A DNA stretch of 46,148 nucleotides, taken from positions 1-46,148 of the forward strand of contig JANXNS010000168.1 of assembly GCA_025353965.1 (NCBI GenBank). The letters are read 5' to 3'. The stretch comes from Aquihabitans sp. GTDB taxonomy: Bacteria > Actinomycetota > Acidimicrobiia > Acidimicrobiales > Iamiaceae. Position 1 is the first letter of the stretch, and each line of letters begins with the position of its first letter. Shown here in pieces: positions 1 to 46,148 of the stretch. Under the pieces are notes generated by a model, which did no database searches, was not told the origin of the DNA, and saw only the letters and a list, made by a program, of their open reading frames with translations. The position numbers and the translations under genes are program-made.

Positions 1-834
1 CATCTGGGCCTGGACCTTCTTGACCATGCCCAGCCGCTTGACGAGATCTGCCTTGAGCTCATCAAGGGTCTCGAACTCTGAGGCCTCCGCTGCGAACGCG
101 TCGTCTGCCTCCGGGAGCACCTTCTCTTTGACCTCTTTGACCACAATCCGGAACTCGACCTGATCCTCTTCGGGATCTGGGTGATCAGCGGTGAACTCCA
201 AAATGGCGTCTACCACCGCACCGACAAGCTGCTGATCTAGCTCGGGCACGACCGACGCGCTGCCGATCTCATAGAGGTAGTCATCCGCAGTCAAGCCCTC
301 CATGGCCTCGCCGTTTTGTGAACCGGCGACATCGATGGTGACGTGGTCGCCTTCTTGGGCGGCCCGTTCGACGACCTCGAGCTTGGCGTAGCTCTGGCGC
401 ATCCGGTCGACCCGGTCCGCAACTTCTTCGTCCGAGACGTCCGGCGAATCAAGGGTGACCCGCAGTGAGTCATACCCGCCGACCTGCACGACCGGGCGAA
501 CCTCCACCACCGCGTCGAAGGCGATATCTCCGCCTTCTCGGCCTGCGGTGATGTCGATGTCTGGTGGCGCAATGACATCCACCTCATGCTCCTCCACGGC
601 ATTGGCGTAGTACTGCGGGAGCGCGTGCTCAAGCGCATCACCGCGGGCCGCCTCCGTGCCGATACGGGCTTCCAGGAGCTTGCGGGGGGCCTTACCTGGG
701 CGGAACCCGGGGATGCGAACCTCCGAGGCGATCCGCTTGAACGCGGCATCAACCTCTCGCTCGAACTCTTCCCCATCGACCTGGATCGACAGCTTGACCT
801 TGTTGCCCTCGACGGGCTCGACCGTTGACTTCAT
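1..834 (-). CDS. tig: Trigger factor, peptidyl-prolyl isomerase chaperone (3' end beyond window)
   Basis: Reverse-strand translation from ATG at 834: MKSTVEPVEGNKVKLSIQVDGEEFEREVDAAFKRIASEVRIPGFRPGKAPRKLLEARIG..., the classic trigger factor N-terminus including the GFRPGKAP signature; open through position 1. Confidence 0.95.
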   Translation of the reverse strand, partial: MKSTVEPVEGNKVKLSIQVDGEEFEREVDAAFKRIASEVRIPGFRPGKAPRKLLEARIGTEAARGDALEHALPQYYANAVEEHEVDVIAPPDIDITAGREGGDIAFDAVVEVRPVVQVGGYDSLRVTLDSPDVSDEEVADRVDRMRQSYAKLEVVERAAQEGDHVTIDVAGSQNGEAMEGLTADDYLYEIGSASVVPELDQQLVGAVVDAILEFTADHPDPEEDQVEFRIVVKEVKEKVLPEADDAFAAEASEFETLDELKADLVKRLGMVKKVQAQM

Positions 835-978
835 CAGGTCGACGAGCTTATCGGTGCGGGCCGCGATGGCCCGAACCGACGCAAGCCACGGCGGTGAACG
901 AGCGGCGGCCGAGGCCCGTGGCCAGCGTTTGGGGCCTCTGGGTCATCGGCCGCAGCCGGAGCCGGTACCGTCGGTTCC

Positions 979-1515
979 ATGTCTCCGGTGGCCGGTCCCC
1001 TCTTCGCGGCGGCGCTCCTGCTGGCAGCGGCGGGGCTGCTCAAGATCACCTCACCCGACCCCACCCGGGTGGCGCTGCGAACGGCGGGCTTGCCCAACAC
1101 CGCCCTCGCTGCCCGCTCGCTCGGGGCCGTAGAAGTGGCGATCACGCTGTACACGTTGGCCGTCGGCGGCCGGGTGGCCGCTGGCCTCGTCTCCCTCGCC
1201 TATCTCGGCTTTGCCGGGTTCAGTTTCCTGGTCATCAGGACATCGCGCGGCAAGGCATCGTGCGGATGCTTCGGAGCTTCGGACGCTCCGCTCACCAACT
1301 TGCACGTGGGCGTCGACGTTGTCATTGCGGCGGTTGCGGCTCTCGGGATCGTGAATCCCATCCCTGGGCTGTTCACTGTGGCCGCCGAGACGCCACTCTT
1401 CGGCGTCCCCTTCCTCGCCTTCACCGCCCTGCTCGCCTGGCTGGTCCAAGTCCTGCTCACTGCGGTGCCTGAGCTACAAGCCGCCGCCCGTCCACCCCGG
1501 AAGGTGGCCCGATGA
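979..1515 (+). CDS. MauE/DoxX-like membrane protein
   Basis: 178 aa, several hydrophobic helices, CGCFG motif (SRGKASCGCFGAS) typical of MauE-type proteins; 4-nt ATGA overlap with the next gene. Confidence 0.75.
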   Translation: MSPVAGPLFAAALLLAAAGLLKITSPDPTRVALRTAGLPNTALAARSLGAVEVAITLYTLAVGGRVAAGLVSLAYLGFAGFSFLVIRTSRGKASCGCFGASDAPLTNLHVGVDVVIAAVAALGIVNPIPGLFTVAAETPLFGVPFLAFTALLAWLVQVLLTAVPELQAAARPPRKVAR

Positions 1516-2315
1516 CTGTTGTCATCGTTGTTGAAGCGGCCGTCATCGCCGTGCTGGCGCTGCTGGTGGTGGGTCTACTGCGCAGCCACGCTGAGATTCT
1601 CAAACGTCTCCATGAGCTCGGGGCAGGCCTCGATGCCAGCGCCCCCGCTGCTGCCCCTGCGGGCGGCCCCCGGCCCGGGCGAGATTTCCAAGTCATGCCC
1701 CAGATGCCATCGCCACCAGACCGGGAAGCGTTCGGCGGGTCAGCCGATCTGGCCGGCCTGAGCGCTGGTGGGACCGAGACGCTGACGGTCCGCGTGCGCG
1801 GCGTCGAACACGACACGATCGTGGCGTTCCTCTCCTCCGGCTGCATCACCTGCCAGAAATTTTGGGGCGCATTCCGCAAACCCAAGAAGCTCGGTTTGCC
1901 GGCCGGTACCCGCCTCGTGGTGGTGACCAAGGGCGCCGATGCCGAGAGTCCCAGCGCCGTGGCCGCGCTCGCCCCAGCGGGCATCCCTACCGTGATGTCG
2001 ACCGAGGCGTTCGACGACTACGACATCCCCGGCTCTCCCTACTTTGTCCACGTCCACGGCCCCACGGGGCGCGTCCGGGGTGAAGGAACCGGCCCGGATT
2101 GGGATCAGGTCTTTTCCCTCCTCTCACAAGCGTCAGGCGACGCCGAACTGGTGGCCACCCTGGCTGGCTCACAGGTGGCCAAACCCGGCGCCGATGCGGA
2201 CCGGGAGTCCCGCATCGACCGGGAACTCCACGACGCGGGCGTCTCCCCCGGAGACCCAAGTCTTTTTGCAGTCGACCCGGCCACCGACCGCGACCTAGAT
2301 CTAGGTACCTCATGA
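1512..2315 (+). CDS. MauD-like membrane-anchored thioredoxin-fold protein
   Basis: 267 aa, N-terminal TM helix, SSGCITCQKFW CxxC motif in a thioredoxin-like context; overlaps the next gene by ATGA. Confidence 0.7.
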   Translation: MTVVIVVEAAVIAVLALLVVGLLRSHAEILKRLHELGAGLDASAPAAAPAGGPRPGRDFQVMPQMPSPPDREAFGGSADLAGLSAGGTETLTVRVRGVEHDTIVAFLSSGCITCQKFWGAFRKPKKLGLPAGTRLVVVTKGADAESPSAVAALAPAGIPTVMSTEAFDDYDIPGSPYFVHVHGPTGRVRGEGTGPDWDQVFSLLSQASGDAELVATLAGSQVAKPGADADRESRIDRELHDAGVSPGDPSLFAVDPATDRDLDLGTS

Positions 2316-2815
2316 AACTCCAAGCCCACGGGATCGAGACCGACCTGCCGCCCGGGTGGGAGGGACGCATTGCGCTACGCACCATTCCGGGCCCAGGGGC
2401 CGGTGCATCATCGCAACCGGCAGCACGGTCCTTTGGCAACGAAGGCGAGCGACCCAACCCGGTTGTTCACTTGGCCAACTTCGCCCTCCCCGAACAACGG
2501 GGAGACTTTGGCTCCGGGGCCGTAGATGTCATGACCGAGGAGCACATCTTGGTGGTGCTGTTCGAGTACGGGCCAGAGAGCCTTGGCCAGGCACTGTTCA
2601 AGCGGAAGGGCATTCCCACCCCACTCACACCCAACATGTTTTCCCCCTCGGCCCTCCAGCGAACGTTGTCGGGCCAAGCCGGCTGCCAGGTCTTCTTCAC
2701 CGTCGAGAACCGGGCGTTCTGCTGTTACACGGTCCTCGGTCGCCAGTCCGCCGCCAACCGGATTTTACCCCAAGCCAACGCAACCCTCGCTGCCACCAGG
2801 ATTTCGCCCCGATGA
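2312..2815 (+). CDS. Uncharacterised 167-aa protein of the mau-like operon
   Basis: MKLQAHGIETDLPPGWEGRIALRTIPG...; ATG at 2312 overlaps the upstream stop (ATGA) and its TGA overlaps the downstream ATG; no family recognised. Confidence 0.7.
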   Translation: MKLQAHGIETDLPPGWEGRIALRTIPGPGAGASSQPAARSFGNEGERPNPVVHLANFALPEQRGDFGSGAVDVMTEEHILVVLFEYGPESLGQALFKRKGIPTPLTPNMFSPSALQRTLSGQAGCQVFFTVENRAFCCYTVLGRQSAANRILPQANATLAATRISPR

Positions 2816-4449
2816 CTGTCGCCTTCCGCTCCCGCGGCCGCAATCGGCCCGCCGTCGACACCACCGATTTGGCCGACAAGGGGATCCATCGTGACCCCAC
2901 GGCGCACGACCCCATCAGCAGCGGCGGGTTCGCGCAAAAGCTGGTTCACCGGGCCTCCGCCCTACTGAGTGGCGGCACCAGTACCCGCCGATCCTTCCTG
3001 ACCCGGACCGCAGTCTTGGGCTCGGCACTAGCCGTTGGCCCGATCGACTTCATCCTCAAGCCCGGTACGGCTTACGGGTATATCTGCGGAGCTTGCTCGG
3101 AAGGGTGGACCGCCTTCTGCTGCACCATCAACAGCGGCAAGAACGCTTGCCCGCCTGGCAGTTTCATTGCCGGCTGGTGGAAGGCCGACAACGCGGCCTA
3201 CTGCTGCGGCGCCGCCCGGTACATCATCGACTGCAACGCCAGCTGCCCCACCCAATGCTCCTGCCGCTGCACCGGCGCCTCGTGCGACAACCGCAAGACC
3301 TGTTGCAACCAGTTCCGCTACGGCCAATGCCATCAGGAGATCGCCTGCTACGGCCCAGTGGTCTGCCGGGTAGCCACGTGCACGGTGCCGTGGAAATACG
3401 ACCCCAGCTGCACCACATCAAGCGCAACTGACAACCGAACGGTCAACCACGGGGCACCGTGTCTCCCCACAGACTGCGGGTCGCCAATCGCCCAGAAGTA
3501 CAGCGAACTCGGCGGAGCCAGCGGTGTCCTAGGCCCGGCCCTCGGTGCAGAAGAAGCCATGGGCGATGGCCGCGGCCGTCGCCAGCGGTTCCAGAACGGC
3601 AACCTCTACTGGACCCAAACCACCGGCGCCCACGATGTACGGGGGTCACTGCTCCGCGAGTACGCAGACCACGGCGGCGCCTTCGGCGGGCTGAAATATC
3701 CCACCTCCGACACCCGCATAACGAGCGATACGTCCCGCCGTTACAACAACTTTGAGAACGGTCGGATCTACTCCACCGTTTCCGGCGGCATCACCCTGGC
3801 CATTCTCAACCCGTTCTTCTCCAAGCATGAGGGCCTCCGGGGCAGCAGCGGGGTGCTGGGCTACCCGACCGTCGAGGTCAAGAGTTCGGTCGACAATGCG
3901 TCCACGTACGTGAGCTTCGCCAACGGGCGGGTCTATGCGTGGGGCAGCCGAGTTGTGGAAATTCACGGCTCGGTCTTCCGGCTCCATGAGGCGCTTGGCG
4001 GCGTGACCGGGCAACTCAAGCGACCGGTGATCGACCTTGCCCCCGTCGGCGACGGGCGCGGCACCACCCAGTGGTTCGAGGGCGGCATGACGTGGACCAC
4101 CCCCACCACGCTGACCCAGGCTCTCTGGGGCGACGTGCTCAATCGGTATGTGGAAAATGGCACGGCCACTGGGTACCTCAAATACCCCAAGGGTTCCCTA
4201 CGCAACGTTGGCGATGCCCGCGGGACCTTCGCCATCTTCGAGAACGGGCACATCTATGCCAGCCCAACTACGGGGGGCCACCAGGTCCACGGCGCCGTGC
4301 TCACGTACTTCCTCGCCCACGGCGGACCCACCGGAAGCCTTGGCTACCCCACCACCGAACTGGACCCCAGCGGCTCACCGGGAGGGCGCTTCCAGACGTT
4401 TGAACACGGACGCCTCTCCTACGCCGACGGTACCGTCACACCGGTTTGA
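2812..4449 (+). CDS. Tat-signal, Cys-rich methylamine dehydrogenase light-chain-like domain fused to LGFP repeats
   Basis: 545 aa. Twin-arginine leader TRRSFLTRTAVLGSALAV; Cys-rich block CGACSEGWTAFCCTINSGKNACPPGSFIAGWWKAD...CHQEIACYGPVVCRVATC; then six LGFP-type repeats (e.g. HGGPTGSLGYPTTE, LRGSSGVLGYPTVE). Confidence 0.75.
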   Translation: MTVAFRSRGRNRPAVDTTDLADKGIHRDPTAHDPISSGGFAQKLVHRASALLSGGTSTRRSFLTRTAVLGSALAVGPIDFILKPGTAYGYICGACSEGWTAFCCTINSGKNACPPGSFIAGWWKADNAAYCCGAARYIIDCNASCPTQCSCRCTGASCDNRKTCCNQFRYGQCHQEIACYGPVVCRVATCTVPWKYDPSCTTSSATDNRTVNHGAPCLPTDCGSPIAQKYSELGGASGVLGPALGAEEAMGDGRGRRQRFQNGNLYWTQTTGAHDVRGSLLREYADHGGAFGGLKYPTSDTRITSDTSRRYNNFENGRIYSTVSGGITLAILNPFFSKHEGLRGSSGVLGYPTVEVKSSVDNASTYVSFANGRVYAWGSRVVEIHGSVFRLHEALGGVTGQLKRPVIDLAPVGDGRGTTQWFEGGMTWTTPTTLTQALWGDVLNRYVENGTATGYLKYPKGSLRNVGDARGTFAIFENGHIYASPTTGGHQVHGAVLTYFLAHGGPTGSLGYPTTELDPSGSPGGRFQTFEHGRLSYADGTVTPV

Positions 4450-4516
4450 GGAGGCCATCGTTTGCGGTGAACCGGTTTCATCCGACCGAGGCTGGGCCGG
4501 TACGGTTCACCCTCGT

Positions 4517-4588
4517 GCGGGTGTAGCTCAATGGCTAGAGCTTCAGATTTCCAATCTGATGATGAGGGTTCGATTCCCTTCACCCGCT
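4517..4588 (+). tRNA. tRNA-Gly(UCC); CCA encoded at 4589-4591
   Basis: Cloverleaf GCGGGTG...CACCCGC, anticodon loop TTTCCAA (TCC), GGTTCGATTCC T-arm. Confidence 0.95.
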
Positions 4589-4596
4589 CCAATTTC

Positions 4597-5178
4597 TCAA
4601 GCGCTGAGTAGGCCACCATCGTCGGTGACGGCTACCAGACCGGTGGCCATGTCGTAGAGCACGCCGACCACAACCGCTGGCCCCGCCGCCGAGGCCAGGG
4701 TGCCCATCTCACGAAGCGCGTCGACGGTCGCTTGCAGATTGGCGCCAGTGGCCCAGACCGGGTCGTTACCAATCACATCGGTCAACCGGCTCGCAACCTC
4801 ACCGGTCAGCTCCCCAAGGTGGCCATCGGCATGGTCATCTTTCATGGCGGCGAGCACGGCGCCGCACCCGGTGTGGCCGAGCACGACAACCAGCGGAATC
4901 TCGAGCACTCGAGCACCGAACTCGATGCTCCCAAGAGCAACGCCGGCCAACGAATGCCCAGCGGTGCGGACCGTCAGCAGATCGCCAACGCCTTGGTCCA
5001 GGACCACCTCGGGCGGGACCCGGGAGTCGACGCAGCCCAACACCACGGCGATGGGTTCCTGTCCGTCCAGCAACGCAACCCGCTCCGATGGCGCTACCAC
5101 ATGGGGGTCGGGCCGACCCTCGGCAAAGCGCCGATTCCCCTCCACCAACTCAAGCAGTGCTTGGCGTGCAGCGCGCAT
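4597..5178 (-). CDS. Beta-class carbonic anhydrase
   Basis: MRAARQALLELVEGNRRFAEGRPD...VVLGCVDSRVPPEVVLDQGVGDLLTVRTAGH...VVVLGHTGCGAV: CxDSR and HxxC zinc motifs. Start uncertain; M at 5322 is an alternative. Confidence 0.9.
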   Translation of the reverse strand: MRAARQALLELVEGNRRFAEGRPDPHVVAPSERVALLDGQEPIAVVLGCVDSRVPPEVVLDQGVGDLLTVRTAGHSLAGVALGSIEFGARVLEIPLVVVLGHTGCGAVLAAMKDDHADGHLGELTGEVASRLTDVIGNDPVWATGANLQATVDALREMGTLASAAGPAVVVGVLYDMATGLVAVTDDGGLLSA

Positions 5179-5414
5179 CCGGTCGTCAAGCTCAAGGGCA
5201 ACGGGGTCGGGCACACGGCCTCCAGGAGCATCTAGCGGAAGGCCACATCTTGTCCGCCGGGCACGCCGTCCGACGAAACGGCCACGCACAAGCGGGGCTG
5301 ACGGTCCCGCGGCGCTGAACATCAGCTGGATCTCGCCGAAGACATAGTGGCCTAGTCCCCCGTTCTGCCTGCACAGACGTCCCAAAATGGGATGCCGGAA
5401 TAAGAAATCTGTGA

Positions 5415-5458
5415 GCGCCTCCGGTTGGATTCGAACCAACGGCCGTCGGATTGGAAGT
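5415..5458 (-). repeat. Displaced 3' fragment of tRNA-Arg(UCU), candidate att repeat
   Basis: gcgcctccggttggattcgaaccaacggccgtcggattggaagt matches 7001-7044 over 44 nt with one mismatch; no tRNA 5' half follows. Confidence 0.85.
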
Positions 5459-5494
5459 GGGCTAGCGGCCGGGGTGCAAGTCGGACTGCGGCAT

Positions 5495-5520
5495 TAATAC
5501 GTTGTATATCTAACGTATTA
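5495..5520. promoter_or_regulatory. Perfect 9-bp inverted repeat operator candidate
   Basis: TAATACGTT-gtatatct-AACGTATTA, 16 nt upstream of the ATG at 5537. Confidence 0.65.
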
Positions 5521-5536
5521 GGTCTACTGTGGCGGC

Positions 5537-6145
5537 ATGGCCCAACTCAACGTCGACCAGGCCGCCGACGCGCTCGGGGTCTCCCATGTGCAGGTCGGTC
5601 GGCTCATCGACGCGGGTGAGCTGGACGCCGAGCGATTCGGGCGCAGCTGGGCTATCGACCCCAACTCACTCCGCCGATACCGACTCCTGAGGCCCCGGCG
5701 TGGCCGACCACTCTCCGAATTTGCCTCGTGGCAGCGGGTACTCGACGCCGAACCGCCCGCCAACATCGATGAGGCCATCGACCTCGCTCGCCTCGTGCGG
5801 CGACGAAGCCGAAACGAGCGCATCCGCATCCTCCCCGCCCTCGACGGCCGCATCGCCGACGACCCGCGTGTCCATCATGGCGGCGCCCACGCAGCCGTCC
5901 ATCACGGCGCGGGCATTGGACGGCCCGACCAACGAGACATCTACATCAGCGCAGCCGACGCCGACTCATTCCGAGCCGACTTTCGCGCCACCCCGAACGC
6001 CGACGAACCGAACGCCGTTCTGCGCATCGTCGAAGGGCCCATTGCGTTCACCGACCAGTTCGTACCACCGATCATCGCTGTGCTCGACTTACTCGATGCC
6101 GCCGACACCCGTGCGGCTGCCGAGGCACTCCGAGTTCTCCGATGA
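5537..6145 (+). CDS. HTH (excisionase/MerR-like) DNA-binding protein, putative antitoxin
   Basis: N-terminal LNVDQAADALGVSHVQVGRLIDAGELDAERFGRSWAI resembles an excisionase-type winged helix; coupled by ATGA overlap to a nucleotidyltransferase-like gene. Confidence 0.65.
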   Translation: MAQLNVDQAADALGVSHVQVGRLIDAGELDAERFGRSWAIDPNSLRRYRLLRPRRGRPLSEFASWQRVLDAEPPANIDEAIDLARLVRRRSRNERIRILPALDGRIADDPRVHHGGAHAAVHHGAGIGRPDQRDIYISAADADSFRADFRATPNADEPNAVLRIVEGPIAFTDQFVPPIIAVLDLLDAADTRAAAEALRVLR

Positions 6146-6882
6146 CCATCACCGTCGATTTCAGTCAGTTACACCCAGCCTCACACGCAACGTGGACGGC
6201 GATCGGCCGACTGGTCAAGGCCACCGACACCCGAACGTGGGCCGTCGTGGGCGGTCAGATGGTTGCCATCCACGCCACCATCTGGGGCGTCGAACTACCA
6301 CGGGCAACCGACGATGGAGACATCGTCGTCGACGTCCGCACGTTCACCCGCAACGCCTTACGGCATGTCGCCGATGCGCTGGTCGCCGACGGATTCGACT
6401 CCGAACAGTCGCCGGAGGGAATCGTCAGATTCATGAAGGTCGACGCCAAGATCGACCTCCTCGCACCCGACGGCCTCGGAGCCAATCCGGTCGAGACCGG
6501 AAAGGGACGCGTCGTACAAGCGCCGGGCGCCACGCAGGCGGTCGAGCGCGCCGAGACCGTCATCGTGGAACTCGCAAGCGAGCGCTTCGAGGTCCGCACC
6601 CTGAACCTGCTCGGAGCGATCGTCGCCAAGTCAGCAGCTGCGACCGAAGTCGTGTCCGCCACACGTTTCGACAAGGAGAAGCACGAGCGAGATCTCGCCA
6701 CCCTTTTGATGTGCGCAGCACAGGACCCGATGTTGGAACAGATGGCGACAGCGATGACGAAGAAGGATCGGAAGCGGCTGACCGCAGCCCGTCAGGCGTT
6801 CCACGACAATGCCCACCCCTGCTGGTCCGACGGTGCCAGCCGGAACGACCTCAACATGGTCCTCGAACTGCTCCTCGTGTAG
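6142..6882 (+). CDS. Nucleotidyltransferase-fold protein (AbiEii-like), putative toxin
   Basis: 246 aa, WAVVGGQMVAIHA...LPRATDDGDIVVDV resembles the GG...R.T.DID motif region of AbiEii-type NTases. Confidence 0.6.
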   Translation: MTITVDFSQLHPASHATWTAIGRLVKATDTRTWAVVGGQMVAIHATIWGVELPRATDDGDIVVDVRTFTRNALRHVADALVADGFDSEQSPEGIVRFMKVDAKIDLLAPDGLGANPVETGKGRVVQAPGATQAVERAETVIVELASERFEVRTLNLLGAIVAKSAAATEVVSATRFDKEKHERDLATLLMCAAQDPMLEQMATAMTKKDRKRLTAARQAFHDNAHPCWSDGASRNDLNMVLELLLV

Positions 6883-7002
6883 CTGACTCTTCGAGTTCTC
6901 CGTGCGGCGAATCCCGTTCGCCTCAAGGACGTAGGCCGCTGATAAGCGAGTACGTGAGGTTTCATCAGGTGCCGACGCTCCTGAGCAGGTTATTTCTTTG
7001 GC

Positions 7003-7075
7003 GCCTCCGGTTGGATTCGAACCAACGGCCGTCGGATTAGAAGTCCGGTGCTCTATCCAGCTGAGCTACGGAGGC
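7003..7075 (-). tRNA. tRNA-Arg(UCU)
   Basis: Reverse strand GCCTCCGTAGCTCAGCTGGATAGAGCACCGGACTTCTAATCCGACGGCCGTTGGTTCGAATCCAACCGGAGGC; anticodon TCT. Confidence 0.95.
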
Positions 7076-7214
7076 GGGGCCGGTAGGAAACGTGGCGCGA
7101 AACCTCCGCGCTGTGCTCGTTACCGGCGACCGGGCCATCGTAGGAGGTGGCCGAAGTGCCAGGCTTCGGACTCACCGACTGGGGTCCCGGCCGCTGGCCG
7201 ATCATGTCGGATGC

Positions 7215-9122
7215 TTAGAAGCGGGCCAGGTACTCGGGACCTCGAAGGAGTCCGACCACCAGGTCTCGATTCGGCGTGCCCGCCTCGAGGCGAGGTTCCC
7301 AGTAGGCCCTCGACGCTTCGGATGGCACCCGGCGCACCATGACGAAGAACGCGGTGGTCACCTTGGTGGCTGCGCCGATCCGAGCCTTGTGCTCGGTGGA
7401 ATTGGCGAAGATCAGCGTGAGATCTTGGCGGGCCAAGCCAGCGGTCAGGCGGGGCATCCAGTAGTCGATGTCGTGCTGGGTGGCTTCTCGCCCGAGGGCG
7501 TTGTGGAACAGCAGCCCGACGAAAGCCGCATCGTCGGGTGTTCCGTAGCGTGTGGCGAATTCCGAGGATTGCAGGAATTTGCCAGCGAGATCGCGTGCGG
7601 TCATGCCTCGGTCTCGGTTGCGAACGTTGGTGGTCAGGCCAGCGGTGTCGGGCGCTCGGTCGAGGACTGTTCGGTAGAGACGGTCGACGAGGCCGATGCG
7701 GCTGTCGGTCTTGGGGGAGAGCACCACGCTGGCGGTCAGGACGCCTTGAGGTAGTCCTGCTCGGACGATCGCGCTGGTGTAGGAGCCGACCTTGCTCTGG
7801 GTGATGAGGGAACCTTCGGCGTCGACGAACATCTGCGTCCAGTACTTCGCGCCGGTGACATGGGGGCGCCACCGCACGGGGTCGTTCGTCGCGGCGATGC
7901 GGTTGGAGACATCGATGCGCATCTGCGGCAACCGTCGGTAGACCGCTTCGCCGGGGCAGGAGGTGAAGGCGGTGTCGCGGTGCCCGTTGATCACGGGCAC
8001 ATTCACCACGGTGCCTTCAGCGAATCTGGGGTTGCCACCGCTGGTCACGAGGGTGTGGCCCAGCGGGTCGAGACCTTGCGATCCAACCTTCCAGGCCAAG
8101 ACGTCGCGAAGGGCGGTCAACATGGCGGCGGATGGAACCGCAGCGGCCGGCGTGGCCCCGGGCTGGAATTGGCCCATCAGTGACACACCTACCGACTCGG
8201 CGTTGAAGCCTTTGGCATGACCGCCCCAGGCGGCGTTGTCGATGCCTCCGAGCCGGCCTTCCCACACGCCGCCGAATCGGTCGATCAAGAAGTTGTATGC
8301 GATGTCGCACCAGCCGCGTCCTGCGGTGTGGAACTGGTAGATGCCGGCGAGGATCCCGGGAACGTCGGCTGGTGAGTAGGTATTGGTGCCGTCGGTGTGG
8401 TGCACGATGGCGTGGCGCAGGTTGGCGTTCACCCTCGGGATCGGACCACACACGGGGTCTGTGGAGACCCACCCGCCAGGAGCCCAGGTCGAGCGCAGGT
8501 GGATGGGGGGACCGCCCGCAGGGGTGGCTGGTCGAGCGATCCCGTCGGTGGCGCTGCGGCTGGCAACGGTGCCCGAGTTCGGCCGGAAGGTCATCGCGTC
8601 CAACTCGATGTGCGACGCGAAGCCTTTGACGAGCTCCACTCGGACCGCGGTGACGCCGGATGAACCCACCCAGATCGGACCCGCACCGGGGCGGCTTCTG
8701 GCATCGGGGCCGTCGGTGATTTCGCCGGCCAGATCGGTGGCGGCCGACCAGGCCGAGCCTCGGGTGCGGATGGTGAATCGTGCGTCCGGGTCGCCCGACC
8801 AGACGAGCCCAAGTTGCTGGGTTCCGGTGGGCACGTCCACGTCGACACTCCAACCAGGGCGGGGCCCCTGACCGGACCGGGGCGTGGCGGCTGGTCGGTC
8901 GAGCCCGATCGTCGTGGACACCAGGTCCCCGCCCGGCATTGGGTTGCTCCGAACGGCGATGACACCCAGTAGGGGGTTGGTGCCGGCAGCCGCCGATGCG
9001 AGGCCACCGGCGGGAACCACGAGGGCGGCGACAAGCGCAGCGAGCAGACATCCGTACTTCACTGAGCGGCCACGGACGATCTGGTGTGGCCGTTCGGATG
9101 GGGGGAAGACACTTCGAATCAT
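7215..9122 (-). CDS. Secreted peptidoglycan-recognition/N-acetylmuramoyl-L-alanine amidase domain protein with C-terminal DUF4214-like repeats
   Basis: Signal-like N-terminus; NLRHAIVHHTDGTNTYSP...HTAGRGWCDIAYNFLIDRFGGVWEGR (PGRP/amidase_2); C-terminal VDRLYRTVLDRAPDTAGL and FHNALGREATQHDIDYW (DUF4214-like). Confidence 0.85.
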   Translation of the reverse strand: MIRSVFPPSERPHQIVRGRSVKYGCLLAALVAALVVPAGGLASAAAGTNPLLGVIAVRSNPMPGGDLVSTTIGLDRPAATPRSGQGPRPGWSVDVDVPTGTQQLGLVWSGDPDARFTIRTRGSAWSAATDLAGEITDGPDARSRPGAGPIWVGSSGVTAVRVELVKGFASHIELDAMTFRPNSGTVASRSATDGIARPATPAGGPPIHLRSTWAPGGWVSTDPVCGPIPRVNANLRHAIVHHTDGTNTYSPADVPGILAGIYQFHTAGRGWCDIAYNFLIDRFGGVWEGRLGGIDNAAWGGHAKGFNAESVGVSLMGQFQPGATPAAAVPSAAMLTALRDVLAWKVGSQGLDPLGHTLVTSGGNPRFAEGTVVNVPVINGHRDTAFTSCPGEAVYRRLPQMRIDVSNRIAATNDPVRWRPHVTGAKYWTQMFVDAEGSLITQSKVGSYTSAIVRAGLPQGVLTASVVLSPKTDSRIGLVDRLYRTVLDRAPDTAGLTTNVRNRDRGMTARDLAGKFLQSSEFATRYGTPDDAAFVGLLFHNALGREATQHDIDYWMPRLTAGLARQDLTLIFANSTEHKARIGAATKVTTAFFVMVRRVPSEASRAYWEPRLEAGTPNRDLVVGLLRGPEYLARF

Positions 9123-9437
9123 GGACAGGTCCTGTTCTTCGGTCTCTCGGTTCCGGCTACCAGTTGGTCATCATTGTGCACCTCGGTGAGCCGGGGCTAG
9201 GCCGGCTGGACGTTGCTGAAGTTCCACAACGTTGGCATTCGATCCGCATCAGGTGATGTTCGCTCGCATCAAGGACGGGGTGGACATGGCCGGGGCCAAT
9301 GTCCTCGTCGACATGAGCGACGAGGTCAGCGCTGACGGATTTCCACCGGCCTTGAAAGACCGACCTGGAAGTCGTGCCCCCTCGTCGACCCACGTTCACC
9401 AACGGTCGTACCCAATCCCCCCGTAGGGTCGGCGGCC

Positions 9438-10964
9438 ATGAGCTTCGAGATGGTCACCGGGTATTGCTGGCCCCAGTCGGCGGCGGCCGGCGAGCAGGTC
9501 TGCGTGCATGTGTCCTCGCCCGGCGAGCGGCCCGTGACGATACAGGTGGCCCGCGTGGGCGCGGCGCGGACCGTGGTGCTCAACGAAACCACCGTGGGCG
9601 CTGGGGACCATGGCGTGCCTGACGATGCGTCGAGCGCCGGGTGCGGTTGGCCCTCCGCGCTGACCATTGACGTGGACCCGGCCTGGACGTCGGGCTACTA
9701 CGAGGTACTCCTCACGATCGATGTGGACGGCAAGGTCCGCCAGAGTCACGCATTCTTTGTCGTTCGTCCCACCGTTGGTTCCCCCCAGCAGGCCAAGATC
9801 TTGCTGGCCCTGGCCACCAACACGTGGCATGCATACAACGATTTCGGCGGACGCAATCTTTACAACGGCGGTACCTCAGTCTCGCTCCAGCGGCCCATGA
9901 GCCCCGGCTATCTGTACAAGCCAGATGGAGCGGGCCGGCGCGTCACCGTGGTCAACGCACCTGACCGACAGATGGCCGCCCATGTTGGCTATGTCTCACT
10001 CAACAAGCTGTCGCCGTGGGCGGGGTCAGCCGGGTGGCCAGATTGGGAGTGGCCGTTCCTGGCCTGGGCCGAACGCCACGGTTACGCCATAGACGTGGTC
10101 ACCAACGCAGACCTGGAGGAGCACCCGGAACTGTTGGCCGAGCGGCCCGATGGCTACCGCCTGTTCCTGTCGGTCGGTCACGACGAGTACTGGTCTGCAC
10201 CGATGCGGGACGCAGTCGAGGACTTCATCGGCCGCGGTGGGAACGCCGCGTTCTTCTCCGGGAACACCGCGTTCTGGCAGGTCCGCATGGAGGAACCGTC
10301 GCCCGAGGGGCCAGCGACCACCATGGTTGGCTACAAGGCCCAGTTCAAGCACGACCCCGTCTACGACACCGCCGACATGCCCACGCTCACCAGCATTTGG
10401 TCAGACCACCTGATAGGTCGGCCGGAGAACCACATGACCGGCGTGAGCTTCAGCCGCGGCGGGTATCACCGCATTGGCAAGGTGGTGGCCAACGGTGCCG
10501 GTGGGTACACCGTGCACCGCGCCGACCATTGGATTTTCGAGGGAACGAAGCTGACCTACGGCGACCTACTCGGGGCTGACTCCACCATCGTCGGCTACGA
10601 GTGCGACGGCTGCGACTTCACGACGGTCGACGGCCTGCCCGTCGCCACCGGCAGCGACGGAACCCCGCTGAATTTCGAGATCTTGGGCACGGCCCCCGCC
10701 GCCCATTTCCAACGCCACACCGCGCCACGTCCACCGGCAGCGCACGAGCCGTCGGAGCTGGAGTTCATTGCCGCCCGCGTCTTTGGCACCCGGGACGACA
10801 CCGAACGGCTGGCCCACGGCCACGCCGTGCTGGGCACCTACACATCAAGCCGCGGGGGAACGGTGATCACGTCCGGGTCGACCGATTGGGCCCATGGCCT
10901 CAGCGGGCGAGACCCCCAGGTCGAACACATAACCCGCAACATCCTCGACCGCCTCTCCACCTGA
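9438..10964 (+). CDS. N,N-dimethylformamidase large-subunit-like protein
   Basis: 508 aa; ILLALATNTWHAYNDFGGRNLYNGG, LFLSVGHDEYWSAPMRDAVEDFIGRGGNAAFFSGNTAFWQVR are characteristic of DMFase beta-like proteins. Confidence 0.75.
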   Translation: MSFEMVTGYCWPQSAAAGEQVCVHVSSPGERPVTIQVARVGAARTVVLNETTVGAGDHGVPDDASSAGCGWPSALTIDVDPAWTSGYYEVLLTIDVDGKVRQSHAFFVVRPTVGSPQQAKILLALATNTWHAYNDFGGRNLYNGGTSVSLQRPMSPGYLYKPDGAGRRVTVVNAPDRQMAAHVGYVSLNKLSPWAGSAGWPDWEWPFLAWAERHGYAIDVVTNADLEEHPELLAERPDGYRLFLSVGHDEYWSAPMRDAVEDFIGRGGNAAFFSGNTAFWQVRMEEPSPEGPATTMVGYKAQFKHDPVYDTADMPTLTSIWSDHLIGRPENHMTGVSFSRGGYHRIGKVVANGAGGYTVHRADHWIFEGTKLTYGDLLGADSTIVGYECDGCDFTTVDGLPVATGSDGTPLNFEILGTAPAAHFQRHTAPRPPAAHEPSELEFIAARVFGTRDDTERLAHGHAVLGTYTSSRGGTVITSGSTDWAHGLSGRDPQVEHITRNILDRLST

Positions 10965-11025
10965 CCGCTCAAATCGGCAGCACGTCAGGTTTCGTCCAAA
11001 TAACGCAACGGTTCACGCCCCAGCC

Positions 11026-11391
11026 TCATCGGATTTGTCGGACGCCGCCTTCGCTACCCCAAGCCCGGTCAGCTGTGAGCACGTCGATCTCGAGTCTGTT
11101 CCCAAGGGCAAGGCACAGCCGATCAGCGAGCGAGAACCCCTGGCCAGCCCGCCATCTGAATGCGGCCGCCTCAGCATCTGCGGCGGTCACCGGAACAACG
11201 GCAAGGTCAAAGCTGAGCAGGAGAGCCCGAGCAAGATCCCAGTCACGGCCATGGGCCAGCACCTTCTGTGCCACCTCCGACCAATTGGCGGCGCCAGCAC
11301 TTGCCCCCATTTCAAGTGCGGCCTCGACGACATCGGCGCCGTCCTCGCCGTGAAGAAAGGCGAGCAGAGCCGACGCATCCAGCACGGTCAC
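11026..11391 (-). CDS. PIN-domain VapC-like toxin
   Basis: 121 aa, MTVLDASALLAFLHGEDGADVV...FSLADRLCLALGNRLEIDVLTADRAW with conserved PIN acidic residues; 4-nt overlap with upstream AbrB-like gene. Confidence 0.85.
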   Translation of the reverse strand: MTVLDASALLAFLHGEDGADVVEAALEMGASAGAANWSEVAQKVLAHGRDWDLARALLLSFDLAVVPVTAADAEAAAFRWRAGQGFSLADRLCLALGNRLEIDVLTADRAWGSEGGVRQIR

Positions 11392-11633
11392 CGGGCATCC
11401 TCAGATGCGGCGTCCAGGCGGCGATCGGCGAGGAGCTGGGAGACCAGATCCAGCCCTGCGAGATCAGCCCGAACCCGAGCCTTCACCTGATCTCGGGTCA
11501 ACAACACAACACCGGAGTCGGTCTCCACCAGAAGCAACCGAGACCCCTCCCGCAACCCAGCGCGCTCACGCAGTTCTGCGGGGACGACCAAACGTCCACG
11601 ATTTCCCATCGTCACGGCATATGTCCCACTCAT
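11388..11633 (-). CDS. AbrB/MazE-like (VapB) antitoxin
   Basis: MSGTYAVTMGNRGRLVVPAELRERAGLREGSRLLLVET, typical SpoVT/AbrB swapped-hairpin sequence. Confidence 0.85.
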   Translation of the reverse strand: MSGTYAVTMGNRGRLVVPAELRERAGLREGSRLLLVETDSGVVLLTRDQVKARVRADLAGLDLVSQLLADRRLDAASEDAR

Positions 11634-11771
11634 TGTATTATTGTACCATTTGCCAAGCCTATGTGGGAATGACGGGATGGCGTTGGACAGGAGGGGTGGC
11701 CTTGGAATTTCATGACACTGCTGTTACAGTTTAATGACGAACGGTGAGCTGCGCCGTCCGGAGGAGACCAC

Positions 11772-13046
11772 GTGCGTCGACGTTCACTGAAAATAACCCT
11801 CTCTGCCATGGCAGCAGCGGTGGCCTTCGTCGCCCCCCAAATCGCTGGTTCCGCTCCGTCAGGAGACCCCCGGGCCGAGCGCGAACAGGTTCGGGCGGAG
11901 CGAGCACAGGTCGCCGCGGAGATCGACACGTCCAAGGCCTCGCTGGCCGAGATAGACGCAGCCCTTCAGACCCTGCAAGACAACCTTGCAACCCAACAGG
12001 CATCCCTCGCCAAGGCCAACGAAGAAGTTGCCCAGGCCACCAAAGACATCGCCGACGCTGGCACCGCCATTCGCCGCCTCACCAAGCGCGTGTCGCTTCT
12101 CCGCTCCGAAATGCGCGATCGCGCCGTCCGGGCCTACGTGACCCCAGCGGGCGACGACATCCTGACCGTGCTGAACACCAAAGACTTCACCAGTGCCGCC
12201 GAGCGCAGGTTCTACATCGAGCTCCGCACCCAGGACGACGCCAGCGTCACCGACCGCCTGGACGGCGCATCAGCAGACCTCGCCTACCAAAAGCGCAAAG
12301 CCACTGCCGCCAAGAAGCGCGCCGTCGCCAAGCAGGCCGAGCAAGAACGCCTCACGAAGTCCGTGGCCAACGCCGAAGCAGACCAGCAGCAGGTCTCGGA
12401 CAACCTCGCTTCCACCATCGATACCCAGGTTGCCCGAAGCCTCAAGCTGGCTAAAACTGATCGGGCCCTGTCGGCCAAGATCGCCGAGCAACAAGCCGCC
12501 CTGGTGGCCCGTCTCGCTGCGCAGAACGCTGCCAACCAAAGATCCGCCGACCAGGCCAGGCTTCGTCGGGCAGCGGCCTCGGTCAGCGCCAACGGCAAAG
12601 AGTCGGCTCCATCTGGCGGCGGGGGCGGCACGGCCACCGTTACCCCCGGCCCAATTGATTCCGGCGTGCAGCTCGCCTACGTCCAGGGCATCCCGGTCAA
12701 TGCCCAGGTAGCCGAGCAGGTCAAGGCCATGATCAACGCAGCCGCTGCGGACGGCGTGAGCCTCCGAATTGGCAACTCCTACCGGCCCGTGTCCCAGCAA
12801 ATCGAGCTCCGCAAGCAGAACTGCGGCACCAGCTATTACGCCATCTACGAGATGTCGGCGTCATCGTGTCACCCGCCCACCGCCAGGCCCGGACAGTCAC
12901 AACATCAGCTTGGTCTCGCCATCGACTTCAGCAACTGCTCGTCACGTGGAACGGCCTGCTATCAGTGGCTCTCAGGCAATGCCTCGCGGTTCGGTTACTA
13001 CAACCTGCCTAGCGAAGCCTGGCACTGGAGCACGACTGGCAAGTAG
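11772..13046 (+). CDS. Secreted coiled-coil protein with C-terminal M15 (VanY/DacB-like) peptidase domain, copy 1
   Basis: GTG start; signal peptide; long coiled coil; C-terminal YRPVSQQIELR...ARPGQSQHQLGLAIDFSNC...SEAWHWS (SxHxxGxAxD and E.WHW motifs). Confidence 0.85.
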   Translation: MRRRSLKITLSAMAAAVAFVAPQIAGSAPSGDPRAEREQVRAERAQVAAEIDTSKASLAEIDAALQTLQDNLATQQASLAKANEEVAQATKDIADAGTAIRRLTKRVSLLRSEMRDRAVRAYVTPAGDDILTVLNTKDFTSAAERRFYIELRTQDDASVTDRLDGASADLAYQKRKATAAKKRAVAKQAEQERLTKSVANAEADQQQVSDNLASTIDTQVARSLKLAKTDRALSAKIAEQQAALVARLAAQNAANQRSADQARLRRAAASVSANGKESAPSGGGGGTATVTPGPIDSGVQLAYVQGIPVNAQVAEQVKAMINAAAADGVSLRIGNSYRPVSQQIELRKQNCGTSYYAIYEMSASSCHPPTARPGQSQHQLGLAIDFSNCSSRGTACYQWLSGNASRFGYYNLPSEAWHWSTTGK

Positions 13047-13130
13047 CCCCGCCCGGGGCGGCCGCACGCCAGCTGTTACGGTTGGGTAACGAGTCGCGGC
13101 CCTCTTCGTTGGGCCACCGAGGAGGAACAC

Positions 13131-14435
13131 GTGCGTCGAGGCTCTTTGGGTATGACCATCGCGGCGGCAGTTGCCACCGTGGCGTTAGCCGCTCCCCAGT
13201 TGGCGAGCTCGGCCCCAACCGGTGACCCACGCTCAGAACGCGAACAGGTCCGGGCCGAACGCGCCGTGGTCGCTTCTGAGATAGATACCTCCAAGGCATC
13301 GCTGGCCGAGATAGACGCAGCCCTGCGGACCCTGGAGGAGAACCTCGCCACGCAGCAGGCGGCTCTGCATCGCACCGAAGCCGAGGTTGCCCAGGCGGAC
13401 CAAGACATCACCGATGCCCGAGCCGCAACCACCCGCCTCACCGCACAGGTAGCCGCCCTCAAAGGAGAGATGCGCGATCGCGCCGTGCGGGCCTACGTCA
13501 CCCCGCCGGGGGACGATGTCCTCACGGTGCTGGAGACCAAAGACTTCACCAGTGCCGCCGAACGGAAGTTCTATATCGAGCTTCGGGCGCAAGACGATGC
13601 CGATGTGAGCGACCGCCTCGACGGTGCCTCTGCCAACCTTGCCTACCAAAAGCGCAAGGCAACGGCGGCCAAGAACCGGGCCGTCACCAAGCGGGCCGAG
13701 CAGAAGAAGCGCACGCAAGCCGTCGCCGACGCCACCGCACAGCAGCAGACCCTGTCGGACCGGCTGGAGAGCACCATCGGCACGCAGGTCGCCCGCAGCG
13801 TCTCGCTGGCCAAGACGGATCGGGCTCTATCGTCCAAGATCGCCAAGGAGCAAGCCGCCCTCGTCGCCCGCCTTGCCGCCCAGAAAGCCGCCAAGGCCGA
13901 GTCCGACCGCCAAGCCGCGGCCGCCCGTCAGAACGAGGCCGCCACCCCTCCCCCCATCGTTCAGGTCCCTCCCAGCAATCAGGACCCGGGCGGGACCGAA
14001 AGCAACCCGCTCCCGCCGGACCCCACGGGCAATCCCACCGGAACCGGCACCGGGGGTATCTCGTTGTGCACCGTCGGCGGAATAACCGTGAACTGTGTCA
14101 TCAAGAGCCAGGTGCAAGCGCTCCTCAATGCGGCACGAAGCTCCGGCCTGTCCCTATCCGGCGGCGGTTACCGAGACCCGGCGGCCCAGATCGAGCTACG
14201 CAAGCAGCACTGTGGCACGAGCTACTACGCCATCTACGAAATGTCGGCGTCGGCATGTAATCCGCCCACCGCACGGCCCGGCACCAGCCAGCACGAGCTC
14301 GGTCTTGCCATTGACTTCAGCAACTGCTCGTCACGCGGTTCGGCCTGTTATCGCTGGCTTGCGGCCAATGCCTCCCGCTTTGGGTTCTACAACCTGCCAA
14401 GCGAGCCATGGCACTGGTCCACCACTGGTAATTAG
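13131..14435 (+). CDS. Secreted coiled-coil protein with C-terminal M15 (VanY/DacB-like) peptidase domain, copy 2
   Basis: GTG start; strongly similar to 11772..13046 in the coiled coil and catalytic regions, with a different Pro-rich linker. Confidence 0.85.
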   Translation: MRRGSLGMTIAAAVATVALAAPQLASSAPTGDPRSEREQVRAERAVVASEIDTSKASLAEIDAALRTLEENLATQQAALHRTEAEVAQADQDITDARAATTRLTAQVAALKGEMRDRAVRAYVTPPGDDVLTVLETKDFTSAAERKFYIELRAQDDADVSDRLDGASANLAYQKRKATAAKNRAVTKRAEQKKRTQAVADATAQQQTLSDRLESTIGTQVARSVSLAKTDRALSSKIAKEQAALVARLAAQKAAKAESDRQAAAARQNEAATPPPIVQVPPSNQDPGGTESNPLPPDPTGNPTGTGTGGISLCTVGGITVNCVIKSQVQALLNAARSSGLSLSGGGYRDPAAQIELRKQHCGTSYYAIYEMSASACNPPTARPGTSQHELGLAIDFSNCSSRGSACYRWLAANASRFGFYNLPSEPWHWSTTGN

Positions 14436-14499
14436 CGTCCGCCGGGTCAGGTATCCAGTTCGGCGCGGCGGTCGGTGCGCGCTATCATCAACCCCTCTT

Positions 14500-14574
14500 G
14501 GTGGTCGTAGCTCAGCTGGTCAGAGCGCCGCGTTGTGGTCGCGGATGTCGGGGGTTCGAATCCCCTCGGTCACC
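14500..14574 (+). tRNA. tRNA-His(GUG); CCA encoded at 14575-14577
   Basis: Anticodon loop TTGTGGT (GTG); extra G-1 opposite C73; GGTTCGAATCC T-arm. Confidence 0.95.
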
Positions 14575-14582
14575 CCAAGTAC

Positions 14583-14612
14583 CGGCCGGTCGCCAAACGT
14601 GGCGGCCGGCCG
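14583..14612 (+). terminator. Hairpin after tRNA-His
   Basis: CGGCCGGTCGCC-aaacgt-GGCGGCCGGCCG (12 bp, one G-T pair), followed by atcacgtttt. Confidence 0.6.
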
Positions 14613-14686
14613 ATCACGTTTTCGTCGAGCTCTGGGACCGCGAAGCGGTTGGCATCGGGGTAGGCCGGTTCGACTACTGTCGTCAG

Positions 14687-14758
14687 GCGCCTCTAGCTCA
14701 ATGGCAGAGCAATGGACTCTTAATCCACAGGTTGGGGGTTCGAATCCCCCGGGGCGCA
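14687..14758 (+). tRNA. tRNA-Lys(CUU)
   Basis: GCGCCTC...GGGGCGC acceptor, anticodon loop TCTTAAT (CTT), GGTTCGAATCC T-arm. Confidence 0.95.
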
Positions 14759-14765
14759 CCGGACA

Positions 14766-14804
14766 CATCGGACCGCTGCCCAGCAGTGGTCCGATGTTCG
14801 TTTT
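14766..14804 (+). terminator. Rho-independent-type terminator after tRNA-Lys
   Basis: CATCGGACCGCTG-cccag-CAGTGGTCCGATG followed by TTCGTTTT. Confidence 0.75.
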
Positions 14805-14816
14805 CGTCGCCCTCGG

Positions 14817-15794
14817 CTACTGATCACCGGGCTCCAAACCAAGAGCGTCACCCATAGCCCGTAGGCTCTCCCACGCCAGTTCGGGTGGGAGACCGCCCAT
14901 CATCGGATGAATGGCGAGCGTGCCCCATTCCCCCAGCCCGTCGATCAACGAACGGAACCCGGCCGGGTTGACCACGGAATACTCGGGGTCGTCGCGGCTG
15001 GCCCCGCCATCTGGCTCGAAGCCTGTGGCCGACCCGGACGACGCCGCCCAGGCGCCATAGGACTGGCGCTCGTGGTCTACATAGGGGGTGACCGCGGCCC
15101 AGCCTGCGTCCACGTCTTCGCACACATGGACGAAACGGGGCCCGACAGCAGGCATGGAACCCCAGTCCGGGCCACCGCCCTCCAGCACTGCGAGCCGATA
15201 GGCCTCCCAGAATTCTGGCTTTGTGGGGAAGAAGAGGTCCGCTATTCGCGCCGCCCGGCGAGCCGCTCCCACCGACGCGCCACCGAGCAGGATCGGCGGG
15301 CGCGGTTCACGAAACGGCCTCGGGGTGACCCGAACTGTTCTCCCACGATGCTCAAACGGTTCACCCGTCCACGCCGCTTGCAGCGTCTGCACCGCCTCGA
15401 CCACCGCGGGGACCCGATCAGCCAAGTTCCGGCCGAACATAGCGAATTCTGATGGGACGTAACCGTTGGCCATTACCAACTCCAGCCGACCTCGGCTGAG
15501 CTGATCCACCACTGCAGCATCCTCGGCGATTCGCAGCGGGTCGTGAAGCGGTGCAATGAGCGCTGCCACCCGAATCTTGATCCGTGAGGTCCGGGCCGCA
15601 ACGGCGGCAGCAAACACCAGCGGAGAAGGTAGGCAACCGTCGTCGGCGCCGTGATGCTCCGACAGGGTGACCGCGAGAAGCCCGCGCTCCTCAGCCCACA
15701 CGATCTGATCCAGAGCCATGGCGTAACGATCAGCAAGTTTGGTGCCCGCGAACGCGGGATTGCGCAGGTCGTACCGGATCTCCAAGCGGGCCAT
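14817..15794 (-). CDS. LLM-class flavin-dependent (luciferase-like) oxidoreductase
   Basis: 325 aa; WAEERGLLAVTLSEHHGADDGCLPSPLVFAAAVAARTSRIKIRVAALIAPLHDPLRIAEDAAVVDQLSRGRLELVMANGYV. Confidence 0.9.
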   Translation of the reverse strand: MARLEIRYDLRNPAFAGTKLADRYAMALDQIVWAEERGLLAVTLSEHHGADDGCLPSPLVFAAAVAARTSRIKIRVAALIAPLHDPLRIAEDAAVVDQLSRGRLELVMANGYVPSEFAMFGRNLADRVPAVVEAVQTLQAAWTGEPFEHRGRTVRVTPRPFREPRPPILLGGASVGAARRAARIADLFFPTKPEFWEAYRLAVLEGGGPDWGSMPAVGPRFVHVCEDVDAGWAAVTPYVDHERQSYGAWAASSGSATGFEPDGGASRDDPEYSVVNPAGFRSLIDGLGEWGTLAIHPMMGGLPPELAWESLRAMGDALGLEPGDQ

Positions 15795-15811
15795 GAGAAC
15801 GCCGTTCTAGT

Positions 15812-16870
15812 TCAGGGCTGCACCACGGCCCGCCCCAACAGGGTTCCATCGTGAAGGGCGCCGTAGGCAGCGCCCACGTCATCAAGCGAGAACGGCTCCA
15901 CGTCGACCCGCAATCGACCTTGGCCGGCAAGCTCGATCACCGACCGTGCATCCGCCAGGTCTGAACCCTGGAAGGTGAACACCTCTCCGTCTCGTGGCAA
16001 GCCCGCAAACCACTGGCGGCGCAGCGTCCCACCGCCCGCCCCCACCAAGGCTAGGGCTCCGCCGGGGGCAACCAAGGAGGCGCCGAGACCAATGGTTGCA
16101 TCGGTGCCCACCACGTCTATGACCGCATCAATCGCGGCCCCGGCCACGACGTCCCGCACCACGTCACGCGTGGACTCATCCACCCCGTCGACCACGTGGT
16201 GAGCGCCCAGGTCCGTCGCAAGCGCCCGGCGGACGGGGTGAGGGTCGACGGCCACGATCTGTGCATCGGTGAGCGCCCGCAGCAGCTGCACCACGAATGA
16301 CCCGAGGCCACCGACGCCGAACACCACAACAAACCCGTCAGCGGCCACCCGGGGCAGTACCCGCCGAACCGCGTGATGCGACGTTGCGCCCGCGTCGGTT
16401 AGCGGACCAGCGATCGCAGGGTCCAGCGATCCCAGCGGGAACAGGACCCGCTCGGGGTGGTCGACCAGCACATACTCGGCCAGCCCCCCGTCGCGGCCAT
16501 AGCCCCGCCCGACCAAGCCGTCAGGGCAGGCGTTCTCCAAGCCCCGACGGCACCATCGGCATACGCCGCACGAGGCCGGAGAAGCCAAGGCGACCGGATC
16601 TCCTTCGAACCAGCCCACCACCCCGCGGCCAACGGCATCGACCCGGCCAGCCGTTTCATGTCCCAACGTGAACGGCGCCGACCAGCCGAGGGCCGCGCCC
16701 AACTCGGCTGGCATCTGTCCCATCGAGAAGTCGGAATGGCAAAGCCCGCAGCCAGCCACCCGAACCCGAACCTGCCCAATACCCGGCTCGGGCACGCGAA
16801 CACTGACGAGCTCCGCCGGGCTCAACCAGGAAGTGAGCCGGTAGGCCCGCATGGTGCTCATCGGGGCCAC
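15812..16870 (-). CDS. Zinc-dependent alcohol dehydrogenase family protein
   Basis: GCGLCHSDFSMGQ, GHETAGRVDAVG, CGVCRWCRRGLENAC, FGVGGLGSFVVQLL. Confidence 0.9.
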   Translation of the reverse strand: MAPMSTMRAYRLTSWLSPAELVSVRVPEPGIGQVRVRVAGCGLCHSDFSMGQMPAELGAALGWSAPFTLGHETAGRVDAVGRGVVGWFEGDPVALASPASCGVCRWCRRGLENACPDGLVGRGYGRDGGLAEYVLVDHPERVLFPLGSLDPAIAGPLTDAGATSHHAVRRVLPRVAADGFVVVFGVGGLGSFVVQLLRALTDAQIVAVDPHPVRRALATDLGAHHVVDGVDESTRDVVRDVVAGAAIDAVIDVVGTDATIGLGASLVAPGGALALVGAGGGTLRRQWFAGLPRDGEVFTFQGSDLADARSVIELAGQGRLRVDVEPFSLDDVGAAYGALHDGTLLGRAVVQP

Positions 16871-16891
16871 CGTAGGCCCCGCAACCCACCC

Positions 16892-17644
16892 TTAGGAGAC
16901 CTTGCCCGACATCACCGCAGGTTGTTTGGACGCCAACACGCCAGGAGCCTGCTCCTTGGTAACGGCAAAGGCTTGGACCGCTTTGATCTGGCTGGGATCA
17001 ACTTGAAAGTTGACCACCTCGGTCCCGCCGTCGAACGTCCCGAGCGACAGTACGACGCCATCGACTTGGCCCCAGAGTTGGTACAGCTGGTTCGTCCCGG
17101 CATCGGGCAGATCGTGCGAGACCAGATACCCCTTACCTGAGGGTTCCACCACTGCTTGGGCGCCGCTGTTGGAGTCCGCCCCAATAAGACGAACCTGCAG
17201 GGCCTGATCACCTGGCTGCGAGGTGACCGGCGACGTAGCGCCATTGCGATCCAAGGCCACGAACCCGACGACAGCCAGCAACATCGCCGCAGCCGCAACC
17301 ACCGCGGCGAAGGTGCGCAGGCGAACCGTGCGCCTGCTCGACAGCGAGACCACCGGCGCCAAGCCAACCAACGCAGGTTCCGCACCGGCGGGCGGCGTGA
17401 TCGACATCCGCAAGGGAGGAGCCGGCGGGGAAAGCTCAGCCAGGATTTTGTCCCAGACACCCTCAGGGGCATCGGTGCCCGAATGCGACAGGAACGACGC
17501 CACCTCGCGGTGCTCCATTACCTCAGCAGTACACCAAGGGCACGTACGCAGGTGAACCTCAACCCGGTCTCGCTCCGCTACTTCAAGAGCGTCCAAGGAA
17601 TAGGCGCCCAACAGCTCCGAGAAGTCATCGTGAAACGCGCTCAT
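16892..17644 (-). CDS. Membrane anti-sigma factor (RskA-like, zinc-finger N-terminus)
   Basis: MSAFHDDFSELLGAYSLDALEVAERDRVEVHLRTCPWCTAEV (HxxxCxxC), one TM helix, C-terminal YQLWGQVDG; ATGA overlap with the sigma factor. Confidence 0.85.
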   Translation of the reverse strand: MSAFHDDFSELLGAYSLDALEVAERDRVEVHLRTCPWCTAEVMEHREVASFLSHSGTDAPEGVWDKILAELSPPAPPLRMSITPPAGAEPALVGLAPVVSLSSRRTVRLRTFAAVVAAAAMLLAVVGFVALDRNGATSPVTSQPGDQALQVRLIGADSNSGAQAVVEPSGKGYLVSHDLPDAGTNQLYQLWGQVDGVVLSLGTFDGGTEVVNFQVDPSQIKAVQAFAVTKEQAPGVLASKQPAVMSGKVS

Positions 17645-18306
17645 TGGTCTTCCCCGAGGGTGACGCCGGAATCGACGAGGTCGCTCCGGAGATGTTTCAG
17701 ACCCGATCGGATACGGCTCTTGACCGTTCCTTCGGGTTCGTCCAAGATCGCCGCGACCTCGCGATACGTGTGACCGCCGAGGTAAGCGAGACGGATGGCC
17801 TCCCGCTCGATCTCGGGGAGTTTGCCAATGGCATCGCGCACTTGGTCGGCAACGGTGAGGTCCCACACTTCGCGTTCGAGGTCGTAACCCGACTCTGCGG
17901 TGCGCCGAAGGTCATTCTCTTCACGCCGGCGGCGAGACGACTCCGACCGGAGCAAGTCGACCGAACGACCATGGCACTGAGCCAAGAGATACGAACGCAA
18001 CGATCCGCGCCCAGGATCGAACTTGTCGGGATCATTCCAGAGGCGCAAGAACACTTCTTGAACGATCTCCTCAGCCAGCGCCGCCTCAGCCAGGAGCCGG
18101 CGGGCCAACCCGAATACAGCCCCGGCATGGCGGCGGTAGGCCTCAGCCAGCGCATCCTGGTTGTAGCGGCTGATAGCCACCACGATCCCGGCATCGCTGG
18201 TTTCACTCAAAAGTGGACTCACGTTGTCTGCTTCATTGCCCCTAGATACGGAGCCACCGCCGGTCTTGGATGACGGATCCGACGCAGGCGGTGGCGGCTC
18301 GGTCAC
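17641..18306 (-). CDS. ECF/SigK-like sigma-70 family factor
   Basis: GTG start; DALAEAYRRHAGAVFGLARRLL...EEIVQEVFLRLWNDPDKFDPGRGSLRSYLL...IGKLPEIEREAIRLAYLGGHTYREVAAILDEPEGTVKSRIRSGLKHLRS. Confidence 0.9.
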   Translation of the reverse strand: MTEPPPPASDPSSKTGGGSVSRGNEADNVSPLLSETSDAGIVVAISRYNQDALAEAYRRHAGAVFGLARRLLAEAALAEEIVQEVFLRLWNDPDKFDPGRGSLRSYLLAQCHGRSVDLLRSESSRRRREENDLRRTAESGYDLEREVWDLTVADQVRDAIGKLPEIEREAIRLAYLGGHTYREVAAILDEPEGTVKSRIRSGLKHLRSDLVDSGVTLGEDQ

Positions 18307-19520
18307 GAGGAGAGCTTGGCGGATGTCGACTCTTTCACAAACCCGGACACAACCTCTATCTGGCCGGTGTGGCCGAAGAGGTCCAGGACCGTTGACCCGA
18401 CGTGAACGTAACCAGCGTCGGCCAGAAGCCCAGCGTCTCGGCCCAGCGCAGCTGGATCGCAGCTCACCAGGACGCAGAGGTCTGCACCCGTGGCCACCAC
18501 GGCCCGGATCCCCTCTGCAGCCAGACCGCTCCGCGCCGGGTCGGCCACCACAATGTCGGCCGGACCCGGTCGCCACCGGCCCAGGGCGACCTTCACGAAC
18601 CGAGCATCGGTGTCGGCCAGGTTATGGCGGGCATCGGCCACCGCCGACGCACTGCGCTCCACCCCGACAACTGAGCGACCAGCTCCGACCGTGCCCGCGA
18701 AGAGGCCAACGCCCGAACATAGGTCGACCAAGCGGGCGCCGTCAGGGGCAAACCGTTGGATGAACGCGTCTACCTCGGTCACCAATGCCTCCGCTCCTTC
18801 CGGGCTGGCCTGGAAGAACGAACCGGCCGACACTCGCCACGTGCGGCCTGCCACTTCCTCGTGGAACCAGGCCCGATGCCCCTTGCCCAACTCATCGGTC
18901 CCTACCACGGTGACCCCCGCCGGAACCCGGACGCCGGTGGCCTTTGGACTGACCACTACGAGCCGCTCACCGGTTCGAGCACCAACCCGAATGGTGACTT
19001 CCTCGGCTTGACCGAACCAACCGTTGGCCACGATTTCTTCTACCAACGGATGCGCTATCAAGCAGGAGTCCACGGCAACGGGGTCATGCGAACGACGGCG
19101 ACGGAAGGCGAAGTGGCCCTCAAGGTCTGTCGTGCCGCGCACGGTGGTCCGCAGCCGTTCCGCAGGCAGTTCGACCCCCGCCCGCACCTCAGGGTTGGCG
19201 ATGCCTCCGGTCCGTTGAAGTACCTCGGCGACCTGTTGAAGCCGCAGGCGGCGCTGCGCAGCGATGGCCAGGTGTTGCCAATCGCAACCGCCACACCCGT
19301 CCTCAACGTGTGGGCACGGGGGCTGCACCCGATCAGGCGACCGCTCAACAACCCCAACGACCAAACCGCGCGCGAACGACTTGCGCTCGTCTACGAGCTC
19401 GACCAAGACCGTCTCATCAGGCCCCGCACCCGACACGAAGACCACACGGCCGGACGGCTCACGGGCAACGGCCTCGCCGCCAACAGCCATCCCCGTGGTA
19501 CGTAGTTCCAAGACCGTCAC
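18303..19520 (-). CDS. TrmA/RlmD-family class I SAM-dependent RNA methyltransferase
   Basis: GTG start at 19520; TRAM-like N-terminus (LELRTTGMAVGGEAVAREPSGRVVFVSGAGPDETVLVEL), CPHVEDGCGGCDWQH Fe-S motif, VDLCSGVGLFAG, VADPARSGL, LVSCDPAALGRD. Confidence 0.85.
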   Translation of the reverse strand: MTVLELRTTGMAVGGEAVAREPSGRVVFVSGAGPDETVLVELVDERKSFARGLVVGVVERSPDRVQPPCPHVEDGCGGCDWQHLAIAAQRRLRLQQVAEVLQRTGGIANPEVRAGVELPAERLRTTVRGTTDLEGHFAFRRRRSHDPVAVDSCLIAHPLVEEIVANGWFGQAEEVTIRVGARTGERLVVVSPKATGVRVPAGVTVVGTDELGKGHRAWFHEEVAGRTWRVSAGSFFQASPEGAEALVTEVDAFIQRFAPDGARLVDLCSGVGLFAGTVGAGRSVVGVERSASAVADARHNLADTDARFVKVALGRWRPGPADIVVADPARSGLAAEGIRAVVATGADLCVLVSCDPAALGRDAGLLADAGYVHVGSTVLDLFGHTGQIEVVSGFVKESTSAKLSS

Positions 19521-19569
19521 AGCGCAACAGCCTACTGGGACTGGGCCATCGCTCTCGTAGGGTGTCGCG

Positions 19570-20271
19570 GTGCCAACCGATGCTGCGCCCCGTCCCATTC
19601 TCATCGCCCCCTCCGTGCTCCCCGCAGATTTCTCCAAGCTCGGTGAAGAATGCCAAGCCCTGGAGGAAGCAGGGGTGGACCGCATCCAGTGGGACGTCAT
19701 GGATGGCCAGTTCGTGCCCAACCTGACCTTCGGCCCAGATGTCATTGCCGCCTGCCGTCCCCACGTCGATCTTCTGTTCGAAGCCCACCTCATGGTGAAT
19801 ACCCCCGAGGTACTTCTCGAACGGTATGTAGAAGCGGGTTGCGGCCTGATCATCATCCACGCGGAATCGACGATCCACCTGCACCGATGCCTCGGCCAGG
19901 TGCGAGACGCCGGGGCCCGGGCGGCTGTTGCCCTCAACCCGTCGACGCCAATCGAGCAAGTGGAGAACGTCCTCGACCTCCTGGACATGGTTTTGATCAT
20001 GACCATCAACCCAGGCTTCGGTGGCCAGCCGTACCTCCCCAGCATGGAGCCCAAGCTCACCGCTCTGCGGCGGGTGATTCTGGAGCGCGGTCTCGACATC
20101 GATATTGAGGTCGACGGTGGCATCGGTCCCACAACCATCAGCGGAGCCACCGCAGCCGGAGCCAACGTGCTGGTGGCCGGGTCGGCGCTGTACCGCGACC
20201 CCCAAGGCCTGGGCCACGCCGTGGCGGACCTCCGGGCCCGAGCAGAAGCCGCCCAAGCAGGCCAGTCCTAA
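19570..20271 (+). CDS. rpe: Ribulose-phosphate 3-epimerase
   Basis: LIAPSVLPADFSKLGEE...WDVMDGQFVPNLTFGPDVI...MTINPGFGGQPYLPSMEPKL...IDIEVDGGI. Confidence 0.95.
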   Translation: MPTDAAPRPILIAPSVLPADFSKLGEECQALEEAGVDRIQWDVMDGQFVPNLTFGPDVIAACRPHVDLLFEAHLMVNTPEVLLERYVEAGCGLIIIHAESTIHLHRCLGQVRDAGARAAVALNPSTPIEQVENVLDLLDMVLIMTINPGFGGQPYLPSMEPKLTALRRVILERGLDIDIEVDGGIGPTTISGATAAGANVLVAGSALYRDPQGLGHAVADLRARAEAAQAGQS

Positions 20272-20335
20272 CTTTCGTGGTCCTCGGGTACGGCGGCTCG
20301 CCCACGATGTCACCCGGGTTGCGTACCCTTCGATC

Positions 20336-23300
20336 ATGACCACCGGCGGCACCCGCACCCTTCAAGCCGCCGCTGGTCGGCCCGCTCTTCTCGTACTGGT
20401 CGAGGAGATCGAGACCGCCAAGGCCGGAGATCCTCTGGCCCCCGTCACCGTGCTGGTCCCATCGGCCGCGGCCGGGCTCTCGCTACGCCGGCTGCTCGGC
20501 TCTGGGGCGATCACCCCGCGTTCCGGGCAGTGTGGCCTGCTCAACGTCCGGTTCCTGCCGGTGGCGCGGGTCACCGAACTCATCGGCTCGCCAAGCCTGG
20601 CCGCAGAGGGCCGGAGGCTACTCACCGGGGCGGCCCGAGCAGAAGCTATTCGGGTCAGCTTGCAAGAGGCCCCCGGTGCCTTTGAGTCAGTGGCAGAACA
20701 CCCGAGCACGGAACGAGTCCTGGAGCAAACGTTTGCGGATTTGCGGGCCGCCCTGCCGGAGACATTGGTCCGCCTCGCCGCTCAGAGTCCCCGAGCCGCA
20801 GACGTCGTGCGGCTCTTTGAGGCCGCGCAGGCCCGGCTGGCCTCGCGTTGGTATGACAACCACGATCAGTATCAACGCGCGCTGGAGGTCATCACGGGCC
20901 GCCACCCCGATCATGGTTCGCTCACTGATCTCGGAGTAATGGTGGTGTACGCCGCTCGCCCCGCAGACCGAGAAGCCAGAGCCCTGGCGAACGCTCTTGG
21001 GCCCCGAGCGGTGATCCTGGATGCCCGTACCGACCCGGCTCCGGTTGGCACCCACATCGTGAGCACATCAGACGGCGACGACGAGGTCCGGGCTATCGCC
21101 CGGGAAATCGTCAGCTTGGCGCGCCACGGGGTTCCCCTTCACCGGATCGCCGTTGCTCACCCAGGTGCCGGGTACCCCCGGCTCCTCCACCAATGCTTGG
21201 ACGCCGCCGGCATTCCCCACAATGGCCCTGGCATCCGCACCCTCGCCACCACCGTGCCAGGGAACACCTTGCTGGGCGCTCTGGCTCTCCCCGATCACGG
21301 TTTCCGGCGAGATGGCGTCATGGCGTGGCTGGCGTCGGCGCCGGTCCTGGAGCCAGCTACCGGTCGGCCGGTCCCGGGTGCTCAGTGGGACGCGCTCTCC
21401 CGCCGCGCTGGCGTTGTCGGCGGCGCCAAGCATTGGGAGGACAGGCTCGAACGCCTGCGCGTTGACCTGGTGGACCGCTCGAAGACCGCCGTATCCGAGG
21501 GCGATGACAGCCGAGCAGAACGAGCCGGGCGCAGTATCGAACAGGTTGCCCGGCTGCGCACCTTCGTGGCCGACTTGTCTCAGGAATTGGCCGTTACGGA
21601 CCGACGGACCTGGGCGGATCACGCCCGCTGGGCCCGGCGGCTCTTAGACCGCCACCTGGGTTCCGCCCATCAACGCCGGGCGTGGCCAGACCGAGATCAA
21701 GCGGCGTGGGACCAAGTGCAGGGCGCGCTGGACGGCCTCGCTGGTCTAGACGAGCTGGGCCCCCCGCCAGACCTGGCCACCTTCCGCCGGGCCGTGGAGA
21801 GGGACCTGTCGCGCCCCGCCGAGCGGATCGGCAGTTTTGGCGATGGTGTCCTGATCGCCGCCATCCCCGCCATGCGGGGGTTCGACCTCGATGCGGTCAT
21901 TGTGGCCGGCCTGGCCGAAGGGCTGTGGCCCGGCAAGGCCCGAGATCACCCACTTCTCCCCGACGGGGAACGGGCTGCCGCCGGCGCAGAACTCGTCCGC
22001 CCCGATGCCATGGCCGAACAACGAGAAGCACTCCATCAGGCGTTGGCCGCCGCCAGCCACTACCGGATCTTGTCGGTCCCCCGAGCGGACCTAGGCACCG
22101 GTCGCGAGCTACTCCCGTCGCGCTGGCTGCTCGACACTGCCTCTGCCTTGGCCGGGCGCCGGGTCAGCGGCGGCCACCTCGAGGCCTTGGCCTCCAACCC
22201 CGCCGTCACCGTGGTCGGATCATTCGTTGCCGGCATTTCTGGGTCCTCACCCGCGTCCCTCTTCGATCATGACCTGGGCCGGCTTCAGCATTGGTGGGCA
22301 TCGGGCGGTTCACCTTCGGATCACCCGTTGGCCAAGAGCCGCCCCCGCCTCGGTGCCGGTTGGGCCGCCATGTCCGCCCGGTCCAATGGCGGCTTCAGTG
22401 CCCACGAAGGCCTGGTCGACCCAACTGCGGTTCCCGCCTTGGACCCGGGCCGACCCCTCTCCCCTACGGCCCTGGAAACCTACGCCGAGTGCCCTCGTAG
22501 ATACTTTCTCGGCAAGGTGCTTCACGTCACCGGCGCCGACCGCCCCGAGGACATCAACCAAATCAGTCCGGCCGAGCGGGGCACGCTCGTCCACGTCATC
22601 TTGGAGGACTACATCTCCGAGGTGATCGGCGGCGCCGACCGCTCCCTTCCTCGGCTACTGGAGATCGCCGCACGACATTTCACTGAAGTGGAAGGCCGCG
22701 GCCTCACGGGCCGCCCGCTGCGCTGGCACTACGACCAGCAAGTGATCGAGCGAGAACTGGCCTGGTTCCACCGGGTTGATGACCTTGAGCCCATTGCCAC
22801 CGAGTTGGCCTTCGGTATGGCTGGCGAGACACCCGTATCGATCGAACTGCGCAGTGGCCGACGCCTTGCGTTCAAAGGCAAGGCTGACCGCGTGGACCTT
22901 GACCCCGCAACCGGAGACCTCGTCGTCACGGACTACAAAACCGGCAGTAGCTACGCGTTCAAGGATCTGGCCCAAACCTGGATTGCGAGGGGTACCAAGC
23001 TTCAGCTGCCTACCTACGGGTTGGCCGCATCGTTGCGCTACGCCACCCCCGGGCAAAGGGTCCGCACCCGCTACTGGTTCACCTCGGAACGCGGCCGGTT
23101 CGAGGAAATCGGGTACAACCTGAACCAAGAAAAACTAGACCGATTCACCGCCGCACTGGACGTGATCGTGGCTGGCATCACCGGAGGCCGGTTCCCGGCC
23201 CGGCCTGGGCCCGTTCGCAACTGGCCAGACAACGGCAGCTTCGAAAACTGCGTCTACTGCGATTTCCACCAGGTATGCCCGACCGATCGGGGCCGAGCCT

Positions 23301-23380
23301 GGGCAAGGGTTCGGCTCGACCCTTCGCTGGATGACTACCGAAACTTGGCCGAGCCCGACACCGCAGGGGTCGAGCCATGA
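20336..23380 (+). CDS. AddB-like subunit with C-terminal PD-(D/E)XK nuclease domain
   Basis: Start trimmed to ATG 20336. C-terminal LSPTALETYAECPRRYFLGKVL...GTLVHVILEDY...KGKADRVDLDPATGDLVVTDYKTGSSYAF...C...CVYCDFHQVC (Fe-S/nuclease); ATGA overlap with the helicase gene. Confidence 0.85.
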   Translation: MTTGGTRTLQAAAGRPALLVLVEEIETAKAGDPLAPVTVLVPSAAAGLSLRRLLGSGAITPRSGQCGLLNVRFLPVARVTELIGSPSLAAEGRRLLTGAARAEAIRVSLQEAPGAFESVAEHPSTERVLEQTFADLRAALPETLVRLAAQSPRAADVVRLFEAAQARLASRWYDNHDQYQRALEVITGRHPDHGSLTDLGVMVVYAARPADREARALANALGPRAVILDARTDPAPVGTHIVSTSDGDDEVRAIAREIVSLARHGVPLHRIAVAHPGAGYPRLLHQCLDAAGIPHNGPGIRTLATTVPGNTLLGALALPDHGFRRDGVMAWLASAPVLEPATGRPVPGAQWDALSRRAGVVGGAKHWEDRLERLRVDLVDRSKTAVSEGDDSRAERAGRSIEQVARLRTFVADLSQELAVTDRRTWADHARWARRLLDRHLGSAHQRRAWPDRDQAAWDQVQGALDGLAGLDELGPPPDLATFRRAVERDLSRPAERIGSFGDGVLIAAIPAMRGFDLDAVIVAGLAEGLWPGKARDHPLLPDGERAAAGAELVRPDAMAEQREALHQALAAASHYRILSVPRADLGTGRELLPSRWLLDTASALAGRRVSGGHLEALASNPAVTVVGSFVAGISGSSPASLFDHDLGRLQHWWASGGSPSDHPLAKSRPRLGAGWAAMSARSNGGFSAHEGLVDPTAVPALDPGRPLSPTALETYAECPRRYFLGKVLHVTGADRPEDINQISPAERGTLVHVILEDYISEVIGGADRSLPRLLEIAARHFTEVEGRGLTGRPLRWHYDQQVIERELAWFHRVDDLEPIATELAFGMAGETPVSIELRSGRRLAFKGKADRVDLDPATGDLVVTDYKTGSSYAFKDLAQTWIARGTKLQLPTYGLAASLRYATPGQRVRTRYWFTSERGRFEEIGYNLNQEKLDRFTAALDVIVAGITGGRFPARPGPVRNWPDNGSFENCVYCDFHQVCPTDRGRAWARVRLDPSLDDYRNLAEPDTAGVEP

Positions 23381-26300
23381 GTCCCCGCGCCCCGAACAAG
23401 CGGCTCGTTAGCCCGGATCAGGCCGCCCGAGATGCCGTCGCTTCAGAACTGGACCAAACCCTCTTCGTCGAAGCCGGCGCTGGTACGGGCAAGACCACCG
23501 CACTCGTCGGCCGCATCGTTGCCCTGGCCGAACGGGGCGTGGCCATGCGCCACATCGCAGCGATCACCTTCACCGAAGCGGCGGCGTCGGAACTACGGGA
23601 CCGGGTCCGGGCCGCGTTGGAGGAGCGGGCGGAGGAATCGCTCTTCCTGACTCAGGCGGCAGAGGACGTGGATGAGGCGGTCATCTCAACCCTCCACTCG
23701 TTTGCGCAACGTCTGGTCACCGATCACCCGCTCGAGACTGGCCTTCCGCCCGCCATTGAGGTACTCGATGAAATTGAGTCCTCCTTGGAGTTCGAGGAGC
23801 GTTGGACGGGCTTTATAGACGGCCTGCACAACGACCCCTCGGCCGAGGAGTTGCTTCTTCGTGCCTTCGCCACCGGGCTCAAGTTCGACCAGGCCCGGGT
23901 CGTCGCCCAGGTGTTCGACGACCAACGAGATCGTTTGGTGGGCACGCCTGTGGCGCCGCCCCCACCCCGCGCCATAGACGTCGAGCCGGTACTGCATGCC
24001 CTCCGGGAACTCGCTGTTCTTCGGGCCACCTGTTCCGTCCCCGATGATCGGCTGGCCGTCTGGCTAGACCGTGTTGGCGAGGTGGCCACCCGGCTCAAGC
24101 AGGCCGAGGGCGGCCTGGACGCTCTCGGTATTTTAAACCTGGCCCAAGCCGAGAACCGCAGCGGTGCCATCTTCCGATCCGGCAAGATCGGCCGCCAGGA
24201 CAACTGGCCCGACGTCACCGCGGTGCGAGAGGCAGCCGATGCCGCAGAAGATGCCGCCGCTGCAGTTCTCGGCCAGGCCCGCGCCGAGATCCTGGCCCAC
24301 CTGCTGTACCGGATCGATCTGGACACGCGGGCGGCCGCCGCGGACCGTCTCCGTCGAGGTCGCCTCCTCTTCCACGACCTCCTCGTTGCCGCCCGAGATC
24401 TCCTCCGCCACTCCACCCCGGTTCGCCAGGCCGTGGCCGAGCGATACCGCCACCTCCTCATCGATGAGTTTCAGGACACCGACCCCATCCAGGTCGAGTT
24501 GGCCGTTCTCCTAGCTACCACCGCAACCGAGGTCGGAAACCAACCGTGGACCGAACTGCCGCTCCATCCCGGCCGGCTTTTCTTCGTCGGAGATCCAAAA
24601 CAATCGATCTACCGATTCCGCCGGGCAGACATTGGTCTCTTCCTTGAGGTCCGCAATGCCGTTGCCGCCGCTCCGCTCCAGCTCAGCGCCAACTTCCGAT
24701 CAGACCCAACGATCCTGGCCTGGATCAACGCAACGTTCGGCGCCCTCATGCCCAACGAGGAGGCCGGGCAGGCCGCCTACCAGGAACTTCAGGCGGGGCG
24801 AGTGCTCCCGTCGGGCGGCGATCAGAACCATGGCGCCGTGTGGCTTCTGGGCCACGAGCACCCCAAGGAACGTTCGATCGCCGACGTAAGAGAGCAGGAG
24901 GCTCAGGAACTGGCAGCCACCCTGGCCGACGCCATGGGCACCTGGGAGGTCTCCGACCGGCCCGCAGTTGCCGGCGGAGTAGAGGATCGCCGTACCGCCC
25001 GATGGGCAGACATGTCCATCCTTCTCCCGACCCGCACCGCACTGCCCTACATCGAGCAGGCCTTCGACGATGCGGACGTTCCCTACCGGGTGGAGAGCTC
25101 TTCATTGGTGTGGGGCACCCAACAGGTCCGCGACCTCCTCGCTGTCTTGCAGGCCATCGATGACCCAACGGATGAGGTTGCCCTCGTGGCCGCGCTGCGG
25201 TCTCCAGCCCTGGCCTGCTCAGACGACGACCTCCTCGGCTTCCGGGCGGCCAATGGTTCATGGGACCTGACCCGGCAACCACCAGACGTGCTGAACGAAG
25301 CCCACCCGGTGGTGTCGGGCCTGCGAGCGCTTCGTGTACTACACGAGGAGCGGTGGTGGGTCGGTGTTTCCTCGCTGGTTGATCGGGTGGTCCGAGACCT
25401 CGCCTATTTCGAGCTCGCCGTAGCCCACCGCCGACCACGCGACCACTGGCGTCGGTTGCGCTTTGTGGTGGACCAGGCCCGTCGTTTCGAGGACACGCCC
25501 GGGGCAACTCTTCGGGGGTTCCTGCGTTGGGCCGAGCGCCAAGCAGAGGACAGCGCTCGGGTCCGCGAGCCCGTCCTTCCCGAGACCGACGACGATGCGG
25601 TTCGCATCCTCACCGTCCACGGGGCCAAGGGGCTGGAGTTTCCGATCGTGGTCGTGGCCGGGCTCAACCGCACCCTGGAGGCTCGGGCGGCCGCTGTTTT
25701 GTGGGACGACGACGGCCGGGTTCAGGTGAGGCTCGGTTCGTTCTCTACCGATGGGTACAACGCGGTCAAGGAACAGGAACGGGAGATGGCCGCCAAGGAA
25801 CGTCATCGCTTGCTCTACGTCGCCACTACCCGCGCCCGAGACCACCTCATTCTCAGCGTTCACCGAAAGGCTGGGGGCACGACCGATGCGTCCCTCCTGC
25901 TGGAGCACGCGGCCCTGGGCGGCGCCGTCCACCAGATTCTCCCCGCTCCGACCATGCGCCTGCGCTCCCAGGAGCCGCAGGGTCCAACTCTGGACCCTGC
26001 CGATCAGCCCGCCGCCCGCCAGTTGTGGGACGCGGCCCGACGCAAGGCGCTGGAGGACAACCGGCGCCAACCGGTCGTGGCTGCAACCAGCGTGGCCGCC
26101 GCGCTCGCCCAGCCGGAGAAGGCTGAACCAGATACGGACCTCACACCGCACCGTCGCGGTCGGGCCGGCACAGCAGTGGGGCGAGCGGTCCACGCAACCC
26201 TCCAGGCGGTGAGCCTGGCGGACCCCCAACACCTCGCCAGCGTCGCCGCTGCGCAGGCCGCGGCGGAGGGCCTCCCCGACCTGGCCGATGAAGTCGCCCG

Positions 26301-26673
26301 CCTGGCTCAATCCGCGGTGGACAGCGACGTCGTGCGCACGGCCATCGAGCACCGTCACTGGCGGGAGTTGTACCTAGCCGCGCCCATTGGCGAGACCACG
26401 GTGGAGGGGTTCATAGACCTGCTCTACGATGGCCCCGATGGCCTAGTAGTGGTCGACTACAAGACAGATCGCCTCGACGATGATGCTGAGTTGGATGCAT
26501 CGGTCAGCCGCTACCGGCTCCAGCTCGCCACCTATGCCCTGGTGATCGAAGAAATCCTGAAGCGGCCCGTCGTGGGCGCGGCGCTGCTCTACGTCCGGGG
26601 CACAGAGAGCCGCACCCGATGGATACCCGATCTTGCTGGCGCCGTGGCCGAGATCCGGGTCCGCCTGCCCTGA
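23377..26673 (+). CDS. UvrD/Rep-family helicase-nuclease, AddA-like
   Basis: FVEAGAGTGKTTALVGRIVAL Walker A, LLIDEFQDTDPIQ, GDPKQSIYRFRRADI, LTVHGAKGLEFPIVVVAGL, C-terminal VEGFIDLLYDGPDGLVVVDYKTD nuclease motif. Confidence 0.93.
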   Translation: MSPRAPNKRLVSPDQAARDAVASELDQTLFVEAGAGTGKTTALVGRIVALAERGVAMRHIAAITFTEAAASELRDRVRAALEERAEESLFLTQAAEDVDEAVISTLHSFAQRLVTDHPLETGLPPAIEVLDEIESSLEFEERWTGFIDGLHNDPSAEELLLRAFATGLKFDQARVVAQVFDDQRDRLVGTPVAPPPPRAIDVEPVLHALRELAVLRATCSVPDDRLAVWLDRVGEVATRLKQAEGGLDALGILNLAQAENRSGAIFRSGKIGRQDNWPDVTAVREAADAAEDAAAAVLGQARAEILAHLLYRIDLDTRAAAADRLRRGRLLFHDLLVAARDLLRHSTPVRQAVAERYRHLLIDEFQDTDPIQVELAVLLATTATEVGNQPWTELPLHPGRLFFVGDPKQSIYRFRRADIGLFLEVRNAVAAAPLQLSANFRSDPTILAWINATFGALMPNEEAGQAAYQELQAGRVLPSGGDQNHGAVWLLGHEHPKERSIADVREQEAQELAATLADAMGTWEVSDRPAVAGGVEDRRTARWADMSILLPTRTALPYIEQAFDDADVPYRVESSSLVWGTQQVRDLLAVLQAIDDPTDEVALVAALRSPALACSDDDLLGFRAANGSWDLTRQPPDVLNEAHPVVSGLRALRVLHEERWWVGVSSLVDRVVRDLAYFELAVAHRRPRDHWRRLRFVVDQARRFEDTPGATLRGFLRWAERQAEDSARVREPVLPETDDDAVRILTVHGAKGLEFPIVVVAGLNRTLEARAAAVLWDDDGRVQVRLGSFSTDGYNAVKEQEREMAAKERHRLLYVATTRARDHLILSVHRKAGGTTDASLLLEHAALGGAVHQILPAPTMRLRSQEPQGPTLDPADQPAARQLWDAARRKALEDNRRQPVVAATSVAAALAQPEKAEPDTDLTPHRRGRAGTAVGRAVHATLQAVSLADPQHLASVAAAQAAAEGLPDLADEVARLAQSAVDSDVVRTAIEHRHWRELYLAAPIGETTVEGFIDLLYDGPDGLVVVDYKTDRLDDDAELDASVSRYRLQLATYALVIEEILKRPVVGAALLYVRGTESRTRWIPDLAGAVAEIRVRLP

Positions 26674-26723
26674 GCTGCGCGGGGTGCCCAAAGCCTGGGG
26701 CTGCACCCGGCGATACTGGAGCC

Positions 26724-27197
26724 ATGGCTGGGATCAAAATGAAGTTGGCACTAGGCGTGGCGACCATGGCATTGGCCTGCTCCACCGTTGGCTGCACCAA
26801 GGAACAGGGTTCCGAGAAGGCGTTTTGTCGGAAGGTGGCCAAGGCCCCCACCATCGATGCCGTGATTTCGGGGTTCACCAACGCAGATACAGGCGAGCTG
26901 GATGCACGGCTGGCCGATGCGGCCACGTCCTACGAAGACATCGCCAAGGCCGCCCCTGGAGAAATCCGCGGCGACGTGGACACCGTGGTGCGGTTGGTAG
27001 ACGCAGTGATCGATGCGGTCAAAGACCACAGCGACGACCCCGAGGTGGTGGCCAAACAGGTCCGCAACGCGGTGGTCGACAACCCAGGTTCGATCAAATC
27101 AGCAGCCGCCGTAGCTTCCTACGCGGCGGACAACTGCAAGCTTGAACTGAACCCGACCGTCGGCGACGGGCCGACAAGCTCGACGACCTCGCCATAG
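26724..27197 (+). CDS. Putative small lipoprotein/secreted protein
   Basis: MAGIKMKLALGVATMALACSTVGCTKEQGSEKAFCRKVAK; lipobox-like hydrophobic leader then soluble helical region. Confidence 0.65.
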   Translation: MAGIKMKLALGVATMALACSTVGCTKEQGSEKAFCRKVAKAPTIDAVISGFTNADTGELDARLADAATSYEDIAKAAPGEIRGDVDTVVRLVDAVIDAVKDHSDDPEVVAKQVRNAVVDNPGSIKSAAAVASYAADNCKLELNPTVGDGPTSSTTSP

Positions 27198-27214
27198 CGG
27201 TTAGGCCGTGGCGG

Positions 27215-27817
27215 TTAGGCCAGGCCAGCACGCCTGGTGATTACGTCATCGATGATGCCGTATTCCTTGGCCTGCTGAGCGGTGAACCAACGGTCCCGCT
27301 CGGAATCAGCCTCGATTTGCTCGACCGTCTGACCGGTGTGCTCGGCAATGCGCTCCGCCATGAGGCGCTTGATGTAGACCATCCGCTCGGCCTGGATAGC
27401 GATGTCTGAGGCCTGACCCTGAATACCACCAGAAGGTTGGTGCATCATGATCTGCGAGTGTGGGAGAGCGAAGCGCTTCCCGGCGGCACCGGCACAGAGC
27501 AAGAACTGCCCCATGGATGCGGCCAGGCCCATGCAGACGGTGGCCACGTCGGCCGTGACGAACTGCATGGTGTCGTAGATAGCCATGCCAGCGGAGATCG
27601 ACCCACCGGGTGAGTTGATGTAAAGCCAGATGTCTTGATCGCCATCCTGGCCATCCAAATAGAGCATCTGGGCAGCGAGCTGGTTGGCGATGGTGTCGTT
27701 GACATCGGTGCCGAGAAAGACGATCCGCTCCTTGAGGAGGCGGTTGTAAATATCGGCGGCCCCGAGGTCCAACCCAGAGGGTCCCTGAGCGGTCGGCGCG
27801 AAGTTCGGCAGGTCCAT
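27215..27817 (-). CDS. clpP: ATP-dependent Clp protease proteolytic subunit
   Basis: [59 protein letters not shown]...[11 protein letters not shown]...[12 protein letters not shown]. Confidence 0.95.
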
Positions 27818-27890
27818 GCGGCGAGGTTAGCGGCGACCTGTGCCTTCCCGCGCGCCCTGACGTAGGCCGACCAGTAGCCTCTGATCTTCC

Positions 27891-27964
27891 GCCGACGTAG
27901 CCCAATTGGCAGAGGCACCAGGTTTAGGTCCTGGCCAGTGCGCGTTCGAGTCGCGCCGTCGGCA
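27891..27964 (+). tRNA. tRNA with UAG (Leu) anticodon but class I (short variable loop) structure
   Basis: GCCGACG-TAGCCCAATTGGCAGAGGCA-CCAGG-TTTAGGT-CCTGG-CCAGT-GCGCG-TTCGAGT-CGCGC-CGTCGGC-A; complete cloverleaf with a 5-nt variable region. Confidence 0.85.
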
Positions 27965-28057
27965 CGCAGTAATTCAGCGGACGCCAAAGGTCCAGCCGAG
28001 TCGTCAGCTCACCCCGGCGGTTGGGAGCGAGCTGGCCCCGTCTGTCACGGTTGCACC

Positions 28058-28852
28058 GTGCCCGAAGGCCACACCATTCACCGGCTGGCCCGAGACCAGA
28101 ACGCCGACCTGGCCGGACGCGCCGTCGAGGCCGTCGCCGGCCAGGAGCGTTTCCGCGACGGAGCGGAGCGCCTGCACGGCCAGATTTTGTTGGAGGCGGA
28201 GGCGTGGGGAAAACATCTGTTTCACACGTACGACTCCGGCGATGTGCTCCACGTCCATCTCGGTCTGATCGGAAAATGGTTCCGGCGCACAGCTGACCCG
28301 TGCCCCGAGCCCACCCAGACCACCCGGCTGCGCTTGGCCGGCGACACGTGCTCATGGGATTTGATCGGACCTATGGTGTGCGCCGTGGTCACGCCCGATG
28401 ACCGGGCCAGGGTGGTGGCCAAGCTCGGCCCCGATCCTCTCCGACGTGACGCCGACCCGGAACTGCTGTGGGCCAAGCTCCAGCGGAGTTCCAAGTCGAT
28501 CGGGCTGTTGTTGATGGAGCAGGACGTGATTGCCGGGGTAGGGAACGTGTACCGATCGGAGCTGCTCAACATCACCGGAATCGATCCACGTCGTCCCGGT
28601 CGGGCGGTCACCCGCGACGAGTTCGATGCGCTGTGGACCGAGACGGTGCGTCAGCTTCGGCTGGGAGTGCGTCGCAACAAGATCATCACGATGGGCGCTG
28701 ACGAACTCGACCGCCCCATCTCCCGCCTCCGCCGGGGCGAGGGACGCTACGCCTACAAGCAGGAGGCCTGCGGCCGCTGCCACACCATCCTCGAGGTGTT
28801 TCCCATAGCGGGCCGCACCACCTGGGCCTGCCCAACCTGCCAACCCAGCTAG
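28058..28852 (+). CDS. Fpg/Nei-family DNA glycosylase/AP lyase
   Basis: GTG start giving (M)PEGHTIHRLARDQ; LLMEQDVIAGVGNVYRSELL; C-terminal zinc finger YKQEACGRCHTILEVFPIAGRTTWACPTCQ. Confidence 0.93.
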   Translation: MPEGHTIHRLARDQNADLAGRAVEAVAGQERFRDGAERLHGQILLEAEAWGKHLFHTYDSGDVLHVHLGLIGKWFRRTADPCPEPTQTTRLRLAGDTCSWDLIGPMVCAVVTPDDRARVVAKLGPDPLRRDADPELLWAKLQRSSKSIGLLLMEQDVIAGVGNVYRSELLNITGIDPRRPGRAVTRDEFDALWTETVRQLRLGVRRNKIITMGADELDRPISRLRRGEGRYAYKQEACGRCHTILEVFPIAGRTTWACPTCQPS

Positions 28853-28885
28853 CCACCCCACCGAGCCCCACCGAGCCCCACCGAG

Positions 28886-28936
28886 CGAAGTTGTCGCAGT
28901 TATGGCGAAATGCAGTACTTAACTGCGACCACTTCG
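28886..28936. repeat. Long imperfect inverted repeat/hairpin between convergent genes
   Basis: CGAAGTTGTCGCAGTTA - 17 nt - TAACTGCGACCACTTCG; 17-bp arms with a single non-Watson-Crick position. Confidence 0.8.
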
Positions 28937-28943
28937 TTGGTTT

Positions 28944-29531
28944 TCAGGGGGACGGGAGTTGGGCCACGAAGCTGGCTAGGGCTTGGCCTCGGTGACTGAT
29001 GGCATGTTTTTCGGCTTGGGTCATCTCGCCGAAGGTCCGGCCATCGCCCTGATCGGGCACGAACACGGGGTCGTAGCCGAAGCCTCCCGGGCCTCGGGGT
29101 GCGGGTGCGATAAAGCCGTCGGCGGTCCCGTCGGCGATCACCTCGGAGCCGTCCGGGCGCTGCAGCACGATGAGGCAGCGAAATCGTGCCCGCCGGTCGG
29201 CTGGGTTTGGCCAGTCGGCCAACGCCTCCAACAGCTTGTGCACGTTGTCCTCATCGGTTGCCCCCGTCCCGGCGTAGCGGGCCGACAACACCCCGGGGGC
29301 ACCCCCGAGCGCGTCGACCTCGAGACCGGAGTCGTCTGCCATCGAAGCGAGGCCTGTTGCCACCAAGAGCGCAGACGCCTTGAGCCGTGCGTTGCCGACG
29401 AAGGTGTCAGCGTCTTCGACCACGTCGGGCACCTCGGGCGGACGGGGAATGAGGTCGATGCGGGCGCCCAGAATCTCGCGGAGTTCGGCCACCTTCTTGG
29501 GGTTGGCTGAAGCCAACACCATTTGTTCCAC
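28944..29531 (-). CDS. rdgB: RdgB/HAM1 non-canonical purine NTP pyrophosphatase
   Basis: MVLASANPKKVAELREIL...TFVGNARLKA...MADDSGLEVDALGGAPGVLSARYAG...GFGYDPVFVP...AEKHAISHRGQAL. Confidence 0.95.
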   Translation of the reverse strand: MEQMVLASANPKKVAELREILGARIDLIPRPPEVPDVVEDADTFVGNARLKASALLVATGLASMADDSGLEVDALGGAPGVLSARYAGTGATDEDNVHKLLEALADWPNPADRRARFRCLIVLQRPDGSEVIADGTADGFIAPAPRGPGGFGYDPVFVPDQGDGRTFGEMTQAEKHAISHRGQALASFVAQLPSP

Positions 29532-29536
29532 CGCGG

Positions 29537-30280
29537 TCAGCGGCCCAACGTGCGTGGCGTTGGGAGTGTGGCCAGGACGTCGCCTTGAAGGCGCACAATT
29601 TGGGCGATGCCACCCTCGGCCAGGGCGAGGAGGCTGTTCAGTTCATCGCGAGTGAACGCGGCACCTTCCGCTGTTCCTTGAACTTCCACGAAATGGCCCG
29701 AGCCCGTCATGACCACGTTCATGTCGGTGCCGGCGCGGACGTCTTCGACGTAGGGCAGATCGAGCATGGGCGTCCCGTCGATGATGCCGACCGAGATGGC
29801 GCCGCACGCGTCGGTGAGTGGATTGGTCTTGATTTTCTCGTTCTGCACGAGTCGGGTGAGCGCGTCGTGCAGGGCGACGTATCCGCCGCAAATAGCGGCG
29901 GTACGGGTACCACCATCAGCCTGGAGTACGTCGCAGTCGACGATCACTTGGCGCTCACCGAGAGCCTTCATGTCGCAAACCGACCGCAGCGAACGGCCGA
30001 TGAGGCGCTGAATTTCCTGGGTCCGGCCGGACTGCTTGCCCTTGGCGGCCTCGCGGTTGATGCGCTCCGCCGATGCACCGGGGAGCATCGAGTACTCCGC
30101 GGTGACCCACCCCTTGCCTTTGCCCTTCATCCAGCGGGGCACGTTCTCGTCGATGGAGGCCGTACACAGCACCCGCGTTGCCCCGAATGACACCAGCACG
30201 GACCCAGCGGCCTGCTCGGTGAAATCTCGTTCGAAGGTGATGGGTCGCAGTTCGTCGGGCTGGCGGCCGTCGGCTCGCAT
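29537..30280 (-). CDS. rph: Ribonuclease PH
   Basis: [42 protein letters not shown]...[16 protein letters not shown]...[26 protein letters not shown]. Confidence 0.95.
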
Positions 30281-30460
30281 GTGGGCTCCTGGATTGGTTC
30301 CGGTGGGAGACCATGGTCGCAGACCGTGCCAGTGGGCCTTCAGTTCTCGGTCGATAATCAGGAAATTCTCCGAGGGGACCAAGCTGATTCCCAGCCCTTT
30401 CCCAGCATCGAGTGCTTGAGTGCACCCTGTACGAATTCGACAACAACAAGGACAACCAGG

Positions 30461-31252
30461 ATGCCAAGTCGCAAAGTTTTCGCCGCTGCCGCCATGACCG
30501 CCGCCCTCGCTGCCGGAGGGATCATCGGAGCAACCGTCGGGTACCCGTCGATCTCCGGAGCCCAAGACGGCACCACCTCCACCAGCGTGCCCGCAACCGT
30601 TTCCACCGCAACCGATAAGGCCGACAGCCACGACTTCGGTGGCCGCGGATTCGGCGGCGGCATGGACCTGGATGCGGCCGCCAAGGTTCTGGGCGTAACA
30701 ACCGATGAGCTTCGCAGTTCACTTCAAGCGGGTAAGCGCCTGGCCGACGTGGCCAAGGCGGAAGGCGTGGACAAGCAAAAAGTGATTGACGCCCTTGTGG
30801 CCGAAGCGGGGAAGCGGCTTGATGAAGCCAAGGCCGCGCTGCCCGAACGCATCGCTGCCATCGTGGACGGCACCTTTCCCGGCGGTAGGCCCGGCGGGTC
30901 CGGCGGCAGGGGCGACAGGGGCGACATGGGCGGTAGCGGTGATCACGGGGGCCGTGGTGGCCCCCGCGGTGGCGGCAATCTCACCGCTGCCGCCAAGGTG
31001 CTCGGGGTGACAGAAGGCATCCTCCGCACCGAATTGCAGGCCGGCAAGAGCCTGGCCGATGTGGCCAAAGCCCAGGGCGTGGACAAGCAAGCGGTGATCG
31101 ACGCCCTCGTGACCGATGCCAAGACTCGGCTCGCTGAGGCGGTCAAGAACGGCAAGCTCACCCAAGCCGAAGCCGACACCCGCGCTGCGGACATGGCCGA
31201 TCACATTGCCCAAGAAGTCGATGAGGTTCACCAGGGCCGCCCCGGCAACTGA
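30461..31252 (+). CDS. Secreted protein with duplicated helical module and Gly/Arg/Asp-rich linker
   Basis: Signal peptide; two copies of [34 protein letters not shown] separated by [32 protein letters not shown]. Confidence 0.75.
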
Positions 31253-31281
31253 TCCACACCAAAGTCGCCGTTGAACGAGCG

Positions 31282-31317
31282 AAGGGCCCGGGCCACTGAA
31301 AGGTGCCCGGGCCCTTT
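31282..31317. terminator. Strong bidirectional hairpin terminator candidate
   Basis: AAGGGCCCGGGC - cactgaaaggt - GCCCGGGCCCTT (12-bp perfect stem) between convergent ORFs. Confidence 0.8.
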
Positions 31318-32263
31318 AGAAGTAGATGATCCCTTTGGCCCGAGCTTCGACCTCGTCGAGGTCTGCGGTCCAGGCACCCGTGCTGAGGTATTTCCAACCG
31401 CCATCGCACACGATCATCACGATCACGCCTTCGTCCAACGCGGCGGCGCACTTGGCGGCCCCGGCGGCAATGGCTCCCGAAGAGATCCCGGCAAACACGC
31501 CGACCTCGGTGAGACGGCGGGTCCATTCGATGGACTCGCGGGGCCGCACGATCATCTTGCGATCGAGCAGGTCGTAGCCACCCCACTCGGTGAACACCGG
31601 CGGGATGAAGCCTTCGTCGAAGTTTTTGAGGCCGTCGACCATTTCACCGGCGGGCGGCTCGATCGCCCAGACCTGGACGTCGGGCTTTTGTTCCTTGAGG
31701 TACGTCCCAACACCCATGAGCGTCCCGGCCGTGCCGAGCCCGGCCACAAAGTGGGTGATGTCGGGTGCGTCGGCCAGGATCTCCGGACCGGTTCCCTCGT
31801 AGTGGGCTCGCGGGTTGGCGTCGTTGCCGTATTGGAACGGAAACCACCAGTCGGGGTTGTCGGCGGCCAGTTTTTGGGCCCGGATCATGGCGCCGTTGGA
31901 GCCTTCCGACCCCGGTGACGGAATGATCTCGGTCCCCCAGACCTCCAGGGCTTGCCGCCGTTCGATGGACACATTCTCGGGGAGGACGATCTTGAGGATG
32001 TAGCCCCGCATCTTGCAGATCATGGCCAGGGCAATGCCGGTATTGCCCGACGATGACTCGATCACGGTGGCGCCTGGCTTCAACAGGCCATCTCGCTCGG
32101 CCGCCAAGATCATGTATTTGGCGGCGCGGTCCTTGACCGATCCGCCCGGGTTCTGGCCCTCAAGCTTTGCGTATATACGCACGGCCGGGTTGGGGCTCAG
32201 CGGGCTGATGTCAACCATGGGCGTGTTGCCGATGAGATCGATCACGTTGCGGTAGAACGCCAC
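31316..32263 (-). CDS. cysM: Cysteine synthase, CysM-type
   Basis: DLIGNTPMVDIS...KLEGQNPGGSVKDRAA...ESSSGNTGIALAM...GLGTAGTLMGVGTYL...ISSGAIAAGA; adjacent to a Mec-like peptidase gene. Confidence 0.88.
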   Translation of the reverse strand: MAFYRNVIDLIGNTPMVDISPLSPNPAVRIYAKLEGQNPGGSVKDRAAKYMILAAERDGLLKPGATVIESSSGNTGIALAMICKMRGYILKIVLPENVSIERRQALEVWGTEIIPSPGSEGSNGAMIRAQKLAADNPDWWFPFQYGNDANPRAHYEGTGPEILADAPDITHFVAGLGTAGTLMGVGTYLKEQKPDVQVWAIEPPAGEMVDGLKNFDEGFIPPVFTEWGGYDLLDRKMIVRPRESIEWTRRLTEVGVFAGISSGAIAAGAAKCAAALDEGVIVMIVCDGGWKYLSTGAWTADLDEVEARAKGIIYF

Positions 32264-32343
32264 AGCGCTGGCTCCTGCAGAAAGACGACTTGAACGCTCG
32301 GGATTCTAAACGGCCCGCCCGAAGTCTCCTCCAGCCTGAGGTT

Positions 32344-32760
32344 TCAGCCCTCGGTTATCTCCACCGGAACTTCCACGATGGTGCCTTCGTCCAGAAGCCA
32401 GGAGCGCAACATGGGCTCGGTGTCTCGGAGCGAAACGATCACGTACTGCCAGCCGAGCAGAAACGGGTTGTCTGCGGCAGCAACGTCGGTGGGTGAGGGA
32501 TAGGGATCGGTGTGGGTGTGAGAATGCATGACGCCGACCACGTCCAGGCCGAGCGGGTCGAACACGGCTTCGGCCGCTTGGAAGCCGTCCGGGCCGATTG
32601 AATAGGTCTTGGTGGAATCGTCGACGTTGCGGGTGGGTACGAACGCTTCCACCAGTCCGGCACCAGGACGCCCGCCCAGCAGCCCGCAAGCTTCATTGGG
32701 CAGCCCGGTAATGGCGTGGGCCAGCATCTGAAGGTGGGCCGACCGGGCGATGCGCAGCAC
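32344..32760 (-). CDS. M67/JAMM metallopeptidase, Mec-like (CysO-cysteine peptidase family)
   Basis: GTG start; GLPNEACGLLGGR...VVGVMHSHTHTDPYPSPTDVAAAD (HxH...SxxD JAMM motif). Confidence 0.88.
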   Translation of the reverse strand: MLRIARSAHLQMLAHAITGLPNEACGLLGGRPGAGLVEAFVPTRNVDDSTKTYSIGPDGFQAAEAVFDPLGLDVVGVMHSHTHTDPYPSPTDVAAADNPFLLGWQYVIVSLRDTEPMLRSWLLDEGTIVEVPVEITEG

Positions 32761-32791
32761 TTGATCACCGTACCTGCGCCGGGCCGGACTC

Positions 32792-33643
32792 TTGACCACC
32801 ACCCATGCCCGATCTAGCAACCAGGGCGTGACCGAGCCGCGTGAACCAACTGAGCAATGGACCCCGGAGCGCTACGAGCGATTCCAAACCGAGCGCGAGA
32901 GGCCGGCCAACGATCTTTACGCCCTGCTCGCCCCGGTACCGGGCGGGCGGGCGGTGGATCTGGGCTGTGGGACCGGCGCCCTCACCGCCCGCTTGGCGGA
33001 CATCACCGGCGCGGCCGATGTGGTCGGCATAGATAGTTCGGCGGCCATGTTGGGGGCGGCCCGCGCCCACGCTCGGCCCGGGGTGCGCTTCGAGGCCGGA
33101 GACCTGGCCATATGGGGAGATCGAACGGATCCAGTGGATGTGGTGGCGGCCAATGCCAGCCTTCAGTGGGTGCCAGACCACGTTGATGTGCTGACGCGGT
33201 GGACGGCCGCTTTGCGGGCGGGCGGCCAACTCGCAGTGCAGGTGCCGAGCAACGCGGACCACGCGTCGCATCTGGTGGCCGCTGAGGTGGCGGGCGAAGC
33301 CCGGTTCGCCGAGGCTTTCGCGGCGGCAGGCGGTCCCCCACCGGACCCAGTAGCCGTCAACGTGTTGAAGCCGGAGGTCTACGCCGAACTGCTCTGGGAC
33401 TTGGGTTACGCAGATCAGGCGGTTCGGTTGCAGGTCTATGGCCCCGTCCTCCCGTCCACGGCTGGCGTGGTGGATTGGATGGCCGGCACCAGCCTCACCC
33501 GGTTCGAACGGTTGCTCGATGAGGGCGTCTATGCGGGGTTCGTGGACCGCTACCGGGACCGACTGGTGGAGGTCCTAGGCGACCGTCAGCCGTACTACTT
33601 CGCGTTCAAACGCATCTTGTTGTGGGGACGGCGACCCGCCTGA
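32792..33643 (+). CDS. Class I SAM methyltransferase, trans-aconitate 2-methyltransferase family
   Basis: AVDLGCGTGALTARLAD, VVAANASLQWVPDH, GGQLAVQVPSNADHASH; start may be GTG at 32828. Confidence 0.8.
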   Translation: MTTTHARSSNQGVTEPREPTEQWTPERYERFQTERERPANDLYALLAPVPGGRAVDLGCGTGALTARLADITGAADVVGIDSSAAMLGAARAHARPGVRFEAGDLAIWGDRTDPVDVVAANASLQWVPDHVDVLTRWTAALRAGGQLAVQVPSNADHASHLVAAEVAGEARFAEAFAAAGGPPPDPVAVNVLKPEVYAELLWDLGYADQAVRLQVYGPVLPSTAGVVDWMAGTSLTRFERLLDEGVYAGFVDRYRDRLVEVLGDRQPYYFAFKRILLWGRRPA

Positions 33644-33647
33644 CCGC

Positions 33648-34961
33648 TCAGACCGCGGCACCCGTGACCAGCCAGCGGTCGGTGCGGAATCGCAGGAGCA
33701 GGGTCACGGTCCGGACAACCATCAGCGCTCCGAACGCGGCCCACACCCAGCCGATGCCCAGGCCGAGCGGGAGGATCGGGGCAATGGCTACTAGCAGCGC
33801 CAACGCCGCCAAGACCATGGCCCGGGCCAAGAAGCGTTGATCGCCCGCGCCGATGAGGACACCGTCGAGCACGAAGGCCACCGCGCACAGCGGTTGGAGT
33901 ACGGCCACCCAAAGCAGGAGGAACCCAGCCAGTTGGGCAACGGCGGGGTCGGGGCTGAACACCTGGGGCAACACCGGCGAGACCAGCGCTAACCCCATGC
34001 CCAGGATCACGCTGCCTGCGAGCCCAACGACGAGGAGGCGGGTGGCCGCCGCTCGGGCGCCTGAGGCGTCACCAGCACCGAGCAGGCGCCCGATCATGGC
34101 CTGGCCGGCAATGGCGAGTGAGTCGAGCGCCATTGCCAGGAGGTTCCACACCTCGAACGCAATCTGGTGCGCGGCCACGTCTACCCGGCCGATTCGGGTG
34201 GCCACCGCAATGAGGGCAACAAGAGATCCACGCAGCGCAGCGGTCCGGATGACGAGGTCCGCACCCACCCGCAGGAGTCGGCGCTGGGCGGCAAAATCGG
34301 GGGCCATGCGTATGCCGTTCGCTCGAGCGCCATTGCGCACTGCGTACACATACACCAGCCCACCCACCACCTGAGCAATGACGGTGCCCAAGGCCGAAGC
34401 ACCAATCCCCTGGTCCAGACCGAGGACGAGGAACAGCTCAAGACCAAGGTTCAAGATGGCCGTACCGATGGCCACCAGCAGCGGTGTGCGCGTGTCCTGC
34501 AGCCCGCGGAGATATCCGGTGCCAGCCAGCATGAGCAGCAGGAACGGCAAACCCACCAGGCTGATTCGTAGATAGATGAGCGCGTTGGTGGCCACCGCAC
34601 CCGTCGCCCCAAGGGCATGGACCAAGGGGGACCCAGCCACGGCCAACACCAAGGCCAGCACGACGCCCACCGAGGCCCCGAGCCACAGGCCTTGGACGGC
34701 ATGGTTGGCGGCGGCCCGACGGTCCCCCGCCCCCAGCAATCGGGCCACTGCCGCAGTGGTGCCGTACGCCAAGAAGATGCAGAGCGAATACGACGACAGC
34801 AGCACGGCGCTGGCCACGGCCAGGCCACCAAGCTGAGGGGTCCCAAGGTGGCCGACCACCGCGGTGTCGGCCAAGAGGTAGAGCGGCTCGGCCAGGAGGG
34901 TGACGAAAGCCGGCCCCGCCAACCGCCAGATCTCACGATCGAATCCGCGTCCGGTCGGCAC
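33648..34961 (-). CDS. MATE-family multidrug efflux transporter (DinF-like)
   Basis: 437 aa, 12 hydrophobic segments; LAGPAFVTLLAEPLYLLADTAVVGHLGTPQLGGLAVAS. Confidence 0.92.
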   Translation of the reverse strand: MPTGRGFDREIWRLAGPAFVTLLAEPLYLLADTAVVGHLGTPQLGGLAVASAVLLSSYSLCIFLAYGTTAAVARLLGAGDRRAAANHAVQGLWLGASVGVVLALVLAVAGSPLVHALGATGAVATNALIYLRISLVGLPFLLLMLAGTGYLRGLQDTRTPLLVAIGTAILNLGLELFLVLGLDQGIGASALGTVIAQVVGGLVYVYAVRNGARANGIRMAPDFAAQRRLLRVGADLVIRTAALRGSLVALIAVATRIGRVDVAAHQIAFEVWNLLAMALDSLAIAGQAMIGRLLGAGDASGARAAATRLLVVGLAGSVILGMGLALVSPVLPQVFSPDPAVAQLAGFLLLWVAVLQPLCAVAFVLDGVLIGAGDQRFLARAMVLAALALLVAIAPILPLGLGIGWVWAAFGALMVVRTVTLLLRFRTDRWLVTGAAV

Positions 34962-35039
34962 CGCGACAGCATGCCCGCCACACCTCCCGGCTAACGCGAC
35001 CCTTTCCCCGGCATCGGGCCGGTACCCTGCAGGCCTCCC

Positions 35040-35522
35040 ATGGCTCCTAAACCTCCGTCCGCAAACAAGACCGTTGCCACCAACCGCCAGGCGCGGCGTG
35101 ACTACGAGATCCTGGACGAGTGGGAGTGCGGGATCATGCTTCAGGGCAGTGAAGTCAAATCGCTACGGGAGGCCAAGGTCACCCTGACCGACGCCTATGC
35201 CCGCTTCGAGATGCGTGACCTGTACCTCGTCGGGCTGCACATCAACGCCTACACCAATGCTTCATCTCAGGGCGGCCATGAGCTGGCCCGCACCCGCAAG
35301 CTGCTTGCGCATCGCCACGAGATCGATGAAATGCGCATGCGGGTAGATCAGGAGCATCTGAGCCTGGTGCCGTTGTCGCTGTACTTCAAAGATGGCAAGG
35401 CCAAGCTGGAGTTGGGGTTGGGTCGGGGCCGCAAGCACTACGACAAGCGCCAAGTCATCGCTAAGCGAGATGCCGATATGGATGCCCGTCGGGCCATGGC
35501 GGCCCGTCGGCGCCTCGAGTGA
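35040..35522 (+). CDS. smpB: SsrA-binding protein
   Basis: NRQARRDYEILDEWECGIMLQGSEVKSLREAKVTLTDAYARFEMRDLYLVGLHI...KGRGRKHYDKRQ-type C-terminus. Confidence 0.96.
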   Translation: MAPKPPSANKTVATNRQARRDYEILDEWECGIMLQGSEVKSLREAKVTLTDAYARFEMRDLYLVGLHINAYTNASSQGGHELARTRKLLAHRHEIDEMRMRVDQEHLSLVPLSLYFKDGKAKLELGLGRGRKHYDKRQVIAKRDADMDARRAMAARRRLE

Positions 35523-35541
35523 CCGGATCGATCCTGACCCC

Positions 35542-36363
35542 ATGACACTGGCCCAACCAGATATGGCTTCCTTCAAACGGCGGCGCCCTCGTGGCTCCAA
35601 GATCTTGATGATCCTGGGAGGCACGCTGCTGGTGATCGCCTTTGTCGGCGGGCAGGCCGGTCTTCACCAGGCCCAACGGGCAGGCGAGCGCATCCGCGCC
35701 GACGCCGACGGCGTGCGGGCCGGCTTCTTGATCGAGGTGCCCGTTCCCGGCGGGGACCAGGTCGACCTGGAGCGAGGCAACTACACCGTCTACGCCGTTC
35801 GCTCCTACGACAACACATTTCGGACCACGGTGCCAACGGGGCCAACGACCCCTGGCGGTGGGTCCACCACGGTGCCCAGCGGCTCGCCAAGCAACGGAAT
35901 CGACGTGACCGCGGTGATTACGGGTCCGCGTGGCGAGCCGGTACCGACCCGTAACCCTGGTCTGGAGGCAACGCTCAGCGGCCTGAGCGGAGATTTCGTC
36001 GGGTTCGCGGAGTTCACCGTGACCGAGCCGGGTTCATACACCGTGGAGGGCAGCGGGACCGACGCCGACCGGATCGCCGTTGGGCCAACACTCAAGGGTG
36101 GCAACATCGGCCAGTTGATCTCCGGTGGCCTGTTCGCGGCGTTGGGATTCCTGCTCGGCGGGGTCGGCTTCATTCTGGGTCTGGCTGGGCTGATCTGGTT
36201 TCTGGTGGCCGGCGATGGCAAGCCCAAAGCTGGCCCCGGTGGTCTCTACGCACCGGCTGGCCTCTACCCAGCCGGCACCGCAGGGAACGGGCTACCCGGC
36301 TGGGCCCCGCCGGTCGCGCCACCTACGTACCCACCACCACCACCGGGTTCGGGCTGGCGCTGA
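35542..36363 (+). CDS. Membrane protein of unknown function
   Basis: N-terminal TM helix, extracellular Thr/Gly/Pro region, central TM pair, Pro-rich C-terminus. Confidence 0.65.
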   Translation: MTLAQPDMASFKRRRPRGSKILMILGGTLLVIAFVGGQAGLHQAQRAGERIRADADGVRAGFLIEVPVPGGDQVDLERGNYTVYAVRSYDNTFRTTVPTGPTTPGGGSTTVPSGSPSNGIDVTAVITGPRGEPVPTRNPGLEATLSGLSGDFVGFAEFTVTEPGSYTVEGSGTDADRIAVGPTLKGGNIGQLISGGLFAALGFLLGGVGFILGLAGLIWFLVAGDGKPKAGPGGLYAPAGLYPAGTAGNGLPGWAPPVAPPTYPPPPPGSGWR

Positions 36364-36452
36364 TTGAGAATCGGCTGGCGTCGAGGCGGCCCCGGCCCGG
36401 TACCATGGAGCCGCTGCCCACCACCACGTCTCGGTGAGCGGTTCTTTGACAA

Positions 36453-36832
36453 GGGGCTGACCGGTTTCGACGTGGAGACTGGAAGCCGGACGTGCGACCC
36501 GAGTTTCTCAGACTCGTTAAACGGGGAACAAACAGAAGCGCCAAGGGCGACTTCGCTCTCGCCGCCTAATTCACATTAGGTAGTAGAGAGACACTGTGAC
36601 CAGCAATGGCACACGGGGCCTGACCCTTACAGCCCGGCAACAGAAGTAGGGGTTGACGGCGAGAAAGACCGCTGACGGTGAGAAAGACCACTGACATCTC
36701 GGAAAGACGAGGCGGAGGGCGCAAGCCCAGTCAACCCGGTGACGAGCCTGCCGTTACGGCTCAACCTCGGGAACGGTCGTAGCGCGGTCGTCAACCGCTT
36801 CGCGGACGAGGGTTCGATTCCCTCCAGCTCCA
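36453..36832 (+). ncRNA. ssrA: Transfer-messenger RNA
   Basis: 5' GGGGCTGACCGGTTTCGACGTGG and 3' GGTTCGATTCCCTCCAGCTCCA; acceptor GGGGCTG/CAGCTCC; tag frame ends AKGDFALAA-stop (GCC AAG GGC GAC TTC GCT CTC GCC GCC TAA); adjacent to smpB. Confidence 0.95.
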
Positions 36833-37034
36833 CTGGTTGTAGAAATTTCAGCATCTTTCCTGTCCACGGGAGGCGTTGAGCGTTCTGTAGCTTGACAAGC
36901 TGTTGGGCCTTATTCGAACCGCCTGCCGCGATGGTGCGACATGATCGCCAAAGCCTCGGGCTGCTTCGGCCAAGACATCGGCCCTCAGAGGGCTTATCGT
37001 CCCTGGCTGGGTATCAGACTGGTATCATCGCGGC

Positions 37035-37238
37035 ATGGCCATGACCTTGAGGCTCAACGACCAGGAACAGCAGGCGTTGAAGGACCGCGCGGCGGCAGAA
37101 GGCATCTCCATGCAGGATGTTGCTCGGCGGGCGATCCGTGACTACGTGGCGCGCAGCGAGCACCGCACCCGTGTCTCCGCAGCAGCCGAGCTGATCACGG
37201 ATGTGCACGCCGACGCCCTCGACCGCCTCGGCAGGTGA
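37035..37238 (+). CDS. Ribbon-helix-helix antitoxin
   Basis: MAMTLRLNDQEQQALKDRAAAEGISMQDVARRAIRDYVARSEHRTRV; 4-nt overlap with the Doc-like gene. Confidence 0.85.
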   Translation: MAMTLRLNDQEQQALKDRAAAEGISMQDVARRAIRDYVARSEHRTRVSAAAELITDVHADALDRLGR

Positions 37239-37627
37239 GCGACCCGGTCGAGTTCCTCGACCTCGACGATGTCATCGAGCTCGCACGCCGCCTGCTCGGC
37301 GACCCACCCCCGATACGCGACGCCGGACTACTCGGTTCTGCCATCGCTCGCCCGCAAACCAGCGTGGGCGGCGAAGATGCATACCCCACCCTCTGGCTCA
37401 AGGCCGCGGCCTTGCTGCAGTCCATCGCAAGCAACCATGCGCTGGTCGATGGCAACAAGCGCCTGGGTTGGCTCGCGACCGCAGTCTTCTTGGAGATCAA
37501 CGGGGCAAGCGTCGCCCATGCCGACAACGACAGCGTGCACGACCTCGTCCTCGCGATCGCGTCGACCAGTTCCAGCGTCGACCAAATTGCCACCCAGCTC
37601 GGACGCCTCCGAGACACCGAGAGCTGA
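37235..37627 (+). CDS. Doc/Fic-family toxin
   Basis: 130 aa, IASNHALVDGNKRLGWLATAVFLEING (Fic/Doc active-site motif). Confidence 0.88.
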   Translation: MSDPVEFLDLDDVIELARRLLGDPPPIRDAGLLGSAIARPQTSVGGEDAYPTLWLKAAALLQSIASNHALVDGNKRLGWLATAVFLEINGASVAHADNDSVHDLVLAIASTSSSVDQIATQLGRLRDTES

Positions 37628-37679
37628 CCAGGTCGCTGCAGCTAGCAGTTGCCGCAGCGTCACTGCGCTCCTCACCGAC

Positions 37680-38564
37680 CTAGGCAGGTGAGGTCGCGCG
37701 CTTCTCGCGGGCCGCGGGCATCCAGTCGGGGCCGGCGGTGGCATCGATGCGGTCCAGGAGGCGCTGCCCCACCGGCTCGATGAGCTCGGCATAGCGAGTG
37801 GTGGCATCGGCGCCGAGGTGGCGCCAGGCCTTCTCCGTGAGCTGGTTGGTGCGGGCCTCGATGTGCTCCCGCAACGCCAGGCCAGCGGCGCTCACCCGGC
37901 CGTTCGATGCCAGGCCCCGGCCTTCGAGGCCGACGAAGGCCGTGGCGATGGCGGCGTCGTCCGCGCCACGGCTTCGGGGGATCCATTGGCCGGGGTAGTT
38001 GAGATAGGCGTCGTGGAGCAGGCCGGCTTGGGTGCCAGTGAGGTCCTCCGCGGTGAGCACGGCGAAGTGCGTGTCGCCCCGGAACTCCCGGATGCAGTTC
38101 ACCGCCAACCATGCCGATACCAGCGGATCGGTGGGTCGAGCCCACTCGCGGTGGGCGGCGAAGAGCACCCGGCCTGACACCGCCAGGGCATCGGCCGCGT
38201 CCCACAAATCTGGGGCCAGCGAGGCCAACTCGTCGACGATCTCGGGGACATACCTGCGCAGCCCGATGCCGACGGCCTCGTTGCGCGCGTCGACGATGGC
38301 CTCCCACGTGGTGGTGGCCCAGGCCATGCCGAGGCACAACTCGATGAAGCCGGGATGGATCGAATAGAACGCCGCAGCCACCGCCTGGTGCCCGGCCGGG
38401 GCCAGCGGTGCGCTCCGGCTGGCGATGTAGTAGCCGAAGCCGTTCTCGATGCCCAAGGCGCCGTAGCGTTCGATGGCCTCGGGATCCCAGTAGATCCAGC
38501 CGATGAGTCGATGCGAGGCCATGGATGCCCGGGCGCTGAGGGCGACCCAATCGGTGTTCGTCAC
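37680..38564 (-). CDS. SCO6745-like conserved protein
   Basis: GTG start; FGYYIASRSAPLAPAGHQAVAAAFYSIHPGFIELCLGMAW...DAADALAVSGRVLFAAHREWARPTDPLVSAWLAVNCIREFRGDTHFAVLTAEDLTG. Confidence 0.75.
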   Translation of the reverse strand: MTNTDWVALSARASMASHRLIGWIYWDPEAIERYGALGIENGFGYYIASRSAPLAPAGHQAVAAAFYSIHPGFIELCLGMAWATTTWEAIVDARNEAVGIGLRRYVPEIVDELASLAPDLWDAADALAVSGRVLFAAHREWARPTDPLVSAWLAVNCIREFRGDTHFAVLTAEDLTGTQAGLLHDAYLNYPGQWIPRSRGADDAAIATAFVGLEGRGLASNGRVSAAGLALREHIEARTNQLTEKAWRHLGADATTRYAELIEPVGQRLLDRIDATAGPDWMPAAREKRATSPA

Positions 38565-38666
38565 GGTGTACTCCTGGTCGGCCCGGTCTAGGGGGCATCG
38601 CTTGACGGCCGGTCTATCATCTGTCACAAGTAGTGCCAATAGTGTGCGCCACCCTCGGAGGCCCCG

Positions 38667-39245
38667 ATGGACATGACCCCATGCGAACTACTCGTCGACT
38701 CGCTCCAGCGGCGCATGGCCACCATGCACTCGCTGTACTACCAAGCCGTCGGCTCCATGGGCCCCGAGCACGTCAACCACTTCGAGCGCGAGGGGGTGCT
38801 TCCTATCGCCTTCTCGTTGTTCCACTACACGAACATGCAAGACGCCTCGTTCATGATGATCACCGGCATTGCGCCGATCTGGAACGAGGCGTGGCAGGAC
38901 CGAGTGCAGATGGCCATCGACGACCACGGCAAGCACCGCACGGTCGACGACATGATCCACCAGCGCATCGGCGACTACGAGGCGTTCTGCCAGTACCAAC
39001 GCACCGTGTTCGATCGGACCGAGGCCTATCTGGCCGACATGGCCCCGGCCGACCTGACCCGCGTGCTGATCGCCCCGCCGTATCCCCCGATGGTCGCCAG
39101 CACCTACAGCGCCCGATGCGCCGGACCCGAGGGCATCACCGTGCTCGACGGCTTCGAGTGCTGGCTGTACCAACACGGTTTACGTCACATGGGCGAGATC
39201 GAACTCGCCCGAGGGCTCGTTGGCCTAGGCGGCATGACGTCATGA
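38667..39245 (+). CDS. DinB-superfamily-like protein
   Basis: 192 aa helical protein, PIAFSLFHYTNMQDASFMMITG...YQHGLRHMGEIELARGLVGLGG. Confidence 0.7.
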   Translation: MDMTPCELLVDSLQRRMATMHSLYYQAVGSMGPEHVNHFEREGVLPIAFSLFHYTNMQDASFMMITGIAPIWNEAWQDRVQMAIDDHGKHRTVDDMIHQRIGDYEAFCQYQRTVFDRTEAYLADMAPADLTRVLIAPPYPPMVASTYSARCAGPEGITVLDGFECWLYQHGLRHMGEIELARGLVGLGGMTS

Positions 39246-39967
39246 GCACCATCGGCAGGCGCGACCGCGGCTTCGGCACCGTCGACACGGAGTACGCGAT
39301 GGTGCTCTCCACCCTCCCAGCCGAGGACGACGGTCCTGTGTGGATGGTCAACCTCATGAAGTACCGGGACCGGGCCGAGTACACCGATGGCCGCAAGACC
39401 ACGCTGTCGGGCCGAGAAGCCGACGACGTCTATGCGCCGGTCGAGATCCTGGCCGACCTCGGCGCCGAGGTCGCTTTCTTCGGCGACGTCACCGAGCACC
39501 TCGCGTGCGACGAACACACGTGGGACCGGGTCGGCGTGGTGATGTACCCGACCCGGCGATCGTTCATCGACATGCAGGCCCGGCCAGACTTCGCCGAGAA
39601 GTACGCCCACAAGGAAGCGGGCATGGCCGAGACGATCATCGTCGGCACCCAGCCGGTGGCCGCGCCCACCAGCACCGAGGCCCCGGCGGACGATCCGATC
39701 ATTGTCGTCGATGTCATCACCTTCGCCGAAGGAGCCGACCGGGCCGTGCTCGTGCCCCAGGGCGCGCACGTTGCCGGGTGGTTCGACGCCGAGGGCACGA
39801 TCATCGGCGACGGCCGCTCCTGGGACCAGGTCCGCTACCACGTGTACCCGAACCGGGAATCGATCCCTGTCATGGTCGAGGACCCGGCGGTCGCCGATCG
39901 GTACTCGATGATCGTTCGCCCACTGATCAACCGAATCGCCGAGTACCGGCCCGACGAGGCCAACTAG
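39242..39967 (+). CDS. Tandem dimeric alpha-beta barrel (DUF1330-like) protein
   Basis: VWMVNLMKYRDRAEY...WDRVGVVMYPTRRSFIDMQARPDFAEKYAHKEAGMAETIIVG, second half WDQVRYHVYPNRESIPVMVEDPAVADRYS; ATGA overlap with upstream gene. Confidence 0.75.
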   Translation: MSTIGRRDRGFGTVDTEYAMVLSTLPAEDDGPVWMVNLMKYRDRAEYTDGRKTTLSGREADDVYAPVEILADLGAEVAFFGDVTEHLACDEHTWDRVGVVMYPTRRSFIDMQARPDFAEKYAHKEAGMAETIIVGTQPVAAPTSTEAPADDPIIVVDVITFAEGADRAVLVPQGAHVAGWFDAEGTIIGDGRSWDQVRYHVYPNRESIPVMVEDPAVADRYSMIVRPLINRIAEYRPDEAN

Positions 39968-40215
39968 GAACAGCATCATGGCCATTGGACCAGGTCCTCG
40001 TAGCTGCGGACCTCGGAAGCGACGCGCCCACCATCGCCACCGGCGCGAGGTCCGGCAACAACTCCTCGATCACCATCTTCCAGGCGCCCAAGGTGCAGCT
40101 GATCCACCGGGCGGAGTTGTCCCCTGCATGGGGTTCCCCTCCAACGAGTCATTTCTACAGGCCAGGCCGCATCTGTGACCCATGGCGTGGCGGCCCGTGG
40201 CTAGGTTCGTCGCTC

Positions 40216-41082
40216 ATGGCCAACGAACGCATGCGACAGGTCTGGAAGCTGGGGGCCGACGGGTGGGTGGCGCACCGCGACCTTTTCGAGGCCGAACTCG
40301 GGGGCTTCACCGACGTCGTACTGGACGCCGTGAAGCCGGGTCCCGATGACCGCGTGCTCGACGTTGGCTGCGGTACCGGCGCCTTGGTCGAACGCGCGAC
40401 GGAGCATGGAGCAGCCGGCGTCGGGGTCGACATCTCGCCGGGGATGATCGAGGCGGCCGCCGCCCTGGTACCGGCCGCGTCCTTTGTAGTCGCCGATGCC
40501 CAAACCGACGACCTCACACCACTCGGACCGTTCACGGCCATCGTCTCGCGCTTCGGCGTGATGTTTTTCGACGACCCGGTGGCGGCGTTCACCAACATCC
40601 GCAGAGCCGCGTCGCCCGAAGCCGCTCTGGCATTCGTGTGCTGGCGCGGGATAGATGAGAACCCGATGTTCACGCTCGGGACGAATGTATTGCTCGACCG
40701 ACTGGACCCAAAGCCTGAACCACCGGCCCCGGACGCACCCGGTCCGGCCGCGTTTGCTGATCCTGTCCGGGTGAAATCCATCCTCGAGATGTCCGGATGG
40801 TCCGAGGTCAACGTCACCGGGGTTGACGTGGTGTGCGACTACGGCCTCACCGGCAGCGATGGGGTCGAAGAACGCCTAACAATGATCCTCAACACCATGG
40901 GCGGCCGGATTGCTCGAGAACAGCTCGAACCTCAACTCGGGCCGGAAGGCTGGCTTGCTCTGCTTAACGATGTTCGGGCCGAACTGCGCAGCAACCTGGT
41001 TGACGGCCACGTGAAGTTCACTGGCGCCACCTGGCTGGTTACCGCCCGGAACCCCGCCGACCAAGGAAACGACGTCAGATAG
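40216..41082 (+). CDS. Class I SAM-dependent methyltransferase
   Basis: VLDVGCGTGALVERATEHGAAGVGVDISPGMIEAA. Confidence 0.85.
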   Translation: MANERMRQVWKLGADGWVAHRDLFEAELGGFTDVVLDAVKPGPDDRVLDVGCGTGALVERATEHGAAGVGVDISPGMIEAAAALVPAASFVVADAQTDDLTPLGPFTAIVSRFGVMFFDDPVAAFTNIRRAASPEAALAFVCWRGIDENPMFTLGTNVLLDRLDPKPEPPAPDAPGPAAFADPVRVKSILEMSGWSEVNVTGVDVVCDYGLTGSDGVEERLTMILNTMGGRIAREQLEPQLGPEGWLALLNDVRAELRSNLVDGHVKFTGATWLVTARNPADQGNDVR

Positions 41083-41101
41083 TCTCCCCTGTTCCGAAAT
41101 A

Positions 41102-42433
41102 GTGTCGTGCGATTCGATAGGCCGGTGTCACGTTGTGAGCAGCCATGACCGGGTCATCGAGCGCCCAGACGACGATCGGCGGAGCCTGGCCCGTTGGGAT
41201 CGACGCCGCTTCGATGCTTCGAAGGTTGCCTGTATTGGCGACTCAATCACCAGCGCTGGCGCTGGTCACCCCAGCCTCAACCGGGGAATCATCGGTTGGG
41301 CCGACCAGCTCGCCGCCGTGCTGGCCGGCGGCCAGGAACTTGATGGTGGGTTTCGAGGCTTGTGGCAGGAGGAGTGGACGCAATCGGGCACGTGGAATGG
41401 CGTAACGCGGGCCGACCCCTATGACGTTGCCCCGTTTGAACAAGCGCTATTCAGTTCGGCCACCGCCATCGATCGGCTGACCTGGAACAAACCGGCCGCA
41501 ACGACGGTGGCGAGCTTTGATCTCTATTGGTTTCACATGCCGGGCACGGGCGACTGGCAATTTCGCATCGATGACGGGCGTTGGCAGCGAAGTGGCGCGC
41601 CCATCTCCCCTGCCGACAATGCCTTGCACAAGATCTCGGTTCAACAGCCGATCGCTCGGACACTCGATGTCCGAGGTTTCGACGGCGTCGCGCCCTGCAT
41701 CGCCCCAATAGCGGGGATCAGTACCACTGCCGGGGCCTCCCCAGCTGAGCGCGCCGTAGTCCACAAACTGGCAAAATCTGGCGACTTACTTAATCGGTTC
41801 TCTCGAGAATCAAAGGGAGACCCGCTCGCCCTGCTCGATTTCCTACAACCCGATCTTGTGACCATTCTTTTCTCCAACGACACCGTGCACCAGCGGCCCG
41901 AGTTGTTTGGTGACCCGCTCCGTCGCCTGATCGAGCGGGTTGCGCCCTACGCCGACGTCCTGGTCATGGCCCCATTCGAGCAGGCCACCCAACGAAGCAC
42001 CGCCGATGGCACCACCATCCGCGGGTCCAATGTCCTCCGATCGCCATCGGCATCGTTCGACAAGACCGACGTCTGGCGACGACTCGCAGCACCGGGTATC
42101 ACTCATCGCACCGTCGTGGCCGCGGTGACCTCGCCTGAATCCGTGCTGATGTCGAAACCGGCAACCGAAACCGGCGAACACCTTGAACTTAAAATCGGAT
42201 CGCCCCGAACGCCAGAACTGCAAGCGGCCTATCGGTCAGTGGCCAGGGAAGTGGCAGCTTCCACCGGTACCTCCTTCCTCGATCTGTACGAGGTTTGGAC
42301 CGACCTTGCCGGCGCAGGCTGGCAAGCGGCCTACGACCACGGCCTGATGGCCGACACCCTCCACCCGTCCCAACTCGGCCACGACGAAATCGCGCGACGA
42401 GTGTTGTCACGCCTCGGACTTTTGTCGAACTAG
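41102..42433 (+). CDS. SGNH/GDSL-like hydrolase
   Basis: VACIGDSITSAGAGHPSLNRGIIGWADQL (GDS block) and DTLHPSQLGHDEIARRVL (DxxH block); true start may be downstream. Confidence 0.75.
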   Translation: MSCDSIGRCHVVSSHDRVIERPDDDRRSLARWDRRRFDASKVACIGDSITSAGAGHPSLNRGIIGWADQLAAVLAGGQELDGGFRGLWQEEWTQSGTWNGVTRADPYDVAPFEQALFSSATAIDRLTWNKPAATTVASFDLYWFHMPGTGDWQFRIDDGRWQRSGAPISPADNALHKISVQQPIARTLDVRGFDGVAPCIAPIAGISTTAGASPAERAVVHKLAKSGDLLNRFSRESKGDPLALLDFLQPDLVTILFSNDTVHQRPELFGDPLRRLIERVAPYADVLVMAPFEQATQRSTADGTTIRGSNVLRSPSASFDKTDVWRRLAAPGITHRTVVAAVTSPESVLMSKPATETGEHLELKIGSPRTPELQAAYRSVAREVAASTGTSFLDLYEVWTDLAGAGWQAAYDHGLMADTLHPSQLGHDEIARRVLSRLGLLSN

Positions 42434-42452
42434 CCCGTGCTAGCTTCCCCCG

Positions 42453-43370
42453 ATGTCGAAGAAGGCCAGTTCTCCGCGCCAGAAGAAACGCAATGAGCGC
42501 TACATCAAGCGCATGATCTGGTTCGGGCGCCAATACGAGCGCCTGTCCTTCCCCGTCACCGTCTTCATCTTGTTCTCAAACCGACGGTTCAACCCGCAAT
42601 ACGCCATGACGCCCTGGCGGCGGCTCCGGCTTGGCATGCGGATTTATCGCAACACGCGCAATGTGCAAACCGGCATTGCCTACAAGGCCCACCTGGCCAT
42701 GGCCGTGAAGCTCCTGGAAATCCCGCCAGCAATCAAGGGCGCCGTGGTGGAATGTGGTTGCTGGAAGGGCGGCACCACCACGAACCTGAGCATCATCTGC
42801 AACATCGTCGGCCGAGATCTCATTGTCTACGACTCGTTCGAAGGCCTGCCGAAGCCCGAGGAGAACGACAACATGAAAGCCGAGGTTGCCGGTTATTTCC
42901 GAGGTGACCTTGAGGTCGTTCAGGAAAACGTTCGCAAGCATGGCGAGATCGAAGGCGTTCAGTTCCGCAAGGGCTGGTTCAAAGACACGCTTCCAAGCCA
43001 CACCGAACCAATTGCGTTCGCCTTCATCGACGTGGACCTGAAATCCAGCATGCACGACTGCCTGGTGAACCTGTGGCCCTACTTGAACGACGACGGGTAC
43101 CTGTTCTTCGACGAGTACACGCAGCTTTACAACTGCTCAATTTTCTGGTCCGAGCGCTTCTGGCGGGACTACCTCGACACCACGCCGCCCGGCCTCATGG
43201 GTACCGGTACCGGTATCGGCGTCGGGCAGTACTACCTGGGACCGTGGCGTGGCCCCATGGCGCCGCCACCCATCCAACGGCCGTCGAGCATCGCCTATAC
43301 CCGCAAAGACTTCAACGGCTACTGGGATTACACACCGCTGGACACACCACTGGACACACCGCAGCCCTAG
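42453..43370 (+). CDS. TylF/MycF-family O-methyltransferase-like protein
   Basis: GAVVECGCWKGGTTTNLSIICNIVGRDLIVYDSFEGLPKPEEND...FRKGWFKDTLP...FAFIDVDLKSSMHDCLVNLWPYLNDDGYLFFDEY. Confidence 0.85.
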   Translation: MSKKASSPRQKKRNERYIKRMIWFGRQYERLSFPVTVFILFSNRRFNPQYAMTPWRRLRLGMRIYRNTRNVQTGIAYKAHLAMAVKLLEIPPAIKGAVVECGCWKGGTTTNLSIICNIVGRDLIVYDSFEGLPKPEENDNMKAEVAGYFRGDLEVVQENVRKHGEIEGVQFRKGWFKDTLPSHTEPIAFAFIDVDLKSSMHDCLVNLWPYLNDDGYLFFDEYTQLYNCSIFWSERFWRDYLDTTPPGLMGTGTGIGVGQYYLGPWRGPMAPPPIQRPSSIAYTRKDFNGYWDYTPLDTPLDTPQP

Positions 43371-43384
43371 GGAAACGTGGCCCA

Positions 43385-43696
43385 ATGACGGACACCGCGA
43401 GCACACCATCGATCAGCGAGCGGACGGTGCACCTACGCACGTGTCCACTCTGCGAGGCAATGGGTGGGCTCGAGGTCCATGTTCGCGACCAGACGGCAAG
43501 TTCCTTGCCGTCACCTGGCAAGAAGCCAGTCTCGCTACCGCACGGTTGGGGCCATGACCGCCCCGGGACCAAGCTCTCTGTGCCCAACGAGCATGCCGGC
43601 GTGAACACCAATGTGCTTTCACCGGGAACGTTTGTAGATGTCCTCTCCGGCAATGCCGCCGTGAACGGAATCCCCGTGAACGTTTCGCCCGCCTAG
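43385..43696 (+). pseudogene. Internally deleted molybdopterin oxidoreductase relic (N-terminal Fe-S motif fused to C-terminal tail)
   Basis: 103 aa: ERTVHLRTCPLCEAMGGLEVHVRD followed directly by LPHGWGHDRPGTKLSVPNEHAGVNTNVLSPGTFVDVLSGNAAVNGIPVNVSPA, which resemble the extreme N- and C-termini of a roughly 700-aa Mo-bisMGD oxidoreductase. Confidence 0.75.
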
Positions 43697-43699
43697 CAG

Positions 43700-44434
43700 T
43701 CAGTTCTGGTCAAGGCTCAGTGGGCGTAGACGTTGATCGGTGAGCGGATCGGAGAACCCCGCCGGAATCGGCAACTGGTGGTTGAGCCGGTAGCGGTTCA
43801 AGTCGACCACTTCTCCGCGCTGGTTCCTGACCATGGCCTTGGCCAGGTTACGGGTGGTGGTGTCGTGGCCAAAACGGGCAGCCCAGTCCGCCATATGCAT
43901 CCCGCCGAGATGATGATTGGTTACCAACGCAATCCACAACGCCTCGGCGTCACCGCCTTTTGCAGCCCGAAGCTTGACGACCTGCGCCTCCGTGGCCAGA
44001 CCCTCCATGTCTGCGGGTGCCAGAGCTGGACCCATCCAACCCATGACCGTGTTGCCCGGTGCCGACGGGTGACCAAACCGATCCAGCGTTGCGTTGAACA
44101 GACCCTGTTCATAGCGCTGGTCGATCACGATTTCCTGAGCGTAAGAGCGCAAGTCCGGCCCGATGTCCGCCTTGCCCAGCACGATCAGCGACAACTCGAT
44201 CGCCTGATCATGGTGGTAGGTCATGTCCTGCATGAACCCCACGTCGACCGAGCTGAGCGGGTCCTGCTTGGGCTGACCAATCCCCCAACCAATAGCCCCG
44301 CCGAGAAACCCAACGGCCACGAGCAACGCCACCAACCGCAGGGGGGTGACCGGGCCAAACACGCGACTGAACCAGCCAGGCACGGTGGCGGGTTCTGCGG
44401 TGGAAGGTGAAACGGGATCGATCTCAGACGACAC
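43700..44434 (-). CDS. DUF305-family membrane-anchored protein
   Basis: GTG start at 44434; TM helix; VDVGFMQDMTYHHDQAIELSLIVL...NHHLGGMHMADWAARFG. Confidence 0.88.
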   Translation of the reverse strand: MSSEIDPVSPSTAEPATVPGWFSRVFGPVTPLRLVALLVAVGFLGGAIGWGIGQPKQDPLSSVDVGFMQDMTYHHDQAIELSLIVLGKADIGPDLRSYAQEIVIDQRYEQGLFNATLDRFGHPSAPGNTVMGWMGPALAPADMEGLATEAQVVKLRAAKGGDAEALWIALVTNHHLGGMHMADWAARFGHDTTTRNLAKAMVRNQRGEVVDLNRYRLNHQLPIPAGFSDPLTDQRLRPLSLDQN

Positions 44435-44702
44435 CACGGTTGCTCCTAGGGCTGACGGACCGAGCCATCCTGACACTGCGGTCGCCCCCGCCCACGGCGT
44501 TGTTGAACAATCCCGGACACCCGAGAGGACCCGAACCGTGGCCCGGGCCCTCTCGCTGGTCCGCATGAAACCTGGTGGTGAGCGGCCACCCCGACCTCTC
44601 GGCACCAGGCCGCGCCCCGCAGGGACGGGTGTGGACCACCGGGGAGACGACGTGGGCCTTCAGCTATGACGGAAGAACGAGAAATAGGCCGCGTTGCCTC
44701 TC

Positions 44703-44722
44703 CCTACCTACTGGTAGGTAGG
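44703..44722. promoter_or_regulatory. Perfect palindrome, TetR-type operator candidate
   Basis: CCTACCTAC-TG-GTAGGTAGG, 43 nt upstream of the desaturase start. Confidence 0.7.
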
Positions 44723-44765
44723 CTGTGGAAGTCCACCCCTTCTGCACCTGGAAACTGAGGCCGAG

Positions 44766-45881
44766 TTGAGCACCCACGGGATCGAACGGGCACCTGATGA
44801 ACGGGTGAATTGGAAGACCTCCGCTGGCTTCTTGGCCATTCACGCACTTGTGCTCGGTACGTTCTTCACCGGCATCAGCAAGACCGCGGTGATCCTGTTC
44901 GTGGTCCTGTACTGGTCCCGCATGTTCTTCATCACCGCGGGCTACCACCGATACTTTGCTCACCGCTCCTACAAGCTCGGCCGGGGGATGCAATTTCTCA
45001 TGGCCTTCGGTGGAGCAACCGCAGCACAGAAGGGCCCCCTGTGGTGGGCCAGCCACCACCGCAACCACCACCGCTATAGCGACACCGAGCTGGACCTCCA
45101 CTCCCCGCAGAAGGGGTTCTGGTGGAGCCACGTCGGGTGGTTCCTGTGCGACAAAAACAATGAATGGAACGCAGAAGACATCCGGGACTTCAACAAGTTC
45201 CCCGAGCTTCGCTTCCTCACCAAGCACGACATGATCGGCCCCTGGTCAGTTGGCATCGCCAGCTTCCTCATCGGAGGATGGAGCGGCCTGTTCTTCGGCT
45301 TCTTCGGCTCGACCGTGCTGCTCTGGCACGGCACATTCTTCGTCAACTCCCTGGCCCATGTCATGGGTCGGCGCCGCTATGCCACCACCGACACCAGCCG
45401 GAACTCCGCCATCATTGCCTTCATCACCATGGGCGAGGGTTGGCACAATAACCACCACTACTACCAAGCATCGGCCCGCCAGGGCTTCTTCTGGTGGGAG
45501 TTCGATGTCAGCTACTACATCCTCAAGGGATTGAGCTACGTCGGCCTCGTCAAAGATCTCAAGCAGCCCCCGGCCCGGGTAAAGACCGCAGCCCGGGTCC
45601 GAGATGGCTCCTTCGACATGGGCATGTTCAAGGCCCATTGGGCCAAAGCTGGCGCCGCATTGGCCAACGTCCGAGCCCATGGCGGCCAAACCGCCGGCCT
45701 GAACACCCCGGACCTACTCGAAGCGGACCCCGAACTGGCCACCCGGCGAGAACAGCTAGAAGACCTCATTGCCAGCAACCGGGCTGCACTCCACGATCAC
45801 GTGCAGAACGCGCTAGCCCATGCCGAGGAACTTGGCCGGCTGTCTCGCCGCCAGGAACGCCAGGCCGGCATCACCGACTGA
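44766..45881 (+). CDS. Fatty acid (acyl-CoA delta-9-type) desaturase
   Basis: TTG start; histidine boxes HRYFAHRS, HRNHHRYSD, GEGWHNNHH. Confidence 0.93.
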   Translation: MSTHGIERAPDERVNWKTSAGFLAIHALVLGTFFTGISKTAVILFVVLYWSRMFFITAGYHRYFAHRSYKLGRGMQFLMAFGGATAAQKGPLWWASHHRNHHRYSDTELDLHSPQKGFWWSHVGWFLCDKNNEWNAEDIRDFNKFPELRFLTKHDMIGPWSVGIASFLIGGWSGLFFGFFGSTVLLWHGTFFVNSLAHVMGRRRYATTDTSRNSAIIAFITMGEGWHNNHHYYQASARQGFFWWEFDVSYYILKGLSYVGLVKDLKQPPARVKTAARVRDGSFDMGMFKAHWAKAGAALANVRAHGGQTAGLNTPDLLEADPELATRREQLEDLIASNRAALHDHVQNALAHAEELGRLSRRQERQAGITD

Positions 45882-45902
45882 TCAAGGCCAAGGGCCAAGG
45901 GG

Positions 45903-46148
45903 TCAGTCCAGCCCACGCTCGAGCTTGGTGAGGGCGTCTTCCTCGGTGACGTTGAGGGCGAAGCTGAGTTCCGACACCAAAATGCCCCGGGCCCGATCCA
46001 GCATGGACTTCTCCGCGGTGGAAAGACCCTTGCCCTTCTCGCGCAGCGCCAGGTTCCGAACGACCTCGGCCACCTGATAAACGTCGCCGGACTTCATCTT
46101 TTCCTGGTGATTCTTGAATCGCCGGCTCCAGTTGGCTGGTTCGCGCAC
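45903..46148 (-). CDS. carD: CarD-family transcriptional regulator (C-terminal part; start beyond window)
   Basis: REPANWSRRFKNHQEKMKSGDVYQVAEVVRNLALREKGKGLSTAEKSMLDRARGILVSELSFALNVTEEDA, typical CarD C-terminal domain. Confidence 0.93.
   Translation of the reverse strand: MREPANWSRRFKNHQEKMKSGDVYQVAEVVRNLALREKGKGLSTAEKSMLDRARGILVSELSFALNVTEEDALTKLERGLD

Follow-up and report, generated by a model that had tools for sequence, protein, structure and literature searches.

A Mau-type gene set accompanying a proposed disulfide-rich surface protein in Aquihabitans sp. and other actinobacteria

In the mau system, MauE and MauD are required for the disulfide-rich light chain MauA, which contains 12 Cys residues. 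We analysed a related gene set on contig JANXNS010000168.1 of Aquihabitans sp. (assembly GCA_025353965.1; positions 1 to 46,148, forward strand); this whole stretch of 46,148 nt is referred to below as the window. One of the closest known systems is the mau cluster (mauRFBEDACJGMN type) of Paracoccus denitrificans (L061). Specifically, homologues of MauF, MauE and MauD stand beside a multi-disulfide substrate with a Tat leader in both, and both have a similar short order of E, D and substrate. Unlike the Paracoccus cluster, the system in the window is devoid of a MauB heavy chain, amicyanin, MauJ and MauG, and its substrate is not a PF02975 protein. It contains instead an additional gene for a 167-aa protein, and the substrate bears surface-binding tails. 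A literature search for an operon of MauE, MauD, the 167-aa protein and the Cys-rich core returned no paper.

A second relative is found on a plasmid of Thermomicrobium roseum (L060), where PF02975 proteins adjoin MauE, MauD-like and MauF-like genes, the last with a WSPUG motif. The T. roseum locus differs in that its PF02975 proteins are true members of that family, separated by large hypothetical proteins, and neither the 167-aa gene nor LGFP repeats are among its annotated genes. Between 717 and 9349 of this locus, at least two PF02975 proteins are located among several hypothetical proteins of 400–460 aa, and one large protein ends in a MauE domain and is accompanied by the MauD-like and WSPUG MauF-like genes. 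The T. roseum locus is possibly an unstudied amine-dehydrogenase-like system.

Operon layout and conservation

The operon contains four open reading frames (ORF1–ORF4) arranged in tandem on the forward strand (Table 1). Three ATGA overlaps (1512–1515, 2312–2315 and 2812–2815) link them, exactly as the initial annotation of this DNA had described.

Table 1. Operon features and their positions in the window
Feature	Position	Strand	Basis
MauE-like polytopic membrane protein, 178 aa, CGCFG motif (ORF1)	979..1515	+	PF07291, 2e-12, 48 bits
MauD-like membrane-anchored thioredoxin-type protein, 267 aa, CITC motif (ORF2)	1512..2315	+	CxxC invariance; family profile
167-aa protein, no evident signal peptide or TM segment (ORF3)	2312..2815	+	Co-occurrence with core; AF2 model
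Tat-exported disulfide-rich core with LGFP-repeat tail, 545 aa (ORF4)	2812..4449	+	Tat and LGFP profile matches; Cys count
Twin-arginine leader of the 545-aa protein, TRRSFLTRTAVLGSALAVGP...GTAYG	2983..3072	+	TIGR01409, 18.6 bits; RR invariant
Cys-rich core, 22 Cys, CPPGSFIAGWWK...RYIIDC motif	3073..3480	+	Single-sequence and profile searches
LGFP repeats, exchangeable surface-binding tail	3481..4446	+	PF08310

Across 397 genomes of the phylum, a single-sequence search detected the Cys-rich core in 30 and a profile search in 31. When 85,462 species genomes were scanned, 250 relatives were confirmed, the best 80 of which are actinobacterial; Acidimicrobiia, Nitriliruptoria, Frankiales, Nakamurella and Kineococcus account for many of these. 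The nearest relative is that of Aquihabitans sp. G128, at 89% over leader and core. Gene context was compared at 60 full-context loci, namely those with at least 4 kb present on each side. Genes for MauE, the MauD-like protein, the 167-aa protein and the core lie on the same strand in 57 of them; because order and content are retained to this extent, the operon is not a chance assembly. The order of the window, MauE-MauD-167aa-core, to which the initial annotation had drawn attention, is the commonest (39 loci), and MauE-core-MauD-167aa is next (11 loci). At Nitriliruptoria-type loci (L034, L035, L037, L039–L042, L105 and others), a secreted, apparently S-layer-homology-like protein of ~220–245 aa is encoded just downstream of the core gene.

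MauE, MauD-like, 167-aa and MauF-like partners

ORF1 belongs to the MauE family. Its PF07291 match, for which the cut-off is 27 bits, is the sole one in the source genome, and a profile of the ORF1 family gives Paracoccus MauE 42.7 bits. ORF2 has an N-terminal membrane anchor and a CITC motif, whose CxxC pattern is invariant across 31 relatives. By itself, ORF2 matches no Pfam or NCBIfam model, the MauD equivalog TIGR02661 included, and a profile of its homologues gives canonical Paracoccus MauD 39.8 bits. ORF2 is a MauD-related, membrane-anchored thioredoxin-type protein with a CxxC motif.

The 167-aa protein matches no Pfam family. Its gene and the Cys-rich core occur in the identical set of 31 of the 397 phylum genomes, so that two strictly co-occurring families lacking a Pfam model are defined here. 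The AF2 model of the 167-aa protein is compact and confident, with pLDDT of 92.6, and its fold matches are weak and of the MucB/PsbP/LpqN/EagT6 type. From the co-occurrence and the absent signal, we propose that the 167-aa protein acts in the cytoplasm as a chaperone or escort for the Tat substrate.

An extra gene of ~200 codons is located in or beside the operon at 78 of 109 loci compared. The profile of this fifth gene gives canonical MauF 77.5 bits, a score quoted in bits because its E-value covered six sequences. A MauF homologue is present in all 31 core-positive genomes (31/31) and in 1 of 23 core-negative genomes. In the source genome, MauF is encoded outside the window as an intact, unlinked WSPCG copy on another contig (C39, 5086–5751), and in the single-contig relative G375 it is likewise far from the operon. 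The DsbD_2/CcdA model PF13386 gives a weak match in 18 of 30 MauF-like members. The protein is nevertheless not a generic CcdA, since its profile detects a single copy in the source genome and is nearly without matches in core-negative genomes. Judged by these counts, MauF is a near-obligate fifth partner, which was absent from the initial annotation. Assignment of the fifth gene as a second MauD was rejected as an artefact of overlapping reading frames in clustering; separate profiles identify it as MauF. One genome that lacks the Cys-rich core gave a weaker MauF-like match, which contains an in-frame TGA (G275:C5:8659-9279).

In 70 of 80 MauF-like loci (some of which are repeat fetches of one contig), including that of T. 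roseum, an in-frame TGA, flanked on either side by coding sequence, occupies the Cys position of WSPCG. The Cys form is found in eight relatives and in the source genome. Examples of WSP[U]G genes are L139:993-1673, L104:1646-2317, L145:6264-6962 and L060:8684-9346. Upstream of the TGA, the reading frame continues through a conserved TM segment, with codon entropy of the coding type (0.67, 0.51 and 1.27 by codon position). Downstream, many members have a hairpin whose apical loop is GGU or GGC, although it was not found in all those folded; of five members folded, two gave z of about −2, and the hairpin is possibly a SECIS. From these features we infer, strongly, that MauF-like proteins form an apparently undescribed selenoprotein family in most relatives. 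A 2026 review describes 119 prokaryotic selenoprotein families, none of which is MauF-like (PMC13188914), and the MauF-like proteins are a candidate family outside these 119.

Apparent selenocysteine in MauF suggests a high redox demand, and the CcdA/DsbD-like class to which the MauF-like protein is related (PF13386) often carries reducing equivalents outward. Both features would suit a Cys-rich head that acts as a redox-active surface thiol/disulfide carrier fed by MauD and MauF, with a tail that merely positions it. We consider such a carrier unlikely, as 16 Cys columns are conserved in >80% of homologues, which fits a structural scaffold, and the structure search of the core showed no thioredoxin-type fold.

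The Cys-rich core and its exchangeable tail

The TIGR01409 match of ORF4 is over the cut-off, and the RR of the leader is invariant in 28 relatives. ORF4 contains exactly 22 Cys, located in residues 92–222, and none in the LGFP part, which comprises six LGFP stretches (PF08310, 162 bits against a cut-off of 22). The initial annotation had counted about 22 Cys outside the LGFP part, together with six repeats and a Tat leader; the Cys number is now exact, with all residues before the repeats, and the other two features were recovered by profile search. The number of Cys in the mature protein is even in 77 and odd in 18 of 95 homologues, which share descent and hence are not independent counts.

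The Cys-dense motifs of the core (CSCRC and CC) and the thioredoxin-like partner could also be read as a metal storage or sensing surface protein, in which Cys residues bind metal ions and are kept reduced by MauD and MauE. Such a role is improbable, because the protein is exported, its Cys number is mostly even, the client of the known Mau factors is a disulfide protein, and the structure search described below gave disulfide-bonded light chains and no metal sites.

The tail is LGFP in 43 of 66 homologues. The others have FG-GAP, CWB2, ricin-type lectin, DUF4214 or one of several unnamed repeats, and some proteins stop at the core. Since most tail types fit surface or glycan binding, the core forms the conserved unit, to which the tail adds a replaceable address. 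LGFP is a surface repeat (PMC2447325), and the tail of the window protein is similar to that of other LGFP surface proteins (PF08310), with the difference that across the family the tail is exchangeable and sometimes absent. LGFP is therefore incidental to the system: the tether that the initial annotation had emphasized is present in the window protein and does not define the family.

A second copy of the core stands alone at L090, where its tail is ricin-like and the operon is missing; the full operon is at L091 of the same genome. Two tails in the Cys-rich family contain DUF4214, and this domain has a likely counterpart elsewhere in the window, where 7215–9122 (minus strand) encodes a 635-aa protein that, by reading of its translation, appears to combine an N-acetylmuramoyl-L-alanine amidase/PGRP-like portion with a C-terminus resembling DUF4214.

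Possible relationship to amine dehydrogenase light chains and proposed mechanism

The core shares with the MADH/AADH light chain (PF02975, TIGR02659) a Tat leader, a Cys-dense domain of ~110–140 residues and the motif order CPPG-W-DC, and differs from it in having 22 Cys, no profile match and no conserved second Trp for TTQ. PF02975 matched neither the Cys-rich protein of the window nor 28 homologues, and gave nothing over the cut-off in 397 genomes. A full-length profile aligned with MauA at an hhalign probability of 96%, which fell to 3–7% without the Tat leader. The profile-profile score of the mature domain was 19–22, against a mean near 13 and maxima of 19–26 for column-shuffled controls, and local profile comparison of core and light chain gave z of ~2.2–2.6. 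Against single MauA mature domains, the profile scored no better than shuffles, and a PDB sequence search with the core returned chance matches only. Assignment to MauA by sequence was rejected, because the Tat leader accounts for most of the hhalign probability, and the mature domain scores at the edge of the shuffled controls.

The structure of the core was modelled with AF2 at pLDDT of 77.6 and pTM of 0.76. A Foldseek search of 350,542 chains gave 23 hits; AADH/MADH light chains make up 15 of them, the top four included, with E-values of at least 3.4 and TM-scores of at most 0.37. The label "MADH-light-chain-like", introduced by the initial annotation, thus found no support from the PF02975 profile or the mature-domain profile scores; the structure search points to light chains at non-significant E-values, and the label is a plausible hypothesis on structural grounds. 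Context favours common descent, because the combination of MauF, MauE and MauD is one known from clusters for amine dehydrogenases, and the PF02975 proteins of T. roseum are located beside the same three genes. With structure suggestive, context favourable and sequence non-significant, we think it fairly likely that the core shares descent with the MADH/AADH light chain.

Shared descent raises the question of shared activity. WW after CPPG and D of RYxxDC are invariant in core homologues, and their order in local profile alignment matches that of W57 and D76 in MauA. These residues could form a modified-residue cofactor in an active quinoprotein, with some other partner substituting for MauB; MauF, MauE and MauD are, after all, the mau maturation set, and a di-haem CCP/MauG-family protein is encoded in the source genome. 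We give this reading little credence. No second invariant Trp for a Trp-Trp crosslink was found, and core-only members have lost the PW motif (the residue equivalence itself being uncertain). MauB (PF06433) has no match in the source genome and so none in the window; a further PF06433 search also found no match, though it is weakly controlled, as the control genomes gave none either. The CCP_MauG family matched in 1 of 54 genomes, namely the source genome, where a protein with two CxxCH motifs is encoded outside the window (G000:C190; L160:69-1364). In addition, no conserved cupredoxin or cytochrome is among the neighbour families listed. Given the missing MauB match, the single CCP_MauG match and the missing second Trp, the core is unlikely to be a TTQ enzyme; a role for MauG in the system was rejected on the same single match. 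The initial annotation had reported neither MauB nor MauG in the window, which agrees with these searches.

The operon and its MauF partner are probably a dedicated oxidative-folding and export route of the MauF-MauE-MauD type for one disulfide-locked surface protein, and not an amine dehydrogenase. Mau-type maturation of a Tat-exported, disulfide-rich protein, apart from methylamine oxidation, had already been put forward by the initial annotation, and the MauE family match, the MauD score and the MauF partner bear it out. Specifically, the 167-aa protein would bind the new Cys-rich precursor in the cytoplasm, and the precursor, whose Tat signal is observed, would leave by the Tat route. MauE and MauF in the membrane (the latter with WSP[C/U]G, whose variable residue is Cys or, in the majority of relatives, what appears to be selenocysteine) would pass redox equivalents to MauD. 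The extracytoplasmic CxxC of MauD would form or shuffle ~11 disulfides in the core, as suggested by the known roles of MauE and MauD and by Cys parity, so that the three proteins would together bring about disulfide formation or isomerisation once the precursor has been exported. The finished core would be a rigid structural knob, and the exchangeable tail, here LGFP, would hold it at the wall or bind glycans. The core may have descended from the MADH/AADH light-chain fold without MauB, generally without MauG and without the conserved second Trp.

A broader reading is that a largely selenocysteine-dependent Mau-type machine (seleno-MauF, MauE, MauD and a new chaperone) builds modular, disulfide-locked surface proteins of actinobacteria from a quinoprotein light-chain fold with interchangeable wall- and glycan-binding tails; we offer this tentatively, at somewhat under even chances. 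With a second and apparently wider client, the chemistry of MauF, MauE and MauD becomes open to study outside methylotrophy. Elsewhere in the window, a tmRNA gene with the tag AKGDFALAA is located at 36453–36833 on the plus strand.
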